A stretch of DNA of 62,680 nt from Planctomycetota bacterium (GTDB lineage Bacteria; Planctomycetota; Planctomycetia; Pirellulales; Pirellulaceae), in the NCBI GenBank assembly GCA_029979005.1, contig JAPOIJ010000006.1:1-62680 (forward strand), written 5' to 3'. The position numbers and the translations under genes were made by a program. Below are positions 1-62,680 of the stretch, piece after piece. Positions within the stretch are counted from its first letter, which is position 1; each line of letters begins with the position of its first letter. The notes beneath the pieces are model-generated. The model was not told where the DNA came from. It saw nothing but the letters and a program-made list of their open reading frames with translations, and did no database searches.

Positions 1-721
1 AAAGACTTTTATTCTTCAACAGACTGTATTTTGAATCTCGGTTCCAACTAATAACGATGTCGTCCGTCTTCCGAGCCTGAAAATACTCATCGGGGAGCAT
101 TGGATTCGGCATCATAAAAGCAGCTTTCATCGGCCCTTTGACTCGGTCTTCCGGGTCATCACTCTTAAGCATCGAAAAACTCCTCCAAGCACGTAAAACG
201 GAGGTCGAGTCCTTATCGATGCCAACTTTGTCATAGGTAACCATTGACTCAGGCTTCAAGGTCTTGATCATGGCGAGTGTTTTTTGAGCACGACTGTCCT
301 CGACAGACGCAAATTCACCGACCAGGACGGCGGTCTCCGTAATTTGAGATGCACTCGCAGGCTTCATTCGCTTTGGACGAAGCCGTTTTTGACCACCGTC
401 CTCAAACACCTCAAACCCCAACCCCTGATCAGCAACAATCGGGTTTAAATCAAATTCGTGGACGTAAACATAGGTCTTCAAGCGATGCTGGTCGCTTAAT
501 TCCGCAGCCAGTCGCTGTGCCTGCTGTTTACCGTCTTCACCAACAAACGAGGCGCACATGATCAACCATGGCCCGGCTTTTTTGGTCAACTCTCTCGACT
601 CACCAGATTGCCCTTCAGATTTCTTACTTCCAAACGGGAGCTTAAACCGCTGAGCGTTGGCCGTTTGAGAAAATACCGCAACGGCTAGCAATCCAATAAT
701 CAACAGTCGAATTGTTCTCAT
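1..721 (-). CDS. Secreted protein with SPOR-like segment (3' end outside window)
   Basis: The reading frame opens at ATG 721 and runs leftwards off the window, giving about 240 visible residues. Residues 1-23 form a signal peptide: a basic start, a Leu/Val/Ala core and an Ala-Asn-Ala-Gln junction. After a short Lys/Ser-rich linker, residues about 49-92 (GPWLIMCASFVGEDG, then QAQRLAAEL) resemble the opening of a SPOR or other small alpha/beta repeat, but I cannot assign the family with certainty. The rest is unrecognised. It is probably an exported periplasmic protein. It is divergent from the HTH gene that begins at 1073, so a shared regulatory region is possible. Confidence 0.7.
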   Translation of the reverse strand, partial: MRTIRLLIIGLLAVAVFSQTANAQRFKLPFGSKKSEGQSGESRELTKKAGPWLIMCASFVGEDGKQQAQRLAAELSDQHRLKTYVYVHEFDLNPIVADQGLGFEVFEDGGQKRLRPKRMKPASASQITETAVLVGEFASVEDSRAQKTLAMIKTLKPESMVTYDKVGIDKDSTSVLRAWRSFSMLKSDDPEDRVKGPMKAAFMMPNPMLPDEYFQARKTDDIVISWNRDSKYSLLKNKSL

Positions 722-1072
722 CTCTATCTCCTGACATTTGTGCCGCCAACGATCGCAATCCGTGCTTTATTTCAGGGCGGTTTTCATCACGGCGGGACGG
801 TACCAAACCAGTAAAACTTGAGCCAGACCAATTTAAATTCGGAAAAAAACAAAAACCGATGTCATTTCCAAAAGCTAAAGGGAAAAATTCCACCAAAAAG
901 CCAAATATTCGCTTGAAAATTTTGCATCGCCCAGTCGAATACCTTAAAATTGGGAAATAAGGTGTCTAATGGACACATATTTAACATTGAGGCCTCTTGC
1001 ACAAGTTATGGTGAGAATCACCCCGCTATGGAATAGACGTGCGAAGGCAACGACATTTTTGAGGTTGAAGAA
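722..1072. other. Divergent intergenic region with a small inverted repeat
   Basis: This 351-nt gap separates two divergent genes and holds no convincing coding sequence. The one visible structure is an inverted repeat with 5-bp arms, GTGTC and GACAC, separated by 5 nt at 962-976. It lies about 100 nt upstream of the HTH gene and could be an operator for it, although that is only inference. The rest is A/T-rich and contains presumptive promoters that I cannot place. Confidence 0.4.
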
Positions 1073-2233
1073 ATGCAATACAGTTTTCGTCTCGCCGAGC
1101 TTTTAGGCCACGTTCCCGATCCAAGAAAACGCCCCGGAACCATTAAAGCGATTGTGGAATACACCGGTCTGGATCGCCATCAGGTCGCCGCGCTTCTCAA
1201 AAATGAAGTTAAGTACATTCCTTTAAAAGCGCTTTCCAGATTATGTGACTTCCTGATTGAACACGGGCACGCTACCGCAGACCAATTGCCGGGTGCTCTG
1301 TTTTCTGTGGAGCCGGAGAATTTCTGGGAATTGCTTGCGAGACGTCGGCGTTTGGAAATGTGTGTGGGCGTTCGTAAAGATGTCAGTGCGGAAAATCCAG
1401 ACGTGTCATTCGTCGTTGCCTCCGACTCTGTATTGCTCGGTGAGATTCTCAACGGAGTCACAACGCTTGGTGGAACAGCCAAGTTAAGAAAATCGGATGG
1501 GAACATGTCCATGATGACTTCGGACTCACTTCCCCACCCGGAGCACCTAAAGCAATCACTTGTTTGGAGCCCCGGTCAGGCGGACGAGCAGGAAGTCATC
1601 CGAAGAGCCTCAATGGTCTACAACGAATTCTCCGAATCAAAAGGAGATAAAGCGCTTATCGGTATCGGGAGTACCAAGAGCAATCCGGTTGTTGAAATCG
1701 TGCTGTCCAAGGCGTTTAATTGTGATCCCTTTGAGAGCCAGGATAACGTCAGCGACGCCGCCCAGCGAGCACTTCCCTTTTTCATGAGATACCGGGACAA
1801 CGACCCCCACATCCCATCTTGTTTTGCCGGTTTGAACCTTAGCGAGAATAACAAAACCCTCGACGCTGGCCTCTACTATGAAAACGAACAGGGCGTTTGG
1901 AATCGCTTCGGTAGCGATAATCCAAAGGAAGAGGTCGCCTTTGTATTTTATGTACACCGCGAGTCGCAGGGGCGTTTAGAGATGGTACTAGGCGGATTCT
2001 CTGGGCGAGCGACGCGACTTCTTGCTCGGGCTCTCGCCACCCGTGCCGAGGATTTTTGGCCGCCAATTTACGAAATGCAAGGAATTCAGGTCGGGGGATT
2101 CATGGTCAAATTTACAATGCCCACCAGTAAGAAAGAAACAGATATTTTGCGAACCGATTTGGTCGCGACGACTGAAGTTACAAAAATTCCGCGCGAGGCG
2201 TTTGTCCGACGACTGGAACGTGGCAAGTCTTAA
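1073..2233 (+). CDS. Helix-turn-helix protein with large conserved C-terminal region
   Basis: ATG 1073 is preceded by GAGG. Residues about 1-75 look like an XRE/Cro-type helix-turn-helix: a KRPGTIKAIVEYTGLDRHQV segment is followed by recognition-helix-like KNEVKYIPLKALSRLCDFL. The remaining 300 residues include short conserved-looking stretches such as ALIGIGSTKSNP and HIPSCFAGLN that suggest an alpha/beta domain binding a small ligand or nucleotide, but I do not recognise the family. It is probably a cytoplasmic DNA-binding regulator. The stop codon lies inside a 14-bp tandem duplication (2221-2248), so the end of the coding sequence has been duplicated just downstream. Confidence 0.75.
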   Translation: MQYSFRLAELLGHVPDPRKRPGTIKAIVEYTGLDRHQVAALLKNEVKYIPLKALSRLCDFLIEHGHATADQLPGALFSVEPENFWELLARRRRLEMCVGVRKDVSAENPDVSFVVASDSVLLGEILNGVTTLGGTAKLRKSDGNMSMMTSDSLPHPEHLKQSLVWSPGQADEQEVIRRASMVYNEFSESKGDKALIGIGSTKSNPVVEIVLSKAFNCDPFESQDNVSDAAQRALPFFMRYRDNDPHIPSCFAGLNLSENNKTLDAGLYYENEQGVWNRFGSDNPKEEVAFVFYVHRESQGRLEMVLGGFSGRATRLLARALATRAEDFWPPIYEMQGIQVGGFMVKFTMPTSKKETDILRTDLVATTEVTKIPREAFVRRLERGKS

Positions 2234-2248
2234 TGTGGCAAGTCTTAA
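2221..2248. repeat. 14-bp tandem duplication across a stop codon
   Basis: The unit GTGGCAAGTCTTAA occurs twice in direct succession. The first copy carries the end of the HTH gene, including its TAA. The second copy lies in the downstream intergenic stretch. Confidence 0.85.
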
Positions 2249-2316
2249 CCAGACCATTCAGCCCGCCGCGGCAGCAACTTTACTCCACGTTCAATAGATA
2301 CTCCCGGTAACAATCG

Positions 2317-2688
2317 ATGCTTACCCAATTTTCCGTAGGCCAAGTCTGGACATATAAAACCCGTGACTGCGAACCCAATTCACGAATAACCATCGTCCGA
2401 CTCGATGAAGACCCCGATTTTGGCACGATCGTCCACGTTTTTGTGTCCGGTGTGTCTATTCCTAATGCACAGGCTCCCGGGGGCGTTACAACCTTTATCG
2501 CCCACCTTCCCTACTCGGAGGAGGGGTTGGAACAATGCGTGCTTCAACTCGATGGAGAATCCACGGAGTTGCCCGACTATGAAGGCGCCTACCAACTTTG
2601 GCGTAACGCATTTGAATCAAACGAAGCAGGCGTATTTGATGATCCAGTCAGCGAGGTCATTGCCTCAATGGCAACCTTCGCCCACTAG
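2317..2688 (+). CDS. Hypothetical protein, 123 aa
   Basis: ATG 2317 to TAG 2688. It is a small acidic soluble protein without a signal peptide or membrane segment. It opens with FSVGQVWTYKTRDCEPNSRI, the kind of start seen in small beta-strand-rich proteins that begin with a GQVW motif. The C-terminal third is helical and acidic (ELPDYEGAYQLWRNAFES). I know no function for it. It follows the HTH gene by 83 nt on the same strand and could be co-transcribed with it. Confidence 0.7.
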   Translation: MLTQFSVGQVWTYKTRDCEPNSRITIVRLDEDPDFGTIVHVFVSGVSIPNAQAPGGVTTFIAHLPYSEEGLEQCVLQLDGESTELPDYEGAYQLWRNAFESNEAGVFDDPVSEVIASMATFAH

Positions 2689-2719
2689 CACGCACGATGG
2701 CAACCCACCTAATCGATAC

Positions 2720-3478
2720 TTACCTTGGGACCAATCGGACTCTGGTGATGATCAAATCAGAATTAGGATCTATTTCCTTGCCAATCAGGGCCAAGGTTGA
2801 GTTTTCCGGTTTGCCAAGCCGCACCATTACTTGCTCGGTAAAGTCAGTATCCTGAGGCAGGGCGTAAAACGTTACCGGCCTTCGATCTCCCAGACAAATA
2901 TCAAGACTACCCTCATATTTTGAGCGGTAGGTGATGAAACACCGGAAGTAACCGGTTTTTCGATCTTCGATCGCTAAATCCCACTTCGCTTCGCCAGAGC
3001 TCGACCAAGCGCTAATCCCGGTGCTCTTTGCCTCACACCCCGCAACCTTCGCCGAACGGATCGGTAAATTTAGACTTCCATCAGACTCCTGCCTAACGGT
3101 TGATTTGGAGATTCCAGATTCGCCGTTATCCAGCGACACCGAATCCTCAACTATCCCCCCCGCTTTTTGGGCCGGTTCATCTGCAACCACTGAGGCTTTT
3201 CTTTCCTCAAGATCCTCGTCCGCTCCAACCGGAACAACTCCCACCGAACGAGTCTGACCTGACGGATTACTTTCACCCGCCTCATCATCATTGGAAAGCA
3301 ATAAAACTGTTGCTGTCATTGCAATTACGGCAGTTGAAACTAAGAACATTATGACACGAATATCCAATAAATCGTGAAACCAGGGCTTGAGTTCTATATC
3401 CAGCTCACTGTCGCCAGATGAAGCGGCCTCAGGCATCCTAGATTCAGTGTGATTTTCTTCCATCCGCTTGTCTTTCAC
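2720..3478 (-). CDS. Membrane-anchored hypothetical protein with C-terminal beta domain
   Basis: The frame opens at GTG 3478; an in-frame ATG at 3463 is an alternative start. Residues about 1-40 are acidic and cytoplasmic. Residues 41-62 form one transmembrane helix (VIMFLVSTAVIAMTATVLLL). After a low-complexity linker, residues about 130-252 form a compact region with two cysteines and beta-strand periodicity, ending in SDLIITRVRLVPR, which is reminiscent of galactose-binding or LamG-like beta-sandwiches. It is probably a single-pass protein with an extracytoplasmic domain. It is convergent with the preceding small gene, and the function is unknown. Confidence 0.65.
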   Translation of the reverse strand: MKDKRMEENHTESRMPEAASSGDSELDIELKPWFHDLLDIRVIMFLVSTAVIAMTATVLLLSNDDEAGESNPSGQTRSVGVVPVGADEDLEERKASVVADEPAQKAGGIVEDSVSLDNGESGISKSTVRQESDGSLNLPIRSAKVAGCEAKSTGISAWSSSGEAKWDLAIEDRKTGYFRCFITYRSKYEGSLDICLGDRRPVTFYALPQDTDFTEQVMVRLGKPENSTLALIGKEIDPNSDLIITRVRLVPR

Positions 3479-4018
3479 CTTCCAAATGATTTACAGATCT
3501 ATCTCTCAAGAGTTTCTCTGCTCTCAAGCAATTCCAAATAATGAAGCTGGACTCTTCTAGCATGCATCTATCACGCAATCAAAAAATGCCATCACTCTGA
3601 TTTGAATTTAATCCCCTTGGTGGGAAAGCTTCAAAGTCTAACGGATTAGTACCTAGGTTGGCCCCCAGAACGTTTGATCAATATTGAATTTAGATCATTC
3701 TCATCCGAGAAACACCCTAAATAAGCCGATTAAATCAACGTCATCTCACTCTTAAACAACACTCGAGTCAATTCGGCTATTAGTTAGAAACCCCTGACTA
3801 AAATTCAAAATTTGGTTGCCCTGATGATTCGGAGCTTACAAGTCGTTCCGATTTTAACGCTCAATAAAAGCACGATTTGTATTCAATTAACGATCCTTCA
3901 AACCGTTCTATTGAGAGAGCGATTTGCTGCCGATGTACTCATTGGGAATCAAAATATTTGAAATCCCAATCGCAAGACTCGGGTCACTCGGCCCGAACCA
4001 TCACTGACGGGGGCAAAT
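3479..4018. other. Long intergenic region, no gene seen
   Basis: This 540-nt A/T-rich stretch lies between a minus-strand gene start and a plus-strand gene. Short open frames in it have no protein-like composition. It contains one copy of the palindrome ACCTAGGT (3651-3658), which also occurs at two other intergenic sites in the window. I see no tRNA, terminator or riboswitch. Confidence 0.4.
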
Positions 4019-4303
4019 GTGTCACAGGACATCAACGTAGTAGCATTGGTAAAAGGCGAAGAACGCTACATCTTTTTGTTTAATGACAAAAAGAAGGGCG
4101 AAACGCTTCGTACGCTTGGTCGCTACGCGTCAGACGGAAAGCTCAGTTTCTCGTGGTATGATGCTGCAGTCTTGAGCCAAAAAGTTCGAAATATTCAAAA
4201 AACCGAAACCCCTACCGAACCGTCTCCCGGTCGCTTTGCAGCTCCGCATCTTGGGGATTTGTTCTCCAACGAGGATCTATTTTCTGGGGAAGACACCTTC
4301 TAA
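4019..4303 (+). CDS. Small hypothetical protein upstream of xerC
   Basis: GTG 4019 to TAA 4303, 94 residues. The N-terminal half reads VVALVKGEERYIFLFND, then RTLGRYASDGKLSFSW, and ends in a helix (YDAAVLSQKVRNIQK). The C-terminus is a Pro-rich, acidic, probably disordered tail. It has no signal peptide. It lies 80 nt upstream of the recombinase gene on the same strand, so co-transcription is likely. The family is not recognised with certainty, but the composition is that of a real protein. Confidence 0.65.
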   Translation: MSQDINVVALVKGEERYIFLFNDKKKGETLRTLGRYASDGKLSFSWYDAAVLSQKVRNIQKTETPTEPSPGRFAAPHLGDLFSNEDLFSGEDTF

Positions 4304-4383
4304 AGACATTGTGTTTAAATTGTCTTCGAGCCTGTCGAACTGTTTTGTAGGTACCGTGGTCCGAGTACAGGAGCGACCTCGAA

Positions 4384-5292
4384 TTGGAAAAATCCATCCC
4401 CCGATTTCTGCGTTACCTGAGTGTCGAACGAAATTGTTCTGATCTGACCATTAAGTCCTACCGCGAAGATCTCGAATTGCTGTATGGCTTTCTCTGCGAC
4501 ACGCTCACTTCGAGCCCGAGACCCTCGAAAATTACCCCATTAGATTTGCGAAAATATGTCTCGGCACTTCACGAATCGGGATATGCCAAGAGTTCAGTTT
4601 CGCGACGACTCGCTTCCATGCGAAGTTACTTCAAGTTTTGCCAGCGTGAAGGACTATGCGAAACCAACCCCGCTAAGCCTTTGAGGAATCCACGACGCGA
4701 GCGAAAACTGCCGCACTTCCTGACAGGCTCGGAAATCGGGCAACTGCTTTCAGCGCCTTCAAAAAATGAACCGCTGGGAATTCGGGACCGTGCGATTCTT
4801 GAAACTCTTTATTCCGCGGGCTTACGTGTTAGCGAACTGGTTGGCGTAAATCTGGACGACCTCGATCTCACCGATGGTCTCGTTCGCGTGCGGGGAAAAG
4901 GTAAGCGAGAGCGACTGGCTCCGCTAGGCAGTTTTGCGGTCAGAGCATTGCGTCTATGGCTCAAAAAACGAACTCCAGCTCGCGGTTTAAGCAAAGAAGA
5001 TTCAGCGGCGGTATTTCTCAACAAATTTGGAAAACGACTTACCACGCGAAGTGTTGCGAGAATGCTGGAAAAGTACCTCAAGGTCACTGGACTGGACTTA
5101 CGCACTTCTCCTCACACGCTGAGACACAGCTTCGCTACGCACCTCCTCGATCGTGGAGCCGATATTCGCAGTGTTCAAGAATTACTGGGACACAAAAGCC
5201 TCGTCACCACTCAGATCTATACTCATGTCAGTACTGCAGGTCTAAGACAGGCTTACGAGAGAGCCCATCCGCGGGCTCGAAAAGATGCGTAG
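4384..5292 (+). CDS. xerC: Tyrosine recombinase XerC/XerD family
   Basis: A site-specific recombinase that resolves chromosome dimers at dif near the division septum. It has 302 residues, the normal Xer length. Residues about 1-88 are the SAM-like core-binding domain (FLRYLSVERNCSDLTIKSY). The catalytic domain follows with Arg in SAGLRVSELVGV, Lys in VRGKGKRERLAPL, HTLRHSFATHLLDRGAD, His in LLGHKSLVTTQIYTH and the Tyr nucleophile in that last segment. TTG 4384 is chosen because it sits about 10 nt after a GGAG and gives the family's usual N-terminus. Being alone and next to housekeeping genes, it looks like the resident Xer rather than a phage or integron integrase. XerC versus XerD cannot be decided here. 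Confidence 0.9.
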   Translation: MEKSIPRFLRYLSVERNCSDLTIKSYREDLELLYGFLCDTLTSSPRPSKITPLDLRKYVSALHESGYAKSSVSRRLASMRSYFKFCQREGLCETNPAKPLRNPRRERKLPHFLTGSEIGQLLSAPSKNEPLGIRDRAILETLYSAGLRVSELVGVNLDDLDLTDGLVRVRGKGKRERLAPLGSFAVRALRLWLKKRTPARGLSKEDSAAVFLNKFGKRLTTRSVARMLEKYLKVTGLDLRTSPHTLRHSFATHLLDRGADIRSVQELLGHKSLVTTQIYTHVSTAGLRQAYERAHPRARKDA

Positions 5293-5357
5293 ACTTAGGA
5301 TTACAGCGAGTCGTTAAAATCAGGCAGCGGAGTTAGCATGATTTCCCAGCAGCCATG

Positions 5358-6410
5358 TTAGGGGCTGTTCTTCCCTCGTATCTGAGGCAACGAGGCACTG
5401 TCTTTTCCGGAGATTCGATCAGAGACAATCGATTTCAAATCGACTCCTTCTTGTTGTCGCAAGGAAATCTCGTTAGGCGTCATCGCAATCCTACCGTCGC
5501 CCGTGAGCAACCAGAATGATGGTACCGACCGCACACCATAGTCAAACAAAACTGGATGCTTCAGTCCCTCAGTCATGCCATGCGGGCCTGCTAATTTACC
5601 GGTTGCGATCAATTTAATTGCAGCTTCCTGCGTCTTGTCCACATTGATCGATAACAGGCGAAGACCGTGCTTCTCCTTCAACTCCCGATAAACTTCGTGA
5701 ACCCTCTGCTGATCCAACTCAACATTCTGTCTCGCCGTCGTCCAAAAATTTAGCAGTAGATGATTTCCACCAAACTGCTGAGACTTAATCTTCTTATCGC
5801 CCGTGAGACTGGAAATTTCAAACGGCGGGGCGGGATCCCCTGTTTTCAATAACGGAGTAATCTCTACTTGAAGTGGCGGTAATGAAACTTCGTCAACATC
5901 TTCAAGAATTTCAATTTGAGCAAAGAGTTCAAACACATAAGTCGTCTTTTCAATTTGGCGATCCAGCCTCGCCGATAGCGAGTAAGTGCCGACGGGCACA
6001 TCGTATACAACAAACTGCCCTTCCGAATCGAACTTGATATCAAAGACCTTCGCCTGTTGCATGAGCTTGTCGCGCTCGGCAAGATATTTCTTCCCTTCGT
6101 CTGATGCCAGAAATTTTTCTGACCAAGCAAGCTTATCTTCATTTTTCCATTCATCAAATTTCTCTGGGAATGCCGGTAACGGCCAGTCCACTTGCTCCTT
6201 GAGCGTGGCTTTTAACTGGTCAAAGGGAACGGTCAACGTTAGACCATCCCAGGATTTCCGATTGGCTTGGGCATACTCAATTTTCCCGCGAACCACCGCA
6301 TCCTCAGCGAAAACGGAGGCAGCACTTAAAAACATCACAACGAAAAAAACCAACAATTCTGCACACAACTTTTGCGATACAAACCGAGTTTTTGAACGGC
6401 ACAATTGCAT
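5358..6410 (-). CDS. Thioredoxin-fold (TlpA/AhpC-like) exported protein lacking the CxxC
   Basis: ATG 6410 begins a protein of 350 residues. A signal peptide is visible (ELLVFFVVMFLSAASVFAED). The middle region includes a segment resembling an Ig- or prealbumin-like carrier domain (YDVPVGTYSLSARLD). The C-terminal 150 residues have the thioredoxin/AhpC-TSA fold: GDPAPPFEISSLTG, LLLNFWTT, LRLLSINVD and the cis-Pro region VRSVPSFWLLTGDGRI. Where TlpA/ResA proteins carry WCxxC, this protein has FWTTARQNVEL with no cysteine, so it cannot do thiol-disulfide exchange in the usual way. It probably acts in the periplasm as a binding or structural protein. It is convergent with xerC. Confidence 0.75.
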   Translation of the reverse strand: MQLCRSKTRFVSQKLCAELLVFFVVMFLSAASVFAEDAVVRGKIEYAQANRKSWDGLTLTVPFDQLKATLKEQVDWPLPAFPEKFDEWKNEDKLAWSEKFLASDEGKKYLAERDKLMQQAKVFDIKFDSEGQFVVYDVPVGTYSLSARLDRQIEKTTYVFELFAQIEILEDVDEVSLPPLQVEITPLLKTGDPAPPFEISSLTGDKKIKSQQFGGNHLLLNFWTTARQNVELDQQRVHEVYRELKEKHGLRLLSINVDKTQEAAIKLIATGKLAGPHGMTEGLKHPVLFDYGVRSVPSFWLLTGDGRIAMTPNEISLRQQEGVDLKSIVSDRISGKDSASLPQIRGKNSP

Positions 6411-6744
6411 TACGAACCACCAAAAAATTGTAGAAAAACCGGAAAGGCGATGATCTGAATCGAAAATACCTTCCCCTCAGGCTATTTATCGGCACCGTGA
6501 ACGTCAACGAGAACCCTTCCTAATCGCTCAGGTTGATGCTTTGGTTTAACGATTTAAAGGATTAGCGTTAAATACCGTTGAAATTCGAAGGATTTATCAG
6601 CAGATTGGCAGTTGGCAGTTGACCATCAGGCTGCCCAAAAATTAAACTCTCAAGCTTGCATGAACCGGCGTTCTTCGGTGATTGCCGATTAACTTGCCAG
6701 CCGCTTTATGAGCGGTGTTTCACTTATTGCCTGAGGAGATCAGG
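6411..6744. other. Intergenic region upstream of purA
   Basis: This 334-nt stretch lies between two divergent genes. It shows a short direct repeat of TTGGCAG (near 6605-6618). No RNA gene or riboswitch is evident. It presumably contains the purA promoter. Confidence 0.35.
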
Positions 6745-8073
6745 GTGCCTGGACAGTGTGTAATTGGATTGCAGTGGGGTGATGAAGCCAAAGGAAAATT
6801 GGTCGACTTGCTAACCGATGGAAAAGACCTTGTCGTTCGCTATCAGGGGGGAGCCAATGCCGGCCATACCGTCGTGATTGGAGACGATGTCTACAAACTC
6901 CACCATATTCCCAGCGGGATCATTAACGAAGGTGTCCTGAATTTGATCACCCCGGGAGTAGTGATCAATCCACCAACGATTCTCAAAGAGATCAATTCAC
7001 TTGCCGAGCGAGGAATCGACGTCTCCACGCGAATGAAGATCAGCCAGCGTGCCCACGTTGTCATGCCATGGCACGTCCTCGAAGACAAAATGTGGAACGA
7101 GCTTGTTTCCGGTGAAGATAACATCGGAACGACGCTGCGGGGAATTGGCCCCTGCTACGCTGACAAAATTGGCCGCAGTTTTGCAATTCGAATCGGCGAC
7201 TTAATTCAGCCCGATTTTCCGGAGCGTGTTCGAAAAATTGTTGCGGTGAAAAAGAAAGTTCTCTCTGCAGCTTCCGGTGCCGACGAAACTGCACTCGATG
7301 CCGAGGCGATTATCACGGAGTATCAGGCGTATGCCCAGCAACTAGAGCCGATGATCACCGATACCAATCGAATCTTGCTCGACGCGGTCGATGAAAACAA
7401 AGACATCCTTTTCGAAGGAGCTCAGGGCTCACTGCTCGACATCGATCATGGCACCTTCCCATTCGTCACCAGCAGTAACAGTTCAGGTGTTGGCATCTCG
7501 ACAGGCTCGGGTGTTCCAGGAAACTGGATCGAAAAGGTAATTGGCGTTACCAAGAGCTACGCGACTCGCGTTGGTGGAGGCCCCTTCCCTACCGAGCAGG
7601 ACAATGAAAAAGGTCAACACATCCGCGACATGGGTAACGAGTATGGCACGACTACCGGACGGCCTCGCCGATGCGGCTGGTTTGACGCTGTGGCCGCTCG
7701 CTACACCGCACGACTTGGCGGTGCGACATCGGTTGCATTAACCATGCTGGATGTTCTCAGCGAACTTGAATCCATCGATGTCTGTGTGGCTTATGAAATC
7801 GACGGGGAGCGCATTGAGCACTTCCCTGCCAACGTCAATGATCTCCGAAACTTAACGCCGGTCTACGAATCCCTACCGGGCTGGCAAGTCGACGTAACCG
7901 GTGCTCGCTCGTTAGACGACTTGCCCCTCAATGCCGTTCGCTATGCTCGTAAGATTGAGACATTAATCGGCCGCCCAATCGAGTTCATTTCGGTCGGACC
8001 GGACCGGGCACAAACCATCCGGATTTCTCAAGACGAATCACTAGAAGAGTACCTTAACGCGAAAGCGGTTTGA
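6745..8073 (+). CDS. purA: Adenylosuccinate synthetase
   Basis: Joins IMP and aspartate using GTP to form adenylosuccinate, the first committed step of AMP synthesis in the cytoplasm. The protein is 442 residues from GTG 6745. That start is chosen because GAGGAG sits 6 nt upstream and the protein then opens directly at the conserved [14 protein letters not shown] loop; an in-frame GTG at 6715 would add 10 residues. The loop has Ala where many family members have Gly (GDEGKGK). Other family segments are present: [41 protein letters not shown] and [13 protein letters not shown]. It is the first gene of a plus-strand run with uppS and cdsA. Confidence 0.95.
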
Positions 8074-8143
8074 GTTTCCAAAACTTAAACCTTGTTATCG
8101 AATTGAAATCCACTCGCCGTTTTAAATTGCAGTTACAGGCTCC

Positions 8144-8905
8144 ATGAATTCATCCGATAGTCAATTGCAACTTGATGTGTCCCCGGAAAAGATTCCGAGG
8201 CACGTTGCGATTATCATGGACGGGAATGGGCGATGGGCTCAGCGGCAGGAATTACCCCGTATTCGAGGCCATCAGCAAGGCGCTAAAACCGTGCGATTAA
8301 TCACGGAAGAATGTGCCCGGCTCGGGATCAAACAACTTACTCTCTATTGCCTCTCCAGTGAAAACTGGAAACGCCCTGAGGATGAGCTTGAGTTCCTTAT
8401 GTTCTTGCTCTCCCAGTATATGATTCAAGAGCGAGAGACGATGATGGAGAACAACATTCGTCTTCAGATCATTGGAAGACGCGAGCGGATCCCTGCGGAT
8501 GTTCAAACGGAGATGGATCAATCTCTCGAGATGACCTCTGGTAACACCGGCACCTGCCTGTGCCTTGCGATTAATTACGGCGGTCGCGCTGAGATCGTGG
8601 ATGCCGTTCGGCAAATCACTTCCGAAGTGATCGCCGGAAAACTTGACGCTTCTGAGATCACCGAAACAACTGTTTCCGACCACCTTTACACCGCTGGAAT
8701 GTCTGATCCTGATCTGTTGATTCGCACCGCTGGCGAAATGAGGATTAGCAATTACTTACTTTGGCAGATCAGCTATGCTGAAATGTGGGTCACTGATAAA
8801 ATGTGGCCCGAGTTCTCAATCGCAGATTTCCACCAAGCGATTGGTGATTTTTCAAAACGGAATCGACGATTTGGTGGACTCAACAGTGAGGATCCAACGT
8901 GCTAG
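8144..8905 (+). CDS. uppS: Isoprenyl transferase (undecaprenyl diphosphate synthase)
   Basis: A cis-prenyltransferase that adds isopentenyl diphosphate units to farnesyl diphosphate, making the lipid carrier for cell-wall and polysaccharide precursors. It has 253 residues, the normal length. The catalytic Asp is residue 26 in IIMDGNGRWAQ. The other conserved regions are LYCLSSENWKRP, the DPDLLIRTAGEMRISNYLLW motif and SYAEMW. The coding sequence overlaps cdsA by 7 nt (8899-8905), which indicates translational coupling and a shared transcript. Its product would support the polysaccharide cluster at 28-37 kb. Confidence 0.95.
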   Translation: MNSSDSQLQLDVSPEKIPRHVAIIMDGNGRWAQRQELPRIRGHQQGAKTVRLITEECARLGIKQLTLYCLSSENWKRPEDELEFLMFLLSQYMIQERETMMENNIRLQIIGRRERIPADVQTEMDQSLEMTSGNTGTCLCLAINYGGRAEIVDAVRQITSEVIAGKLDASEITETTVSDHLYTAGMSDPDLLIRTAGEMRISNYLLWQISYAEMWVTDKMWPEFSIADFHQAIGDFSKRNRRFGGLNSEDPTC

Positions 8906-9831
8906 GCCGCCGCTTAATCTCCGCTGCAGTCATCATTTCATCAATGCTGCTTCTGCTGTACTTCGATTACTCCCTCGGACGGCCTGAAAGTCTAGGGAGG
9001 CCTGGTCTGTTACTTTGCGGGTTGGCTGTAATTCTTGCAGCAATGGCAGCCAGTGAATTAGTCTTGATGTTTGATAATGTCGCCTGCCGTCTCAACCACC
9101 ACGTAGTCGTGTTTGCCACCGTTGCAATGACCTGCACCGCCTTTGCCCCGGTACTTTGGAGAGACCAACCGTTCAATTGCCCGCTGGGACATTTTGGGTG
9201 GGCAATGGCAGGTATCGTTCTGGCAATCGTCCTCGCATTCATTCACCAAATGCGGACCTTCAATCCGTCTCCCTCTCCAGCCAATGGAGAAATTATTGAC
9301 CAACTGGGACGCTCGGCTCTGATTTTCATTTACCTAAGTATGCTCTTCGCATTCCTCGTTCCCCACCGCCTGCTTCAGGACAACAATGCACTTGGACTGG
9401 TATCGATTGTTACCCTGATCACTTCCACCAAGCTCGCCGATTCTTTCGCCTACTTCATCGGCAAGCGATTTGGAACCGTTAAATTAGCCCCGAAACTAAG
9501 CCCCGGCAAAACCGTTCAGGGGGCCCTTGGCGCGTTCATCGGAGGGTGCGTTGGCACGGCAATTGTAATTTACATTGTCGCACCGGTGATCCTATCCACC
9601 GAGGTAAACAAGCCCTGGTGGTGGTTCCTCGCCTACGGAATCTTAGTCACTAGTGCCGGCATGGTGGGCGATCTCGCAGAATCGCTGGTCAAACGCGACA
9701 CCCAAACCAAAGACTCCAGCAGTTGGCTGCCCGGACTGGGCGGCATTCTGGATATCATGGATTCCCTCGTATTCGCCGCCCCCGTCTCCTTTTTTCTGTG
9801 GATAATCGCCGACCTTCCGGCCTCGCCATGA
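8899..9831 (+). CDS. cdsA: Phosphatidate cytidylyltransferase
   Basis: An integral membrane enzyme that makes CDP-diacylglycerol from CTP and phosphatidate, the branch point of phospholipid synthesis. It has 310 residues, begins with GTG 8899 inside the end of uppS, and contains about eight hydrophobic segments. The family signature is present in the C-terminal half: SFAYFIGKRFGTVKLAPKLS, then PGKTVQGALGAFIGG, then GDLAESLVKRDTQTKDSSSW followed by LPGLGGILDIMDSL. The uppS-cdsA pairing is common in bacteria. dxr and rseP, which often follow, are here about 12 kb away on the other strand. The gene ends at a hairpin shared with the convergent SUMF1-fold gene. Confidence 0.95.
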   Translation: MLGRRLISAAVIISSMLLLLYFDYSLGRPESLGRPGLLLCGLAVILAAMAASELVLMFDNVACRLNHHVVVFATVAMTCTAFAPVLWRDQPFNCPLGHFGWAMAGIVLAIVLAFIHQMRTFNPSPSPANGEIIDQLGRSALIFIYLSMLFAFLVPHRLLQDNNALGLVSIVTLITSTKLADSFAYFIGKRFGTVKLAPKLSPGKTVQGALGAFIGGCVGTAIVIYIVAPVILSTEVNKPWWWFLAYGILVTSAGMVGDLAESLVKRDTQTKDSSSWLPGLGGILDIMDSLVFAAPVSFFLWIIADLPASP

Positions 9832-9843
9832 GCCGGCGATTTT
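9804..9843. terminator. Probable bidirectional terminator between convergent genes
   Basis: AATCGCCG (9804-9811) pairs perfectly with CGGCGATT (9834-9841) around a 22-nt loop, followed by a short T run. It overlaps the last codons of cdsA and lies just beyond the stop of the convergent SUMF1-fold gene, so it could serve both. Confidence 0.5.
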
Positions 9844-9859
9844 AAGTCTCCACGACCGA

Positions 9860-11155
9860 CTACCGATCCTCATCGGTTAATTCAGAAATATCTTTCGGAA
9901 GCTTATCATCAACGATTCCATAAGCACCCCTTCCATTGTCCCGGATGCGATTCTTTGCATCATCAACAATCGACTCGATGTCGGCGTCCCAATATAGTTT
10001 CCTTGCTACTTCCGCATCGGGTGTTTTCAAAGGCCTAAGCAAACGGAAACCGACTCCTAAACCGGGTGAATCAGTGTACCACCAAGGGCTCTTGGGAAAA
10101 TTCGGGTCTTCGTATTTCCATTCCTTGTCATCAGATCCTAGCCGGGCCGCACTCCGACAATCCTCAGGCTCTAGCTCCCAAGACCCCCCTCGAATGACGC
10201 GTGGATACAATTTGGTTGGACGCCGTAGTGCCTCGTCAGCTGAAACAGACTTTCCAGCTTCGATGTGGTCGTAGCCATTCTCACTGTACTCATCGAGCAC
10301 CCATTCAGCGACATTTCCATACATGTCGTACAACCCCCATGGATTGGGCTTCAATTCACCGACAGGGTGCCGTTCATCATCCGATGTTTCAATATTCCAA
10401 GCGTGATCTTCGAGATCATCTGGATCGTCACCAAAGTAATAAGCCGTCGTTGTTCCAGCGCGACAAGCGTACTCCCACTCCGCTTCCGTAGGAAGCCGGT
10501 AAAACCCATTAGCCATTAAACTCAGCCATTTCGTATACTGCTTGGCCGCAAATTGTGTCATCGTTGCCGCAGGTTGATCGTCAGCCTCTCCAGCCGAATA
10601 GGTAAAACTCGCATCGTAGAGTGATGACGGCGCGGTCACGGCGTCCACTTCATTGTCGCTATCGACTTTACGAAGCCCCTTCCCGTTAAGAGCTTTGAAA
10701 ACTTTATCGAGTTGCATGTATTTTTTGTACTCAAGCCAGGTCACTTCGTACTTGCCCATCCAAAACGGTTCAATCGAAACTTCAAACTGCGGTCCTTCGT
10801 CATCGCGGCGATCATCTTCATCTTCGGGACTTCCCATCATGAACTTGCCACCGGGAATGGGCACCATTTCGAATTGAATTTTTGTTCCAGGAATAGTCGC
10901 CGTATAGGGCACCATATATCCACCTTCAATCTCAACGAATTGCCCGGACGCTGGCTTTTCTTTAACAATCCCAAGTTCATTCTCACCAATCGCCCTGGAG
11001 ACAGGCACCTCATAGGAGACAGTTTGGAGCAACTCTTGTGGCGTCGAACTTGACACCGCAGTGAATGAAGTTGGCTCGGTAGTCTGAAACATCAGAGATA
11101 CCAACCAAACAAAGGCGACGGTTGTGCACGCAATACAGCTGAAAGATAACTTCAC
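9860..11155 (-). CDS. SUMF1 / formylglycine-generating-enzyme-fold exported protein
   Basis: 431 residues from GTG 11155. An N-terminal hydrophobic segment (about 6-23) acts as a signal peptide or anchor. The SUMF1 fold spans about 95-395: FEMVPIPGGKFMMGSPEDE, FWMGKYEVTWLEYKKYM, RLPTEAEWEYACRAGT, PNPWGLYDMYGNVAEWV, VIRGGSW, EDCRSAAR and GVGFRLLRP. True formylglycine-generating enzymes use a pair of C-terminal cysteines. Only one is seen in the corresponding region here (EDCRSAAR), so sulfatase activation is doubtful and another role of the fold, such as binding or hydroxylation, is as likely. A sulfatase is encoded at 19.1-21.3 kb, but the two genes are not in one operon. Confidence 0.85.
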   Translation of the reverse strand: MKLSFSCIACTTVAFVWLVSLMFQTTEPTSFTAVSSSTPQELLQTVSYEVPVSRAIGENELGIVKEKPASGQFVEIEGGYMVPYTATIPGTKIQFEMVPIPGGKFMMGSPEDEDDRRDDEGPQFEVSIEPFWMGKYEVTWLEYKKYMQLDKVFKALNGKGLRKVDSDNEVDAVTAPSSLYDASFTYSAGEADDQPAATMTQFAAKQYTKWLSLMANGFYRLPTEAEWEYACRAGTTTAYYFGDDPDDLEDHAWNIETSDDERHPVGELKPNPWGLYDMYGNVAEWVLDEYSENGYDHIEAGKSVSADEALRRPTKLYPRVIRGGSWELEPEDCRSAARLGSDDKEWKYEDPNFPKSPWWYTDSPGLGVGFRLLRPLKTPDAEVARKLYWDADIESIVDDAKNRIRDNGRGAYGIVDDKLPKDISELTDEDR

Positions 11156-11305
11156 GTTGTTAGTTTCCTAATAAATCAAAAAATACGGTCACTTATTAAA
11201 CTTGGACCGAGACAAATTAAACACCGCTCTGGCACCCTACTTAGGATACCCGAGGCTCAACAAAAAACGGCAAAAAAAACGGGACGCAACGATTTCATTC
11301 CAATT

Positions 11306-12328
11306 TTAAGCGGTAATGGTCGAAATTTCTCCTACGATATTGTGGCCTATCATATCCCTGATCTCATTCACTGAAAAATTTTGGCTAAACAGGAATTGCA
11401 TCTTCGTTAAGGCTGCTTCAATTGTCATATCACGACCGGGAATCACCCCCGCTTCGGTCAGCGCCGTGCCTGTGGCGTAACTGCCTTGCGTCATCTCTCC
11501 ATGCAGGCACTGGGTGCAGCCCAAAATCACCATACCTTCCTGCGTGGCCGCTGAGATTGCCTCCAAAAATTCACGGTTCTCCGTCGGTCCATTTCCATCC
11601 CCGAAGGTCTCCAGAATAATCCCCTTAAGGGGCCTTTGTAAAAGATGGTGAAGAATATCAATTGACATCCCCGGAAACAAACGAAAAGCAGCCACTTCAG
11701 TGGCTGTAATTGGTTTCACTTGCAAGCCGCCCGATCGCCGCGTCGGGGGAAGGAAATGCTTTTCGAATATCTCAATAGAAGTTCCCACCGTGGCCAGAGG
11801 TGGATAGTTAGGGGAATCAAAAGCATCGAATCGAGTCGCACTAACTTTAGTACTACGACAACCACGGAATAAATGATCACCAAATAGAAGACCAACCTCG
11901 GGGATTTGATAATTCGCCGCTAGAACCATTGCCGTTTTGAGATTCTCTCGAGCGTCATTTCGAATCTGGCCAAGTGGGAGTTGGGCTCCAGTCAAAATCA
12001 CAGGCTTTGACAAACCATCCAACATAAACGCGAGAGCGGCGGCACTATAGGCCATCGTGTCAGTTCCATGGAGAATAACAAACCCATCATAAAGATCATG
12101 CCGCTCTGCAACATCGCTGGCGATCTTCCGCCAAATCAGCGGTGTCATGTTCGAAGAATCCACCAGCGGTTCGTACTCTATTAAATCGAACTCAGGCATT
12201 GGTGCCTGAGACAATTCATCCATATTCGCCATTTGGCTGGAAAGGTAGCCTGGTGATGGACGGTAACCTGTTTCAGACGGTCGCATCGAGAGAGTGCCAC
12301 CGGTATTAATTACACAAATTTTCTTCAA
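11306..12328 (-). CDS. ansA: L-asparaginase, type I (cytoplasmic)
   Basis: Hydrolyses asparagine to aspartate and ammonia. 340 residues, no signal peptide, typical of the type I cytoplasmic enzymes. Both catalytic threonine motifs are visible: VINTGGTLSMRP near the N-terminus and ILHGTDTMAYSAAALAFML around residue 90. VILTGAQLPLGQIRNDAREN follows, with the conserved Lys before it. The C-terminal domain keeps ILETFGDGNGP and LGCTQCLHGEM. The start is TTG 12328, which places the first residues exactly at the family's KKICVINTGG opening. It is a standalone gene, and an assignment to GatD-like amidotransferase subunits is much less likely. Confidence 0.9.
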   Translation of the reverse strand: MKKICVINTGGTLSMRPSETGYRPSPGYLSSQMANMDELSQAPMPEFDLIEYEPLVDSSNMTPLIWRKIASDVAERHDLYDGFVILHGTDTMAYSAAALAFMLDGLSKPVILTGAQLPLGQIRNDARENLKTAMVLAANYQIPEVGLLFGDHLFRGCRSTKVSATRFDAFDSPNYPPLATVGTSIEIFEKHFLPPTRRSGGLQVKPITATEVAAFRLFPGMSIDILHHLLQRPLKGIILETFGDGNGPTENREFLEAISAATQEGMVILGCTQCLHGEMTQGSYATGTALTEAGVIPGRDMTIEAALTKMQFLFSQNFSVNEIRDMIGHNIVGEISTITA

Positions 12329-12549
12329 AGATTTTGCCCATTCAACGAGTTCAAGAACATAGTCAGTGTAAACAATTTGGGAAGTTCCTGCCGAAACTTT
12401 ACTGATCCTGAAATTTTACCTGACCGTCTAAAACCTTTGTTGTTACCAACCCCAACGCTGATCTAGGTTGACGGAGTCTGCTCCATACGACATTCTTTAC
12501 AAGGTAAAAAAGATTTCAAAACAAGCTTTTCTTTAACGAGGCGAATTCC

Positions 12550-12861
12550 ATGGCTGAAAAAGACCAATCCCCTAACCCCCGCCCCATTACCGTTGACGAG
12601 TCAAAAACGGTCAGTTCCTACGCCAACTTTTGCCGCGTTACCGGGTCACCCGAAGAATTGATCGTTGATTTTGGAATGAACTCTCAGCCCATGGGGCAAA
12701 ACGAGAAACCCGTCGATATTTCGCAAAGGATTGTGCTCAATTTTTACACAGCCAAACGTCTGCTCCATGCCCTCCACGTTTCTGTGCAGAGACATGAAGA
12801 AGTTTTCGGAAAGATCGAAACCGACATTCAAAAGCGAGTCGTTCCGCGGGAATCTAAATAA
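12550..12861 (+). CDS. DUF3467 protein
   Basis: 103 residues from ATG 12550, with GAGG about 10 nt upstream. The family core is visible: YANFCRVTGSPEELIVDFGM in the first half and IVLNFYTAKRLLHALHVSVQ in the second, followed by an amphipathic helix. DUF3467 proteins are small, soluble and of unknown function, and are widespread in planctomycetes and some other phyla. The gene is monocistronic and ends at a strong intrinsic terminator at 12895-12923. It lies just upstream of pgk, but the terminator separates them. Confidence 0.85.
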   Translation: MAEKDQSPNPRPITVDESKTVSSYANFCRVTGSPEELIVDFGMNSQPMGQNEKPVDISQRIVLNFYTAKRLLHALHVSVQRHEEVFGKIETDIQKRVVPRESK

Positions 12862-12894
12862 TTGGCTCCCGCCAATGAATCCATTTTAAGTTCT

Positions 12895-12923
12895 AAAAGG
12901 CCGCCCTCGGGCTGGCCTTTTTT
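12895..12923 (+). terminator. Intrinsic terminator after the DUF3467 gene
   Basis: AAAAGGCC-GCCC pairs with GGGC-(T)-GGCCTTTT around a 2-nt loop. This gives a 12-bp stem with one bulged T and a run of six T residues. It lies 34 nt downstream of the stop codon. Confidence 0.9.
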
Positions 12924-13073
12924 CTTGGAAAACGACTTACCCTTAATCCCCGCCACCGGATCACTTTCCACCCCAATCAACAAGGGGGTGGTCGCCCCTT
13001 TTTCAACCTCCGAGTCGTCGGTAAATTAGATGACTTATTAAAATCTCACCCATCGACCATTTTTGGAACCACC

Positions 13074-14261
13074 ATGGCCAAAGTCACGATCAACGATATC
13101 GAAGTCACCAGCAAGTCGATTCTTATGCGAGTCGATTTCAACGTTCCTTTAAACGACAATCTTGAAATCACTGATGACCGCCGCATCGAGATGGCGCTCC
13201 CCTCCATAAAATCGGTCGTCGATCGAGGCGGCCGCCTAATTCTCATCAGCCACCTCGGCCGCCCCAAAGGCGTACCTTCTGAAAAATTAAGCTTAGCACC
13301 GGTCGCAAAGCGACTTGCCGAAATCCTCGAAAACAAAGTTTCATTTGCTACAGATACTGTTGGCCCGGATGCTGCAGAAAAAGTCAAGGCTTTGCAAGAC
13401 GGAGAAATTGTCGTCCTTGAAAACTTACGATTTGACGCGAGAGAAAAATCAGGGGATGCATCCTTCTCAGCTCAATTGGCTGACTTTGCAGACATCTACT
13501 GCAATAATGCATTTGGCACCTGTCACCGGGAAGATGCTTCCATGTACGGTGTCCCTCTGGCCATGGGGGGCAAACCCAAGGTGGTCGGAACCTTGGTTGA
13601 AAAAGAAATTAAATATCTCAACGATGTGATCAGCAATCCCGATCGGCCTTTTGTTGCAATTTTAGGCGGCGCTAAAGTTTCTGACAAAATTAAAGTTATC
13701 GAGAACTTAATTGGCGTCTGTGATCACATTCTAATTGGCGGTGCTATGGCCTACACCTTTGCGTTAGCTCAAGGTGGAAAAGTAGGAGACAGTCTCGTCG
13801 AACCAGATAAAGTCGAACTGGCAAAAGAACTTATCTCTAAAGCAGGGGACAAACTCATTCTCCCAGTCGATACCCATTGTGGTGACGACTTTAATTCCCA
13901 ATGCAATAAACAGGTGGTTGCCGCCGGTGAAATCGCGGATGGCTTCGAAGGACTCGATATCGGTCCTGAGTCTGCAAATCAGTTTGCCGAAATCATTAAG
14001 TCGGCAAAGACGGTCGTTTGGAACGGACCGATGGGTGTCTTCGAAATGCCTCCATTTGATGAAGGCACAAAAGTTGTTGCTCAGGCAATTGCCGATAGTG
14101 AAGCGATTAGCATCATTGGCGGCGGCGACAGTGCCGCAGCTATTGCGCAGCTTGGCTTCGAAGATTCGGTAACCCATGTGAGCACTGGCGGAGGGGCGAG
14201 CCTCGCGATGTTAGAAGGGAAGACATTTGCTGCGGTCGAAATTCTTGACGACCAAGCCTAG
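13074..14261 (+). CDS. pgk: Phosphoglycerate kinase
   Basis: Glycolytic enzyme transferring phosphate from 1,3-bisphosphoglycerate to ADP. 395 residues, the normal bacterial length. Conserved stretches in order: [37 protein letters not shown], the [14 protein letters not shown] loop, [44 protein letters not shown], and [11 protein letters not shown] with the C-terminal [15 protein letters not shown]. All expected substrate- and nucleotide-binding motifs are present. It appears to be a single-gene transcription unit with a terminator at 14332-14362. Confidence 0.96.
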
Positions 14262-14331
14262 CCTTTGCCCTCCAGCGAAATCCGGAATACCAGATTTCTG
14301 ATATTACCTGACAACCATAAACCTAGGTTGA

Positions 14332-14362
14332 CCCGCGAGGCTTCTCCCTCGTGGGGTTTTTT
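14332..14362 (+). terminator. Intrinsic terminator after pgk
   Basis: CCCGCGAGG (14332-14340) pairs with CCTCGTGGG (14347-14355), including one G-T pair, around a 6-nt loop. It is followed by G and six T residues. It lies 71 nt after the pgk stop codon. Confidence 0.9.
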
Positions 14363-14543
14363 GTGGTATGTTGGCAGAACCCTTTACCAACTCTGTCTTG
14401 CTTGAGTTGCATGGCCTATTTTCAATTCAAATAATTAATCGGCTCAAATTAGATCACTAGCTCAATACAGACTTAAGCTCAATGCAGAATTAACGCAAAC
14501 ATTGCCGTTGATCTGTGGCTTCCGACTTTGACATTCGTTTCCC

Positions 14544-15383
14544 ATGCTCAACAACGCCCCAGTCCAGAAACTAAAACACGACGGATTAACCGTCGAAGGC
14601 TACTCCCGCGCGGCAGTCCAATCCTACTGGCGAATTCCCGAACTCAAACTTGGCTTTGACCTGGGAGCCCACCCCTGGGATTTCATGGGCACTCCGACTT
14701 GGTTAATCAGCCATTGTCACCTCGATCATATTGCGGCCTTGCCGCTATACGTAGCTCGCCGCAGACTCATGAAAATGAGCCCACCGAAAATCTACCTTCC
14801 TCAATCAAACATGGATGCTGTTCGGCAAATGCTCAATTCGTTTGTCAAACTTGACCGCGGCAAAATGCCCTGTGATTTAATCGGCGTTTCGCCAGGAGAC
14901 GAAATTGAGCTTTCGCGAGAACTAATCGTCAATGTTCACGGGACGAAGCATACTGTTCCCAGTGTCGGATATATTGTTTCTGAACGACGAAAGAAACTGA
15001 AAAAAGAGTTTCTTGATTTTAGCGGCGAAGAAATCAAAACGCTCCGTAGCAAGGGAACTGAAATCACAACCGAATCCCGAATCCCTTTAATTGGATTCAC
15101 CGGTGATACCTCACCGGCAGGCCTCGATCAAAATCCTGAATTCTATGAGACAAAAATTTTGATTACCGAAATGACTTTCATTTCGCCAGAACATCGAAAA
15201 GAATTAATTCACAAGAACGGACACATGCACCTGGATGATTTCATTGCTCGTCAGGAAAAATTCAATAACGAAATCATCATCGCTGGCCATTTCAGTACCC
15301 GCTACAGCCTTCACCAATCGAAAAAACTGGTAAACCAACAGTTACCTGGAATGCTTGGAGGAAGATTGAAGCTGTGGATTTAA
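14544..15383 (+). CDS. MBL-fold metallo-hydrolase, ribonuclease Z-like
   Basis: 279 residues from ATG 14544. The metal-binding signature is [19 protein letters not shown] (HxHxDH form) near residue 57. Later ligands are in [25 protein letters not shown] and the C-terminal [32 protein letters not shown] matches the region before the last histidine in RNase Z-type enzymes. It could be tRNA 3' processing RNase Z, but the protein is a little short and divergent, so a related phosphodiesterase or hydrolase is possible. Its last 10 nt overlap the hemW reading frame, suggesting coupling. Confidence 0.8.
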
Positions 15384-16609
15384 CGGGAAAGTATATTTCG
15401 GGCGTTGCCTCCGGGAGCGATAAGGGAACAACGCCAAGCTCGACGTTTCGCCCACAGTTCAGTCACCCCAAATCAGTTTATATTCACATTCCGTTTTGCC
15501 GACACCGCTGTGGATACTGCAACTTCACCTTAGTTGCCGGGCGAGATTATCTAATTGACCGATTTCTCGATGCACTCGAAATTGAAATTAACTGGCTCGA
15601 GCGGGACTATTTGCTGGAAACACTGTTTCTTGGAGGCGGCACACCAAGCCATCTCAGCCCCAAACAGCTTGCCAGGCTCTCAAAAATTATCAGCCACCGA
15701 TTCACATATTTATCGGATGCCGAAATAACTGCGGAATGCAACCCGAATGACCTCGATCGTGATCGGCTCAATGCACTCAAAGATTTAGGCGTGACTCGAA
15801 TCAGCCTTGGTGTTCAATCATTAAACCCAAAAAAACTAAAACGACTTGAACGGGATCATTGCGAAAACGATGTTCGACTGGCCATCACTGAAGCCAGAAA
15901 CATGGGCTTTGATGTTTCAATCGACTTGATCTTTGCTGCACCTCAAGAAACATTAGATCAATGGCAAACAGACCTGAACCAGGCAATCTCGTATGAGCCT
16001 GACCATCTTTCGACGTACGAATTGACGTATGAAAAGGGGACTCAATTCTGGAATCGACTCAACCACGGGGCGATTGGTGAGGCAAGCGAAGACCTGAGAG
16101 CTGAAATGTATTCTTATGCCATTGAACGCTTACGGCAGGTCGGCATGCAACAATACGAAGTATCAAGTTTTGCTCGAATTGATAAAGCCTGTCGACACAA
16201 TCTTGCTTATTGGCAGGGCGATCCATTTTTTGCATTCGGACCGGGTGCAGCTAGATTCGTCGATGGTGTTCGAGAAACAAATCACCGAAGCACAATGCGG
16301 TACTTGAATTTGGTTCACTCTGGAAAATGCCCGGTGGCCGAACGGGAACATCTGTCTCCCGAACCGGCCGCGAGGGAACGATTAGCAATCGGCCTAAGAA
16401 TGATTGACGGTGTCGATGAAACTCAGTTTTATGAACGCACTGGATACTCAATAGAAACAATTCTATCCGGTTTAGAGCAAAAGCTCGTGGACAACCACCT
16501 GCTCAGACGCGACGGCAAAAACTATCTGTTAACGGAACGAGGAGTCATGCTTTGTGACTGGATCGCAGCGGAAATCGTAAATCATTCCTCGGCAAATTCA
16601 GCTGATTAA
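15374..16609 (+). CDS. hemW: Radical SAM heme chaperone HemW (coproporphyrinogen dehydrogenase-like)
   Basis: 411 residues from GTG 15374, overlapping the preceding gene by 10 nt. After a 30-residue variable N-terminus come [20 protein letters not shown], the CxxxCxxC 4Fe-4S motif in its HemW form, then [48 protein letters not shown] and [15 protein letters not shown]. The C-terminal HemN-type domain follows ([19 protein letters not shown]). HemW proteins deliver heme to membrane proteins and are often misnamed HemN. The CNF after the cysteine motif supports HemW. The actual initiation codon within the variable N-terminus is uncertain. Confidence 0.9.
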
Positions 16610-16618
16610 AAGCGACGG

Positions 16619-18268
16619 TCACTCGCGTCCGTCAGTAATCTCCGGTTCGATCTTTTTCACAACATCGCCTTGAGATTCAATTTTCTTTTTTAAAATCTGC
16701 AACTGCTCTGCAGCGACACCAACCAGTTGCCGGTAATCACTGCGTCCCGCATAGGTAAAGACAATCTCAGACAAAAGGTCATGGGCGGTTGCCATCTGAT
16801 CGGGCGTGGAAACATCCTTAGCCACCGCGATCATCTCGCTCAACTCGTTGATATCCGTCGGCAAGGATCGTTTGTTTGACAACTCCCCCAACCTTTGGAC
16901 CGATTCCTGATAGACATGACGCTCTCTTCCGTCCGGATCGATCGAAGCGACGAGTTTGGTAAATATTCTCTTGGCAGATTCATTGCTTTCGTCGAGTTGA
17001 AGCTGAACAGCCCGGCCGAAATCTAAAACATTTTCCGTCTGCAGTCGCGTTACTAAACCACGTTCAGCGTTTCGAACAAGTGACTTCCTCCGCGCCTCAT
17101 AAAACAGTTCCTCTGAAGTTTGTTGGACGTCTGAATCACCATCCATCAAAGGTTTTAGGAGCACTTCCGCCTCTGACCACTGCACCGGATCTTCGGACTC
17201 CACCATGATCGCCGCCTTGGCTACCACTTCACTGGGACTTTCTGGGATAAGGCAATAAACGATAAAACAGGCGACCGCCAAAAAAGCAACGACTTGAAAG
17301 CCGACCGTTTGGAATAAAGGTGTGTCACTTTTGAGCGTCTGCTTTTTCTTTTTCTTTTTAACGCCAAGCAACCGTCGAGCCTCGGACCTGTCAGCACCAA
17401 TTGTCAGCGGATTGAATCCGCCTGATATCTGAGAGATTGCCGGTTTTTTTGTCGCGTCGATGTTTTTAATCTCGTCAAATGCCAAAACAATAGCGCGTGC
17501 CGAATGAGGACGTAACTTGGCATCGGGGGACAGCATTTGGCTAATAATCTTATCCAGCCAAATTGGGCAATTCATGATATGGTTGGCGACCGAGGGAACC
17601 TCCGCCTTCATTTTCATCTTTTTCATGCGGCCGATCGTGTCCGGTGGATAAGGCAGTTTCCCGGTAAGCATCTCGAACAAGACCACGCCGAGCGAATAAA
17701 AATCTGATTTTTGCGTTGCACCATCGACGAATTGTTCCGGTGCCATGTAAGCCGCCGTATCCAACTCTCTACGTCGTGTCTTATCCCACCGTCGCTTTTT
17801 TGCACGGTTTAAACGCAGATCTGCGATTTTGATTCGGTGCTCACTAGTCAACAATATCTTTTCCGGCGTCAACTTAGAGTGAATCAGATCTTTGCTGTGG
17901 AGATAACGAAGGACATCCGCAATTTGGCGCCCGTACTCAACCACAAGATCGGGCGTCAGTTTTCCGCGTCTCGCCAAAACCGCTGCAAGAGATTCGCCTT
18001 CAATTAACTCACTCGCAAAAAAAACTCTCTCCTCATCTACTCCGGCACCATACACCTTGACCAGGCCCGGGTGTGCAAGGTTCTGTAACCCGACGACCTC
18101 GCGGTCGATTTTCGCAATCGCTTTCTCCCATTCCACGGTGGGAGGCAATTTGATGAATTTTAGTGCGACTTCACGGTCCTGTTCTGTCTGGACGGCGCGA
18201 TAAACCTTCTGCCGGCGGCTGCCAAGTCGCTCGACAATTCTGAAAGGACCAACGTGTTTATTGACCAC
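16619..18268 (-). CDS. Ser/Thr kinase-fold membrane protein, predicted pseudokinase
   Basis: 549 residues from GTG 18268. A Hanks-type kinase fold spans about 8-270, followed by a Lys-rich stretch and one transmembrane helix (about 320-342) and a helical extracytoplasmic domain of about 200 residues. The ATP-anchoring Lys37 (VALKFIK), the APE triplet (MAPEQF) and SDFYSLGVVLFEMLTGKLP are intact. HRDLKPEN has become HSKLTPEK (130-137), so the catalytic Asp is Lys132 and the Asn is Lys. DFG is DLR (150-152), and the glycine loop reads GSRRQK. It should bind partners or nucleotide weakly but not phosphorylate. A canonical kinase at 51.7 kb lets the two be compared. Confidence 0.85.
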   Translation of the reverse strand: MVNKHVGPFRIVERLGSRRQKVYRAVQTEQDREVALKFIKLPPTVEWEKAIAKIDREVVGLQNLAHPGLVKVYGAGVDEERVFFASELIEGESLAAVLARRGKLTPDLVVEYGRQIADVLRYLHSKDLIHSKLTPEKILLTSEHRIKIADLRLNRAKKRRWDKTRRRELDTAAYMAPEQFVDGATQKSDFYSLGVVLFEMLTGKLPYPPDTIGRMKKMKMKAEVPSVANHIMNCPIWLDKIISQMLSPDAKLRPHSARAIVLAFDEIKNIDATKKPAISQISGGFNPLTIGADRSEARRLLGVKKKKKKQTLKSDTPLFQTVGFQVVAFLAVACFIVYCLIPESPSEVVAKAAIMVESEDPVQWSEAEVLLKPLMDGDSDVQQTSEELFYEARRKSLVRNAERGLVTRLQTENVLDFGRAVQLQLDESNESAKRIFTKLVASIDPDGRERHVYQESVQRLGELSNKRSLPTDINELSEMIAVAKDVSTPDQMATAHDLLSEIVFTYAGRSDYRQLVGVAAEQLQILKKKIESQGDVVKKIEPEITDGRE

Positions 18269-18603
18269 GGGACCACCTTTGGCGTTGAGGAAGTGAGGAG
18301 GGATGGAGGAAACGGAACGTTTCCGGGATGAGTAGATGGAATTAATCGTAGTTGGTTTACCGAATTTTTCAAAACCAGATTCACAGCAATTTACGGCCCG
18401 ATTCGGATAAACTACGTCCTTTGGGGCAAACTGAACGACATTGAATCAATGCGCCCCTAGCCACCTTTACGAGTAACTAACGACTTAAACGGCTATTTCC
18501 GGCCAAATTGGAGACAGACTCCCACGGAAACTTAAACTTCTACAGATCTAATGGCTGTATTGTTTACGTAAATCTGATCGGCACGGTTCCGGGATTAAAA
18601 ACC
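18269..18603. other. Intergenic region, no gene seen
   Basis: This 335-nt region is upstream of the pseudokinase gene and downstream of the SpoU methyltransferase gene on the minus strand. Its open frames are short and lack protein-like composition. It must contain the promoter for the kinase-fold gene. No terminator hairpin was recognised for the methyltransferase transcript. Confidence 0.35.
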
Positions 18604-19113
18604 TCACCCGTTTGGAAACTGCCGCAAGTATTCGTAGACCGCCATCGTCGTCGCCGTAACAACATTGTAGCTGTAGGGCATCCCATAGACGGGAATCTCG
18701 ATCACATCGTCCACCAATGCCAACTCTTCTGCACTCATGCCATGACGCTCATGCCCAATGACCAACGCCGTGCGACGCTGGTATGCATACTCATAGATTA
18801 GCTGCGAACGATCCGTTTGCTCGAGTCCAACAATGCGGTATCCCTCACTTCTCAACGTTTTCAAAACGGGAACTAACGTTCTGCGCCTCTCAATAACAAC
18901 ATGGCCAATTCCATCCCTCGCGATCGTCGGATCAATTTTGGCTGCGCCGCAGGCAATAATCTTCTCCACGGCTGCACACCCTGCAAGGCGAACAATTCTG
19001 GAAAGGTTGACCTTACTTTTGAAACTAGGACAAGCAAGAATTAATTCCCTTGGACAGGATAGATTGGTCAGTGGTTTATGGCGGAGATGCTCGGGTGGTT
19101 GTTGGTCAGTCAT
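18604..19113 (-). CDS. TrmH/SpoU-family RNA 2'-O-methyltransferase
   Basis: 169 residues from ATG 19113. It has the SPOUT trefoil-knot fold with SAM-binding motifs: LILACPSFKSKVNLSRIVRLA near the N-terminus (motif 1 with NxSRIxR), ALVIGHERHGMSAEELALVDD (motif 2) and IEIPVYGMPYSYNVVTATTMA (motif 3, Tyr where Ser-Leu-Asn is common). It methylates the ribose of a tRNA or rRNA nucleotide, but the target cannot be told from sequence. It starts 8 nt after the sulfatase stop on the same strand, so the two are probably co-transcribed, although no functional link is obvious. Confidence 0.85.
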   Translation of the reverse strand: MTDQQPPEHLRHKPLTNLSCPRELILACPSFKSKVNLSRIVRLAGCAAVEKIIACGAAKIDPTIARDGIGHVVIERRRTLVPVLKTLRSEGYRIVGLEQTDRSQLIYEYAYQRRTALVIGHERHGMSAEELALVDDVIEIPVYGMPYSYNVVTATTMAVYEYLRQFPNG

Positions 19114-19121
19114 AACATCTG

Positions 19122-21314
19122 CTACTTTACTTTAAACACTTTGACTTCAGGTGTCGTATCGTAGTTACCTGCACAATCGAGCGATTTCGCCGTGACTTGA
19201 TAAGCCCCCGGTTTCGCATTTAAGTTTACATGCCATCGCTCTTGTGCCACGCGTTTAAAAAATGTGACCTTCTCTTTCGTCCAATTCGTACCATTCCAAT
19301 ACTGATTCAATTCTAAATCCTTCAGCTCCAGTTCAACGCCTCGCATCTCAGCATTGTCACCACAAATCCCAAAGACAATAAATGGGGATTCCACTTCTGC
19401 TCCATTTTGAGGCACACGCACTTCCGTTGTCGGTTCGATTGCATCTACGAGATACTGTCCTAACACGGACTGCGACACTTCCCCCTTTGCGTTTTGAGAA
19501 CGCGCCACGACCTTGATACGACCGTTGTTTTCTATCTCTGAAAAATCGACCCATGTTTGCCAGTCGGAAATCAAACCACGTGGATTAGCCAATTCAGCCT
19601 CCGTCCAAACCTGCTTGGAAGACCACTTATCCTTCGCCCAATAACGACCTTGTGCTTCATCTTGTATCGAGACCTCGACTTTCACGATTGAATCATCATC
19701 CTCAGCCACTCCCGTTATGAGAGTATTTTTCGAAATCAGCTCTGGACAATCCAAAGTCACCACCGGTATTTCGCCTCCACGCTTTAAAACGCGAAGCCGA
19801 CTCTCGAACTTGTTTACCTGCTCTTCAGAGAGCGTAGAGATTTGGTTATCCAACTGATAGGGATCATGTGCAAGATCATAGTATTCCCGCTCACCATTGC
19901 TCCATTGAGTAAAGATCTTGTGTGGCATCCGAAGTGAAGCGTAACTTGCCGGAATGAGACTACCCAACTGGCTTTTCGCTTCCCAGTTCTGAATGAGTAA
20001 GTCTGGGCGAAAAGGCTTATCCGCGTCTTCGGGTGGGTTAGAGAAAAGCGAATTCCATGACTTTCCATCTAGTTTTACCGACGCATTACCACCAGCGATC
20101 TCCAAAAATGTAGGAACCAAATCGATCTGAGCTAACAGGTGTTCTGCAACACCAGAAACCACACCCGGCCCCACCACAAACATGGGGACGACCGTGTTGC
20201 GATGATAGGGTACTTTTTTGGCAATCATCCGATTGTGCCCGAGTTGATAACCGTGATCACTCGTAAAAAATATAAACGTATTATCAGCGAATTCCGTTTT
20301 ATTGAGCACTTCCCGAATCCGGCCTACCATATCGTCAACCGATTTCGTCGCCAGCACTCGTAATCGAAACTCCTCGTGCATCAACTTCACAGTTTCAGAA
20401 GTTAACGCCGCCGTCTGCAGATGAGGCGGTTTGTCAGAAACATCCGCTTCGTTGAAATCAGGTGTATCCGGCACCCGAATTTCTTTTCCTAACTCACGGT
20501 AATCCCCCTGAACCATTTCCGTCTTGCCCGCCGGCTTGTGAGGGGCGAGCGGTGCGAGATACAGAAAAAACGGCTGATCAATTCCTGATTCACGGTTACG
20601 TCTATACTGTTCCTCAATCATCCAAACGGCTTCGTCAGTTTCAACCACCGTCCGGTAATCAGTTGCGGCCGTTGCCCGCCGTCGTTCAGCTTTCGGAAAT
20701 CGAGTTGAATACCGTGAGGTAGCGTAATAGTTTCCACCAAAACAAATATGCAAATCGTCCCATCCCGGAACGTCAATTGGATTCATACGCCCGTGAAGGT
20801 ACTTCCCGATCATCATCGTACGATACCCAGCCCGCTGCATCCATACTCCAAGATGCTCCTGCTCATATCCCAGTCGCTTAAACTCTTGATAGGCTCCTGT
20901 ATAGCCTTTGTTCATTGGCCCTGAAGCGACGTTGGTCTTGATCCCCGTTCGATGAGCATACTGCCCACGAAGTAAGCAAGTTCGCGACGGTCCACACAAT
21001 GGCGTGACCACATGACAATTGGTAAATCGCAACCCATCGCTTGCCAATTGACGAATGTTTGGAAGGTAGCTCGCTAAAATATTATCAGCGAATAAATCCA
21101 CATCCGCATCATCGAGATTAATCAGAATAATGTTGGGCCGCGCTGGAGAATTCCGTTCTCCACCTCTTTCACCCTCAACATCTACTATTTGTTTACGGCG
21201 GCTGGATTTAGACAAATCCAGCGAAAGATTTGATTGAGCCTCGCACCATGGCGAAAGCCAGATCACCCAACAAACCGCCCAGCAGATCCGTGGAATTTTG
21301 GATGACTCCAACAA
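19122..21314 (-). CDS. Exported sulfatase with C-terminal Ig-like repeats
   Basis: 730 residues from TTG 21314. That start is supported by GAGG 6 nt upstream and by the signal peptide that follows (residues about 1-26, ending CEAQ). The type I sulfatase domain covers about 58-490. Metal ligands are in NIILINLDDAD. The formylglycine motif is C107-G-P-S-R111 in TPLCGPSRTCLLRGQYAHRTG. IMIGKYLHG-like, FLYLAPLAPHKPA and FFTSDHGYQLGHN segments follow. The last 230 residues form two beta-sandwich-like repeats beginning PVVTLDCPEL and PTTEVRVPQNGAEV. It cleaves sulfate esters, presumably from algal or self-made sulfated glycans, and needs a formylglycine-generating enzyme. The sulfate source is unknown. 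Confidence 0.92.
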   Translation of the reverse strand: MLESSKIPRICWAVCWVIWLSPWCEAQSNLSLDLSKSSRRKQIVDVEGERGGERNSPARPNIILINLDDADVDLFADNILASYLPNIRQLASDGLRFTNCHVVTPLCGPSRTCLLRGQYAHRTGIKTNVASGPMNKGYTGAYQEFKRLGYEQEHLGVWMQRAGYRTMMIGKYLHGRMNPIDVPGWDDLHICFGGNYYATSRYSTRFPKAERRRATAATDYRTVVETDEAVWMIEEQYRRNRESGIDQPFFLYLAPLAPHKPAGKTEMVQGDYRELGKEIRVPDTPDFNEADVSDKPPHLQTAALTSETVKLMHEEFRLRVLATKSVDDMVGRIREVLNKTEFADNTFIFFTSDHGYQLGHNRMIAKKVPYHRNTVVPMFVVGPGVVSGVAEHLLAQIDLVPTFLEIAGGNASVKLDGKSWNSLFSNPPEDADKPFRPDLLIQNWEAKSQLGSLIPASYASLRMPHKIFTQWSNGEREYYDLAHDPYQLDNQISTLSEEQVNKFESRLRVLKRGGEIPVVTLDCPELISKNTLITGVAEDDDSIVKVEVSIQDEAQGRYWAKDKWSSKQVWTEAELANPRGLISDWQTWVDFSEIENNGRIKVVARSQNAKGEVSQSVLGQYLVDAIEPTTEVRVPQNGAEVESPFIVFGICGDNAEMRGVELELKDLELNQYWNGTNWTKEKVTFFKRVAQERWHVNLNAKPGAYQVTAKSLDCAGNYDTTPEVKVFKVK

Positions 21315-21405
21315 TGTCTACCTCGCATCGCGTCGACCTGTCATTTCTTCAGCCGAAAACCGCGGAAGAGGTCCGCCGTTTCATACTTCAAAACCAACGG
21401 GCAAA

Positions 21406-21786
21406 TTAAAAGGGAATATCGTTTTCATCATACGACTGTGAAAACGCATCGTTCGCCGATGCAACATCTGTTTGCTCACCACCGCCACCGCCGCCAGACA
21501 AGACTTTGAAACTAAGTGCTTCTGCACTTAGAAAATATTTCACTTCACTGTTGGGGTCACGCTGCCATTTACGGCCGGAAAGCTTGTAACTCACCTCGAC
21601 ATTATCACCAACATTAAGGCCATCCGCTTTTGAGCAATTTTCTTTGATAAACTCAAGCGGAATTAAATTAGCAAAACGTCCGTCATTTTGTTCAAGCACA
21701 ACCAGTCTTTTCTGAAAGCCGTTCGAACCATAGGTCTTGGTTTCTTCGACAACACTGACCACGCCTTGTACTTTTACTTCACTCAT
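21406..21786 (-). CDS. DUF3127 protein with SSB-like acidic tail
   Basis: 126 residues from ATG 21786. A longer in-frame opening at 21840 exists, but it would add a basic, unlikely stretch. Residues about 3-95 match the DUF3127 pattern (VKVQGVVSVVEETKTYG; KRLVVLEQNDGRFANLIPLEF; GLNVGDNVEVSYKLSGRKWQ), an OB-fold-like protein related to single-strand DNA-binding proteins. After a Gly-rich linker the C-terminus ends in YDENDIPF, very similar to the DDDIPF tip by which SSB recruits partner enzymes. It may therefore bind nucleic acid and partner proteins. It stands alone between the sulfatase and rseP. Confidence 0.8.
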   Translation of the reverse strand: MSEVKVQGVVSVVEETKTYGSNGFQKRLVVLEQNDGRFANLIPLEFIKENCSKADGLNVGDNVEVSYKLSGRKWQRDPNSEVKYFLSAEALSFKVLSGGGGGGEQTDVASANDAFSQSYDENDIPF

Positions 21787-21992
21787 TTTATCTACTTTTA
21801 TTCTACGCTTTGAAAGACAATAACGCCGCCTCAACGACATCTCTTACTAACTATGATAACCGCTTTTCCGAAAACGAAAACCGACGTGAATGCCAAATAC
21901 TCAAAGCACTTTCGAGGATTCCGGCAATAAATCTGATGTTAACTTCAAAAAAGATACCTCACGTTGCCGCAAGGTCACCCAATCTACAACCG

Positions 21993-24113
21993 CTAGAGCG
22001 AAACGATCCTGCCAATATCAAGAAAAATAACAAACAGCATTAATCCAAGAATCATAAACAAGCCGCCGTAAGTCAAAACCACCTGAACTCGCTCACTGAC
22101 TGGTCGCCGGAAGATTCCTTCGTAAGCCAGAAACAGCATATGGCCTCCATCTAATATTGGAATAGGCAGGAAGTTAACAACTGCGAGGTTGGCACTCAAG
22201 AACGTTAAAAACAACAAAAGTCGCGAGGTACTGCGTGACGCTTCGGATGTCGCTGCCATCGCAATAGTTCCGGGACCACCAAGGTTTGTTGGTGAAATTT
22301 TTCCATTGATCAGCTTGGCGAGTGTTTTCACTACTCTCAACGCATCTTCGCGAACTTGTTTTACGCCATAACTTAACGCCGCTCCCCAAGTTTCTGATTT
22401 ATAATTCCGCTGCATCAAGGTCAGCGAGATGCCTCGCTTACCCTGAAAGAATTCATCCGATGCCACGGTTTGAATCGGAATGGTTAACGGGAATTGATCC
22501 GCATCTTCTCGCTTGACCTTGAATTTGACTTCAGAACCAGCCTCCATCATTTGCATTAAATCTGAAACCTCGGCCCAACTGGTGGTATCGTCCACAAAAT
22601 TGACAACCGGTCTTTTCTTTAAGCTTGCATAAGCCTCGTCTGCGGCCTGCTCTTCGCTTAGCACGTATTCGGCCGAGAACAACTCGTCACCGACTTTCAA
22701 TCCGGCGGCAGCGGCAGGACCGTCCTCGTCAACCGATTCAACGATAAGCGTCATTGGAATCGCCACTCCCAGAGAATCAACTGCCAAAGGCTGATTAGGG
22801 CCAAGGTCAGGCGTCAACTTAGGCACCACCGGCGTGATTACCACATCTTCCTCTGAACCATCGACGCGGCGGAGACCTAAAGTCACCGTATCCCCGGCAT
22901 TAATCGCTTGGATCATTCTCTGATCCAACGTGATTAAATCGCCACGCGGCTGACCATTGACGCGAATAATCTCATCGCCAACGACGATCCCGGCCTTCTC
23001 AGCCGGAGAACCAATTTTAATTGCCTTAATGGGCAGCCATTGAACACTGAAGCCAAACTGTCGCATTGGATTTCTTGGAACTTTGGTAGTAATCGTCTCC
23101 GTTGGTGAATCGCCGCCCTTCGATTCTCGCTCGATGACAAATGTGGCAACTTGATCCGCATTGCGAGCCAGTGCCTGTCGAAGCTCAATGTCGTCACCAA
23201 TTGGTGTTCCATTGACCTCGACGATTCGATCTCCCGCCTTTAGTGGCGGATCGGCCAATGCTGCCGCGTTACCTTTCAAAGCCCCCATTTCACCAATTAC
23301 GGGAGTCAACCGCCTCGAAACACCAATCAATGGCAAGTCCTGCGCCTGGCGGATAAATCCTTTTTGCGGCACGATAGACGCAGTGGTAACGGTGTCCTCG
23401 CCGTAACGCTTAAACTTAATTTCAAGTGGATTTTCGGGATCATCGCCGTTGAAAACCACTTCCTGAGCCATATCCATGTAGGTGAAATAACCTTGCACTG
23501 GCTTGCCACCGATCATTTCGACTTCTGCGCCCGTAAGATCGTACTGCCATGCGGGACCTCCACCGATCACATTTCCGATCACAGCCGGTTCATAATCGAC
23601 ACCGGACTTAAATGCCCAGGCAGCAAAAAACACCGCGAAGACCAAATTAAAAATGACGCCAGCAGAAATGATCAGCATCCGCTGGATAACGGTCTTGGCA
23701 AGATAACTTCTCGGATCGAGCTTTGAACGATCAATCAAGCCAGAGGCCAGAATAGCAGACTCGCCAGATTCCCCCTCCCGAATCGAACCTTTAACCTGTT
23801 CCTCTAAATTTCCGGGGTTATCGTCCTGCCCAAGCATTTTGACATACCCTCCAAGAGGGATCGATCCAATTCCGTATTCGGTCTCACCCCACTGCCATGA
23901 GACTAATTTTCCGGGAATGATCGTTTGTCCAAATAGCTTAATTGGCACGTCGAAACCAACATAGAATTTATCGCATTTCACCCCGCATGCCTTCGCAAGT
24001 AGAAAATGTCCAAGCTCGTGCACAAAAATCACGGCGCCTAAGCCAATAAGCACCTGAAAAATTGCCCACCAATTGGAAGGTTGCAGCCAAAAACTTTTAG
24101 CCGCCAGTAACAC
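21993..24113 (-). CDS. rseP: Site-2 intramembrane zinc metalloprotease RseP family
   Basis: A membrane protease that cuts transmembrane anchors, including anti-sigma factors, within the bilayer. The zinc motif HELGH is near residue 32-36 and the C-terminal ligand is in NFLPIPILDGGH. There are four hydrophobic segments. Between them lie three PDZ-like domains (GDRIVEVNGTPI, VGDEIIRVNGQP and VGDELFSAE), more than the two of the E. coli enzyme, giving about 706 residues. The start is set at GTG 24113, which overlaps the dxr stop in a TAGTG arrangement and opens the protein just before its first helix. An upstream in-frame ATG at 24152 would add a hydrophilic stretch. dxr-rseP coupling is expected. 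Confidence 0.92.
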   Translation of the reverse strand: MLLAAKSFWLQPSNWWAIFQVLIGLGAVIFVHELGHFLLAKACGVKCDKFYVGFDVPIKLFGQTIIPGKLVSWQWGETEYGIGSIPLGGYVKMLGQDDNPGNLEEQVKGSIREGESGESAILASGLIDRSKLDPRSYLAKTVIQRMLIISAGVIFNLVFAVFFAAWAFKSGVDYEPAVIGNVIGGGPAWQYDLTGAEVEMIGGKPVQGYFTYMDMAQEVVFNGDDPENPLEIKFKRYGEDTVTTASIVPQKGFIRQAQDLPLIGVSRRLTPVIGEMGALKGNAAALADPPLKAGDRIVEVNGTPIGDDIELRQALARNADQVATFVIERESKGGDSPTETITTKVPRNPMRQFGFSVQWLPIKAIKIGSPAEKAGIVVGDEIIRVNGQPRGDLITLDQRMIQAINAGDTVTLGLRRVDGSEEDVVITPVVPKLTPDLGPNQPLAVDSLGVAIPMTLIVESVDEDGPAAAAGLKVGDELFSAEYVLSEEQAADEAYASLKKRPVVNFVDDTTSWAEVSDLMQMMEAGSEVKFKVKREDADQFPLTIPIQTVASDEFFQGKRGISLTLMQRNYKSETWGAALSYGVKQVREDALRVVKTLAKLINGKISPTNLGGPGTIAMAATSEASRSTSRLLLFLTFLSANLAVVNFLPIPILDGGHMLFLAYEGIFRRPVSERVQVVLTYGGLFMILGLMLFVIFLDIGRIVSL

Positions 24114-25267
24114 TACGCATTCATCCACTTGGAAATCTCCTGCCTTGCCCATTGATCCGCTGAAATTAATTGCGGCATAGTCGGGAAAGGTTCAAAATTA
24201 TGTTGGTCTAAAATACTGCGACAAATTGTCGAGATATCGGTAAATTTAATTTTATGATTCAAAAACGCTGCGACTGCTTCTTCGTTGACCGCATTTAACA
24301 CTGCGCCGGTCGAACCTCCAAATTTCGCCACCTCAAAACCAAGCTCCAACGCGGGAAACTTCGTTGTATCAGGAGGATAAAAATCAAGACTCATCGCTTG
24401 TCCCAGATCTAATTTAGGACAAGGACCCGCCACACGATCAGGATAAGTAAATGCGTATTGGATCGGCAACATCATATCGGGCGGACTCATCTGGGCGATG
24501 GTCGAGCCATCTACAAATTCTACCAGCGAATGCACGATAGATTGAGGGTGGATTACGACTTCTATTTGAGATGCCGGGAGTCCGAACAACCACTTGGCTT
24601 CAATTACCTCGAGCGATTTGTTCATCATTGTTGCAGAATCGATGGTAATTTTCTGTCCCATATCCCACGTTGGATGGGCTAAGGCTTGCTCAACAGTGAC
24701 CGATTCCATGAGATTTGCATCCCAATCCCGAAATGGACCACCACTGGCAGTCAGCACAATTCGATTTACTTCCTCTGGCTTTCCTGCTTTTAAAACCTGA
24801 AACACAGCACTGTGCTCACTATCGACTGGCAGAATCGTCGCTCCACTTCGACTGGCAGAGTCAGTCATTAAATGACCGGCAACGACCAACGCCTCTTTGT
24901 TCGCTAGCGCGACCGTCTTTCCGGATTCAACCGCTGCCCAGGCACTTGGCAGACCAGCCACACCTACGATCGCCGCCAGAACAATATCGACCTTTTCAAG
25001 ACTTGCAATAAAATCGAGCTGTGCCTCGCCCACCAAAACTTCCGTTTCCCCTAAATCAGGAAACGTAAAATTCTCAGCCATTCGTTCATCAGCGGCCACA
25101 AGATAACGAGGCTGAAATTCCAGTGCCTGCTCCACTAACTTCGACAAATTACTGCGTCCGGAAATGGCGAGTACGTTCAGCCCTTCAACTTGGCGGACTA
25201 CCTCCAGCGCGCTTTGCCCGATGCTGCCAGTCGAACCGAGGATCGTAATATTTTTATTGCGGGTCAT
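24113..25267 (-). CDS. dxr: 1-deoxy-D-xylulose 5-phosphate reductoisomerase
   Basis: Converts DXP to methylerythritol phosphate with NADPH, the committed step of the MEP route to isoprenoids. 384 residues, normal length. Visible motifs are the nucleotide-binding ILGSTGSIGQSALEVV, then ALANKEALVVAG, the metal and substrate site VDSEHSAVFQ, TASGGPFRD, the flexible-loop WDMGQKITIDSATMMNK and EAKWLF. It lies immediately upstream of rseP with a 1-nt stop/start overlap. Its pathway product feeds uppS (8.1 kb), although the two are not adjacent here. Confidence 0.95.
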   Translation of the reverse strand: MTRNKNITILGSTGSIGQSALEVVRQVEGLNVLAISGRSNLSKLVEQALEFQPRYLVAADERMAENFTFPDLGETEVLVGEAQLDFIASLEKVDIVLAAIVGVAGLPSAWAAVESGKTVALANKEALVVAGHLMTDSASRSGATILPVDSEHSAVFQVLKAGKPEEVNRIVLTASGGPFRDWDANLMESVTVEQALAHPTWDMGQKITIDSATMMNKSLEVIEAKWLFGLPASQIEVVIHPQSIVHSLVEFVDGSTIAQMSPPDMMLPIQYAFTYPDRVAGPCPKLDLGQAMSLDFYPPDTTKFPALELGFEVAKFGGSTGAVLNAVNEEAVAAFLNHKIKFTDISTICRSILDQHNFEPFPTMPQLISADQWARQEISKWMNA

Positions 25268-25837
25268 GGTGGAAAATACCGAGATCGAGTGTCCGCCCTA
25301 ATAAAAAAGTTGAAACATTTCATAACTGGCAATCTTTACCAATCACAAAATCAGAGCGAACCTGAACTACACCTTACACGTAATTGCCTTGGGTTAATCA
25401 CAAGCAAATGTCGCAGTTGCTAAGTTAACCTGCCGTCGATCCACGTCGTTCTATTAGAAGAAACAACAACCTCCCCCTCCATGACTACATCTTTACGCAG
25501 GGCGAGGCCAGTCTGGCGGTGGATCAAAAACAAATATACAGAAAAACTCGGAATTTTACTCGCTATTCTATTTTAAAAGGCTCGCAAAAACACCACAAGG
25601 CGAACCACACGAACGGTAGAACAGTTAGATGTTTCCCGATATTATACGTCTAAAGAGAACGGTTATGAGGCTGCCTAGGCAATCGATTTTCTTTTCTCCC
25701 GTTTGGCGGGTAACATACCAAAGGGTTCTTCCAAACTTCGTTTCCGGTTCTTTCAGCGGTCAAAATTAAATTTTGACCTGATTTACCGTGAATAATCGAC
25801 CGAAGCCCTTACACATGTACTTATCTCAGGCAATTTG
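25268..25837. other. Long divergent intergenic region upstream of ftsH
   Basis: This 570-nt region lies between the divergent dxr and ftsH genes. No coding sequence or RNA gene was recognised. Near its right end is an inverted repeat with 6-bp arms, CAAAAT and ATTTTG, around TAA (25761-25775). It ends about 62 nt before the ftsH start and is a possible regulator site. Promoters for both genes must lie here. Confidence 0.4.
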
Positions 25838-27913
25838 ATGGACGATAATTCTAAACGAAACAGTGAGCCCAAAAGTAACTCTACGGTCTTGTTTGCATTG
25901 ATCGTGGTGGCCGCACTCGCAGTTTCACTCTTCTTGATTTTAAATCAACAGAAAAAGACACTTGATTTTAGTGATTTCAAAAAGCTACTTGAAATTACGA
26001 CTTACGACGACACACAGGAAAAACTCGTCAGCGGTCTTACAAACGACGGGATACTGACCATCAAAGAGTCAGGTACCAGCGGGCGCCAGTTAGAATACAA
26101 AGAGCCCAACAAAATGGTGGTCGGTGCAACCACTATCCGTGGATACCTTAAATACCGCGTTGTACCGGGATCCAATCCCTCGAATACAGGTGAGGGAAAA
26201 TTCGAAGTCCGAGAATTTACCTGTAACAAAGATGATTCCGAATCAACCAACGCTGATCTACAGACATTGCTTACAAAGAGTAACGCTAATTGGAATTTTG
26301 CCAATGGTCCAAGCGCCTGGGATCGCTACGGCTTCTTCTTTATCACCATGGCGCTGATTATTGGTCTGTTTTACTTTATGCTTCGCCGCCTCGGTGGAGC
26401 GGGTGGACCCATGCAGTTCGGTCGTAGCCGTGGCCGCTTGATGGCCGAAGACGATCTCGGAGTGATGTTCAGCGACGTCGCCGGAATTGATGAAGCTGTC
26501 GAAGAGGTCAAAGAGGTGGTTGACTTTCTACAGAAGCCAGAAAAATACCAAAAATTGGGAGGGAAAATCCCACGAGGCGTACTGCTGGTTGGCCCCCCAG
26601 GAACCGGGAAGACGTTGCTTGCCAAGGCCATTGCCGGTGAAGCAGGTGTACCATTTTTCAGCCTCTCAGGAAGTGATTTTGTTGAGATGTTTGTCGGCGT
26701 TGGTGCCGCACGCGTCCGAGACATGTTCCAACAAGCGGAGACGAAAGCTCCCTGCATTATTTTCATTGACGAACTCGATGCGTTGGGAAAAACTCGCAGC
26801 GGTAATGCGGTCGGAGGACACGACGAACGCGAGCAGACTCTGAATGCGTTGTTGGTTGAAATGGATGGCTTCAGCTCCAACAGCGGGGTCATTGTAATGG
26901 GAGCGACGAACCGCCCCGAGACCCTCGACCAGGCCTTAATGCGTCCCGGCAGATTCGACCGACATGTGCTCGTTGACCGTCCTGATGTAATGGGACGCGC
27001 CGCAATCCTCAAAGTACATGTCAAAAATGTCAAACTCGATCCCGACGTCGACATTCAACAAATCGCGGCGATCAGCCCCGGCTTTGGTGGTGCTGAACTT
27101 GCCAATCTGGTTAATGAAGCGGCACTACTCGCGGCGCGTGGCGGTTGCAGCACCGTTCAAATGCAACACTTCAATGAAGGTGTTGAACGGGTCACCGCAG
27201 GGCTGGAGAAAAAACAGCGAATCATGAATGCCGACGAGAAACAGCGGGTGGCTTATCATGAGGCTGGGCACGCACTCGTGGCGTACAGCCTGCCCAATAC
27301 AGACCCTGTACATAAAGTTTCCATCATCCCACGAGGACTTGCGGCGCTCGGATACACAATGCAACGTCCCACCGACGACCGATTTCTAATGACGCAAAGT
27401 GAACTGGAAAGCAACCTCCAAGTCCTCGTTGCCGGTACTCTTGCCGAAGAATTGATTTATCAGGACATCTCCACAGGTGCATCCAACGATCTCGAGCGAG
27501 CCACGGACATCGCCCGTTCGATGGTCATGCAATACGGCATGAGCTCGATGGGACGCATTAATTTTAAAGAAGATAGGAGCAGTCCATTCCTGGCCGGCGC
27601 AAGTGGTGGCACTGGAATGCGTCAGTACAGTGAAGATACTGCTAAAAAAATCGATTCCGAAGTAAAACGAATTATTGAACAAGCCATTGAAGCGGTGCGA
27701 GAGACTTTACTTGTTAGAAAGCAAGCACTCGTTGCACTGACAGAACGGCTGATTGAAGTTGAATCAGTCGACTCAGCCGAGCTTCAAGAAATCATCGACG
27801 AGAATTCGCCTGGGCCTTTATTGGTACCGGGAACTGACGTCGCTGCCCGTAGTGATTTTCCCAAATCAGCCGCGGAAGAGGATGACCTCGACGAACGAAA
27901 TGCTGCTCAGTAA
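25838..27913 (+). CDS. ftsH: ATP-dependent zinc metalloprotease FtsH
   Basis: A membrane-bound AAA+ protease that extracts and degrades membrane and short-lived cytoplasmic proteins. The start is ATG 25838, just inside a slightly longer frame, giving 691 residues. Transmembrane segments lie at about 16-36 and 164-184, with a periplasmic domain of about 125 residues between them, longer than in E. coli. AAA motifs are [20 protein letters not shown] (Walker A), [11 protein letters not shown] (Walker B) and the SRH in [20 protein letters not shown]. The peptidase site is [11 protein letters not shown] with a third ligand Asp in [12 protein letters not shown]. The C-terminus is acidic. It is monocistronic as far as can be seen. 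Confidence 0.96.
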
Positions 27914-27920
27914 CGCGAGA

Positions 27921-28865
27921 TCAACAAGCTTGCCCGGCATTGCGATCTCGCATCGCCTCCCACTGCCCACGGGCGAGACCACTTCGAATCATATGACTAA
28001 CCCAAACGTTTGATTTCATAAAAAATCGCTTGAGCATATACTTCCTAAACTCCGATCGAGACTCGGTTTTCATTCTTTCAATTTCTTGATACCAGCCGTT
28101 GTCATTCGCCACTAACGCGCGGCCTTGTCCCACGAAGTAGTCATAAACATACTTTTGGCTCGAACGCGACGCTGGTATCTGGTGCCAGATCTTTGCGCCG
28201 GGAATCCACGTACCTACATGCCCATCTTCCAAAAGCCGGCGAAATAAATCGAATTCATCCTCTCCCATTACGGAATCTCCCCGCCGGCCGAGCGATGAAT
28301 CGAATGGATATTGCTTTTGGATTTCAGTCAAGATCCCAAAATTAGCACCATAAGGTAGCCGATTGGAATGAAAACCAAGTGGCTCTTCGCCCAAATTTCG
28401 ATCGGCAAAACAACCTTTCAACTCATTCCAGTTCTCCGATATCCAACTCGGCATTCCTGCAGGGAATTCAGGCTCAATGACACTTCCCCAGAATGAAGAC
28501 TTAGAATCGGCTGTCACAAACTCAAGATACCGCTCAAGCCAATCCTCAGAGGCAATAATGTCATCGTCGGTCCAAAGCATAACATCGCCGGTTGCCGATT
28601 CAATTGCGCGGTTTCGACAAACCGAATGCCCCTGCTGAGACTCCTTTAAAACCTTAATTGAAATCCTCTCGCCGACAGATGAAGAAAACTGCTGGAGGAA
28701 TTCAGATGTGCCGTCACTTGAATTATTATCGACAACAATCACATTCGTGGTCACACTCTTGGGAATCCGCATCTTACAGAGACTGGTCAGAGCCTTGGAC
28801 AACATCTCGCAACGATTCCAAGTACAGATTGCGATGTCAACATGGCGAATGATTCGATGGGGCAT
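27921..28865 (-). CDS. Family 2 glycosyltransferase
   Basis: A GT-A-fold enzyme that transfers a sugar from a nucleotide sugar to a growing glycan. ATG 28865 gives 314 residues; a TTG seven codons upstream is less likely. It opens with VDIAICTWNRCEMLSKALTS, then VIVVDNNSSDGTSEFLQQ (the DD/DNNS nucleotide-binding region), CRNRAIESATGDVMLWTDDD (DxD metal motif) and GEDEFDLFRRLLEDG with the likely catalytic base. It lacks membrane segments. It is the last gene of a minus-strand surface-polysaccharide cluster reaching to 36771. Confidence 0.88.
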   Translation of the reverse strand: MPHRIIRHVDIAICTWNRCEMLSKALTSLCKMRIPKSVTTNVIVVDNNSSDGTSEFLQQFSSSVGERISIKVLKESQQGHSVCRNRAIESATGDVMLWTDDDIIASEDWLERYLEFVTADSKSSFWGSVIEPEFPAGMPSWISENWNELKGCFADRNLGEEPLGFHSNRLPYGANFGILTEIQKQYPFDSSLGRRGDSVMGEDEFDLFRRLLEDGHVGTWIPGAKIWHQIPASRSSQKYVYDYFVGQGRALVANDNGWYQEIERMKTESRSEFRKYMLKRFFMKSNVWVSHMIRSGLARGQWEAMRDRNAGQAC

Positions 28866-28946
28866 GCTAGATACTCGACTTCCCAATCAACCCTGGATTA
28901 CTTCAACTACAAATTGACACTGAGCAATCAACCCCTCGCAAACGAC

Positions 28947-30062
28947 TCAAGAAGAGCGAATGAGCTGTAGCGCTTCGGCAAAATCGCGCACTGGATCATC
29001 CGAATAGCGCTCTCGAATATGCTTGCCGGCCAAGACACCCATCTCCCGCCATTGGTGCCGTTTTTGCCACGCACGTTCAAGTGCTTCATCCAGCAACTCA
29101 ACCGAAGTCCCCATTGCAACAAAACCCGAATCATTGTCATCCATGAGCTCTCGGTTGCGGCCAATGTCCGTTGTAATGGCGATGCGGTTACACAACATCG
29201 CCTCGATGACGACCAATGGTGCACCTTCGTATCGGGACGGCAGAAGCAATGCATGATTGTTTTCCCAAATCTCTTCGACGCTATCAGAAAATCCGTGAAA
29301 CACTAACTGATCTTCCAATCCATGCAGTTTAATTAATTCGAGCAATTGAAGTTTGTTACCCTGGTCATGGCCATAAAAAACAATCTTCAAAGATCGCTTT
29401 CGCCATTTCGGCTGTCGCATCACATCGACAATGATATCCTGACCTTTGGATTGAAAATGCACTCGCCCCACCAAAGCAACCTGAAATCCAGAATCAGTTT
29501 CAGGCCAGGCCGGGTTAGCGTCATGACTTACATTAAATGGATTCGCAATAATCTCGGCATTATCTAGCTTCGATGCGATATTATTTTCGAGTTTGAGCTG
29601 ATTCTCCTCGGACACGAAATAAACTTTTTTAGCATTCCGATACCATCGCCGGTATTCCTCCAACCGATCGCCATGAATGAAAAAGGAATTGCTCGCACAC
29701 TGAATGTTAATTCCGTATGGAATACCTCGCCGGTAACATTCATCCGCAATGGGAATTGCATCGGGGTGATAGCCAAGGGTAATCAAGACGGCATCGGGCT
29801 TTTCTACATCAAGCCAGCATTTCTTTTGTGGGTCTGAAGAAAGAATACGATTCAATAAGGGGCGGGGCGGTGGATCACGCAACCAAAGTGATGCGCCATG
29901 GTCTTCCAGGTGTTGCAATGTCGGCGCCTTGTAAGGCCACCACTTAAAGTTGACAGCAACCTCATGACCTGAACGCTGAAGTAATCGCGCCGTTCTTTGC
30001 CAAAGAACTTCGCTCCCTCCCCAAGGCATCCCACTCATACATGAATAAAAACCGAACTTCAC
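28947..30062 (-). CDS. Family 4 glycosyltransferase (GT-B)
   Basis: 371 residues from GTG 30062. The N-terminal Rossmann domain opens with FGFYSCMSGMPWGGSEVLWQ, the usual loop binding the acceptor in GT4 enzymes. The C-terminal donor domain has VALVGRVHFQSKGQDIIVD, VFHGFSDSVEEIWENNHALLL and the signature PSRYEGAPLVVIEAMLCNRI, with the EX7E-type glutamates. It transfers a sugar to a lipid-linked or nascent polysaccharide in the cytoplasm. It is part of the minus-strand polysaccharide cluster, 81 nt upstream of the GT2 gene. Confidence 0.88.
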   Translation of the reverse strand: MKFGFYSCMSGMPWGGSEVLWQRTARLLQRSGHEVAVNFKWWPYKAPTLQHLEDHGASLWLRDPPPRPLLNRILSSDPQKKCWLDVEKPDAVLITLGYHPDAIPIADECYRRGIPYGINIQCASNSFFIHGDRLEEYRRWYRNAKKVYFVSEENQLKLENNIASKLDNAEIIANPFNVSHDANPAWPETDSGFQVALVGRVHFQSKGQDIIVDVMRQPKWRKRSLKIVFYGHDQGNKLQLLELIKLHGLEDQLVFHGFSDSVEEIWENNHALLLPSRYEGAPLVVIEAMLCNRIAITTDIGRNRELMDDNDSGFVAMGTSVELLDEALERAWQKRHQWREMGVLAGKHIRERYSDDPVRDFAEALQLIRSS

Positions 30063-30190
30063 AAATACTCCAGTAAAAAAATCGATCTACTGCCATTGAT
30101 AATTCAACCAAAATGACAGAACAGGATCATCAAGTCCATCTGAATTGCTCTCATTGTTTATTTGATGGGGTGAGCAACCCTCCGTCAACA

Positions 30191-30958
30191 TTAGCCCGAT
30201 TCAATTGCTCCGGTTCCTTCCGGCGGGATCGCCGGTATCCCCTCTCCTGGAAAGCGGTAACCATCCAAGCGATAAGTGTCGACTGCCAAATCGTATACTT
30301 TTTTCAGAAGCGGATAGTCCGCGTAAAAACCCTCCCGCAAACGTTCAGGAATCGGCTCGTCATAGGTGGAAACATTAACGTGAGGCAACGACGCGGAGGC
30401 TTTGCCCAACACGCGACCTAGATTATCAATGGTGGTTTGCAGATCTTCAAAAATCCCAATGTATATAAATCGCGAGCGAATTTTCTCTTCGTAATTCTCT
30501 AGCGTGACATCCTGTGGAAGGTGATCAAACAACCAATAGGGGTAAGATTTCACATAACTTTCAACATTGGGGAACTGCTTACTGATATCGACGGCTTCCC
30601 CCCGAAACCAAAAACGCCCTTCACGACTACGCCCTTTAGCAAAAAAATACATCGATACCGCAAGGTCAAAAGGATCCCGAAGGATAGAAAAATATTGATC
30701 AAGTTCGGGATAAAAATACGGGAGCCCATACCCGCGACCATGATTAAAATGACCATGAATACAGCGAACATTTTCCAACCAATTCCCTTTGGCATCCCGT
30801 GTTTCGACCCGCGGGAGAATAATATCGCGATGTTCGTCCTGATTTAATTTGTGATACTGATCGCCAAACCAATGCCGCAATAAACGCACAACGCTACTAC
30901 CCGCACATTTAGGAATGTGAGTGTAAATCAAAGGTTTCGATGGATCGTATTGACGCAT
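30191..30958 (-). CDS. Sulfotransferase (carbohydrate, family 2-like)
   Basis: 255 residues from ATG 30958. The 5'-phosphosulfate loop is YTHIPKCAGSSVVRLLRHWF and the 3'-phosphate loop is SILRDPFDLAVSMYFFAKG, both typical of PAPS-dependent sulfotransferases of the IPKCAGS type that modify sugar hydroxyls. The middle contains ENVRCIHGHFNHG with a histidine that could act as base. In this cluster it most probably sulfates the exported polysaccharide. The acceptor sugar and position cannot be inferred. Confidence 0.85.
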   Translation of the reverse strand: MRQYDPSKPLIYTHIPKCAGSSVVRLLRHWFGDQYHKLNQDEHRDIILPRVETRDAKGNWLENVRCIHGHFNHGRGYGLPYFYPELDQYFSILRDPFDLAVSMYFFAKGRSREGRFWFRGEAVDISKQFPNVESYVKSYPYWLFDHLPQDVTLENYEEKIRSRFIYIGIFEDLQTTIDNLGRVLGKASASLPHVNVSTYDEPIPERLREGFYADYPLLKKVYDLAVDTYRLDGYRFPGEGIPAIPPEGTGAIESG

Positions 30959-31093
30959 GAATAAAATTCCAGTCTCAAAATCAAGCTGCTTGCCGCATTG
31001 CTTCTAACTACTGGCTCCTGACACACCAATCTAAATGAAATTCGCTCCAAACACTCTAAAATCCAAATAACAAACAAGTCCCTATCGATCGAA

Positions 31094-32437
31094 TTACCCA
31101 TCGTCACTTGAAATTTCACCTTCGATAGGTGGCTGCGCGGGTTCAACGCCAAATCGTTTTCTAATCGCTACGACTCGATTGTGCATATCTTCCACCCGCT
31201 CACGTGACCGGTCTAAAGATCGCATCAGTTTCGCTATGTATTTATTTTTTTCAGCCAATTCACAAGGCAACTGCTCTAATCGATGGATCGCGGCGTTCAA
31301 CTCGATCTTCAACCGCCGGTTTTCGCTGTCTTCAATAAAATCATGCTCCGAGTTAAGCGACTCCAATTTAAGCGACTCCGAATCAGATTCACCTCGACCC
31401 ACTTCATCTCGTCCCTCTTCCGACAAAATCTTCGATGGAAGAGTGAGGGGTGCTCCCGTTTCACGTGCCAAGTGACCAGCCTCGACAAGTGTCTGAATCA
31501 ATTTCACCAGTCGCGGCGTCGCTGGGGTTTGATGAGCCAATTGATCATGGACTGCATAGTTTTGAAATAAAAGTTTGTGATCTAGCGGATTAACTAACTC
31601 ATTCACAACCACATCTATTTGATCCGGGCTGCTAATCGTCCAAGCGGAAGAAATATACTGGGGTGAGTTATGAAAATCCAACCACGCCGTTGGTAGCCCG
31701 CGCATAGCACTTTCAAGATAAATGGTTGAGGGCGTCGTCAACACCGCATCTACAGAGTCAAGGACATGAGACAAAGGCTCCCGATCCTCGAGGGCGAGAT
31801 TGTCTCCAACCCCCAGTTCTGCCTCAAGCCCATCGCTCAAACGCCAAACAACTTCCAAACGTCGCTGATTTATATATGGGTTCCGCTCGCTCCAATCCTT
31901 GACTGCTTGAATCGAACGAAGCACCGTTTCGCGCTGAGACTCATCAAAAGCAGGTGTGGTCGCTGTTGCAACTAAGAGTCGGAATTGCGAGGCTGACCGA
32001 GGTTGGCCCTCAGCCGTTTCATTCACCTCGTCAAGTCGCGGCAAACCAACCACCTCACACTTTCCAGCGTTACCCCAAGATTCAACCACTCTTGCCTGAG
32101 CCGCGCCGATACAGGCAAGTTTATGCCCGAACACGGGTTGAAACAGTGAGCCATCCACCAAGTCAGGGTGCTCCCACGTATTTCGGTATTCGAGAATTCC
32201 ATCGGACAAGATTAAAATTGGAATTCGGTTTTCGTTTAACACCTTTCTCAAAACCGTCAATTCTTCCCAGCGATAATGCATATGAGTGATCAAGATGCCC
32301 GCATCCGCTGGAATTGGCCAGTCCGGAAGATACTCGTCTACGACCACAACAGGAACGGGAGACTCTGCCATCCATGAGGTGTAAATCGAACTGGTCTTTG
32401 CGAATCGACAAAGAATGTAAGCTTTCAAATTCGACAC
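31094..32437 (-). CDS. GT-B-like hypothetical protein with C-terminal coiled coil
   Basis: 447 residues from GTG 32437. The first 300 residues alternate strands and helices in the GT-B manner: VPVVVVDEYLPDWPIPADAG, then ILSDGILEYRNTW, VVGLPRLDEV and VDAVLTTPSTIYLESAMRGL. That last stretch resembles the end of capsule and CDP-glycerol transferase domains (a TTPST...ES motif with a likely donor-binding Glu). Residues about 355-430 are heptad-rich (LKIELNAAIHRLEQLPCELA) and should form a coiled coil, perhaps for assembly on the membrane. It is probably an unusual glycosyl- or polyol-phosphate transferase; confidence in the specific role is low. Confidence 0.6.
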   Translation of the reverse strand: MSNLKAYILCRFAKTSSIYTSWMAESPVPVVVVDEYLPDWPIPADAGILITHMHYRWEELTVLRKVLNENRIPILILSDGILEYRNTWEHPDLVDGSLFQPVFGHKLACIGAAQARVVESWGNAGKCEVVGLPRLDEVNETAEGQPRSASQFRLLVATATTPAFDESQRETVLRSIQAVKDWSERNPYINQRRLEVVWRLSDGLEAELGVGDNLALEDREPLSHVLDSVDAVLTTPSTIYLESAMRGLPTAWLDFHNSPQYISSAWTISSPDQIDVVVNELVNPLDHKLLFQNYAVHDQLAHQTPATPRLVKLIQTLVEAGHLARETGAPLTLPSKILSEEGRDEVGRGESDSESLKLESLNSEHDFIEDSENRRLKIELNAAIHRLEQLPCELAEKNKYIAKLMRSLDRSRERVEDMHNRVVAIRKRFGVEPAQPPIEGEISSDDG

Positions 32438-32542
32438 GACATTTCCCCTGAAAAGCTCACCGCTTCAAGATACGAGCGTACTCCCGCTCGCTTTTTCACT
32501 TGCCACCTATCGCTGCAAATGAACAGAATTGACTCTCCAATT

Positions 32543-33505
32543 TTAAATCGTGTGATCGACACCCGGCTCTCGAATCATTTCTAACTTGGCGGGCAACGAC
32601 TTAATCCACTCACCATCCGGCTCGTAACCCATTTTTTTGAGTTGCTCACCGGCAAAGGCATCAAACAACTCGCCATCAATCAACGTAAAATAGTTTCGCC
32701 AATCTCCAACGATTCCCTTTCTCGCCTTGGCAGTTGGTTCTTCTTGCCCCGGCGGGCGGCCAGACATTTTCTCGAACGTCGAACTCGCAACACATTGCTC
32801 AATCACTTGTTCACTACCCTCAACACCGATACCCGCGAAGATACTGCCTAGAGCCCCGTGCATGTCACTCTTCATCTGCTCATAGGTAACTGAAACGTCC
32901 GGTTCTACTTCCGAAAAAACGTCAATCGTCTCGCACCAGTTTTCAGCCCACTTCTTAATGACCTTGGCATCAAAAAATCTCTCTAATTTCATCCCGGGAA
33001 TCGGATTAAAATAAAACTCATGCCGGTCAGTCCCCTCTGCATCTTTCAGTAGCCAGTCGAAAGTACCGCTGGTCAAAACGTCTCTACCGTCGCGGACGAG
33101 ATGAATAATTTTAGACTCCGGGAATAATCGTCGAATTTCCTCCACGACTAATCCCGCGGTCCCGGGGTAGGGCGTTATCTTATCCACGATCACGTTTTTC
33201 CCTGTCCGACCGCTGGCAAAATGACACAGGAAATTCACGAACGACTTTTTAAAGTCCTCCACAAACGAATCATAATTTCTATTCATGAATTGATAAAAAT
33301 AATGCATGGCAAATGCATCGGCATATTTATCAAACGTAATCCTGGGAGATGAGCTACCATCATTGTTTTGCCAGACTTCACAAAAGTTGCCGAAAAGTCG
33401 GTGCTCAGTTCCAAAAACATCTGGGTGACCATTGAGCGCAGTCGTTAACCAAGTTGACCCGCTCCTCGGCGCACTGATGATAAAATGTATTTCCGGTTTA
33501 TCCAT
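32543..33505 (-). CDS. PAPS-dependent sulfotransferase
   Basis: 320 residues from ATG 33505. The 5'-phosphosulfate site is FIISAPRSGSTWLTTALNGH and the 3'-phosphate site is IIHLVRDGRDVLTSGTFDWL, the standard pair for a Sulfotransfer_1 or _3 domain. VIVDKITPYPGTAG follows the conserved K-P pattern. It is a second sulfotransferase in the same cluster, unlike the 255-residue one in its loop types, so the polysaccharide may be sulfated at two positions. Its start overlaps the ABC ATPase gene end by 8 nt (33498-33505), pointing to tight co-expression with export. Confidence 0.87.
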   Translation of the reverse strand: MDKPEIHFIISAPRSGSTWLTTALNGHPDVFGTEHRLFGNFCEVWQNNDGSSSPRITFDKYADAFAMHYFYQFMNRNYDSFVEDFKKSFVNFLCHFASGRTGKNVIVDKITPYPGTAGLVVEEIRRLFPESKIIHLVRDGRDVLTSGTFDWLLKDAEGTDRHEFYFNPIPGMKLERFFDAKVIKKWAENWCETIDVFSEVEPDVSVTYEQMKSDMHGALGSIFAGIGVEGSEQVIEQCVASSTFEKMSGRPPGQEEPTAKARKGIVGDWRNYFTLIDGELFDAFAGEQLKKMGYEPDGEWIKSLPAKLEMIREPGVDHTI

Positions 33506-34754
33506 TGATGTTCCAGCTATGTTGGAGCTTGGTTATTCCATTTATACCGTAACCATCTGCGTTTGTTGGAGGTCCGACAATCCGGAATACTCCCCGCAGT
33601 GAGCTACGATGATAGAAATCGACTTTTTCGGGTCCAAACAATGAAATATTGAAGTGATAGGCACCAATTAACAAGGGAATTTTGGGAATTTCCAGTGTAA
33701 TTACCCGCCCGGGAGGGTCTACGTCAAATTGAATTCCCTGATACGGCGAAGAAACTGAGCTCAGCACTCCATGCACAGGCGAGCAAAGCGCAACAACCAA
33801 ACGCGCATCCTTGATTGTTTCTCTCGTGTTTATCTGAATTCTTAGCCGAACCGTTTCTCCTGTTTCAAATTCAGCCTGTGGCTCCATTGCCTCATTACAA
33901 ATCTCGACTGAGCCAATTTCTCCAATGCGCCCGGCTTCCTCTTTCTTTTTTGCACGTACCCGGTCGCTCGCTCCAAGCATTTCCTCGTAAATCGTGCAAC
34001 CTGTTTCCAGATCCCCATCATGAACGATCTTGCCCTGCCCAAAGACGACCGAACGAGTTGCCACACGCTGTAGCATGCCAACGGCATGAGTCACTAGCAC
34101 AATCGAGACACCTTGCTTCACAAGTTCATTAAGATGTGCAAAGCACTTCATTCGAAACCCGACATCACCGACTGCTAACACTTCATCCATCAGCAATAAC
34201 TCAGGACGCAAATTAGCAGCAATTGAAAATCCAAGCCGCACACGCATGCCCGTGCTATAGGTCTTGATAGGGTCATTAATGACGTGGCCAAGCTCGGCGA
34301 ATTCAACAATCTTCTCCATCAGGCCATCAACTTCTCGTTTCCGAATCCCCAGCACCGCTGCGTTGATGTAGATATTCTCCCGACCAGAAAGAATGGGATT
34401 AAATCCTGTTCCCAATTCAATCAAGGCTCCAATTTTCCCAGAAATTTTGATGGAACCCGAATCTGGTTTAATCAATCCGTTTATCATCTTCAGCATGGTG
34501 CTCTTACCGGCACCGTTAGGACCGATCATCGCTAAACACTCACCGCGGCGAACCTGAAAACTTGCATCACTGATGGCGAAGAATTCCCCTGAGCGAAGAT
34601 TATGATGACTGCGATCACGCCCCCCGCCCACCATCTCACGCCCCAAATCTTTGAGACCGTACCACATTGCTCGTTTGAGATTTCTACAATAAACCTTCCA
34701 AACATGATCTACGTCGAGAATAAGATCACTGGATGACGAACGAGATAAATTCAT
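33498..34754 (-). CDS. Polysaccharide ABC exporter, ATP-binding protein (Wzt-like)
   Basis: 418 residues from ATG 34754. The nucleotide-binding domain has GPNGAGKSTMLKMINGLIKP (Walker A), the LIELGTGFNPILSGRENIYI segment seen in O-antigen and teichoic-acid exporters, the signature YSTGMRVRLGFSIA and LLLMDEVLAVGDVGF (Walker B). Residues about 270-418 form an extra beta-rich domain, resembling the Wzt C-terminal domain that recognises the cap of the polysaccharide chain (AEFETGETVRLRIQINTRET). It works with the adjacent permease, 10 nt upstream, to export lipid-linked glycan across the inner membrane. Confidence 0.92.
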   Translation of the reverse strand: MNLSRSSSSDLILDVDHVWKVYCRNLKRAMWYGLKDLGREMVGGGRDRSHHNLRSGEFFAISDASFQVRRGECLAMIGPNGAGKSTMLKMINGLIKPDSGSIKISGKIGALIELGTGFNPILSGRENIYINAAVLGIRKREVDGLMEKIVEFAELGHVINDPIKTYSTGMRVRLGFSIAANLRPELLLMDEVLAVGDVGFRMKCFAHLNELVKQGVSIVLVTHAVGMLQRVATRSVVFGQGKIVHDGDLETGCTIYEEMLGASDRVRAKKKEEAGRIGEIGSVEICNEAMEPQAEFETGETVRLRIQINTRETIKDARLVVALCSPVHGVLSSVSSPYQGIQFDVDPPGRVITLEIPKIPLLIGAYHFNISLFGPEKVDFYHRSSLRGVFRIVGPPTNADGYGINGITKLQHSWNING

Positions 34755-34764
34755 AAAATCTCCC

Positions 34765-35736
34765 TTACGCCGTCATGCGTTCAATTAAAACTGGAATCGA
34801 GACGCGGTAAACCACTAATGCAATCAATGAAATTGGTATTGCCGCTGCGGCAAATCCCAATCCGATCGCAAAGTGGTTTGTTGTTCCCAGTAACAACCAA
34901 TCGCGAGCGAGTAACAACAGAGGACTCGCCGGGTTCAACCAATTCAACAATGAACCAGGAAAGGTCGTTAACGGCACATATATAATGGGAGTGATGATCA
35001 TCCAGAACGGAAGCACCATGGCAATGAACCGGCCAACATCCTGATAGAGGGAGCCAATTGGCATCAGTAATAGCCCCAATGATGCACCGATCAAAACCAA
35101 GCCCAAAATTGCTATCGGTGCATAGAGGATACTTGTATGCACGGGTACTTGAAAAATCAGAAAGGCTGGAATCAAAAGTAGCAGACGAATCATAAGATCA
35201 AACAAAACTTCACCGATGCCAACGAGCAACAAAGATTCGCGAGGAAAATTGAGTTTACTTATTAAATTTCGATTTTTGTTTATCATCCCCAATGGCATCT
35301 GAAAGGCATCAATGAATGCTTGCCAAAGTATCATTCCCGTTAAGATATAGACCGTCCCATCTACCTGCGTATCTCCCATTGAAAAAACATTCGCTTGCCG
35401 TAGAAAAATCCAAATAGCCGTATTTGCGATGGGTGGAAGAAAGGCCCAAAACAAACCGAGCAAAGTCTGACGGTAGAGGCCTCGAATGTTTCGAAGAAAA
35501 AGCCGCCACGCCAACTCCCGCCCCAACCAAAAATCCGCGAAAATATTCCGAATCAACTGCAAGGGATTTCGAATGGACGAACGCGCGGAATAGGTCGTAA
35601 TACCGGTCGAAGAGTGACCCACCCTTTCCAATCCATCAGCATCCATAGGGGTTGCAACTTCGGGAACCCGGCGAGCCACAGTAATTGGCGCTTCACTCTT
35701 TCCAGCTGGTTTTGACTTTTCGAATTCGGTTTCCAT
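34765..35736 (-). CDS. Polysaccharide ABC exporter, permease (Wzm/TagG-like)
   Basis: 323 residues from ATG 35736. After a 65-residue hydrophilic N-terminus it has the ABC-2 membrane domain with six hydrophobic segments. The typical motif before the first helix is LAWRLFLRNIRGLYRQTLLG, followed by LFWAFLPPIANTAIWIFL, TGMILWQAFIDAF and MVLPFWMIITPIIYVPL. It pairs with the ATPase gene 10 nt downstream. Together they form the exporter that moves the polysaccharide made by this cluster. Confidence 0.93.
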   Translation of the reverse strand: METEFEKSKPAGKSEAPITVARRVPEVATPMDADGLERVGHSSTGITTYSARSSIRNPLQLIRNIFADFWLGRELAWRLFLRNIRGLYRQTLLGLFWAFLPPIANTAIWIFLRQANVFSMGDTQVDGTVYILTGMILWQAFIDAFQMPLGMINKNRNLISKLNFPRESLLLVGIGEVLFDLMIRLLLLIPAFLIFQVPVHTSILYAPIAILGLVLIGASLGLLLMPIGSLYQDVGRFIAMVLPFWMIITPIIYVPLTTFPGSLLNWLNPASPLLLLARDWLLLGTTNHFAIGLGFAAAAIPISLIALVVYRVSIPVLIERMTA

Positions 35737-35742
35737 ATCAAC

Positions 35743-36771
35743 TCAAGCTAAACCGACACGAATTAAATCATGCAAATGAACCACGCCAACCAGCTTGCCG
35801 GAGTCGCAAACCGGTAAGATTGAGATTTCATGATTCTCCATAACCCGCAGTGCTTCTGCCGCCAGAGCTGTGCGATCAATGGTCTTGGGTGCCTTCGACA
35901 TACGCTCAGACACAGGTTCGCTCCAAAAGTTCCCCAGCGTGTCTGCCGAGCTAGAATCAATCAATCTTCTCAAATCGCCGTCCGTGACAATACCGACAAT
36001 CGCCTCGGATTCGTCGACGACAAATACGGCTCCCAGTCCCTTTTCCGAAATGACACCAACAGCATCCTGAAGGGTTGCCTTCGTATTTGAAACAAGGGGA
36101 ATCGTAGAATCAACATGCATGATATCAGAAACTTTGATCAGTAATTTTCCACCGAGATTGCCGGCAGGATGGAAAATTGCAAATTGTTCCTTTGTAAATC
36201 CTCGACGATCCATCAAAGTAATTGCGAGTGCATCGCACATTGCCATCGCAACAATGGTACTACTGGTCGGCGCTAAAGATACTGAATCAGCCTCTGACTC
36301 AACTCCGGAATCAATGACAACATGGCAACGCTTCGCAAGTGTGCTACGAAGATTACCCGTCAGTCCAATCATTGGGATTCCAAGTCGCACCATATGTGGC
36401 AGTAGACGAATGACCTCGCGAGTTTCACCGCTATTGGAAAGAGCGAGGAACACATCATTTTCCGTGACGACTCCCAGATCTCCATGGACCGCTTCACCTG
36501 GATGAAGAAAAACGGCTGGCGTACCTGTGCTACAAAACGTTGCTGCCGCTTTTCTTGCTATGCAGCCCATCTTACCCATGCCAGTTACGATCACTCGCCC
36601 CCGGCATTGATGTAGATATTGAACGCCTTCCTCAATGGAGGTATTTACACGTTCGGCAGTTCGCAAGATTGCAGCCGACTCTTTTTTTAATACCTCAACG
36701 ATCCGACGCACTGCGTCTGAGTCGGTGGTAGAGGACGCCGTTCCTTCCGTTGTCTGGTTGTGCTGGGTCAT
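35743..36771 (-). CDS. kdsD: Arabinose-5-phosphate isomerase, KdsD/KpsF type
   Basis: Interconverts ribulose-5-P and arabinose-5-P, the first step to Kdo. 342 residues from ATG 36771. The sugar-isomerase domain (about 40-185) has VIVTGMGKMGCIARKAAATF, STGTPAVFLHPGEAVHGDLG, ALSNSGETREVIRLLP and SLAPTSSTIVAMAMCDALA. Two CBS domains follow (residues about 210-340), containing SDIMHVDSTIPLV and GVVHLHDLIRVGLA. It ends 6 nt before the permease gene and is the first gene of the export operon, as in capsule clusters that use a Kdo linker. KdsD and capsule KpsF cannot be told apart by sequence alone. Confidence 0.92.
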   Translation of the reverse strand: MTQHNQTTEGTASSTTDSDAVRRIVEVLKKESAAILRTAERVNTSIEEGVQYLHQCRGRVIVTGMGKMGCIARKAAATFCSTGTPAVFLHPGEAVHGDLGVVTENDVFLALSNSGETREVIRLLPHMVRLGIPMIGLTGNLRSTLAKRCHVVIDSGVESEADSVSLAPTSSTIVAMAMCDALAITLMDRRGFTKEQFAIFHPAGNLGGKLLIKVSDIMHVDSTIPLVSNTKATLQDAVGVISEKGLGAVFVVDESEAIVGIVTDGDLRRLIDSSSADTLGNFWSEPVSERMSKAPKTIDRTALAAEALRVMENHEISILPVCDSGKLVGVVHLHDLIRVGLA

Positions 36772-37383
36772 AGGTTCGCTCCATCTGACATTGTATCATC
36801 TCGCCAACAAGATGACTCACATGCAATCACCACCTTCGCAAATTACCAATTTTAACGATCATTAGCGTACCCCCTATGCCCCAGTTACTACACCAATTCA
36901 CTCTTTTCAGCATAAATGGGTTATTTACAGTGGCTTGTGATCCCACCCCATCTCCTTCACGTCGAGGATCCGCTGCATTTTTAAACTTGAAAAGCCGCCA
37001 CGTAAAATAAAAAACACGGCCAACGTTTTGTTGTCGACCGTGCTTGAAGTGCACTCCGTGATTACATTTTAATCATCCAATCCACGTATTGAGTTTTGGG
37101 CGATTATGATTCCGCAAAATAAAGATCTGGGAATAATGCTCACGATTCTGCACGAAACTATTTTGTATTGCGACAGACCTCAACCGGAGACATGGTCTGA
37201 CAGTTTTCTGTTGCCGAAAATCAATGACTACCACAACAAGCCACCGACCGCTTGTTATTTGTCGTCACTATTTGGCTTTAAGTTAACGTCGATTTCATGT
37301 TCGTTCAAAGAAATCACGACTGGCGTCCTGCAAAGCTCCAGAATCTACCATCGGTACTCACAACCGGACGACGGCAGTTTTTA
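36772..37383. other. Long intergenic region with a minus-strand hairpin
   Basis: This 612-nt gap lies between the thioesterase gene and kdsD, both minus. Short open frames on both strands (for example one of 96 codons on the plus strand from 37106) lack clear protein features. A hairpin with a T tract on the minus strand sits at 37005-37043, about 340 nt after the thioesterase stop. The intervening stretch could be a long 3' end or an independent small RNA. The kdsD promoter should be between the hairpin and 36771. Confidence 0.4.
37005..37043 (-). terminator. Minus-strand terminator in the kdsD upstream gap
   Basis: On the plus strand CACGG (37015-37019) pairs with CCGTG (37038-37042), and inside it CAAC pairs with GTTG around GTTTT. 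The minus strand reads into TTTTTTATTTT right after the stem, as an intrinsic terminator should. Confidence 0.65.
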
Positions 37384-37851
37384 CTACCAGCGATGAAACG
37401 CTAAGTGATCCGATTTAACAGCAACAAAAGTCCCGCAACACCGCGCTGTCACTTCACCGCTGATGCCAATCGTTCCTTCAACCACGGCTTTTCTAGCCGA
37501 TGAATCCACAACCCAAGCTTCCAGTTGCAACTCTGTTTCAGAAGGGGTTGGTTTTTCAAAGGTCACCTCGTATTTCGCCGTAACGCAACACGGGGGCACA
37601 GCCAATTGGTTGCGATTCATAAGATGCCAAACGGCGGTCCAATTTAAATGGCAGTCCAGCAAAGTGCCAATGATGCCACCATTGACCATCCCCTCAAATG
37701 CCAAATGATATGGCTGAGGCTTGTAGGTCGCGATAAGTTTATCGCCTTTGACAAAACTCTTAATCTGGAGGCCTTGCTCGTTTGCAGGACCGCATCCGAA
37801 GCAAATCAAGTTCGGAGCAAATTGATCCTGCAGACTTTTTGTTTCATCCAT
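37384..37851 (-). CDS. Hotdog-fold thioesterase (PaaI-like)
   Basis: 155 residues from ATG 37851. The hotdog region contains CFGCGPANEQGLQIKSF near the N-terminus, a typical opening for PaaI-type acyl-CoA thioesterases, followed by HLAFEGMVNGGIIGTLLDCH with the central-helix Asp or Asn used for catalysis. VTFEKPTPSETELQLEAWVV and the end of the domain follow. It probably hydrolyses an acyl- or aryl-CoA, but its substrate is unknown. It is adjacent to the SAM methyltransferase gene on the same strand. Confidence 0.85.
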   Translation of the reverse strand: MDETKSLQDQFAPNLICFGCGPANEQGLQIKSFVKGDKLIATYKPQPYHLAFEGMVNGGIIGTLLDCHLNWTAVWHLMNRNQLAVPPCCVTAKYEVTFEKPTPSETELQLEAWVVDSSARKAVVEGTIGISGEVTARCCGTFVAVKSDHLAFHRW

Positions 37852-37924
37852 TTAACTTGCAAACCCCACCAAATCTCTTAAAAACCAATCGCTAAACAAA
37901 TTTCTTATTTGCCCGAGAGAGATA

Positions 37925-38899
37925 CTATTTCTTGCGTAACACCAAGACAGTCTGCCGAACATGATGCCCAGGAAGGATTTCTTCTATCTCAAAAAACCGC
38001 CCCCATACCTGTTGCAAATAATTATTCGAATGAAAGACTTGAGCTCGATAAGGACCGGACTGAGAAAACCGGTAAACCGTTCTCGTATCCGGTAGCGGGC
38101 CCTGCAAGGCTTCGCGAACCGTTGGGTCAATACGTAACATCGATTGAACGAGTCGATTCTTTTCATTATCGACCTCATCGCGAATTAAATCCCATGTGTC
38201 TTCATTGTGAACCGTTATATAGGCGAGTCCGTCATCAGACATGATGCGGCGTAACTCAGCTAACCAACAAGTTTCAAAAGTATCAATATGAGTGAAGACA
38301 GAAAAAGCCGAGATCACATCGATTGACTTATCGGGAATCGGTAGTGTTGGAATGCAATGATTAAAAATCGGTTTTACCGTATGCGGCATATTTTCATAAA
38401 GCCAGCGAACATGCCGGGCATTAATGTCACTACCCCAAATCTCAGGAATTTCCGTCTGTGCTGCATAATGGCGAATCAATCTTCCCGATGCACATCCAAA
38501 ATCTAACACCGCTTTGGGATTTATTGAGTACTTATTAACAGCTGCCATGATTTTCAGGTAATCCTCAAAACCACTAAACCAATAGACTCCGTCAAAACCT
38601 GGCGAGTAGCCTTCACGATCTTCAGCGCACGGAATTGGGTAAGTGTCCCGAGCTACATACTCGCTGATGTCAGTTGTCCCAAGCAAGGATTCGATTGCGC
38701 TTAACCGGTTGGGATTTTCAAATGCCGATGATTCCAACTCGCTGGGAGAATCTAAATTCTCAAAAGGCTTGGTGTCTAACGTATTGCGAGATATATCCTC
38801 CTCCCACGCTACGGGACGACTTCCCTGAAGCCTAAGGGTAATCAATTCGTTAATTTCTTCGGTAGAAAGATTCTGCTTGGATTCTTTTGATTTCAGCAT
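37925..38899 (-). CDS. SAM-dependent class I methyltransferase
   Basis: The start is set at ATG 38899, giving 324 residues. An in-frame opening further upstream (39007) would add a hydrophobic stretch overlapping csrA and is not favoured. The methyltransferase core has motif I AVLDFGCASGRLIRHYAAQ, motif II WGSDINARHVRWL, and DKSIDVISAFSVFTHID with the downstream ELRRIMSDDGLAYITVHNE. This is the layout of the family that methylates sugars or small metabolites. The N-terminal 100 residues are not recognised. It lies near, but separate from, the polysaccharide cluster, so a role in modifying glycans is possible but unproved. Confidence 0.85.
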   Translation of the reverse strand: MLKSKESKQNLSTEEINELITLRLQGSRPVAWEEDISRNTLDTKPFENLDSPSELESSAFENPNRLSAIESLLGTTDISEYVARDTYPIPCAEDREGYSPGFDGVYWFSGFEDYLKIMAAVNKYSINPKAVLDFGCASGRLIRHYAAQTEIPEIWGSDINARHVRWLYENMPHTVKPIFNHCIPTLPIPDKSIDVISAFSVFTHIDTFETCWLAELRRIMSDDGLAYITVHNEDTWDLIRDEVDNEKNRLVQSMLRIDPTVREALQGPLPDTRTVYRFSQSGPYRAQVFHSNNYLQQVWGRFFEIEEILPGHHVRQTVLVLRKK

Positions 38900-38987
38900 T
38901 TCTAAACTGCCTTGGGGCTTACGCAGATGTGAAATTTGGCATAGATGAACAAAGAATCCTAGCCAATTAAACAAGCAAAATGCAACC

Positions 38988-39278
38988 TCAATCATCCACC
39001 GCAACAAAAGGATTGGGCAATTGCCTCAATTCGTCTGAATAATTTGAACAAACCGCTACTTCGACGCGTGGACTTTGATTGCGCTGACACCCATTTTCAA
39101 TAGCGCACTCCACCGATTCATCAAGAGTTGAAAACGACACCTCTCCACAACGCACGTCGATGGAATTGGGAGAACGGATACCAAGCCGAACCGAATCGGT
39201 ATCCGCATTCAAAATTTCAAACTCAATGCATCCGTCAATTACGAACGTCTCTTTGTTCTTACGACTAAGCACCGGCAT
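38988..39278 (-). CDS. csrA: CsrA-family RNA-binding regulator with C-terminal extension
   Basis: 96 residues. ATG 39278 is chosen because GGAG lies 7 nt upstream and the protein then starts at the CsrA signature MPVLSRKNKETFVIDGCIEF. The RNA-binding residues Leu4 and Arg6 and the central VRLGIRSPNSIDVRCGEV are present. CsrA proteins of 60-70 residues bind GGA in hairpin loops of mRNA leaders to control translation. This one has an additional C-terminal stretch of about 40 residues rich in Glu, Ser and Cys, which is unusual for the family. It is next to a methyltransferase gene, not to flagellar genes, and divergent from the DUF11 pair. Confidence 0.85.
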   Translation of the reverse strand: MPVLSRKNKETFVIDGCIEFEILNADTDSVRLGIRSPNSIDVRCGEVSFSTLDESVECAIENGCQRNQSPRVEVAVCSNYSDELRQLPNPFVAVDD

Positions 39279-39693
39279 TTCATCGCTCCTGTTCTGGATC
39301 AAATAAGCGCCATCCAAAGATAGCTAAAACTCTGTTCCAAAGTTCAGTCCGGAAAGCCAGGTAGACCTGACAGGGTTCTGGAAGAGAAACAACTTTCTCT
39401 AATTACCATTTTGTCCGGGTTCTGAATTAGTATCGCAACTCCCTCGACACGTTCGGTCACCCACCCAAAGGAATTATCAAAATCTGTTGTATCTCCACTG
39501 GACCCCTCAGAATGCTAGCGGTTTGTATTAAACTTTGCGGATTTTGAGGATAACTCTGCCTCCGTTTTCGTTCTCCGGTGGGGATGTATCGGTTTTACTG
39601 AGTGGACGGTTCCGTTTGTTCCGATTGTCAGAATTGTACACCCCGATCAAACGGGGCAGGTTTCCGCTGTTTGCGTTTCAAAGTACGGTTTTC
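39279..39693. other. Divergent intergenic region, csrA / DUF11 gene
   Basis: This 415-nt region has csrA starting on one side and the first DUF11-like gene on the other. A plus-strand in-frame extension of the DUF11 gene reaches back to a TTG at 39535, but it encodes no signal peptide and looks non-coding. No RNA gene was recognised. Promoters for both directions must be here. Confidence 0.4.
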
Positions 39694-40605
39694 ATGGCAC
39701 GCTTTACCCTTTCAATCTTGTTTTCCTTACTCGCTGCGGGTCTCTGCGATCTGTCGTATGGACAGGACGTGAAGCAACTCAACGGTCTCCCTATGGCAGC
39801 GGAAGACCAAGTCACCGAACGACTGGAACAGACTCCACAACCAAAGACCATCTCAAACGCCTTCACACGTTCAGCATCCGTTGATTCGCCGCATGCTTCG
39901 GATATCGAAACGCGTGTCGAAACCTCCCAACCAACTGCTCGCGAACATGCGAGAGCCTACTACGAACCCGACGCGACCTACTCTAATCCGGGCCTCAAGC
40001 CGTTACTCAGCCCGTTCCCTCGAACGCGTTCACCCCGCCCGATTGGTAGGTTCGATCACAAAGCTAAACCGGAAATCGTTAGCAACCTAGATTTCGAATT
40101 TGGCACTGTTATGACGTTCCCAGCCGTCACGGGAGAAACGGCCAGCTTCAGCAATCAATCGAGTTTCAACCTGGCTTCAACCCCCCTCCATCGATCTTCG
40201 GACGCGGTTGAAACAAAAGTAATTGAAATTTCAGCCGACTCTCCGACCATGCTACTGCCCAATCAACCTAACCTTTTTGAAATCAAGGTTCGAAATTCCT
40301 CTGCACATAACGCGACTAATATCATTGTTCAAATGCAAATTTCCAAGAATTTTAGGTTAACTGGATTTGATCGCGTGAGCTGGATCGATGAGACGCAAAG
40401 AACAGTCTCTTGGAAAATCGACAACCTGAGTCGTGAATCGGAAACGGTTATTCGATTTCGTGCTCAGTCCAACGCAATCAGTCGAGAAACGCACCTGATT
40501 ACAGCAGGGATGGAAAATCAATTTCAGGGAAAATGTGAGCTTGTGACTGAGGTAGTCACACCGATCGATGAGAAGCCCCGTAAAAACGCCATTCGCAACA
40601 ACTAA
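39694..40605 (+). CDS. Secreted DUF11-like protein, 303 aa
   Basis: ATG 39694 is followed by a clear signal peptide (ARFTLSILFSLLAAGLCDLS, cleavage after YG-Q). The first 150 residues are Pro/Ser/Thr-rich. Residues about 190-290 form a DUF11-type beta-sandwich (LFEIKVRNSSAHNATNIIVQ, then VSWKIDNLSRESETVIRFRA), a fold found in cell-surface proteins of planctomycetes and other bacteria. The next gene, 54 nt downstream, encodes a second protein of the same kind, so the two may be co-expressed and act at the cell surface. The molecular role is unknown. Confidence 0.7.
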   Translation: MARFTLSILFSLLAAGLCDLSYGQDVKQLNGLPMAAEDQVTERLEQTPQPKTISNAFTRSASVDSPHASDIETRVETSQPTAREHARAYYEPDATYSNPGLKPLLSPFPRTRSPRPIGRFDHKAKPEIVSNLDFEFGTVMTFPAVTGETASFSNQSSFNLASTPLHRSSDAVETKVIEISADSPTMLLPNQPNLFEIKVRNSSAHNATNIIVQMQISKNFRLTGFDRVSWIDETQRTVSWKIDNLSRESETVIRFRAQSNAISRETHLITAGMENQFQGKCELVTEVVTPIDEKPRKNAIRNN

Positions 40606-40659
40606 TTATTTTCAAAAACTGAATTTCAATTCCATCTTACTGGAACTGTGGAAATTAAA

Positions 40660-42192
40660 ATGTCAAAGTGGACGAAACCTCTTGCACTCACCCTTGTATC
40701 GGCCTGCTTCACCCTAGCCGGTTCGCCCCCCAACAGTGCTTTTGCTCAGTCTCCGAACACGGCGGTCTTATTGACCGGTGCAACCGAATCTCTGCCCAAA
40801 GAAGAAGCGGGTACAACAGCGAAGCTTATCCATATTTCACCCGCCAATGATCCCAAGACAGCTCCTTCCAAGCCACATCACGTTGTCAATCATCTTGCCA
40901 ACTTCAATGAGACAACAACGGCCCCGACGACTGTAGCGAGCCTTCCACCAAGCGAACCAATTGCTGCCCCAAAAACGACTCCGCTACCCACCAGACCCAA
41001 GACTGCGTTACCTACAGTTATTGTCCGTCCACCCGCGGAAGGATTTTTCGAAGGGGACGGTGTTTTAGTTGACGTGGACCGGACAGGCGAGAATTCAGCC
41101 GATGAGTTCGCAGTAAAGCTTCGCGTTCCACACTCAGTTAAAATCATTGAAGTGACACCGATTCAAAATGGTTCAGTGGCCCAGAATTACAAAATTCGAC
41201 TAACTCAAAAACCCGACGAGCGTCACATCACTTCCGAAATTACTCAATTACTTGAAAAGACACCGGGGGAGCTTGTCTCCAATCAAATCAGTGACGTATC
41301 GCCAAAGCCGATGGAAACCAGCCCTGGATTCCAGCGAAACCCCTTCTTTAATACGCAGGCTCCCCCTCCAATGAGACGAATGGGGAACGAACGAACTGCC
41401 AAAGCACAAGTTACCGAACTTACAGATAGCGTTCGGGAAAGGGAACCCACTGTCGCTCAAACCATTTCCGTCAAAACAGCAACCAAGCCGTCAGCAAGTC
41501 CGAAACAGCGGGCAACTCAAACGGTTTCTCCGGCTGCCTCGGTTTTGACCAAAGAAAGTGCTGCCCTGTTAAGCGAATCGAAAACTGAATTGAACTTCAC
41601 GCAGTATGCAACTCCCACTCTGGCCGAGCCTGCCCCAGCCGAAGTTAGTAAACCAAATACAGTTCCGCCGATCGTTTCTTCGAGCCAGGCAAACTCAGCC
41701 GAACAAGCGATCTACAAAGCGGCTTCTGGTAAAGCAAAATCCTTTGAAATGCTCGAGGGCGTTGTATTCAACTCTGCCGACTCAGCCATGCCCAGTCAGG
41801 TTCGAGTAGATTCAAAACTGGTAGGTCCGGAGACAATGGGCTTGAACGATGTTTGTGAGTTCCAACTGGAACTTCACAACCCTAGTAACGTTCCGGAAGA
41901 AAATCTAAGTATTCAAATCACGCTTCCTCTTGGTCTTGAATTCCCATCGAATGACGATATTTCTCGAAACGGCACGCAAACTCAAACTTGGAATCTGCCT
42001 AGACTCGCTGCACAAGAAACACAGATCATTCAATATTTGGTAAAATCAACGTCAGAGGGCTCCAAGACACAAAAACTATGGATTAGTTCGAAGGGGAATG
42101 CTCCTCGGGCTCGCCAGATCGACACGATCGTAGATCTAGAATTTGAAACCGAAGACGCTCCGATGCTTCCTTTTGAATCTGAAATCGAATAG
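40660..42192 (+). CDS. Secreted DUF11-like protein, 510 aa
   Basis: The start is ATG 40660; an in-frame GTG at 40648 is possible but would precede the signal peptide by four residues. The signal peptide runs LALTLVSACFTLAGS to SAFAQ. A long Pro/Thr/Ser-rich region (about 40-330) follows and contains an interval resembling a second repeat, VRPPAEGFFEGDGVLVDVDR. The C-terminal DUF11 domain is at about 380-490: DVCEFQLELHNPSNVPEENL, then SIQITLPLGLEFPS. It is probably exported and anchored outside the cell. It ends at a terminator hairpin at 42234-42253. Confidence 0.72.
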   Translation: MSKWTKPLALTLVSACFTLAGSPPNSAFAQSPNTAVLLTGATESLPKEEAGTTAKLIHISPANDPKTAPSKPHHVVNHLANFNETTTAPTTVASLPPSEPIAAPKTTPLPTRPKTALPTVIVRPPAEGFFEGDGVLVDVDRTGENSADEFAVKLRVPHSVKIIEVTPIQNGSVAQNYKIRLTQKPDERHITSEITQLLEKTPGELVSNQISDVSPKPMETSPGFQRNPFFNTQAPPPMRRMGNERTAKAQVTELTDSVREREPTVAQTISVKTATKPSASPKQRATQTVSPAASVLTKESAALLSESKTELNFTQYATPTLAEPAPAEVSKPNTVPPIVSSSQANSAEQAIYKAASGKAKSFEMLEGVVFNSADSAMPSQVRVDSKLVGPETMGLNDVCEFQLELHNPSNVPEENLSIQITLPLGLEFPSNDDISRNGTQTQTWNLPRLAAQETQIIQYLVKSTSEGSKTQKLWISSKGNAPRARQIDTIVDLEFETEDAPMLPFESEIE

Positions 42193-42233
42193 CCTTTCGA
42201 CGCAGCCAACATCTCCTCACAGCCATGAAAAAC

Positions 42234-42253
42234 GGCTGGCAAGCCATTTTTTT
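42234..42253 (+). terminator. Short intrinsic terminator after the DUF11 gene pair
   Basis: GGCT (42234-42237) pairs with AGCC (42242-42245) around GGCA, followed by A and seven T residues. The stem is only 4 bp, so efficiency may be modest. Confidence 0.6.
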
Positions 42254-42446
42254 GCAATGCTCACCTGTTAAGGACTCTTTCTACACTTCTAATCGGCAGT
42301 CGTGAAAGTGAGGACGATTAGAGAACGCTTTACCACTCAAGGTTTGGATTGACGCTTTAGGGGTTGATGATTTCGAACCATCGGCAACTAATATAGTTAA
42401 CGCGTATCACTCCGGCCAAACAACTCGCAACCTTTGCTGATCAAAC

Positions 42447-45400
42447 GTGGACTCTCCAATCCATTCTCTCGAAACTCAAATATCTTCCGCGATGTTGCGC
42501 GATCAGTTTCGACTAAAGCGTGAACTTCAAAGACTCCGAAGTGCAAAACTTGCCGACAAAGACAATCAAGCGGCATTGGAATCGTTGCGTGAAAAACTTG
42601 ACCGTTCCATCGCCAAACGACGTAGTCGAGAAGAAAATTTACCAGAAACTAATATCGACTCAACGCTACCGATCTTCGAACGTCGCGATGAGATCATCGA
42701 AACCATACAGAAGAATCAAGTCGTTATCATCAGCGGCGAAACCGGAAGCGGAAAATCGACGCAACTGCCGCTGATGTGTCTTCAAGCCGGGTTTGGAACG
42801 GGCGGAATCATTGGACACACCCAACCCCGTCGAATCGCTGCACGAGGCGTTGCATCACGCATCGCACATCAGATCAAGCGTCCTCTCGGAGAGGAGGTTG
42901 GATTCAAAATTCGATTCGCAGATCAAACACAAGATCGAACTTACATTAAATTAATGACCGATGGAATTCTCTTAGCGGAGACGCAAAGTGATCGGTTTCT
43001 TGAACAATACAGTCTGATCATTGTCGATGAAGCTCACGAACGCTCCTTGAATATCGATTTTTTGCTTGGTTATTTAAAGAAGGTTCTCACCAAACGAAAA
43101 GATCTCCGTCTGATCATTACCTCCGCGACCATCGACACTCAGCGGTTTGCCGACCACTTTACTCAAACAGCAGATCATCCGGTTCCAATTATTTCGGTGG
43201 AGGGCAGGACTTTCCCAGTCGAAATCCGCTACCAGCCTCCCGAAGAAGCGAGTGATCTTGGCCGGGAAAAAACTGAAATCGAAGAGCATACGGTGCGCGT
43301 ATGTCGCGAAGTAGCTTCTCTGGACGACGGAGACATGCTCGTTTTTTTACCAACAGAAGGGGACATCCGTTCGCTCAATAAAAAACTTCGAGCGGCACAT
43401 TTACCTGGTCGCCAAACTGAAATTCTTCCTCTTTACGCGCGGCTTTCAACCGACCAACAGAATCAAATCTTTCAACCCGGAAAAAAAAGACGCATTGTTC
43501 TTGCAACTAACGTGGCTGAATCATCAATCACCGTACCCCGCATTCGCTATGTGATTGATTCCGGAACCGCGAGGATGAGTTTTTATGCTCCGCGAAGTAA
43601 AGTTCAGCGATTGCCGATCCAAGCAGTATCGCAAGCCTCAGCTAATCAAAGGGCAGGGCGGTGCGGAAGAATTGGGCCGGGAATCTGCGTTCGTTTGTAT
43701 AGCCAAGAGGACTATGAAGCTCGGCCGCATTTCACCACGCCTGAAATCAGACGCACCAATCTTGCATCGGTAATTCTTCAAACGCTCGCGCTCAAACTTG
43801 GAAAGATCGACGAATTTCCATTTCTTGATCCACCCCGAATCGAAGCAATCCGTGACGGATTCAAAACACTGTTCGAATTGGGGGCAGTCAACGAGCGACG
43901 CCAACTAACACCGCTTGGACGGTCGCTTGCCCGGATGCCGGTCGACCCCAGAATCGGAAGGATGATTTTTGCAGCCGACGATGAAAATTGCCTAAGTGAG
44001 ATCCTGATTATTGCCGCGGCATTAGAGATTCAAGATCCGCGTGTTCGCCCTCCGGAAAGACGCCAAGCGGCCGACACACAACACGAAAAATTCCGGAATG
44101 AAAAGAGTGACTTCCTCAGCCTCTTGAAGCTCTGGGATTATTTTCACCAACTCAAAGAGGATCTTTCCCGTGCGAAACTAAAACTAGCGTGCCAACAGAA
44201 TTTCTTGTCCTACTCACTGATGCGGCAGTGGCAGGACATTCACCGCCAACTTCGGTCAATGGCCAGCGACCAGAACTTGAAAACTCGCGCTCGCAAAGAC
44301 GACTACAATGCGATTCACCGAAGCCTATTATCCGGATTACTTTCCGGAGTTGCTCTCGCAGGCGATCGTCACGAGTACACAGGGGCGGGGAACATTAAAT
44401 TTCATCTGTGGCCGGGGTCAGGGATTTTCGAGTCGAAACCCCAATGGATCGTTGCGGCGGAAGTCGTGGAAACCTCTCGCCGATACGGTAGAACAATTGC
44501 TAAGATCTCACCCGAGTGGATCGAGCCATTAGCAGAGCATCTCGTCAAGCGACGCTACTCCGACCCTCACTGGAGCAAAAAAAAGCAAACAGTTCTCGCC
44601 TCCGAACATGTCACACTCTTCGGACTTCCCATTGTCGCCGGCCGACTGAAAAACTACACGAAAATTGATCCGGAATTGTCTCGAGATCTGTTCATCGAGC
44701 GTGGACTGGTGGGCAACGAATTTGAGGATTCTCAAAATTTCTATCAGCACAATCAATGGCTGCTTGAGGAAGTAAAATCCGAGGCTGCCAAAACGCGTGA
44801 CCGCAATTTAATTGTTGACAACGACGATCTCATTAATTTTTATCAAGAAAAATTACCCGAATCAGTTGTCGACAGATTCAGTTTAAAGCGGGCAATTAAA
44901 AATTCGCCGGAACTCGATCAACGCCTGCGAATGACACGGGCGGACTTGCTTCCCTCTTCTGAAATCACCGATGTCGGGCAACAATTTCCAGATCAGGTGC
45001 AAGTCGGATCGATGCAAATCCCCATTCAATACCGGTTCTCGCCAGGAGCCAAAGATGATGGGGCAACGATCAAACTTCCTCTCGAAGGAGTTGGCCAGCT
45101 CGATGATGCTCAAACTGGATGGTTGATTCCAGGCCTGCTTGAAACTCGAATAATTTCTCTAATTCGAAGCTTACCAAAATCGGTACGTCGCAATCTCGTT
45201 CCTGCCCCAGACACGGCCCACAGAGTAGCAAAAGAAATCAATTTTGGGCAGGGAATCTTCCTCAATGCTGTCGCGCAGGAACTGTCAAAAATTGGCGGAA
45301 TTCCCATTTCTTCCGAGATGTTTAAAACTGACAAAATGGAAGACCATCTAAAAGTAAACATGCAAGTTTTAGACGAGGCTGGAGAGGTTGTCGCGGAAGG

Positions 45401-46349
45401 TCGGTCCATCGCCGAAATTCGCGAACAACTCGGTGATGAGTACAAGAGTAACATTGTTGAAATTGAAGATTCCAACTGGAATCGTGATGGGCTTCAGGAC
45501 TGGTGCTGGCAAGATTTCCCAAAGGAAATCACCATTCAACGGGGAGCGACAAAGTTAGCATCTTACCCAGCTATTTTAGATCAAAAAGACGGCGTTGGTT
45601 TACGGCTTACTGACTCAACCAATGCCAGTGACAGAACCACGCGTCAAGGACTCGTACGGCTCTTTCGAATCACCAACCGAAAGTCGATAAAATCACAAGT
45701 GAATTGGCTACCCGATTTAAACCGGCACGCCGTCCCACTGTCAAAGATCATACCCGCCGGCGAATTAAACAATCAGTTATCTGACTTGATAGCCCGAATA
45801 GCATTTGTTGACCGGAACAAAATTCCAAGATCCCGAGTGGAATTTGATACGCTTCAGTCAAACGCCGTTGAGCGAATCAGTATTGCCAGTCAAAGTGTTG
45901 CCAAATGGCTACCCAAACTCGCAGATGCCGTCCATGAGCTGCACTTAAAGTTGGAGAGTAGATCTTCTCGGTACACCGAGACACAAAACGATATTTCATC
46001 GCAAGTCAACGAATTGAAGGCTGGCGGTTTTCTTTCAGAAACACCATGGCCGTGGCTTGAACAATACCCTCGTTATTTCGAGGCGATGAGCTATCGACTG
46101 GAAAAACTCGATTCGACTTCAACCGAAAAAGACCACGCAAATACAAAGGAAATTGCCCATCACTGGGAACGCTACCAAGCCGAGACCGCGCTGCACTTGA
46201 ACCACGGCATTGTGGATCCAGAACTGGAAACGTACAGGTGGATGATCGAAGAGCTAAGAGTCTCTCTGTTTGCTCAACCCCTCGGAACCATCGTGAAAAT
46301 TTCACCGCAGCGAATGGAAAAACAATGGAGTCGCGTCAGACACACTTGA
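42447..46349 (+). CDS. hrpA: ATP-dependent RNA helicase HrpA
   Basis: A DEAH-box helicase of 1300 residues, the HrpA length. Motifs: IISGETGSGKSTQLPLMCLQ (I), HTQPRRIAARGVASRIA (Ia), IIVDEAHERSLNIDFLLGYL (II), ITSATIDTQRFADHF (III), VVLATN-like ATNVAESSITVPRIRYVIDSG (V), then QRAGRCGRIGPGICVRLYS (VI). The HA2/OB region continues to about 620. The long C-terminal half (about 630-1300) is the HrpA-specific DUF3418 region. It acts in RNA metabolism and collided-ribosome processing in E. coli. GTG 42447 is the annotated start; ATG 42492 is a possible alternative. It is not visibly in an operon. Confidence 0.95.
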   Translation: MDSPIHSLETQISSAMLRDQFRLKRELQRLRSAKLADKDNQAALESLREKLDRSIAKRRSREENLPETNIDSTLPIFERRDEIIETIQKNQVVIISGETGSGKSTQLPLMCLQAGFGTGGIIGHTQPRRIAARGVASRIAHQIKRPLGEEVGFKIRFADQTQDRTYIKLMTDGILLAETQSDRFLEQYSLIIVDEAHERSLNIDFLLGYLKKVLTKRKDLRLIITSATIDTQRFADHFTQTADHPVPIISVEGRTFPVEIRYQPPEEASDLGREKTEIEEHTVRVCREVASLDDGDMLVFLPTEGDIRSLNKKLRAAHLPGRQTEILPLYARLSTDQQNQIFQPGKKRRIVLATNVAESSITVPRIRYVIDSGTARMSFYAPRSKVQRLPIQAVSQASANQRAGRCGRIGPGICVRLYSQEDYEARPHFTTPEIRRTNLASVILQTLALKLGKIDEFPFLDPPRIEAIRDGFKTLFELGAVNERRQLTPLGRSLARMPVDPRIGRMIFAADDENCLSEILIIAAALEIQDPRVRPPERRQAADTQHEKFRNEKSDFLSLLKLWDYFHQLKEDLSRAKLKLACQQNFLSYSLMRQWQDIHRQLRSMASDQNLKTRARKDDYNAIHRSLLSGLLSGVALAGDRHEYTGAGNIKFHLWPGSGIFESKPQWIVAAEVVETSRRYGRTIAKISPEWIEPLAEHLVKRRYSDPHWSKKKQTVLASEHVTLFGLPIVAGRLKNYTKIDPELSRDLFIERGLVGNEFEDSQNFYQHNQWLLEEVKSEAAKTRDRNLIVDNDDLINFYQEKLPESVVDRFSLKRAIKNSPELDQRLRMTRADLLPSSEITDVGQQFPDQVQVGSMQIPIQYRFSPGAKDDGATIKLPLEGVGQLDDAQTGWLIPGLLETRIISLIRSLPKSVRRNLVPAPDTAHRVAKEINFGQGIFLNAVAQELSKIGGIPISSEMFKTDKMEDHLKVNMQVLDEAGEVVAEGRSIAEIREQLGDEYKSNIVEIEDSNWNRDGLQDWCWQDFPKEITIQRGATKLASYPAILDQKDGVGLRLTDSTNASDRTTRQGLVRLFRITNRKSIKSQVNWLPDLNRHAVPLSKIIPAGELNNQLSDLIARIAFVDRNKIPRSRVEFDTLQSNAVERISIASQSVAKWLPKLADAVHELHLKLESRSSRYTETQNDISSQVNELKAGGFLSETPWPWLEQYPRYFEAMSYRLEKLDSTSTEKDHANTKEIAHHWERYQAETALHLNHGIVDPELETYRWMIEELRVSLFAQPLGTIVKISPQRMEKQWSRVRHT

Positions 46350-46390
46350 TAAAAGTCAAATCGCCGAGATATGAAATTTAACAAGCACCA

Positions 46391-48625
46391 TTACTTTGGA
46401 TTCGCTGGATTAAAATTTGGGGCAGAAAAGGCGGGCAGTTTAAATCCCCCGGTCTTCGATGCTTCGTTTCCGCTCTCCTCAGCTTCATTCTCTCTGATTG
46501 GCTGAAACCCGCTTGGACGGAATGGCTTAGTCTCTGAGGGGGCGTCTGACTTAAAATTTTCACTAAGCGGTTTGGAAAATTGGTTAACCTGAGCAGGCGG
46601 TGTCATTTTGAAACCGGCCGGGGGATTGAATCCACTCGTCTCAGGCGCTGCCTTCGATTCAGGGGATTTCATAACCGGTGGCTTACTTGCCGGCGACAAG
46701 GAAAATCCTGGCCCCGCCTCGATAGTCTTGGGAAGAGGTGCCGGCTGAGCCGCAATGCCACTGCTCGAAGGTGGGCGCCGGTTAGATATCACGTCTGACT
46801 CAGGCGGAGACAGGATGTCCTGAATCCGAGCTTCTTGCTTTTCCTGCAATACCGATGTCGTTCCCGACTGCGCATTGCCTGCGGCTGTTTCAGCACTAAA
46901 GTCGGGAGCCTTGGCGATGCTAGCCGCTGGCGACTCAACACTCCCAATCACCGAAGTCGAGGCATCACTCAAATTCGATGCGGCGGGTGAAGTTTTCGCT
47001 GGAAACACACTTGTTGCAGCCACGTCTGCCGGAATGACCGTAGGCGGAGTTGATTTTGACGGGAGTCCATTTTGCGGAATTGATGTAACAGGGACTTTAG
47101 CAATCAACATCTCAACCACCTCTACAGCCGACTTGGGCTGGGTAGCGACGCTTAAGGCATAATCTCCAATAGTTCGGTTATAACTCACAACCGATGTAAT
47201 CAAGTCACGCTCCGCCGCATATAAAACCTTCCCAGCTTCGAGCGCGGTGAGCAAATGTGTATCTTGAGTTGGGTCAAGGATTCGATCCGCTGCAGATTTC
47301 GAATAACCCACTGCTTCGGCGCGTCTTTCAATAAGAGCGAGCATTTTCGGCAGCACCAAATCAATCCCCCGAAACCTAGATGGTACAAGCTGCCGGGAAA
47401 AATAAAGCTCATAGTTTGTGTTGTATCTTTGAATCAACGGCAAGTCGTTTGGAATTGGACTCATTGAATCCTGACTTATGACAGGCCAATACTGAGCAAG
47501 CGATGCCTGTGATTTCACCAACTTAATTTCCGCAGCCATCACCTCATTGGCAACGACCGCCTCGACGGCAGTCAACAACGCCTGCTCCGACGCTGACTGG
47601 GGAACCGGCACTTGTTTTAACCACTGGCTGTATTTCTCAGAGGCAACATAGTTCGCCCAGTCACTGTAGGTCGTCCAATACTGCTGCACCAAGCTACTTC
47701 GGCGGTCAAGCGTAAGCGGTTGACGGAAAAAATCTACGAGGTTAACTGGCTTGCCTGGCAGAGGATTTTCATACTGCTCAAGCGAATATCTTAAGATTAA
47801 CTCTTTTGCGGTCGCCGGTGCGAACTTATTTTCTTTATAAACCGCTTCCGTAAAACCGGCGAGCTGAACGGCGCTCGCCTGCCGATCAGGAGCGAAAGCG
47901 TTCGCCTCATCAGGCGTATGAGTTGGAATCTCGGATGCGGTCAGCACCTCTCGCATCGGCTGATCTAAAGGGGGCGCTGCCTGAGATCCTTTCGATTGCG
48001 TCTGCTCTTTTTTCAAAGCCGGCAGGAATTCCGACCGTAAATTATCAGCGGTAAATTTAGGTATAGACTGTTGAGCTCTCACAACATCGTCTTGAATCGG
48101 CATAAACGAACCACCCGTCGAGAGAGGAGATTCTTCAATTGCCATTTCTGCCTGAGCAGGTACAACGCCAGGATCTGGCTTTCGCGAAACCGTTTCCGCT
48201 CGTAAATCATTCACAAGGGGAGCCCCAAAACTCTTTGCGGTCGGTCCCGCCGGCATCAAAAGATCTCTTGGTGGTTCAGGCGTTCCAATTGACTCCAATA
48301 AAACGCTTGGATCCGCCGGCTCCTCGGCTTTGCCGATCGAAAGAGATGAAACCAGACCTGGGGTCGAAACATGCTTTTTACTTAACTGTTGATGAAATCC
48401 GGTGCCTCTCCCATCGCCTTCATGGGAATTTGAACTGACATCCCTGCTTGGAAGCGGTGGCGCTGAAAAGCCAAACTCACTCTGCTGAGCAAACCCCAAA
48501 ATTGGAAATCCGAGCACCAACAAGACAATGATCGATTCGAGCTTTTGCTTAATCAGCCCAAAACAATCTTCAATTAATTGCGATACCAAAATGAGCATCC
48601 GTGCACCTCTGGTTAGTGATTTCAT
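46391..48625 (-). CDS. Large secreted protein with helical, TolC-like middle domain
   Basis: 744 residues from ATG 48625. A hydrophobic stretch at about 31-46 (SIIVLLVLGFPILGFAQ) acts as a signal peptide. Residues about 48-260 are Pro/Ser-rich. Residues about 270-515 are helical (YWTTYSDWANYVASEKYSQ and AAERDLITSVVSYNRTIGDY), the latter resembling the last helix of TolC-type outer-membrane channels, but the full TolC pattern is not present. The final 230 residues are Pro/Ser/Ala-rich and disordered. The function is unknown; it could be a cell-envelope scaffold. It is convergent with hrpA. Confidence 0.6.
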   Translation of the reverse strand: MKSLTRGARMLILVSQLIEDCFGLIKQKLESIIVLLVLGFPILGFAQQSEFGFSAPPLPSRDVSSNSHEGDGRGTGFHQQLSKKHVSTPGLVSSLSIGKAEEPADPSVLLESIGTPEPPRDLLMPAGPTAKSFGAPLVNDLRAETVSRKPDPGVVPAQAEMAIEESPLSTGGSFMPIQDDVVRAQQSIPKFTADNLRSEFLPALKKEQTQSKGSQAAPPLDQPMREVLTASEIPTHTPDEANAFAPDRQASAVQLAGFTEAVYKENKFAPATAKELILRYSLEQYENPLPGKPVNLVDFFRQPLTLDRRSSLVQQYWTTYSDWANYVASEKYSQWLKQVPVPQSASEQALLTAVEAVVANEVMAAEIKLVKSQASLAQYWPVISQDSMSPIPNDLPLIQRYNTNYELYFSRQLVPSRFRGIDLVLPKMLALIERRAEAVGYSKSAADRILDPTQDTHLLTALEAGKVLYAAERDLITSVVSYNRTIGDYALSVATQPKSAVEVVEMLIAKVPVTSIPQNGLPSKSTPPTVIPADVAATSVFPAKTSPAASNLSDASTSVIGSVESPAASIAKAPDFSAETAAGNAQSGTTSVLQEKQEARIQDILSPPESDVISNRRPPSSSGIAAQPAPLPKTIEAGPGFSLSPASKPPVMKSPESKAAPETSGFNPPAGFKMTPPAQVNQFSKPLSENFKSDAPSETKPFRPSGFQPIRENEAEESGNEASKTGGFKLPAFSAPNFNPANPK

Positions 48626-48814
48626 GCGTGCCCCGTTTAAAATATAGAGCCGCCATCACTGAATTTGTCCCGTATCAAATTATTAGTCAATGCTGATTAT
48701 TTTCACGCCCCAAACCACACCGTCGCCGACCCAACCGGCCCAAGCTACCGATCTTACTCTCCTCACTCACTTGATTATAAAAAAATGCCCCCGATAATTG
48801 ATCTGGGGTAGCTT

Positions 48815-50170
48815 ATGCAAGACATAAAAGCATTGAACAGTTTTAAAAGCACTTTCAGATTGGTCTCACGGAACCGTTGTGTAAGACGACGAGGACTGCG
48901 AGTCTTCTATGTGATAGCACTTTTGATTCTGTCGAATGCTAACGCGGAAGCTTGTCAACTCCTCAGTCTCCCTGAGCAACCGCTCCCGATCCATGCGGAG
49001 AAATCCGTTCAAGCATTCTTGAACGAGTATTGGAATCGTTCTCCACAGAATGCTCTCGCCTCTGAGACATTTTATAGAGATCTTAAATCACCTTCAGCCA
49101 TCGTTTCCGTTGCCTACTCAGTAAATCGTATTCAACAAAACAAAACCAATGAAGCAAAAATTGTTGCGGAAAAAATTACCGCGACCTTTCCAGAGAATCT
49201 CGACGGATGGATGCTGAAGTCGTGGTTGAATGCCTTGGAAGATAAATTTGATACTTCGCTTGTCTCTATTCAATCCTTGAATCGCCAACTGTTGGCCAAC
49301 ACTGACCTTTCGCTGGAATCCAGATCCTCGATTTATTCTCGATTAGGGAGGTTGATCGGTTACCTCGAAGGGCCAGTCGCCCACCGTGTAAATCAGAATT
49401 TACTACTTACGACGACCCAGACTATCACGAGAACTGCGCCCCCAAAAAACCTTCGGGACTTTAATTTGGGTCGAGCGCAGGTGTCGGACAAATACACCGA
49501 AATCAAAAACAACCAAACGCAAAAGAAAAATGACGAACTCGCAAAAGTTGCACAACGCGATCAAAAAATAGAGCAGATTCTAAATCTGGAAAACGAAAGC
49601 TTGTCAGATTCAGAACAAAGACTTTCCGAGGAAATCGCCGGTGTCAGGCAAGACGCCAGTGCCAGAATTTCAACACTCGAAAATCAAGGCTCCGAAATTG
49701 AGCAGGAACGAGCAGCTACCTCGTTAGAAATTCAAAACCGCCAAAACAGACTTCTCTATCTCTATGAAGAACTGGCCCTGTTGAACCTAGGTCCAGTCAG
49801 TCGATTTTGGGCTTATGATCCACGGATTGAGATTCGAAATATTGAATTTCAACTATCGCAAAAACGAAGTGATTGGAATGGCTACTCATCTCAATTGCAA
49901 AACATCAATAATGAAATATCCAGGATTCAAGTCTTCGCCGAACAAAAAACCGATACGCTTACCAAAGAATTAAAAAAAATTAATGGCTCACGACGTCGCA
50001 ATCTGGGCAAACTCAAACGCATTGCTTCGGGTCCTCAGATAGCCGATGGCAAAAAAAATGCAATGAAAATCAGGTTAACATCTCTAGCCACCTACGATGA
50101 AATTTCAGAAGAACTTTATCGCCAACAAATCCTCAACCAATTTCCTCGGAATCAAAACCTTAATAATTGA
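48815..50170 (+). CDS. Secreted helical/coiled-coil protein
   Basis: 451 residues from ATG 48815. Basic residues precede a hydrophobic segment FYVIALLILSNANAEA (about 31-46), a signal peptide. Residues about 60-190 look like helical TPR-type repeats (NKTNEAKIVAEKITATFP). Residues about 220-400 are strongly heptad-patterned (QKKNDELAKVAQRDQKIEQI and a later coiled coil), suggesting an elongated dimer. I do not recognise the family. It starts about 190 nt from the divergent large secreted protein gene at 48625, so the two may share regulation. Confidence 0.62.
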   Translation: MQDIKALNSFKSTFRLVSRNRCVRRRGLRVFYVIALLILSNANAEACQLLSLPEQPLPIHAEKSVQAFLNEYWNRSPQNALASETFYRDLKSPSAIVSVAYSVNRIQQNKTNEAKIVAEKITATFPENLDGWMLKSWLNALEDKFDTSLVSIQSLNRQLLANTDLSLESRSSIYSRLGRLIGYLEGPVAHRVNQNLLLTTTQTITRTAPPKNLRDFNLGRAQVSDKYTEIKNNQTQKKNDELAKVAQRDQKIEQILNLENESLSDSEQRLSEEIAGVRQDASARISTLENQGSEIEQERAATSLEIQNRQNRLLYLYEELALLNLGPVSRFWAYDPRIEIRNIEFQLSQKRSDWNGYSSQLQNINNEISRIQVFAEQKTDTLTKELKKINGSRRRNLGKLKRIASGPQIADGKKNAMKIRLTSLATYDEISEELYRQQILNQFPRNQNLNN

Positions 50171-50187
50171 TCTTGGCATGACTGGGC

Positions 50188-50781
50188 TCAGTTCATTTCT
50201 AATAGTTCACCTATCCATTCATTGAGTCGCTCAACCGGCAAGCCGACAACATTTGATTCGAGTCCGCTCTCAAGACGGAGCCAACTGAGACCATCCTGAT
50301 ACCCAAAAGCTCCGGCCTTACCGATCCAATTGTCCGTATCAAGAATTTCTTGTAACTGTTGATTCTCGAGAACATCCATCGTCAACACCGATTGCTCCAA
50401 GTGAAGCAAGTGGCAATCGCCCGGTTTTTTCCACAGACACACTCCGGTTAGTACGCGGTGCTTTTTTCCACTCATCAACATCAGCATTTTCTCCGCATGT
50501 TCACGATCAACCGGTTTGCCAAGAATCTCTCCCTGGCACTCCGCCACCGTATCAGCAGCGAGGATGACTCCGGAATTATATTTTGGTGCGATGGCACGTG
50601 CTTTGAGAAAGGCTGATTGCAAGACGAGATCTTCGGGTGAGCACTTTGAACAAATACCTTTCTCCACCGAATCGTCAGGGGCGTCAGTGATGAATTGAAA
50701 TCCTGCACGCTCCAGAAGCTTCGCGCGACGCGGCGATTGGCTTGCGAGAATGAGGGAGAACTCAGTGGTTTGTTTGGTCAT
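50188..50781 (-). CDS. maf: Maf-family nucleoside triphosphate pyrophosphatase
   Basis: 197 residues from ATG 50781. The family signature is LILASQSPRRAKLLERAGFQ at the N-terminus, followed by VILAADTVAECQGEILGKPV, with the catalytic Asp in AADTV, and MLMLMSGKKHRVLTGVCL, then GKAGAFGYQDG. Maf proteins hydrolyse non-canonical dTTP/UTP or m7GTP to prevent their use in nucleic acids. Which subfamily this belongs to is not certain. It is convergent with the preceding coiled-coil gene and divergent from the pseudouridine synthase gene. Confidence 0.92.
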   Translation of the reverse strand: MTKQTTEFSLILASQSPRRAKLLERAGFQFITDAPDDSVEKGICSKCSPEDLVLQSAFLKARAIAPKYNSGVILAADTVAECQGEILGKPVDREHAEKMLMLMSGKKHRVLTGVCLWKKPGDCHLLHLEQSVLTMDVLENQQLQEILDTDNWIGKAGAFGYQDGLSWLRLESGLESNVVGLPVERLNEWIGELLEMN

Positions 50782-50854
50782 ACCGGTTTAATGTGCTAAT
50801 CTTGTGAAATGGTCATCCAGTACAGCGGCCAGTTAAATTTTGTGATTGAAAACA

Positions 50855-51568
50855 ATGCGGCCAAGACCGGAAAAACTAAATGTCCTGTTTGAAGACAATC
50901 ACTTACTGGTTGTGAACAAACCTGCATTATTGCCAACGATGGGCGTTAAGGAAGGTGAGTTAAGTTTGCTCAGCCAATCCCGTCAGTACATTAAAGAGAA
51001 ATACGACAAACCCGGGAATGTGTACCTTGGGATCGTTAGCCGCCTCGACGCCTTTGTGAGCGGCGTAATCGTCCTTGCAAAAACCTCAAAAGCAGCCGGT
51101 CGTTTATCCGAGCAGTTTCGAAACCGTTCAGCAAACAAGACTTACTGGGCGATCGTTCCGGACGCTTTAAAGCAAGAAAGCGGAAAACTGGAAGACTGGG
51201 TAATTAAAAATGAATCGCTTCACCGCATGACGGTCGTTCCCAAAGGGAAAAAATCCCCCGCTGGAGCAAAGATTGCCCGATTGAATTACAAAACCCTAGG
51301 GATTGAGAGTACCAATCGCCAAGCACCCACCAAATTAATCGAAATTAAGCTCGAAACAGGTCGAAAACACCAAATTCGCGTCCAACTTGAAAACGCAGGC
51401 GCCTCCATTTTGGGGGATCGGAAATATGGAAGCGATCTTCCGTTTAAGCGTGGAATCGCACTTCATTCCCGTGAACTCTCGATCGAGCACCCCACCAAAC
51501 GGGTCATACAATCGTTTCAAGCGGAAACACCATCTTGGTGGAACATTCATCGGTATTCGTTATCATAA
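50855..51568 (+). CDS. RluA-family pseudouridine synthase
   Basis: 238 residues including start ATG 50855 (a TTG three codons upstream is possible). It converts uridine to pseudouridine in an rRNA or tRNA. Motifs: FEDNHLLVVNKPALLPTM, then GIVSRLDAFVSGVIVLAKTS with the catalytic Asp, KTYWAIV, and TGRKHQIRVQLENAGASILG. The usual HRLD reads SRLD here, with the catalytic Asp retained, and there is no S4 domain. The target nucleotide is unknown. It lies next to maf and the kinase gene, with no clear functional link. Confidence 0.88.
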   Translation: MRPRPEKLNVLFEDNHLLVVNKPALLPTMGVKEGELSLLSQSRQYIKEKYDKPGNVYLGIVSRLDAFVSGVIVLAKTSKAAGRLSEQFRNRSANKTYWAIVPDALKQESGKLEDWVIKNESLHRMTVVPKGKKSPAGAKIARLNYKTLGIESTNRQAPTKLIEIKLETGRKHQIRVQLENAGASILGDRKYGSDLPFKRGIALHSRELSIEHPTKRVIQSFQAETPSWWNIHRYSLS

Positions 51569-51651
51569 AAACTGTTCCTAGTTCCCCAGCAACGCTTTTT
51601 TCTCACCCATAATATTCGGTCGATGGTTGCGGTTGAAGCATTGAGTTTTGT

Positions 51652-53031
51652 ATGAACACCACCCAAACAAATTTTCGCGATACTGCGCTCGCCAGTGAAC
51701 TGGTGACCGAAGAGCAATTGCGGAATGCAATGAACGAATTAGCGAAAACGCAAGATAGCGATTCGTCAGGTTCAGCAAACCTCAGCGAAAAGAGAATCGC
51801 CCAGCAACTCGTTGAAATGAAAGTGATTTCTGCCTATCAGGCGGATCAATTACTAACCGGTCGAACAAAACTCAACCTTGGTCCTTACATCATCACCGAT
51901 TGGATTGGTCAAGGTGGAATGGGACAGGTTTTCAAAGCCGTTCACGAAATGCTCGGCCGTGAATCTGCCGTCAAAGTATTACCACTCCACAAGACGACCC
52001 CCGAGGCAATCGAGAATTTCCGGCGGGAGATTCGAGCTCAGGCAAAACTGGATCACCCCAATCTTGTCCGAGCCTTCGATGCGGGTGAAGATGGAAACGT
52101 TCATTACCTCGTAGTCGAATATATTCCAGGCACAGATCTACGGCGACTCGTTCGCTCAAAAGGGAAACTCTCGGTCCAGCAGGCAGCTAACATTATCAAA
52201 CAATCTGCTGAAGGGCTCGCCCATGCACACGAACGTGATTTGATTCATCGCGATATTAAGCCCGGCAATATCCTTGTCACCCCCGATGGTGTTTCCAAAC
52301 TGTCTGACCTTGGACTGGCGTTTTACCTTAACGACGCCACCGATCCGAGAGCGGGAAAGATCGTCGGCACCGCTGACTACCTCTCGCCAGAACAAATCCG
52401 CACTCCGCAACACATTACCAGTGCCAGTGACATTTATTCGCTTGGCTGCACCCTGTACTACGCAGTTACAGGGAAAGTCCCTTTTCCTGGCGGTACCCCC
52501 AAAAGTAAAGCCAGGAGACATTTGGAAGAAACACCGTGGCATCCAAGACGGTTCAACGAAGAAGTCAGTGATGACTTTGTGGACCTGATTGGTGACATGA
52601 TGGAAAAAGATCCCAAAGAACGAATTCAGTCCGCTGAAGAAGTTGCCGAACGGCTCGCTCCATGGGCGGCTGACGACAGCCCGCTTCTTCGAGAAGACAT
52701 GGGCGACCGACCTCGTTGGATGCCCGAACCGATTGGGTCACCGGATGCTCAGGACACCGATCCCGATGACGCCGTTACTGAAATGGCGATGCACGAAATA
52801 AGCGACACTTCGCAAAGCAGCATCCACGGTACGATGTCTGATGACAATTCGATCTCAGGCCAACACAACAAACCCCCACCACCGCTTTCGACGGTCGAAC
52901 AGTATAAAACTGCGGGTAGGCTTGACGATGCGATCACCTTTTCTTTGTCAGCACTGTTCGTAACGGCAGTCGTATGTCTCTCCATCGGTATTCTTGTCGG
53001 CTTCATCGCCGGCTTCTTGATGGCGAAATAA
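51652..53031 (+). CDS. Membrane-bound Ser/Thr protein kinase, catalytically complete
   Basis: 459 residues from ATG 51652. The N-terminal 75 residues are helical, with a possible short regulatory segment. The kinase domain (about 78-345) has the Gly loop GQGGMGQVF (86-94), Lys108, HRDIKPGN (199-206), DLG at 219-221 in place of DFG (common in bacterial kinases), SPEQ and a WHPRR-type end. A Pro/Ser/Asp-rich linker and one C-terminal transmembrane segment (about 431-457) follow, so the kinase domain is cytoplasmic and any external part is tiny. Its substrates are unknown. Unlike the kinase-fold protein at 16.6 kb, all catalytic residues are intact. Confidence 0.93.
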   Translation: MNTTQTNFRDTALASELVTEEQLRNAMNELAKTQDSDSSGSANLSEKRIAQQLVEMKVISAYQADQLLTGRTKLNLGPYIITDWIGQGGMGQVFKAVHEMLGRESAVKVLPLHKTTPEAIENFRREIRAQAKLDHPNLVRAFDAGEDGNVHYLVVEYIPGTDLRRLVRSKGKLSVQQAANIIKQSAEGLAHAHERDLIHRDIKPGNILVTPDGVSKLSDLGLAFYLNDATDPRAGKIVGTADYLSPEQIRTPQHITSASDIYSLGCTLYYAVTGKVPFPGGTPKSKARRHLEETPWHPRRFNEEVSDDFVDLIGDMMEKDPKERIQSAEEVAERLAPWAADDSPLLREDMGDRPRWMPEPIGSPDAQDTDPDDAVTEMAMHEISDTSQSSIHGTMSDDNSISGQHNKPPPPLSTVEQYKTAGRLDDAITFSLSALFVTAVVCLSIGILVGFIAGFLMAK

Positions 53032-53044
53032 CACTGACCTCACC

Positions 53045-53074
53045 CAATCAGAATGGGGTGAATCAGAATGGGGT
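53045..53074. repeat. 15-bp tandem duplication between convergent genes
   Basis: AATCAGAATGGGGTG occurs twice in succession just after the kinase stop. The CACCC immediately before it can pair with GGGTG to give a hairpin, so this may also be a weak terminator for the convergent genes. I cannot show which role it has. Confidence 0.8.
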
Positions 53075-53078
53075 GAAC

Positions 53079-54290
53079 TTAATACTGAGCTAACACGGGG
53101 GTAACCTCTGTTTGCATTCCGCCAGTGACTTTCACCTGTGAATCCGCGTCGATAAACACATTGATTTCACTACGAATTCCAAATTCCTCTAGGTAGATCC
53201 CCGGCTCAATCGAGAAACAGGTAAGCGGGAGAACGAGACGGTCTTCCTTTGTTTCTAAATCATCCATATGGGCACCGTTGCCGTGGGTTTCTGTCCCAAT
53301 ATTATGACCTGTTCGGTGGATAAAGTACTCCCCATATCCGGCATCTTCAATTACCTGACGCGTCGCGCGATCGACTTCCCACCCCTGCAACTCTCGACCT
53401 TCGGCAAAAGCCCTCCTCGCACAATCGATTCCCGCATCACGGGCAGCAGCTACGATGTCAAAGATCTTTTTGTATTTTTCTGGAACACTCTCTCCCATGA
53501 AACCAACCTTCGTGAGATCGCTGTAAACACCTTCGGGAACATCCATCTTCGCCCACATGTCCAGCAACACAAAATCCCCTACTTTAATTTCAGCATCGGC
53601 TCCATGTGAAGGACAATAATGTGGATCGCCGCTATTTGCATTGACGCCGACAATTGGCGGGTGGTAGGTCGTCATACCATGCTCGGCATAGTAATCCATC
53701 ACGTAGTCTTGCACCTCAGCTTCGCGAATCGCTTTGCCACTGCGAAGACTTTCGGCGATCAACTTCCAAGCTTCATCAAATGCCGCACGATTCAATTCAT
53801 CAGCCTGTAAATGAAGGTCCCACTGCTTGTCCGTCCATCTTGCTTCAAAATTCTGAATTAGATTTCCGGAGCTTACCACCTTGACACCTAGTCCCCTTAC
53901 CAACTCCACAGTTCCTGCGTCCACCCGCGAAATATAAGGATTGGCATTGTCTGGAGAATACTCCATCGCAACTTGACCGCACTCCCCAACCATTTCCTTC
54001 AAACCATCGTGCAATTCCTGCCAAGTCAGATATACAATTCTCTTCCCCAGCAAGTGATCCAATGCAGACGATTCAATGCGATGCACGAGCTTCACTGGCT
54101 CACCTTGAGCAGGAATAAAGTAGAAGAACCGTCGCGAACCTTTCTCTGATTCAGAGATCCCTAATACATTTAGCGCTAAAGCATTCAAGCCACGAAAATC
54201 GTATAATAGCCAACCGTCAAAACCAAAATCCCGGATTGAGTCTTGGATTGAATTCAGTTGAAATTTCCGGCTAGATTTTGAATTTGTCAT
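53079..54290 (-). CDS. M24-family aminopeptidase (Xaa-Pro peptidase type)
   Basis: 403 residues from ATG 54290. It has a creatinase-like N-terminal domain (DGWLLYDFRGLNALALNVLG) and the pita-bread peptidase domain from about 190: FVLLDMWAKMDVPEGVYSDL (two metal-binding Asp), FIHRTGHNIGTETHGNGAHM (His), CFSIEPGIYLEEFGIRSEIN (two metal-binding Glu). This supports a metal-dependent Xaa-Pro dipeptidase or aminopeptidase. A lyase or non-catalytic role known for some M24 relatives cannot be excluded. It has no signal peptide. It is convergent with the kinase gene across a 15-bp duplication. Confidence 0.9.
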   Translation of the reverse strand: MTNSKSSRKFQLNSIQDSIRDFGFDGWLLYDFRGLNALALNVLGISESEKGSRRFFYFIPAQGEPVKLVHRIESSALDHLLGKRIVYLTWQELHDGLKEMVGECGQVAMEYSPDNANPYISRVDAGTVELVRGLGVKVVSSGNLIQNFEARWTDKQWDLHLQADELNRAAFDEAWKLIAESLRSGKAIREAEVQDYVMDYYAEHGMTTYHPPIVGVNANSGDPHYCPSHGADAEIKVGDFVLLDMWAKMDVPEGVYSDLTKVGFMGESVPEKYKKIFDIVAAARDAGIDCARRAFAEGRELQGWEVDRATRQVIEDAGYGEYFIHRTGHNIGTETHGNGAHMDDLETKEDRLVLPLTCFSIEPGIYLEEFGIRSEINVFIDADSQVKVTGGMQTEVTPVLAQY

Positions 54291-54479
54291 ACGAAAGCTC
54301 TCTCGAAACCATATTTTTTTTTGAATAATCCAAGCTACTTTACCCCATCTATAAAGAACGCGGTAAAATCAGGCTGTATGGATTCAACGATGAAACTCAG
54401 GCTCCACAAAAATATCGTGAGTATGAATCGTGGAGTTCCCATCCAATTGCGAAACCTGAAATTTCCACCTAGGTAAGTC

Positions 54480-55550
54480 ATGAAAGTCAGTTCAATTAAA
54501 CCGCACAAATTTATTGGCCTCGTAATAATAACTTGTATGCTTCTTACTGCGAACACCGGTAAAGCCCAGGAGGATGCCGGCACAGCGACCGCCTTGGGGA
54601 ATCAGGCGAAGCCTACCGAACAAGTTTCAGACAATTTCATTCGATTTCACATGTGGGACGGATCGATTGTTGCGGGTCGAGTAACTATTGACGTTATCTC
54701 CATAAAAACGGAGTTCGGAGTTCTTGAAGTTCCGGTAGCCCGAATTAAGAAACTGTTTCCCGGTTTAAATAGCTTTCCAGAACTGGACAAGAAAATTAAA
54801 GACCTCATCGCTCAACTGAGCGATAAAGATTTCGCGATGCGAGAAACTGCCCATCGCGAGCTGACGAATATGGGACTTCAAATCAGAGAACAACTTCAAG
54901 ACGTTAGTTCCGACGGTAGTGCCGAGCAAAAAAAGCGACTGGCAGAAATTAGACAAGCAATTGAGGAAGAATTCGAAGACGCAGAAGAAAATGGAGAAAC
55001 CTCGGAACGGGCATTGATTCGAGGGGACTCAATCGATACTCCGGAGTTTAATATTGTCGGAAAAATCCTGCAGGAAACCTTTACCGTCAACAGTAAATTT
55101 GGACAGCTCACAGTCGAGCTAAGCGATGTTAAAATGGCGGACCGCCCGGTTCTGGAAAAAAAATCGGCGATTAAGAAAACTGTGAAGATTGAATCGGATG
55201 CGTTTTTCCAACGAACACCGGCCAACACGCGGATCCGAGTCACCAAGGGAGACAAGATCTCCATTAAAGCCGATGGAGTCGTGCAATGGACTAACTGGAG
55301 CACCTCATCTTCGCCAGAAGGATTGACGAACCAGGGGCAATTTCAGGGAATTCAAAGCGGCACGCTGTGCGCGAGAATTGGTTCTTCCGGAAAGATATTT
55401 AAAATTGGAAAAGAGCATACCGGTGTAGCCAAGCAATCAGGAACGCTCTATCTGGGTATCGCGATACAAGATTCTTATGTTCAGCAGAACTACCGATGGA
55501 CCGGAAATTACAATGCTAAAATTCGCATCACACCGCCTGAAGCAGAATAA
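54480..55550 (+). CDS. Secreted protein with C-terminal LecA/PA-I lectin-like domain
   Basis: 356 residues from ATG 54480. The signal peptide runs KFIGLVIITCMLLTANTGKA. The next region (about 50-100) is a small beta unit with FHMWDGSIVAGRVTIDVISI. A helical, acidic middle follows (about 100-170), then another copy of the beta unit at about 188-215 (EFNIVGKILQETFTVNSKFG). The C-terminal 130 residues have GDKISIKADGVVQWTNW, then GTLCARIGSSGKIFKIGKE and SGTLYLGIAIQD, a pattern similar to the calcium-dependent LecA/PA-I galactose-binding fold. It probably binds carbohydrate in the envelope. It is convergent with the last HtrA-like gene. Confidence 0.7.
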   Translation: MKVSSIKPHKFIGLVIITCMLLTANTGKAQEDAGTATALGNQAKPTEQVSDNFIRFHMWDGSIVAGRVTIDVISIKTEFGVLEVPVARIKKLFPGLNSFPELDKKIKDLIAQLSDKDFAMRETAHRELTNMGLQIREQLQDVSSDGSAEQKKRLAEIRQAIEEEFEDAEENGETSERALIRGDSIDTPEFNIVGKILQETFTVNSKFGQLTVELSDVKMADRPVLEKKSAIKKTVKIESDAFFQRTPANTRIRVTKGDKISIKADGVVQWTNWSTSSSPEGLTNQGQFQGIQSGTLCARIGSSGKIFKIGKEHTGVAKQSGTLYLGIAIQDSYVQQNYRWTGNYNAKIRITPPEAE

Positions 55551-55576
55551 GGCTACTAGATTCAACTAAACATCTC

Positions 55577-56710
55577 TTACCTGATTTTTGGTAATGCGAG
55601 CGGTTCTGTTGCACTGGCAGGGGGAGATTCTAAGGGCATTTCCAACTTCTCTTCGTTCCCCGTGGCTTTTCGCTTCACGGTGATTCGAATTGTTTCGCCT
55701 GCCTCAAATCGATTGATAAGCTGTTTCAATCGCAGCATATCGTTGACTGGATTGCCGTTAATGCTTAAGAGAATGTCTCCCTCTTTTAATTCCAATCGGC
55801 TCGCAGGAGATTTAGGATTCACCTTGTTCACAAGAATTCCGTCACCCTGTGGATTGGGACCGGATTGAATACCTATAAATGCGGGACGAATATATTCGCC
55901 GGCCTTCAATCGCTCCAAAAGTTCATTCGCATTCGCTAGTGGAATAGCAAAACCAATTCCTGAATCATACCACTCCACCCCCGCTGCCACCGCCTGAGAC
56001 TGAGGATTCATGGGAACGCAAATGCCAAGCACGCGTCCCTCGATATCGACCAGAGGTCCGCCGTAATTGGCGGGACTGATATTAGCGTCGGTTTGAATCG
56101 CACGACCGCCAATTCTATTCTTTGCACTAATGATTCCCGTGGACATTGCTGGACTGGTATCGCCATAACCAACCCCTAGCGAAATTGCCCATTGACCAAC
56201 CTTGATCTTGGACTCATCCAGCATTTCCGGAACGGGTAAATCCGTCTTCCCATCAATTTTTAACAGACAAATTTTTCGGGTATCATCGCGGCCAACGAGT
56301 TTGGCAAAATGACGCTCGCCATCTCCCAGAATAACTGAGATTACAGGCGGTCTTTGAATAAAATTAAATGTGCTTGTAAGAATGTATCCATCTGAAGAAA
56401 TAACGATCCCTGTTGTATTCCCTTCTCCCTGCTTGCGAATACCTCCGATCCGTCCTTGAACTGCTGAAACTCCGCCGTACGATTCAATGGTCACCAAGGA
56501 TGGTGCAACTCGACCAGCCGCTTGGCGAAAAGCCCTAGAGGTAAGCGTCATTGCTTCCATCAACTCCGCTTCTGAAAGTTCAGAAGCCGCCGAGTCAGAT
56601 TCATCAATTTTCCATTGATCGTTGTCGTTTTGACCAAGCGCGAACGCGAATGGATTGAACAACAGCCCCAACAAGCCGCCAACGATCAAATACAAAAATT
56701 TACCAGGCAT
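55577..56710 (-). CDS. HtrA/DegP-like pseudoprotease with PDZ domain, all triad residues lost
   Basis: 377 residues from ATG 56710. A signal peptide covers about 1-26. The S1C trypsin-like fold spans about 60-270 and one PDZ domain about 275-350 (KEGDILLSINGNPVND). Each catalytic residue is replaced: the His of LTNxHV is Phe115 (YILTSTFNFIQ), the Asp of TDLA is Lys146 (DTRKICLLKI) and the nucleophile Ser of GNSGGPL is Tyr216 (SPANYGGPL). Structural glycines are kept, so it probably folds and binds peptides or regulates an active relative rather than cutting. It is the last of three tandem HtrA-like genes. Confidence 0.85.
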   Translation of the reverse strand: MPGKFLYLIVGGLLGLLFNPFAFALGQNDNDQWKIDESDSAASELSEAELMEAMTLTSRAFRQAAGRVAPSLVTIESYGGVSAVQGRIGGIRKQGEGNTTGIVISSDGYILTSTFNFIQRPPVISVILGDGERHFAKLVGRDDTRKICLLKIDGKTDLPVPEMLDESKIKVGQWAISLGVGYGDTSPAMSTGIISAKNRIGGRAIQTDANISPANYGGPLVDIEGRVLGICVPMNPQSQAVAAGVEWYDSGIGFAIPLANANELLERLKAGEYIRPAFIGIQSGPNPQGDGILVNKVNPKSPASRLELKEGDILLSINGNPVNDMLRLKQLINRFEAGETIRITVKRKATGNEEKLEMPLESPPASATEPLALPKIR

Positions 56711-56755
56711 ACACTTCTACTCCATCTACGGGACTCACGTCGCTCTACCGAAGAG

Positions 56756-57772
56756 TCATTTCTTCAAACGCGGAGCAATCCTAACACGCACCATTTCAAC
56801 ACCGCGTTTCACAATCACTAATACCTCCTCCTCAGGGCGTAAGGATTTAAGAGACTCAGCGTAGTCTTTCAAATTGCCAATTTTCTCACCGGCAATCGAT
56901 ACGATCATGTCGTCGCTTTTCAATTTGGCTTGGGCTGCAGGTGATCCGCGAACGACTCGATCGATATAGGCAGGATTATTTCTACCACCAAGCTTGAACA
57001 AGACGATTCCAAATTCAACGTCCTGACGTTCCATAACCGGCTTCGCCTCGCTAGTCACGCTCGCTTTTCCATCTACAAATGCCTGGAGTACTGGGCTCGG
57101 CACGGCATAATTGAGTCGCGTGTTGGTCTCCGAACTATTAATGATCTTGCCTACGATCCCAACCAACTTTCCGTCAGGAGTTACTACCGCGCCACCCGAT
57201 GCCCCAGGATTACTGGTGATCGCATCAATTAGAATCAACTCTCCGCGATAGGCCACATCTCGTTTGGTCAGCCGGGCCTCCATCGTCGTCCGTAATGAAA
57301 TCACGCCCAGCATTGCCGAAACCGGTTCATCTTTATCAGCCACCTTGAACGCGTTACTTAAGGCAATTACCCAGTCTCCCTTTTCACCAACGGATTCTGT
57401 TGAAAGCTCAAAAAAATCAGGAGTATCTGCTTGGATCTTGAGCAACGACAACTGTGTCTCTCGATCACGTTTTAAGATGGTTGCAATATGCTCTGCACCG
57501 TCAGCCAACACCACTTTAACCTGCCTGCCATCGAGAAAAACACCCTGCGAAGAAAGGATTAGCCCGTCCTTCGAGACAATAATCCCGGTCGCAAACCCTT
57601 CTACTTTTCCAGCCGAAGCCCCGAATACCTTGACCATTTTTGGCTGTGACTTCGATATCGCTCGGTCAACAAAACTCGACTGACTTTTCTGCTGTGCCAC
57701 AGCAAGATGGTTGCCGGTTATCTGCAACACACAGCCAACCAAAATTGCTAACCGCCAACCGAATCTATTCAA
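56756..57772 (-). CDS. HtrA/DegP-like degenerate protease with PDZ domain
   Basis: 338 residues from TTG 57772, a start supported by GAGGAG 8 nt upstream. A signal peptide covers about 1-27 (LVGCVLQITGNHLAVAQ). In the protease fold the Ser is kept (S192, NPGASGGAVV), but the His of LTNxHV is Gly77 (LSSQGVFLDG) and the catalytic Asp is Gln107 (RETQLSLLKI). The PDZ domain is at about 240-330 (DDMIVSIAGEKIGN). It cannot be an ordinary serine protease. It lies 45 nt upstream of the fully dead copy and 54 nt downstream of the intact one. Confidence 0.85.
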   Translation of the reverse strand: MNRFGWRLAILVGCVLQITGNHLAVAQQKSQSSFVDRAISKSQPKMVKVFGASAGKVEGFATGIIVSKDGLILSSQGVFLDGRQVKVVLADGAEHIATILKRDRETQLSLLKIQADTPDFFELSTESVGEKGDWVIALSNAFKVADKDEPVSAMLGVISLRTTMEARLTKRDVAYRGELILIDAITSNPGASGGAVVTPDGKLVGIVGKIINSSETNTRLNYAVPSPVLQAFVDGKASVTSEAKPVMERQDVEFGIVLFKLGGRNNPAYIDRVVRGSPAAQAKLKSDDMIVSIAGEKIGNLKDYAESLKSLRPEEEVLVIVKRGVEMVRVRIAPRLKK

Positions 57773-57826
57773 TTTAGTTTCTCCTCAAAACAACCGATGC
57801 GCCCTAAACTATGTTCTTTAAGGCAT

Positions 57827-59662
57827 TCACTTCGTTTGGACATTCGCGTAAAACAAATCATCAGGCACAGTCTTCAGCCACTCGAAATCCGAATCGACTA
57901 CTTGCCGTTCGACACTTTCTTCAAGTCCAAAAACTCTCTGACGTTTGAGCGGCAACTGCACAGGTCCGACCTGTGTCCACGATCCAAAAGTAGTGCCTCC
58001 GCCAATCAGACAGTCTCTCTCAAAAGAGGATTTGACCAAATTAATCGCTGGTTTCCCGTCGAGGTCAAACATGGAAAACCAGCAGTACATTGAGTCACCG
58101 TCGGATGGATCGACTTTAAAGCGATAAGCATTTTCGCCCATTGCTTTATCACTTCCGTCTATCAGGACTTTCCCGAACAAGTCAAACGGCTTCTGCCTGA
58201 AAACAGCGCCCATAATTAATGCCTGATCAAAGCCCCACTTTGACTGTGATTCACGCAAAGACAATTCTGACGTCTTACCTTTCTCGGTCAGCCAAAAAGA
58301 ATTGCCATCGTATTGATAAACAACCAATTGTCCGTCAATGATCTGGTTGACACGAATCCGACCGTCGGAAGCCAGCCAAGTCTCTTGAGTTCCCTTTACT
58401 TTGCCGTCCTCTAAAATTTCACCTGCCAACTTTACGACGCCGATAGAAGATTCTTGATGAATACGCTCTTTCCATTGCTTTAGGATTCGCTGAGCGTAGC
58501 CTCGATTAATTTCTGGATAACGGATGTCACCAGGATTAGCTGACAACAGCGCAATCATCTCTCGCTGCCGTTCCAGTTGCTTCTTTTTTTCCGGATCTTT
58601 CTCCTCTTTCCCCCCCTGTCCGCCACGGGCGCGAGGCTTGGCGTACGGGAGCCCAAACGTCCGCACCACGATTTGATGTTCAGTTCCATCTTGTTTTCGA
58701 ATTAAAAGCTCGGTGGGCCAATCTTCGGGCAATGTACAGATTAAATTGGTAAACTGATTGGCGTTTTTGACCTTCTCTCCTTCGAACTCCAATAACTCAT
58801 CTCCGAGATCAAGCCCCGCTGCTGCGACTGGAGCGTCTCGGTTTAATTTTGAGCAAACAACTTTTCCTCCGCGATCGGAAAAACTCGCATCCAGTGTCGC
58901 ATGCTCCACTAACTTGGTGGCTAACAGATCAGGAATAAAGTTCTTTATTTGGTTCGCAGAAATAGCGTAGCCCAATCCAACATTCACCCGCCCCCGTTCC
59001 TTAAAACTCCCTCGTCCATTAATTCCAATCACTTCGCCATTGAAATTGAATAACGGACCGCCGGAATTTCCCGGATTGATCGATGAGTCCACCTGGATGC
59101 AGTTACCGTAAACCAGTTGATTCTGCCCCGCTCCCGGTTGATAGCGCTTCACGCCACTTACAATTCCCAGCGTAACAGTAGGAACTTGATCTTCGGTCAA
59201 TATAAAAGGATTCCCCATAGCCAGAGCCCAATCGCCAACTTTGACTTTATCGGAGTCCCCGAGAGGAGTTGCGGGAAAGACGGACTTACCTTCCAGTTGA
59301 ATGATGGCGAGATCCCCGCCCGGATCCGTTCCGATCAATTTCCACTTGTACAACTCGCCATCAGCAAGGCCACCCCATCCTTTCACACCCGCCCCCATGA
59401 TGACATGGTGGTTGGTTAAAACGATACCGCTGGAATCGATAATCACACCCGAACCACCGCCCTGGCGATCTTCGTCATAGATGGCAACGACACTTTGGAT
59501 CACTCGATTAATCGCTTGAATCCGGTAACGCTCAATCGCTGCGACGCGCTGTCGGTCCTGCAGACTCAAATCGTCGTCAGCACTCAGGTAGCAAAGGGGA
59601 GCAATTAAAATGCACACGAGCCAATAAAAAACAATATGAACCTCGATGTGCTGCTTGATCAT
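57827..59662 (-). CDS. HtrA/DegP-like serine protease with complete triad and long C-terminus
   Basis: 611 residues from ATG 59662; an in-frame TTG upstream would add 8 residues. After a signal peptide (residues about 5-27) comes the trypsin-like domain with His about 86 (VLTNHHVIMG), Asp about 117 (DPGGDLAIIQLEG) and Ser about 200 (DSSINPGNSGGPLFNFNGEV), all correct for HtrA. A PDZ domain follows (GDELLEFEGEKVKNANQ). Residues about 345-611 are unusual for an HtrA: a Lys/Glu-rich linker, then a beta-rich segment (LVVYQYDGNSFWLTEKGKTS) not recognised. It probably degrades or chaperones envelope proteins and is the most upstream and only intact member of the trio. Confidence 0.88.
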   Translation of the reverse strand: MIKQHIEVHIVFYWLVCILIAPLCYLSADDDLSLQDRQRVAAIERYRIQAINRVIQSVVAIYDEDRQGGGSGVIIDSSGIVLTNHHVIMGAGVKGWGGLADGELYKWKLIGTDPGGDLAIIQLEGKSVFPATPLGDSDKVKVGDWALAMGNPFILTEDQVPTVTLGIVSGVKRYQPGAGQNQLVYGNCIQVDSSINPGNSGGPLFNFNGEVIGINGRGSFKERGRVNVGLGYAISANQIKNFIPDLLATKLVEHATLDASFSDRGGKVVCSKLNRDAPVAAAGLDLGDELLEFEGEKVKNANQFTNLICTLPEDWPTELLIRKQDGTEHQIVVRTFGLPYAKPRARGGQGGKEEKDPEKKKQLERQREMIALLSANPGDIRYPEINRGYAQRILKQWKERIHQESSIGVVKLAGEILEDGKVKGTQETWLASDGRIRVNQIIDGQLVVYQYDGNSFWLTEKGKTSELSLRESQSKWGFDQALIMGAVFRQKPFDLFGKVLIDGSDKAMGENAYRFKVDPSDGDSMYCWFSMFDLDGKPAINLVKSSFERDCLIGGGTTFGSWTQVGPVQLPLKRQRVFGLEESVERQVVDSDFEWLKTVPDDLFYANVQTK

Positions 59663-59747
59663 AATTTCACTTATCCATAAAGCCAATTGCTCATTTCACC
59701 AAGATTCGATGAACTAACTTTCAAATGATCGGAGAGTGCAATTAACC

Positions 59748-61049
59748 CTATTTAGTTTTTAAAAACCGCGCTTCGCCCCAGTTGGCATGATCGCCCAAAT
59801 CAAACTCTGCTCCAGGAGACACCACCAGAACGATCTCCTTAATCCCCTCAATATCAACATCTATTTCCAAGGGACCTCCACCGCCGGTCACTCGTTCAGA
59901 CCAGAGTTCGATTCCATCTCCACGAACAATCATTTGGCAATCACCGCGCCCATTGGTTTCAGCGGCAATCCCGGCGACCGCAGAGAATCGGTCAAAACCT
60001 GATTCATTTGCAAATACCAGCCTTGACGAGGCCTGCACACCTAATCCTTTTTTGAATGTCCTGACTTCCTCAGAATCCTTAAGTCGTATCTCAAGTGGAT
60101 TACCAGCAACACTCAAGTTCCTTCTCCAGGGCCGTTGAAAGGCAAAGACCGCCTTCTCTTGAACCTCAAGCGGTTCCTGATCGGAGAGATACCTCATCCG
60201 ATCTGACTTAATCGTGATCGAACTAATGTTACCCGCCAAAACTTCAACCGTATTTCCGGCTGCGACTCCCACTTGGAAAACTCCACCCTCCAGTTCGAGG
60301 ATTTCACCAACCATTCGAGAACCATCGACCAGCTGGGTCAAAGCAATCGTACCTGTTGGTTTTTCAAGGCCTAGATCAGCCGTGATAATTGCTTTCACTT
60401 TCTCAAGACCAATCTTCTTCGACTCACCCTTGTACTCAAGCCTCACAAACTCCGAATCAACCGCTTCCAGTATCCCCTCAACCATCCTCTCGCCCGAGGA
60501 GGTGTTTACGACCACGGCATCGAAGTCAGCAGAGGGATTTTTAATTTTTCGATCGACCAGGGGCGAATTCGTCCACACAATTGCACGTAACAATTCGAGC
60601 GGCAGTTCGCGCGATTTTAGAGACGAAACCAATTCAAGATTTTCATCCTCCATCGAAACGGAGCTTACCCATAATTCTCCTCCCCCAACCAATTTTAAAT
60701 TAGGACCATCAGCCGGAGTGTCGCTAATTTTCCTTGCGGTATTGATGGATAGCACCTGCTGGACATTTAAGCCTGGCGGTAATTTATCTCCCTCAATCTC
60801 GCCCCCCGATGCAATCGCCTTGATCGCGGAATTGATGGTTGTGCCATTAATCAATTCGATAGACACTTGGCCCAAATCGTTTTCCTGCGTCGATGCCATT
60901 GCAGGAGCAACAAGCCAATTTCCGTGGAAGCCTTCTGACGAAATAAAATCACCTAGGCAAATACCAACCAGAATCACTGTCCAAGTCAGCAACTTACTGG
61001 AAGAAAAAAAACAGCCGTTCAGATTATTGTTTTGCAGTCGAACCTTCAT
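59748..61049 (-). CDS. Secreted protein with C-terminal NPCBM domain
   Basis: 433 residues from ATG 61049; an upstream GTG at 61067 would add six residues. The signal sequence is TWTVILVGICLGDFISSEG. Residues about 70-280 contain beta strands with repeated VxxxxGE and LVDGSRMVGEILEL-like units. The final 150 residues match the NPCBM (putative carbohydrate-binding) family pattern: LRYL-type entry, FDRFSAVAGI, GRGDCQMIVRGDGIELW and VSPGAEFDLGDHANWGEARFL. It probably binds glycans outside the cell. It follows the terminator of the TPR gene and starts about 86 nt before the HtrA gene, so it likely heads the HtrA transcript. Confidence 0.78.
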   Translation of the reverse strand: MKVRLQNNNLNGCFFSSSKLLTWTVILVGICLGDFISSEGFHGNWLVAPAMASTQENDLGQVSIELINGTTINSAIKAIASGGEIEGDKLPPGLNVQQVLSINTARKISDTPADGPNLKLVGGGELWVSSVSMEDENLELVSSLKSRELPLELLRAIVWTNSPLVDRKIKNPSADFDAVVVNTSSGERMVEGILEAVDSEFVRLEYKGESKKIGLEKVKAIITADLGLEKPTGTIALTQLVDGSRMVGEILELEGGVFQVGVAAGNTVEVLAGNISSITIKSDRMRYLSDQEPLEVQEKAVFAFQRPWRRNLSVAGNPLEIRLKDSEEVRTFKKGLGVQASSRLVFANESGFDRFSAVAGIAAETNGRGDCQMIVRGDGIELWSERVTGGGGPLEIDVDIEGIKEIVLVVSPGAEFDLGDHANWGEARFLKTK

Positions 61050-61107
61050 GCCGTTATTGTATCTCACAACCGGTTAAATGTCTTGAGAGCAAGAGACCAA
61101 GACGCAA

Positions 61108-61142
61108 TAAAAAACGGCACTCCCCACATTGGGCAGTGCCGT
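61108..61142 (-). terminator. Strong intrinsic terminator after the TPR gene
   Basis: The minus strand forms ACGGCACT-GCCC, loop AATGT, then GGGG-AGTGCCGT, an 8-bp perfect stem extended by further pairs, then TTTTTTATT. It starts 31 nt downstream of the TAA at 61173-61175, and about 300 nt after the in-frame TGA at 61440. Confidence 0.9.
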
Positions 61143-61172
61143 ATTAGTTATTTCAACTGACTAAAATGGCAG

Positions 61173-62243
61173 TTACTTTTCACCTTCGCCATTCGCTGCC
61201 TCAGTGTATCTTTCGACAATGTCACGATACCTCGCAGGTAATTTTTCCTTTACAGCGTTGTTCGCCGGATCTCGACTGCGATCTCTCAGCCGACTCCAAG
61301 GACTCGCTGGAGAATCATCGTACGACTTTTTTACAACCTGGCCATTGGGATTACTACTCGAACCACCCTTTTGGCTTTTCTTACTTTGGCTTGGCTTCGA
61401 CTGAGCTTGCTTCTGACCAGAAGCTTTTTTACTCGCCTCTCAGGTACCGCCTTGTTTACAGTTTGAACTAACCTCTTTTTTCTCTTCCTCTTTGATAAGT
61501 TTCGTCAGCATATTGACGATTTTATCCTGCTCTACTTGCGTAACCTCATCGGTTTCCACCAATTCTAAACGCCGACGCGAGTAATCCATCCTCTGGTAAA
61601 TATCATCTAGTTTACCTTTCTGAATCGATTGAATTTGCTGAACTTGCCGCCAAGCGCTCACACGCAGGCGTTCAGGGGCATTCGGATTGAACTGTAGGAA
61701 TCGCATCAACGATTCAATGGCTTCCTGATTCTTTAACAATCCCGCTTGGGCAACTCCGAGATAATACTGAGCACTACCCTGATGGACTGTGTAACCGCTG
61801 AGATCACCAACCAAATTCTCTAAACATGGCATGGCTTCCTCAAAACGCTCCTCATTCATTAACGTTCTTGCGAGGTAAAAACTTGCGTCCCCGGCTAAAT
61901 ATTTATCGTCAGACTTCTGCAATGGCGAAAGAAGCTCAATGGCTTGTTCGTATCCACCATTTACATCTGATGCTGAAATCGCATCTGAATATTTTGGGTA
62001 CATCAAAATAAGCGACTCAGTCAGAGCGTCCGAGAAATCACTATCCGTTGCAGAAACTGTTTCTTTAATCGCCGCCTTTTGCGAATCGGGAACAGACTCC
62101 AGAGAGTTGATATGCTCTAGAAAAGATGTCTTGACCTTTTCTGAATGCTGGTCGTTTGCTTCTACCGAATTCGTCGCCCCGACGAACATACCACCCATCG
62201 CCAACAGGCCGAGTGCGGTTTGGAATAATCGTCCAATTCTCAT
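61173..62243 (-). CDS. Secreted TPR protein with in-frame TGA (candidate selenoprotein)
   Basis: ATG 62243 is preceded by AAGGTG 8 nt upstream; an earlier in-frame opening at 62282 would add a poor N-terminus. A signal peptide covers about 1-30 (TALGLLAMGGMFVGATNS). TPR-like helices follow at about 90-225 (FYLARTLMNEERFEEAMP and QYYLGVAQAGLLKNQEAI). Codon 268 is TGA (61440-61442), preceded five residues earlier by a Cys (NCKQGGT). The frame then continues for 88 codons: a Lys/Ser/Gln-rich linker and a conserved-looking end (PWSRLRDRSRDP, KLPARYRDIVERYTEAA), to TAA at 61173. A SECIS-like hairpin follows the TGA. It may encode a 356-residue selenoprotein; if the TGA is a true stop, the product is 267 residues. 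No Sec machinery lies in this window. Confidence 0.75.
61403..61442 (-). promoter_or_regulatory. SECIS-like hairpin after an in-frame UGA
   Basis: The minus-strand RNA reads UGA (61442-61440), 21 nt, then a hairpin with stem GCUUCU/AGAAGC (6 bp) and tetraloop GGUC (61418-61415). A lower stem GAGU/GCUC (61434-61431 with 61406-61403) can also pair. A G-rich GGU apical loop about 16-37 nt from the UGA is the known bacterial SECIS pattern, as in E. coli fdhF. Confidence 0.6.
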
Positions 62244-62428
62244 TTCAATCACCTTAAGGATTTCGCAAGCGTTAATACGCAATTTGAAACATCTTCTATC
62301 TCATATTATTCAACAAAAGGCCACCGAGACCATCACCTTAAACTCGAAAAAACCCGATTCAGCCACGAAAATCAGCTTTTGCAGCAATTTAAAACGGTTT
62401 TTCCGCCCTAATCATAGAACCCCGGAAA

Positions 62429-62680
62429 CTACCGTTCGTTCTCTTTTTCCATGATTCGCTCGGTCATTTCCAGTAATTTAGCTTGCAATTCCGCTGCATT
62501 CATCGCCTCTTGGTCCAACAACTTCTCCAATCCCTCCTGTCCACGCAATTGCTCAACTTTTTTCGTCCGCCGGTTGAGCCTCATCTGTTGAATCCTTAAC
62601 ACTTTTAGCTCCGCGGATTTTTTCAGCAAGGGTTGATCGCCCCCGCCTCCACCGCCACCTCCGCCGCCGCCACCGCCGCC
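62429..62680 (-). CDS. Poly-glycine / coiled-coil protein (5' end outside window)
   Basis: Only the C-terminal 83 codons are visible, ending at TAG 62429. The frame enters from the right edge with at least 14 consecutive Gly codons, then DQPLLKKSAELKVLRIQQMR and a heptad-rich helix (EGLEKLLDQEAMNAAELQAK). The Gly tract mixes all four Gly codons, so it is a selected low-complexity linker, not a simple repeat error. Its stop is 185 nt from the TPR gene start on the same strand. The pair resembles a conserved planctomycete envelope gene pair, although the function is unknown to me. Confidence 0.7.
   Translation of the reverse strand, partial: GGGGGGGGGGGGGGDQPLLKKSAELKVLRIQQMRLNRRTKKVEQLRGQEGLEKLLDQEAMNAAELQAKLLEMTERIMEKENER

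Follow-up and report, generated by a model that had tools for sequence, protein, structure and literature searches.

Is the TGA triplet that interrupts a gene for a predicted exported TPR protein in this planctomycete read as selenocysteine (Sec), and what would such a residue do there? Its genome (G000) comprises 5.06 Mb in 322 contigs, the gene being on contig C185, and is closest, among named records, to Mariniblastus sp., Planctomycetaceae and uncultured Pirellulaceae MAGs. We analysed a stretch of 62,680 nucleotides, here called the window. On its minus strand we confirmed the frame reported in a preliminary description of this DNA, in which an in-frame TGA at 61440-61442 is followed by 88 sense codons up to the TAA at 61173. 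A standard-code ORF caller stops this protein at residue 267. The gene has the following features:

61173-62243, minus strand: predicted selenoprotein gene for an exported TPR protein of 356 residues with Sec268 (ATG at 62243, TAA stop at 61173-61175)
62154-62243, minus strand: probable signal peptide, about residues 1-30 (hydropathy)
61662-61964, minus strand: TPR-like repeats, about residues 94-194 (weak matches to Pfam TPR and to NCBIfam MamA/YbgF/BamD)
61440-61442, minus strand: TGA codon 268, very probably read as selenocysteine (in-frame TGA kept in 12 genomes; Sec machinery present)
61409-61424, minus strand: SECIS-like hairpin GCUUCU-GGUC-AGAAGC, loop at 61415-61418 (conservation, covariation, folding)
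61176-61316, minus strand: conserved, helical-looking C-terminal tail past the linker, residues 310-356 (invariant columns, dN/dS)
61109-61142, minus strand: intrinsic-terminator-like stem-loop 3' of the TAA (read from the sequence)

The highest 15-residue hydropathy is found around residues 6-24, with nothing similar past residue 35. All matches to the TPR part, from Pfam TPR as well as NCBIfam MamA/YbgF/BamD, lie under their curated cut-offs. Where the earlier account had placed a strong terminator, we indeed read a stem-loop with a T-run (CGGCACT...AGTGCCG, then TTTTTT) that begins 31 nt past the TAA. It is absent from the list of a consensus terminator scanner, probably because the scanner accepts loops of up to 8 nt and this one has 13. 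An Rfam scan of 60900-62680 returned a single match, far under its cut-off.

Conservation of the TGA codon and of the frame beyond it

We compared the gene with its relatives at three taxonomic depths. Among 28 genomes searched in the genus, 26 carry the gene, and 10 of these have the in-frame TGA together with the tail. The same TGA and tail recur in G044 and G062, both from one other family, bringing the total to 12 genomes. In an order-wide draw, 146 of 396 genomes matched the gene profile at 1e-20, and TGA codons were flagged outside the genus in G044, G062 and G360. We rejected G360 as a carrier, as there the TGA is the usual stop at the end of the gene and the linker has CSSC. A phylum-wide draw gave matches at 1e-40 in 15 of 392 genomes and one further TGA, in the distant planctomycete G557 (locus L128). 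There the TGA lies inside a poly-Gly linker and has no neighbouring Cys, an 8-bp hairpin follows downstream, and the genome contains tRNA-Sec and SelB. It is possible that this codon represents a third Sec lineage, or else a single-base error; as a single GC-rich case it was kept out of the 12 TGA genomes.

The tail after the TGA is under protein-level selection. Past the TGA, five close pairs with a dS of 0.55-1.09 have a dN/dS of 0.01-0.03, and a sixth pair, whose dS of 2.4 is near saturation, has 0.03; the ratio could be computed in these 6 of 10 pairs, dS being saturated in the other 4. Trp-316, Arg-320, Arg-324, Pro-336, Tyr-339 and Tyr-346 are invariant in the alignment, and the tail is present in all 19 TGA-free homologues examined. 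The preliminary description had raised the concerns that the TGA might be missing from all close relatives and that homologues might end at this point. Our comparisons settle both, with the TGA kept in close and distant relatives and the tail aligning as homologous among Sec-containing, Cys-containing and thiol-free members.

The downstream hairpin and the selenocysteine machinery

A perfect 6-bp hairpin with a GGUC loop had been reported 21 nt past the TGA. The hairpin is there, but the 21 nt measure the distance to its loop, the stem starting at 15 nt; in G004 the spacing is 3 nt shorter (18 nt to the loop) and the hairpin unchanged. A published bSECIS model allows a loop of 3-9 nt, a stem of 4-16 bp, a G in the first two loop positions and a UGA-loop distance of 16-37 nt, and sets a free-energy limit of -7.5 kcal/mol or lower, as outlined in PMC13188914. 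The Sec268 hairpin (GGUC, 6 bp, 21 nt) has this geometry. As a chance control we scored the best hairpin for every TGA triplet of the window, 2519 on the two strands together, and found that 907 have a hairpin of at least 4 bp within these loose limits. A stem of at least 6 bp was found for 177 of the 2519, and a stem of at least 6 bp with a GGTC loop for only one, the Sec268 hairpin itself. With 907 matches against a single one, a SECIS-like hairpin alone means little, whereas the Sec268 hairpin is rare.

The hairpin is under selection as RNA. Its sequence is identical in all 10 TGA-bearing genes of the genus, and codons +5 to +10 past the TGA show zero synonymous variation in 8 representatives, compared with a gene mean of 0.48 (L009 and L011 were omitted from the 10 genes as near-copies). 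Only 2 of 307 overlapping scan intervals are equally low, and both lie at the hairpin. In G044 and G062 the stem has changed to GGCUCC/GGGGCC, and the loop is still GGUC. Across seven distinct rows, three of the six pairs change on both sides, one changes on one side and two are invariant; G004, with its differing spacing, was omitted from this count. Paired cells reach 100%, compared with 33-55% for slid versions of the hairpin, and none of 500 shuffles reaches 100%, although three both-side changes are also reached by 48 of 500 shuffles of the seven rows. This covariation amounts to a single comparison, of one lineage with the other. Among 17 TGA-free relatives, tested at two positions, none has a fitting stem of at least 5 bp, and two (L019 and L022) have 4-bp hairpins that fit the loose model. 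The worry that relatives might lack a conserved hairpin is hence not borne out, as the hairpin is both conserved and covarying.

RNA folding, which the preliminary description had proposed as a check, gave a divided answer. The hairpin forms in the 54-nt minimum-energy folds of 9 of 11 TGA genes (not in L014 or L015), but the full 59-nt stretch shows no folding advantage over shuffled sequence (z 0.56, with 137 of 200 shuffles equalling or surpassing it). Set against the limit of -7.5 kcal/mol, we calculated -7.1 kcal/mol for the bare hairpin (35 nt), -11.8 kcal/mol for 59 nt and -13.4 kcal/mol in G044. The evidence that the hairpin provides is one of conservation, not of stability.

The search for Sec genes in the same genome, another proposed check, was positive for all four: G000 contains selC (67.4 bits; called tRNA-SeC(tca) by ARAGORN), selB (wing domain, 70 bits), selA (481 bits) and selD (259 bits). 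The tRNA-Sec search is loose, matching 14 of 14 control genomes and 5 of 14 over the 47-bit cut-off, and we therefore counted only matches of 66.7-69.9 bits, which are present in 10 of the 12 TGA genomes. The two exceptions are G021, with no selC over the cut-off, and G004. SelB is found in 11 of 12 (not in G004). Among the 11 TGA genomes searched for SelA (G062 not among them), seven have a full-length gene, G021 has a fragment at a contig edge, and none was found in G003, G018 and G004. G004 thus has the TGA and the hairpin, yet neither selA, selB nor an over-cut-off selC was found in it. This assembly is 80% complete and contains a TGA-bearing formate dehydrogenase, and it is therefore likely that the gaps reflect missing contigs.

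The formate dehydrogenase alpha subunit offers an internal reference. In G000 (L161, on contig C305), G004 (L162) and G017 (L163) it has a TGA in the motif CAATUHAPTVAGL, followed by a 6-bp hairpin with the loop GGUCU. G025 and G014 also have a TGA in the matching formate dehydrogenase frame, but encode a Cys form of the TPR protein; the machinery alone hence does not put Sec into the TPR protein.

We consider it very likely, from comparative sequence evidence, that codon 268 is decoded as Sec. The earlier proposal of a Sec codon in a Sec-containing family is well supported by the conservation of TGA and tail, by the conservation and covariation of the hairpin, and by the Sec genes. A nonsense mutation, a pseudogene or a sequencing error, which had been regarded as the main rival, might be suspected in a window that is one contig of a 322-contig assembly, but is excluded for the family by the same TGA in 12 genomes and the dN/dS of 0.01-0.03 past it, and has only a minimal probability. 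Programmed read-through of the stop by an ordinary near-cognate tRNA would need no selenium and would yield a short and a long product. Such a mechanism could account for the tail, whose conservation shows translation alone, and for the lack of detectable selA, selB and selC in G004. It is nevertheless very improbable, given a hairpin that has zero synonymous drift and has kept its pairing in a second lineage, a loop nearly matching that of formate dehydrogenase in the same genome, relatives with Cys near the equivalent place, and a complete Sec machinery. Should TGA be a sense codon throughout the genome, ordinary TGA stops would not be expected, but the window contains 10 further ORFs of 200 aa or more that terminate at TGA. 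Nine of them extend 0-68 codons past it, and the tenth frame is open for at least 300 codons, but the ATG of a separate ORF lies at its third codon. We rejected code reassignment on the basis of these stops; the presence of SelB and tRNA-Sec also speaks against it, leaving it with virtually no probability.

A thiol or selenol in the linker

The preferred reading, Sec at position 268, places the residue in a linker that directly follows a helix ending in KKE. Two codons upstream of the TGA are relevant here:

61458-61460, minus strand: Cys262 codon, the nearest thiol upstream of Sec (in 9 of 10 TGA-bearing genus members)
61470-61472, minus strand: codon 258, encoding Val in G000 (Cys in the remaining 9 TGA-bearing members of the genus)

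A Cys had been placed five residues before the TGA; Cys262 in fact lies six positions before it, with five residues in between. The linker reads CSSNCK[KQ]GGTU in 8 of the 10 genus members with the TGA, and VSSNCKQGGTU in G000. Val258 is found in G000 even though its 98%-identical neighbour G019 has the first Cys of the motif. Other Sec forms are CSTU in G004 and GCGTU in G044 and G062, whereas linkers of relatives contain CSSC, CSNC, CSGSCKNC (in G025, G015 and G014), CNC or no thiol. A direct replacement of Sec by Cys is seen when KKECSSC is compared with KKECSTU; in the longer C-x3-C-x5-U form, the alignment puts no Cys exactly opposite Sec. CxxU occurs in three relatives, and two-thiol CxxC and CxxU forms recur. 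Sec thus falls in a linker and not in a known catalytic fold, as the preliminary description had stated, with the refinement that this linker has a recurrent CxxC-like motif in many relatives. In 10 of 18 rows (one incomplete) any Cys is confined to the signal-peptide region and the linker; further Cys residues among the 18 are Cys140 in the six closest Mariniblastus rows and one more in L074 and L101. The distant homologues L129 and L140 have Cys-rich linkers at the same place, CGNCKGCKGSC and CKKCKGKGCKSC, the latter of which we take to resemble the zinc repeats of DnaJ.

We mapped the linker states onto a tree of 42 rows that was built without the linker. Its rows are the 30 first-search loci minus L024, L028, L036 and L037, plus 4 named-record loci and 12 order-wide loci, with L107-L111 and the phylum-wide loci excluded. 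L081 is an exact reverse complement of 600 bases of L103 and does not represent a separate genome. Twelve rows have Sec, 14 have Cys and 16 are thiol-free, one Cys gene probably being counted twice (L074 and L095, zero branch length). The Sec state needs two changes on this tree, and two gains of Sec are likely, with some branches long and weakly supported. The thiol-free rows (16 of 42) include at least one, G005, with full Sec machinery, and the linker residue is therefore dispensable there. It is likely that the alternation of Cys and Sec marks the linker thiol as a functional residue.

In the mechanism that we propose, SelB with tRNA-Sec would bind the GGUC-loop hairpin just downstream of the UGA, and the ribosome would insert Sec268 and complete the 356-residue protein. 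The product would consist of a signal peptide, a TPR-like domain, a low-complexity linker with its thiol or selenol, and the short conserved, helical-looking C-terminal tail, and is predicted to be exported. Sec and the nearby Cys (CxxU, or C-x3-C-x5-U in 8 of 10 genus TGA members) may act as redox partners on a flexible arm, which could reduce partner thiols outside the cytoplasm, or sense their oxidation, in the service of a MoxR/DUF58/BatA/VWA cluster.

Sec is used mainly in redox catalysis. A redox role for the linker, rather than metal binding, appears somewhat the better supported by the motif, because two-thiol CxxC and CxxU forms recur. An arm in which Sec is inserted but binds soft metals (Cu, Zn, Hg) would better suit the Cys-rich linkers at the same place, CSGSCKNC in G025, G015 and G014 and the two longer ones of L129 and L140, but sits less well with the recurrent two-thiol forms and with the usual employment of Sec, and we regard it as a less probable function. 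The UGA could also serve as a selenium-dependent switch, the tail being attached when selenium is available and the TPR domain ending at residue 267 when it is not. Such a switch follows from Sec decoding in general, and the tail does form a separate conserved block. There is, however, no sign that a short form is in use, with the tail present in 19 of 19 TGA-free homologues, and we consider the switch unlikely.

Relation to known selenoproteins and to Bat operons

We compared the Sec268 system with known SelB/bSECIS selenoproteins such as formate dehydrogenase. It shares with them the UGA, a hairpin with a G-rich apical loop 18-21 nt downstream, selA, selB, selC and selD in the genome, Cys homologues and, in the formate dehydrogenase of its own genome, a nearly identical loop (GGUCU). 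The decoding is canonical, and the protein therefore belongs to a known kind of selenoprotein. Its setting is unusual, as Sec is located in the low-complexity linker of an exported TPR protein. By sequence, we found no known redox or catalytic fold and no described selenoprotein family, only weak and mostly TPR matches in Pfam, NCBIfam and PDB sequences. Sec genes and selenoproteins have been reported for planctomycetes (PMC4807772), and the Global Ocean Sampling study described the selenoproteins GOS_A, GOS_B and a secreted serine protease MucD with a CxxU motif (PMC2398784). Like the Sec-TPR protein, GOS_A and GOS_B are marine selenoproteins of unknown function (PMC2398784). In the literature searched on planctomycete, TPR or Bat selenoproteins, apart from the sequences of GOS_A and GOS_B and the candidate table of PMC4807772, no such family is described, and a word search of two reviews and the deep-Sep paper gave no mention of TPR or planctomycetes. 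The Sec-TPR protein represents what seems to be a selenoprotein family without an earlier description, leaving aside the 2008 marine GOS_A and GOS_B.

The neighbouring genes in the window are the following:

62429-62680, minus strand: end of the upstream gene, poly-Gly then a helical-looking end, cut by the contig edge (whole in G017, L147:2843-4819)
59748-61067, minus strand: downstream NPCBM-domain protein (Pfam; same place in G017, by eye, and in G044)
57827-59686, minus strand: downstream trypsin-like/PDZ protease (Pfam)

The poly-Gly stretch of the upstream gene comprises 14 Gly, and its full-length counterpart in G017 (658 aa) has no Pfam or NCBIfam match. G017 encodes a Sec-TPR protein that is about 90% identical over 267 residues, in the gene order MoxR-DUF58-BatA-PQQ/TPR-VWA-two genes without Pfam matches-TPR(Sec) (L147), followed, by eye, by an NPCBM-like and three protease-like ORFs. 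As in the Bat (Bacteroides aerotolerance) operon, MoxR, DUF58, BatA (PF07584) and VWA genes stand beside a TPR gene in G017; the window contig ends before them. Unlike a Bat operon, the cluster has no match to a BatD model among the 8 G017 proteins scanned at E 0.001, and contains extra PQQ/TPR, poly-Gly, NPCBM and protease genes. G044 keeps the NPCBM gene and the three proteases downstream, and none of its four upstream ORFs scanned matches MoxR, DUF58, BatA or VWA.

According to an earlier proposal, Bat proteins reduce damaged proteins in the periplasm or export reducing power to it, and a Leptospira bat deletion gave no oxidative-stress phenotype (PMC3557215). Because of the latter result, a Bat-linked redox step is something that we infer, and a functional tie of the Sec-TPR protein to a Bat-like complex is a tentative suggestion. 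It is conceivable, though doubtful at present, that in these planctomycetes the TPR subunit of the MoxR/BatA/VWA envelope machinery bears a dedicated selenothiol on a flexible arm. This selenothiol would apparently have been gained twice, in a position occupied elsewhere by CxxC. If this holds, genomic data would directly back the old idea of Bat systems as handlers of reducing equivalents beyond the cytoplasm. The predicted Sec268 itself lies outside every redox fold that sequence comparison recognises, and the gene for the predicted exported scaffold protein that carries it adjoins a Bat-like cluster in the sister genome G017. The alternation of Cys and Sec makes a redox role of Bat-like clusters directly testable.

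Past the NPCBM gene, three protease-like ORFs stand in a row at 55577-59686, Pfam having been run on the first. In contrast to the MucD selenoprotein with its CxxU motif, as described in PMC2398784, these ORFs end at TAA or extend 2 and 6 codons past a TGA.
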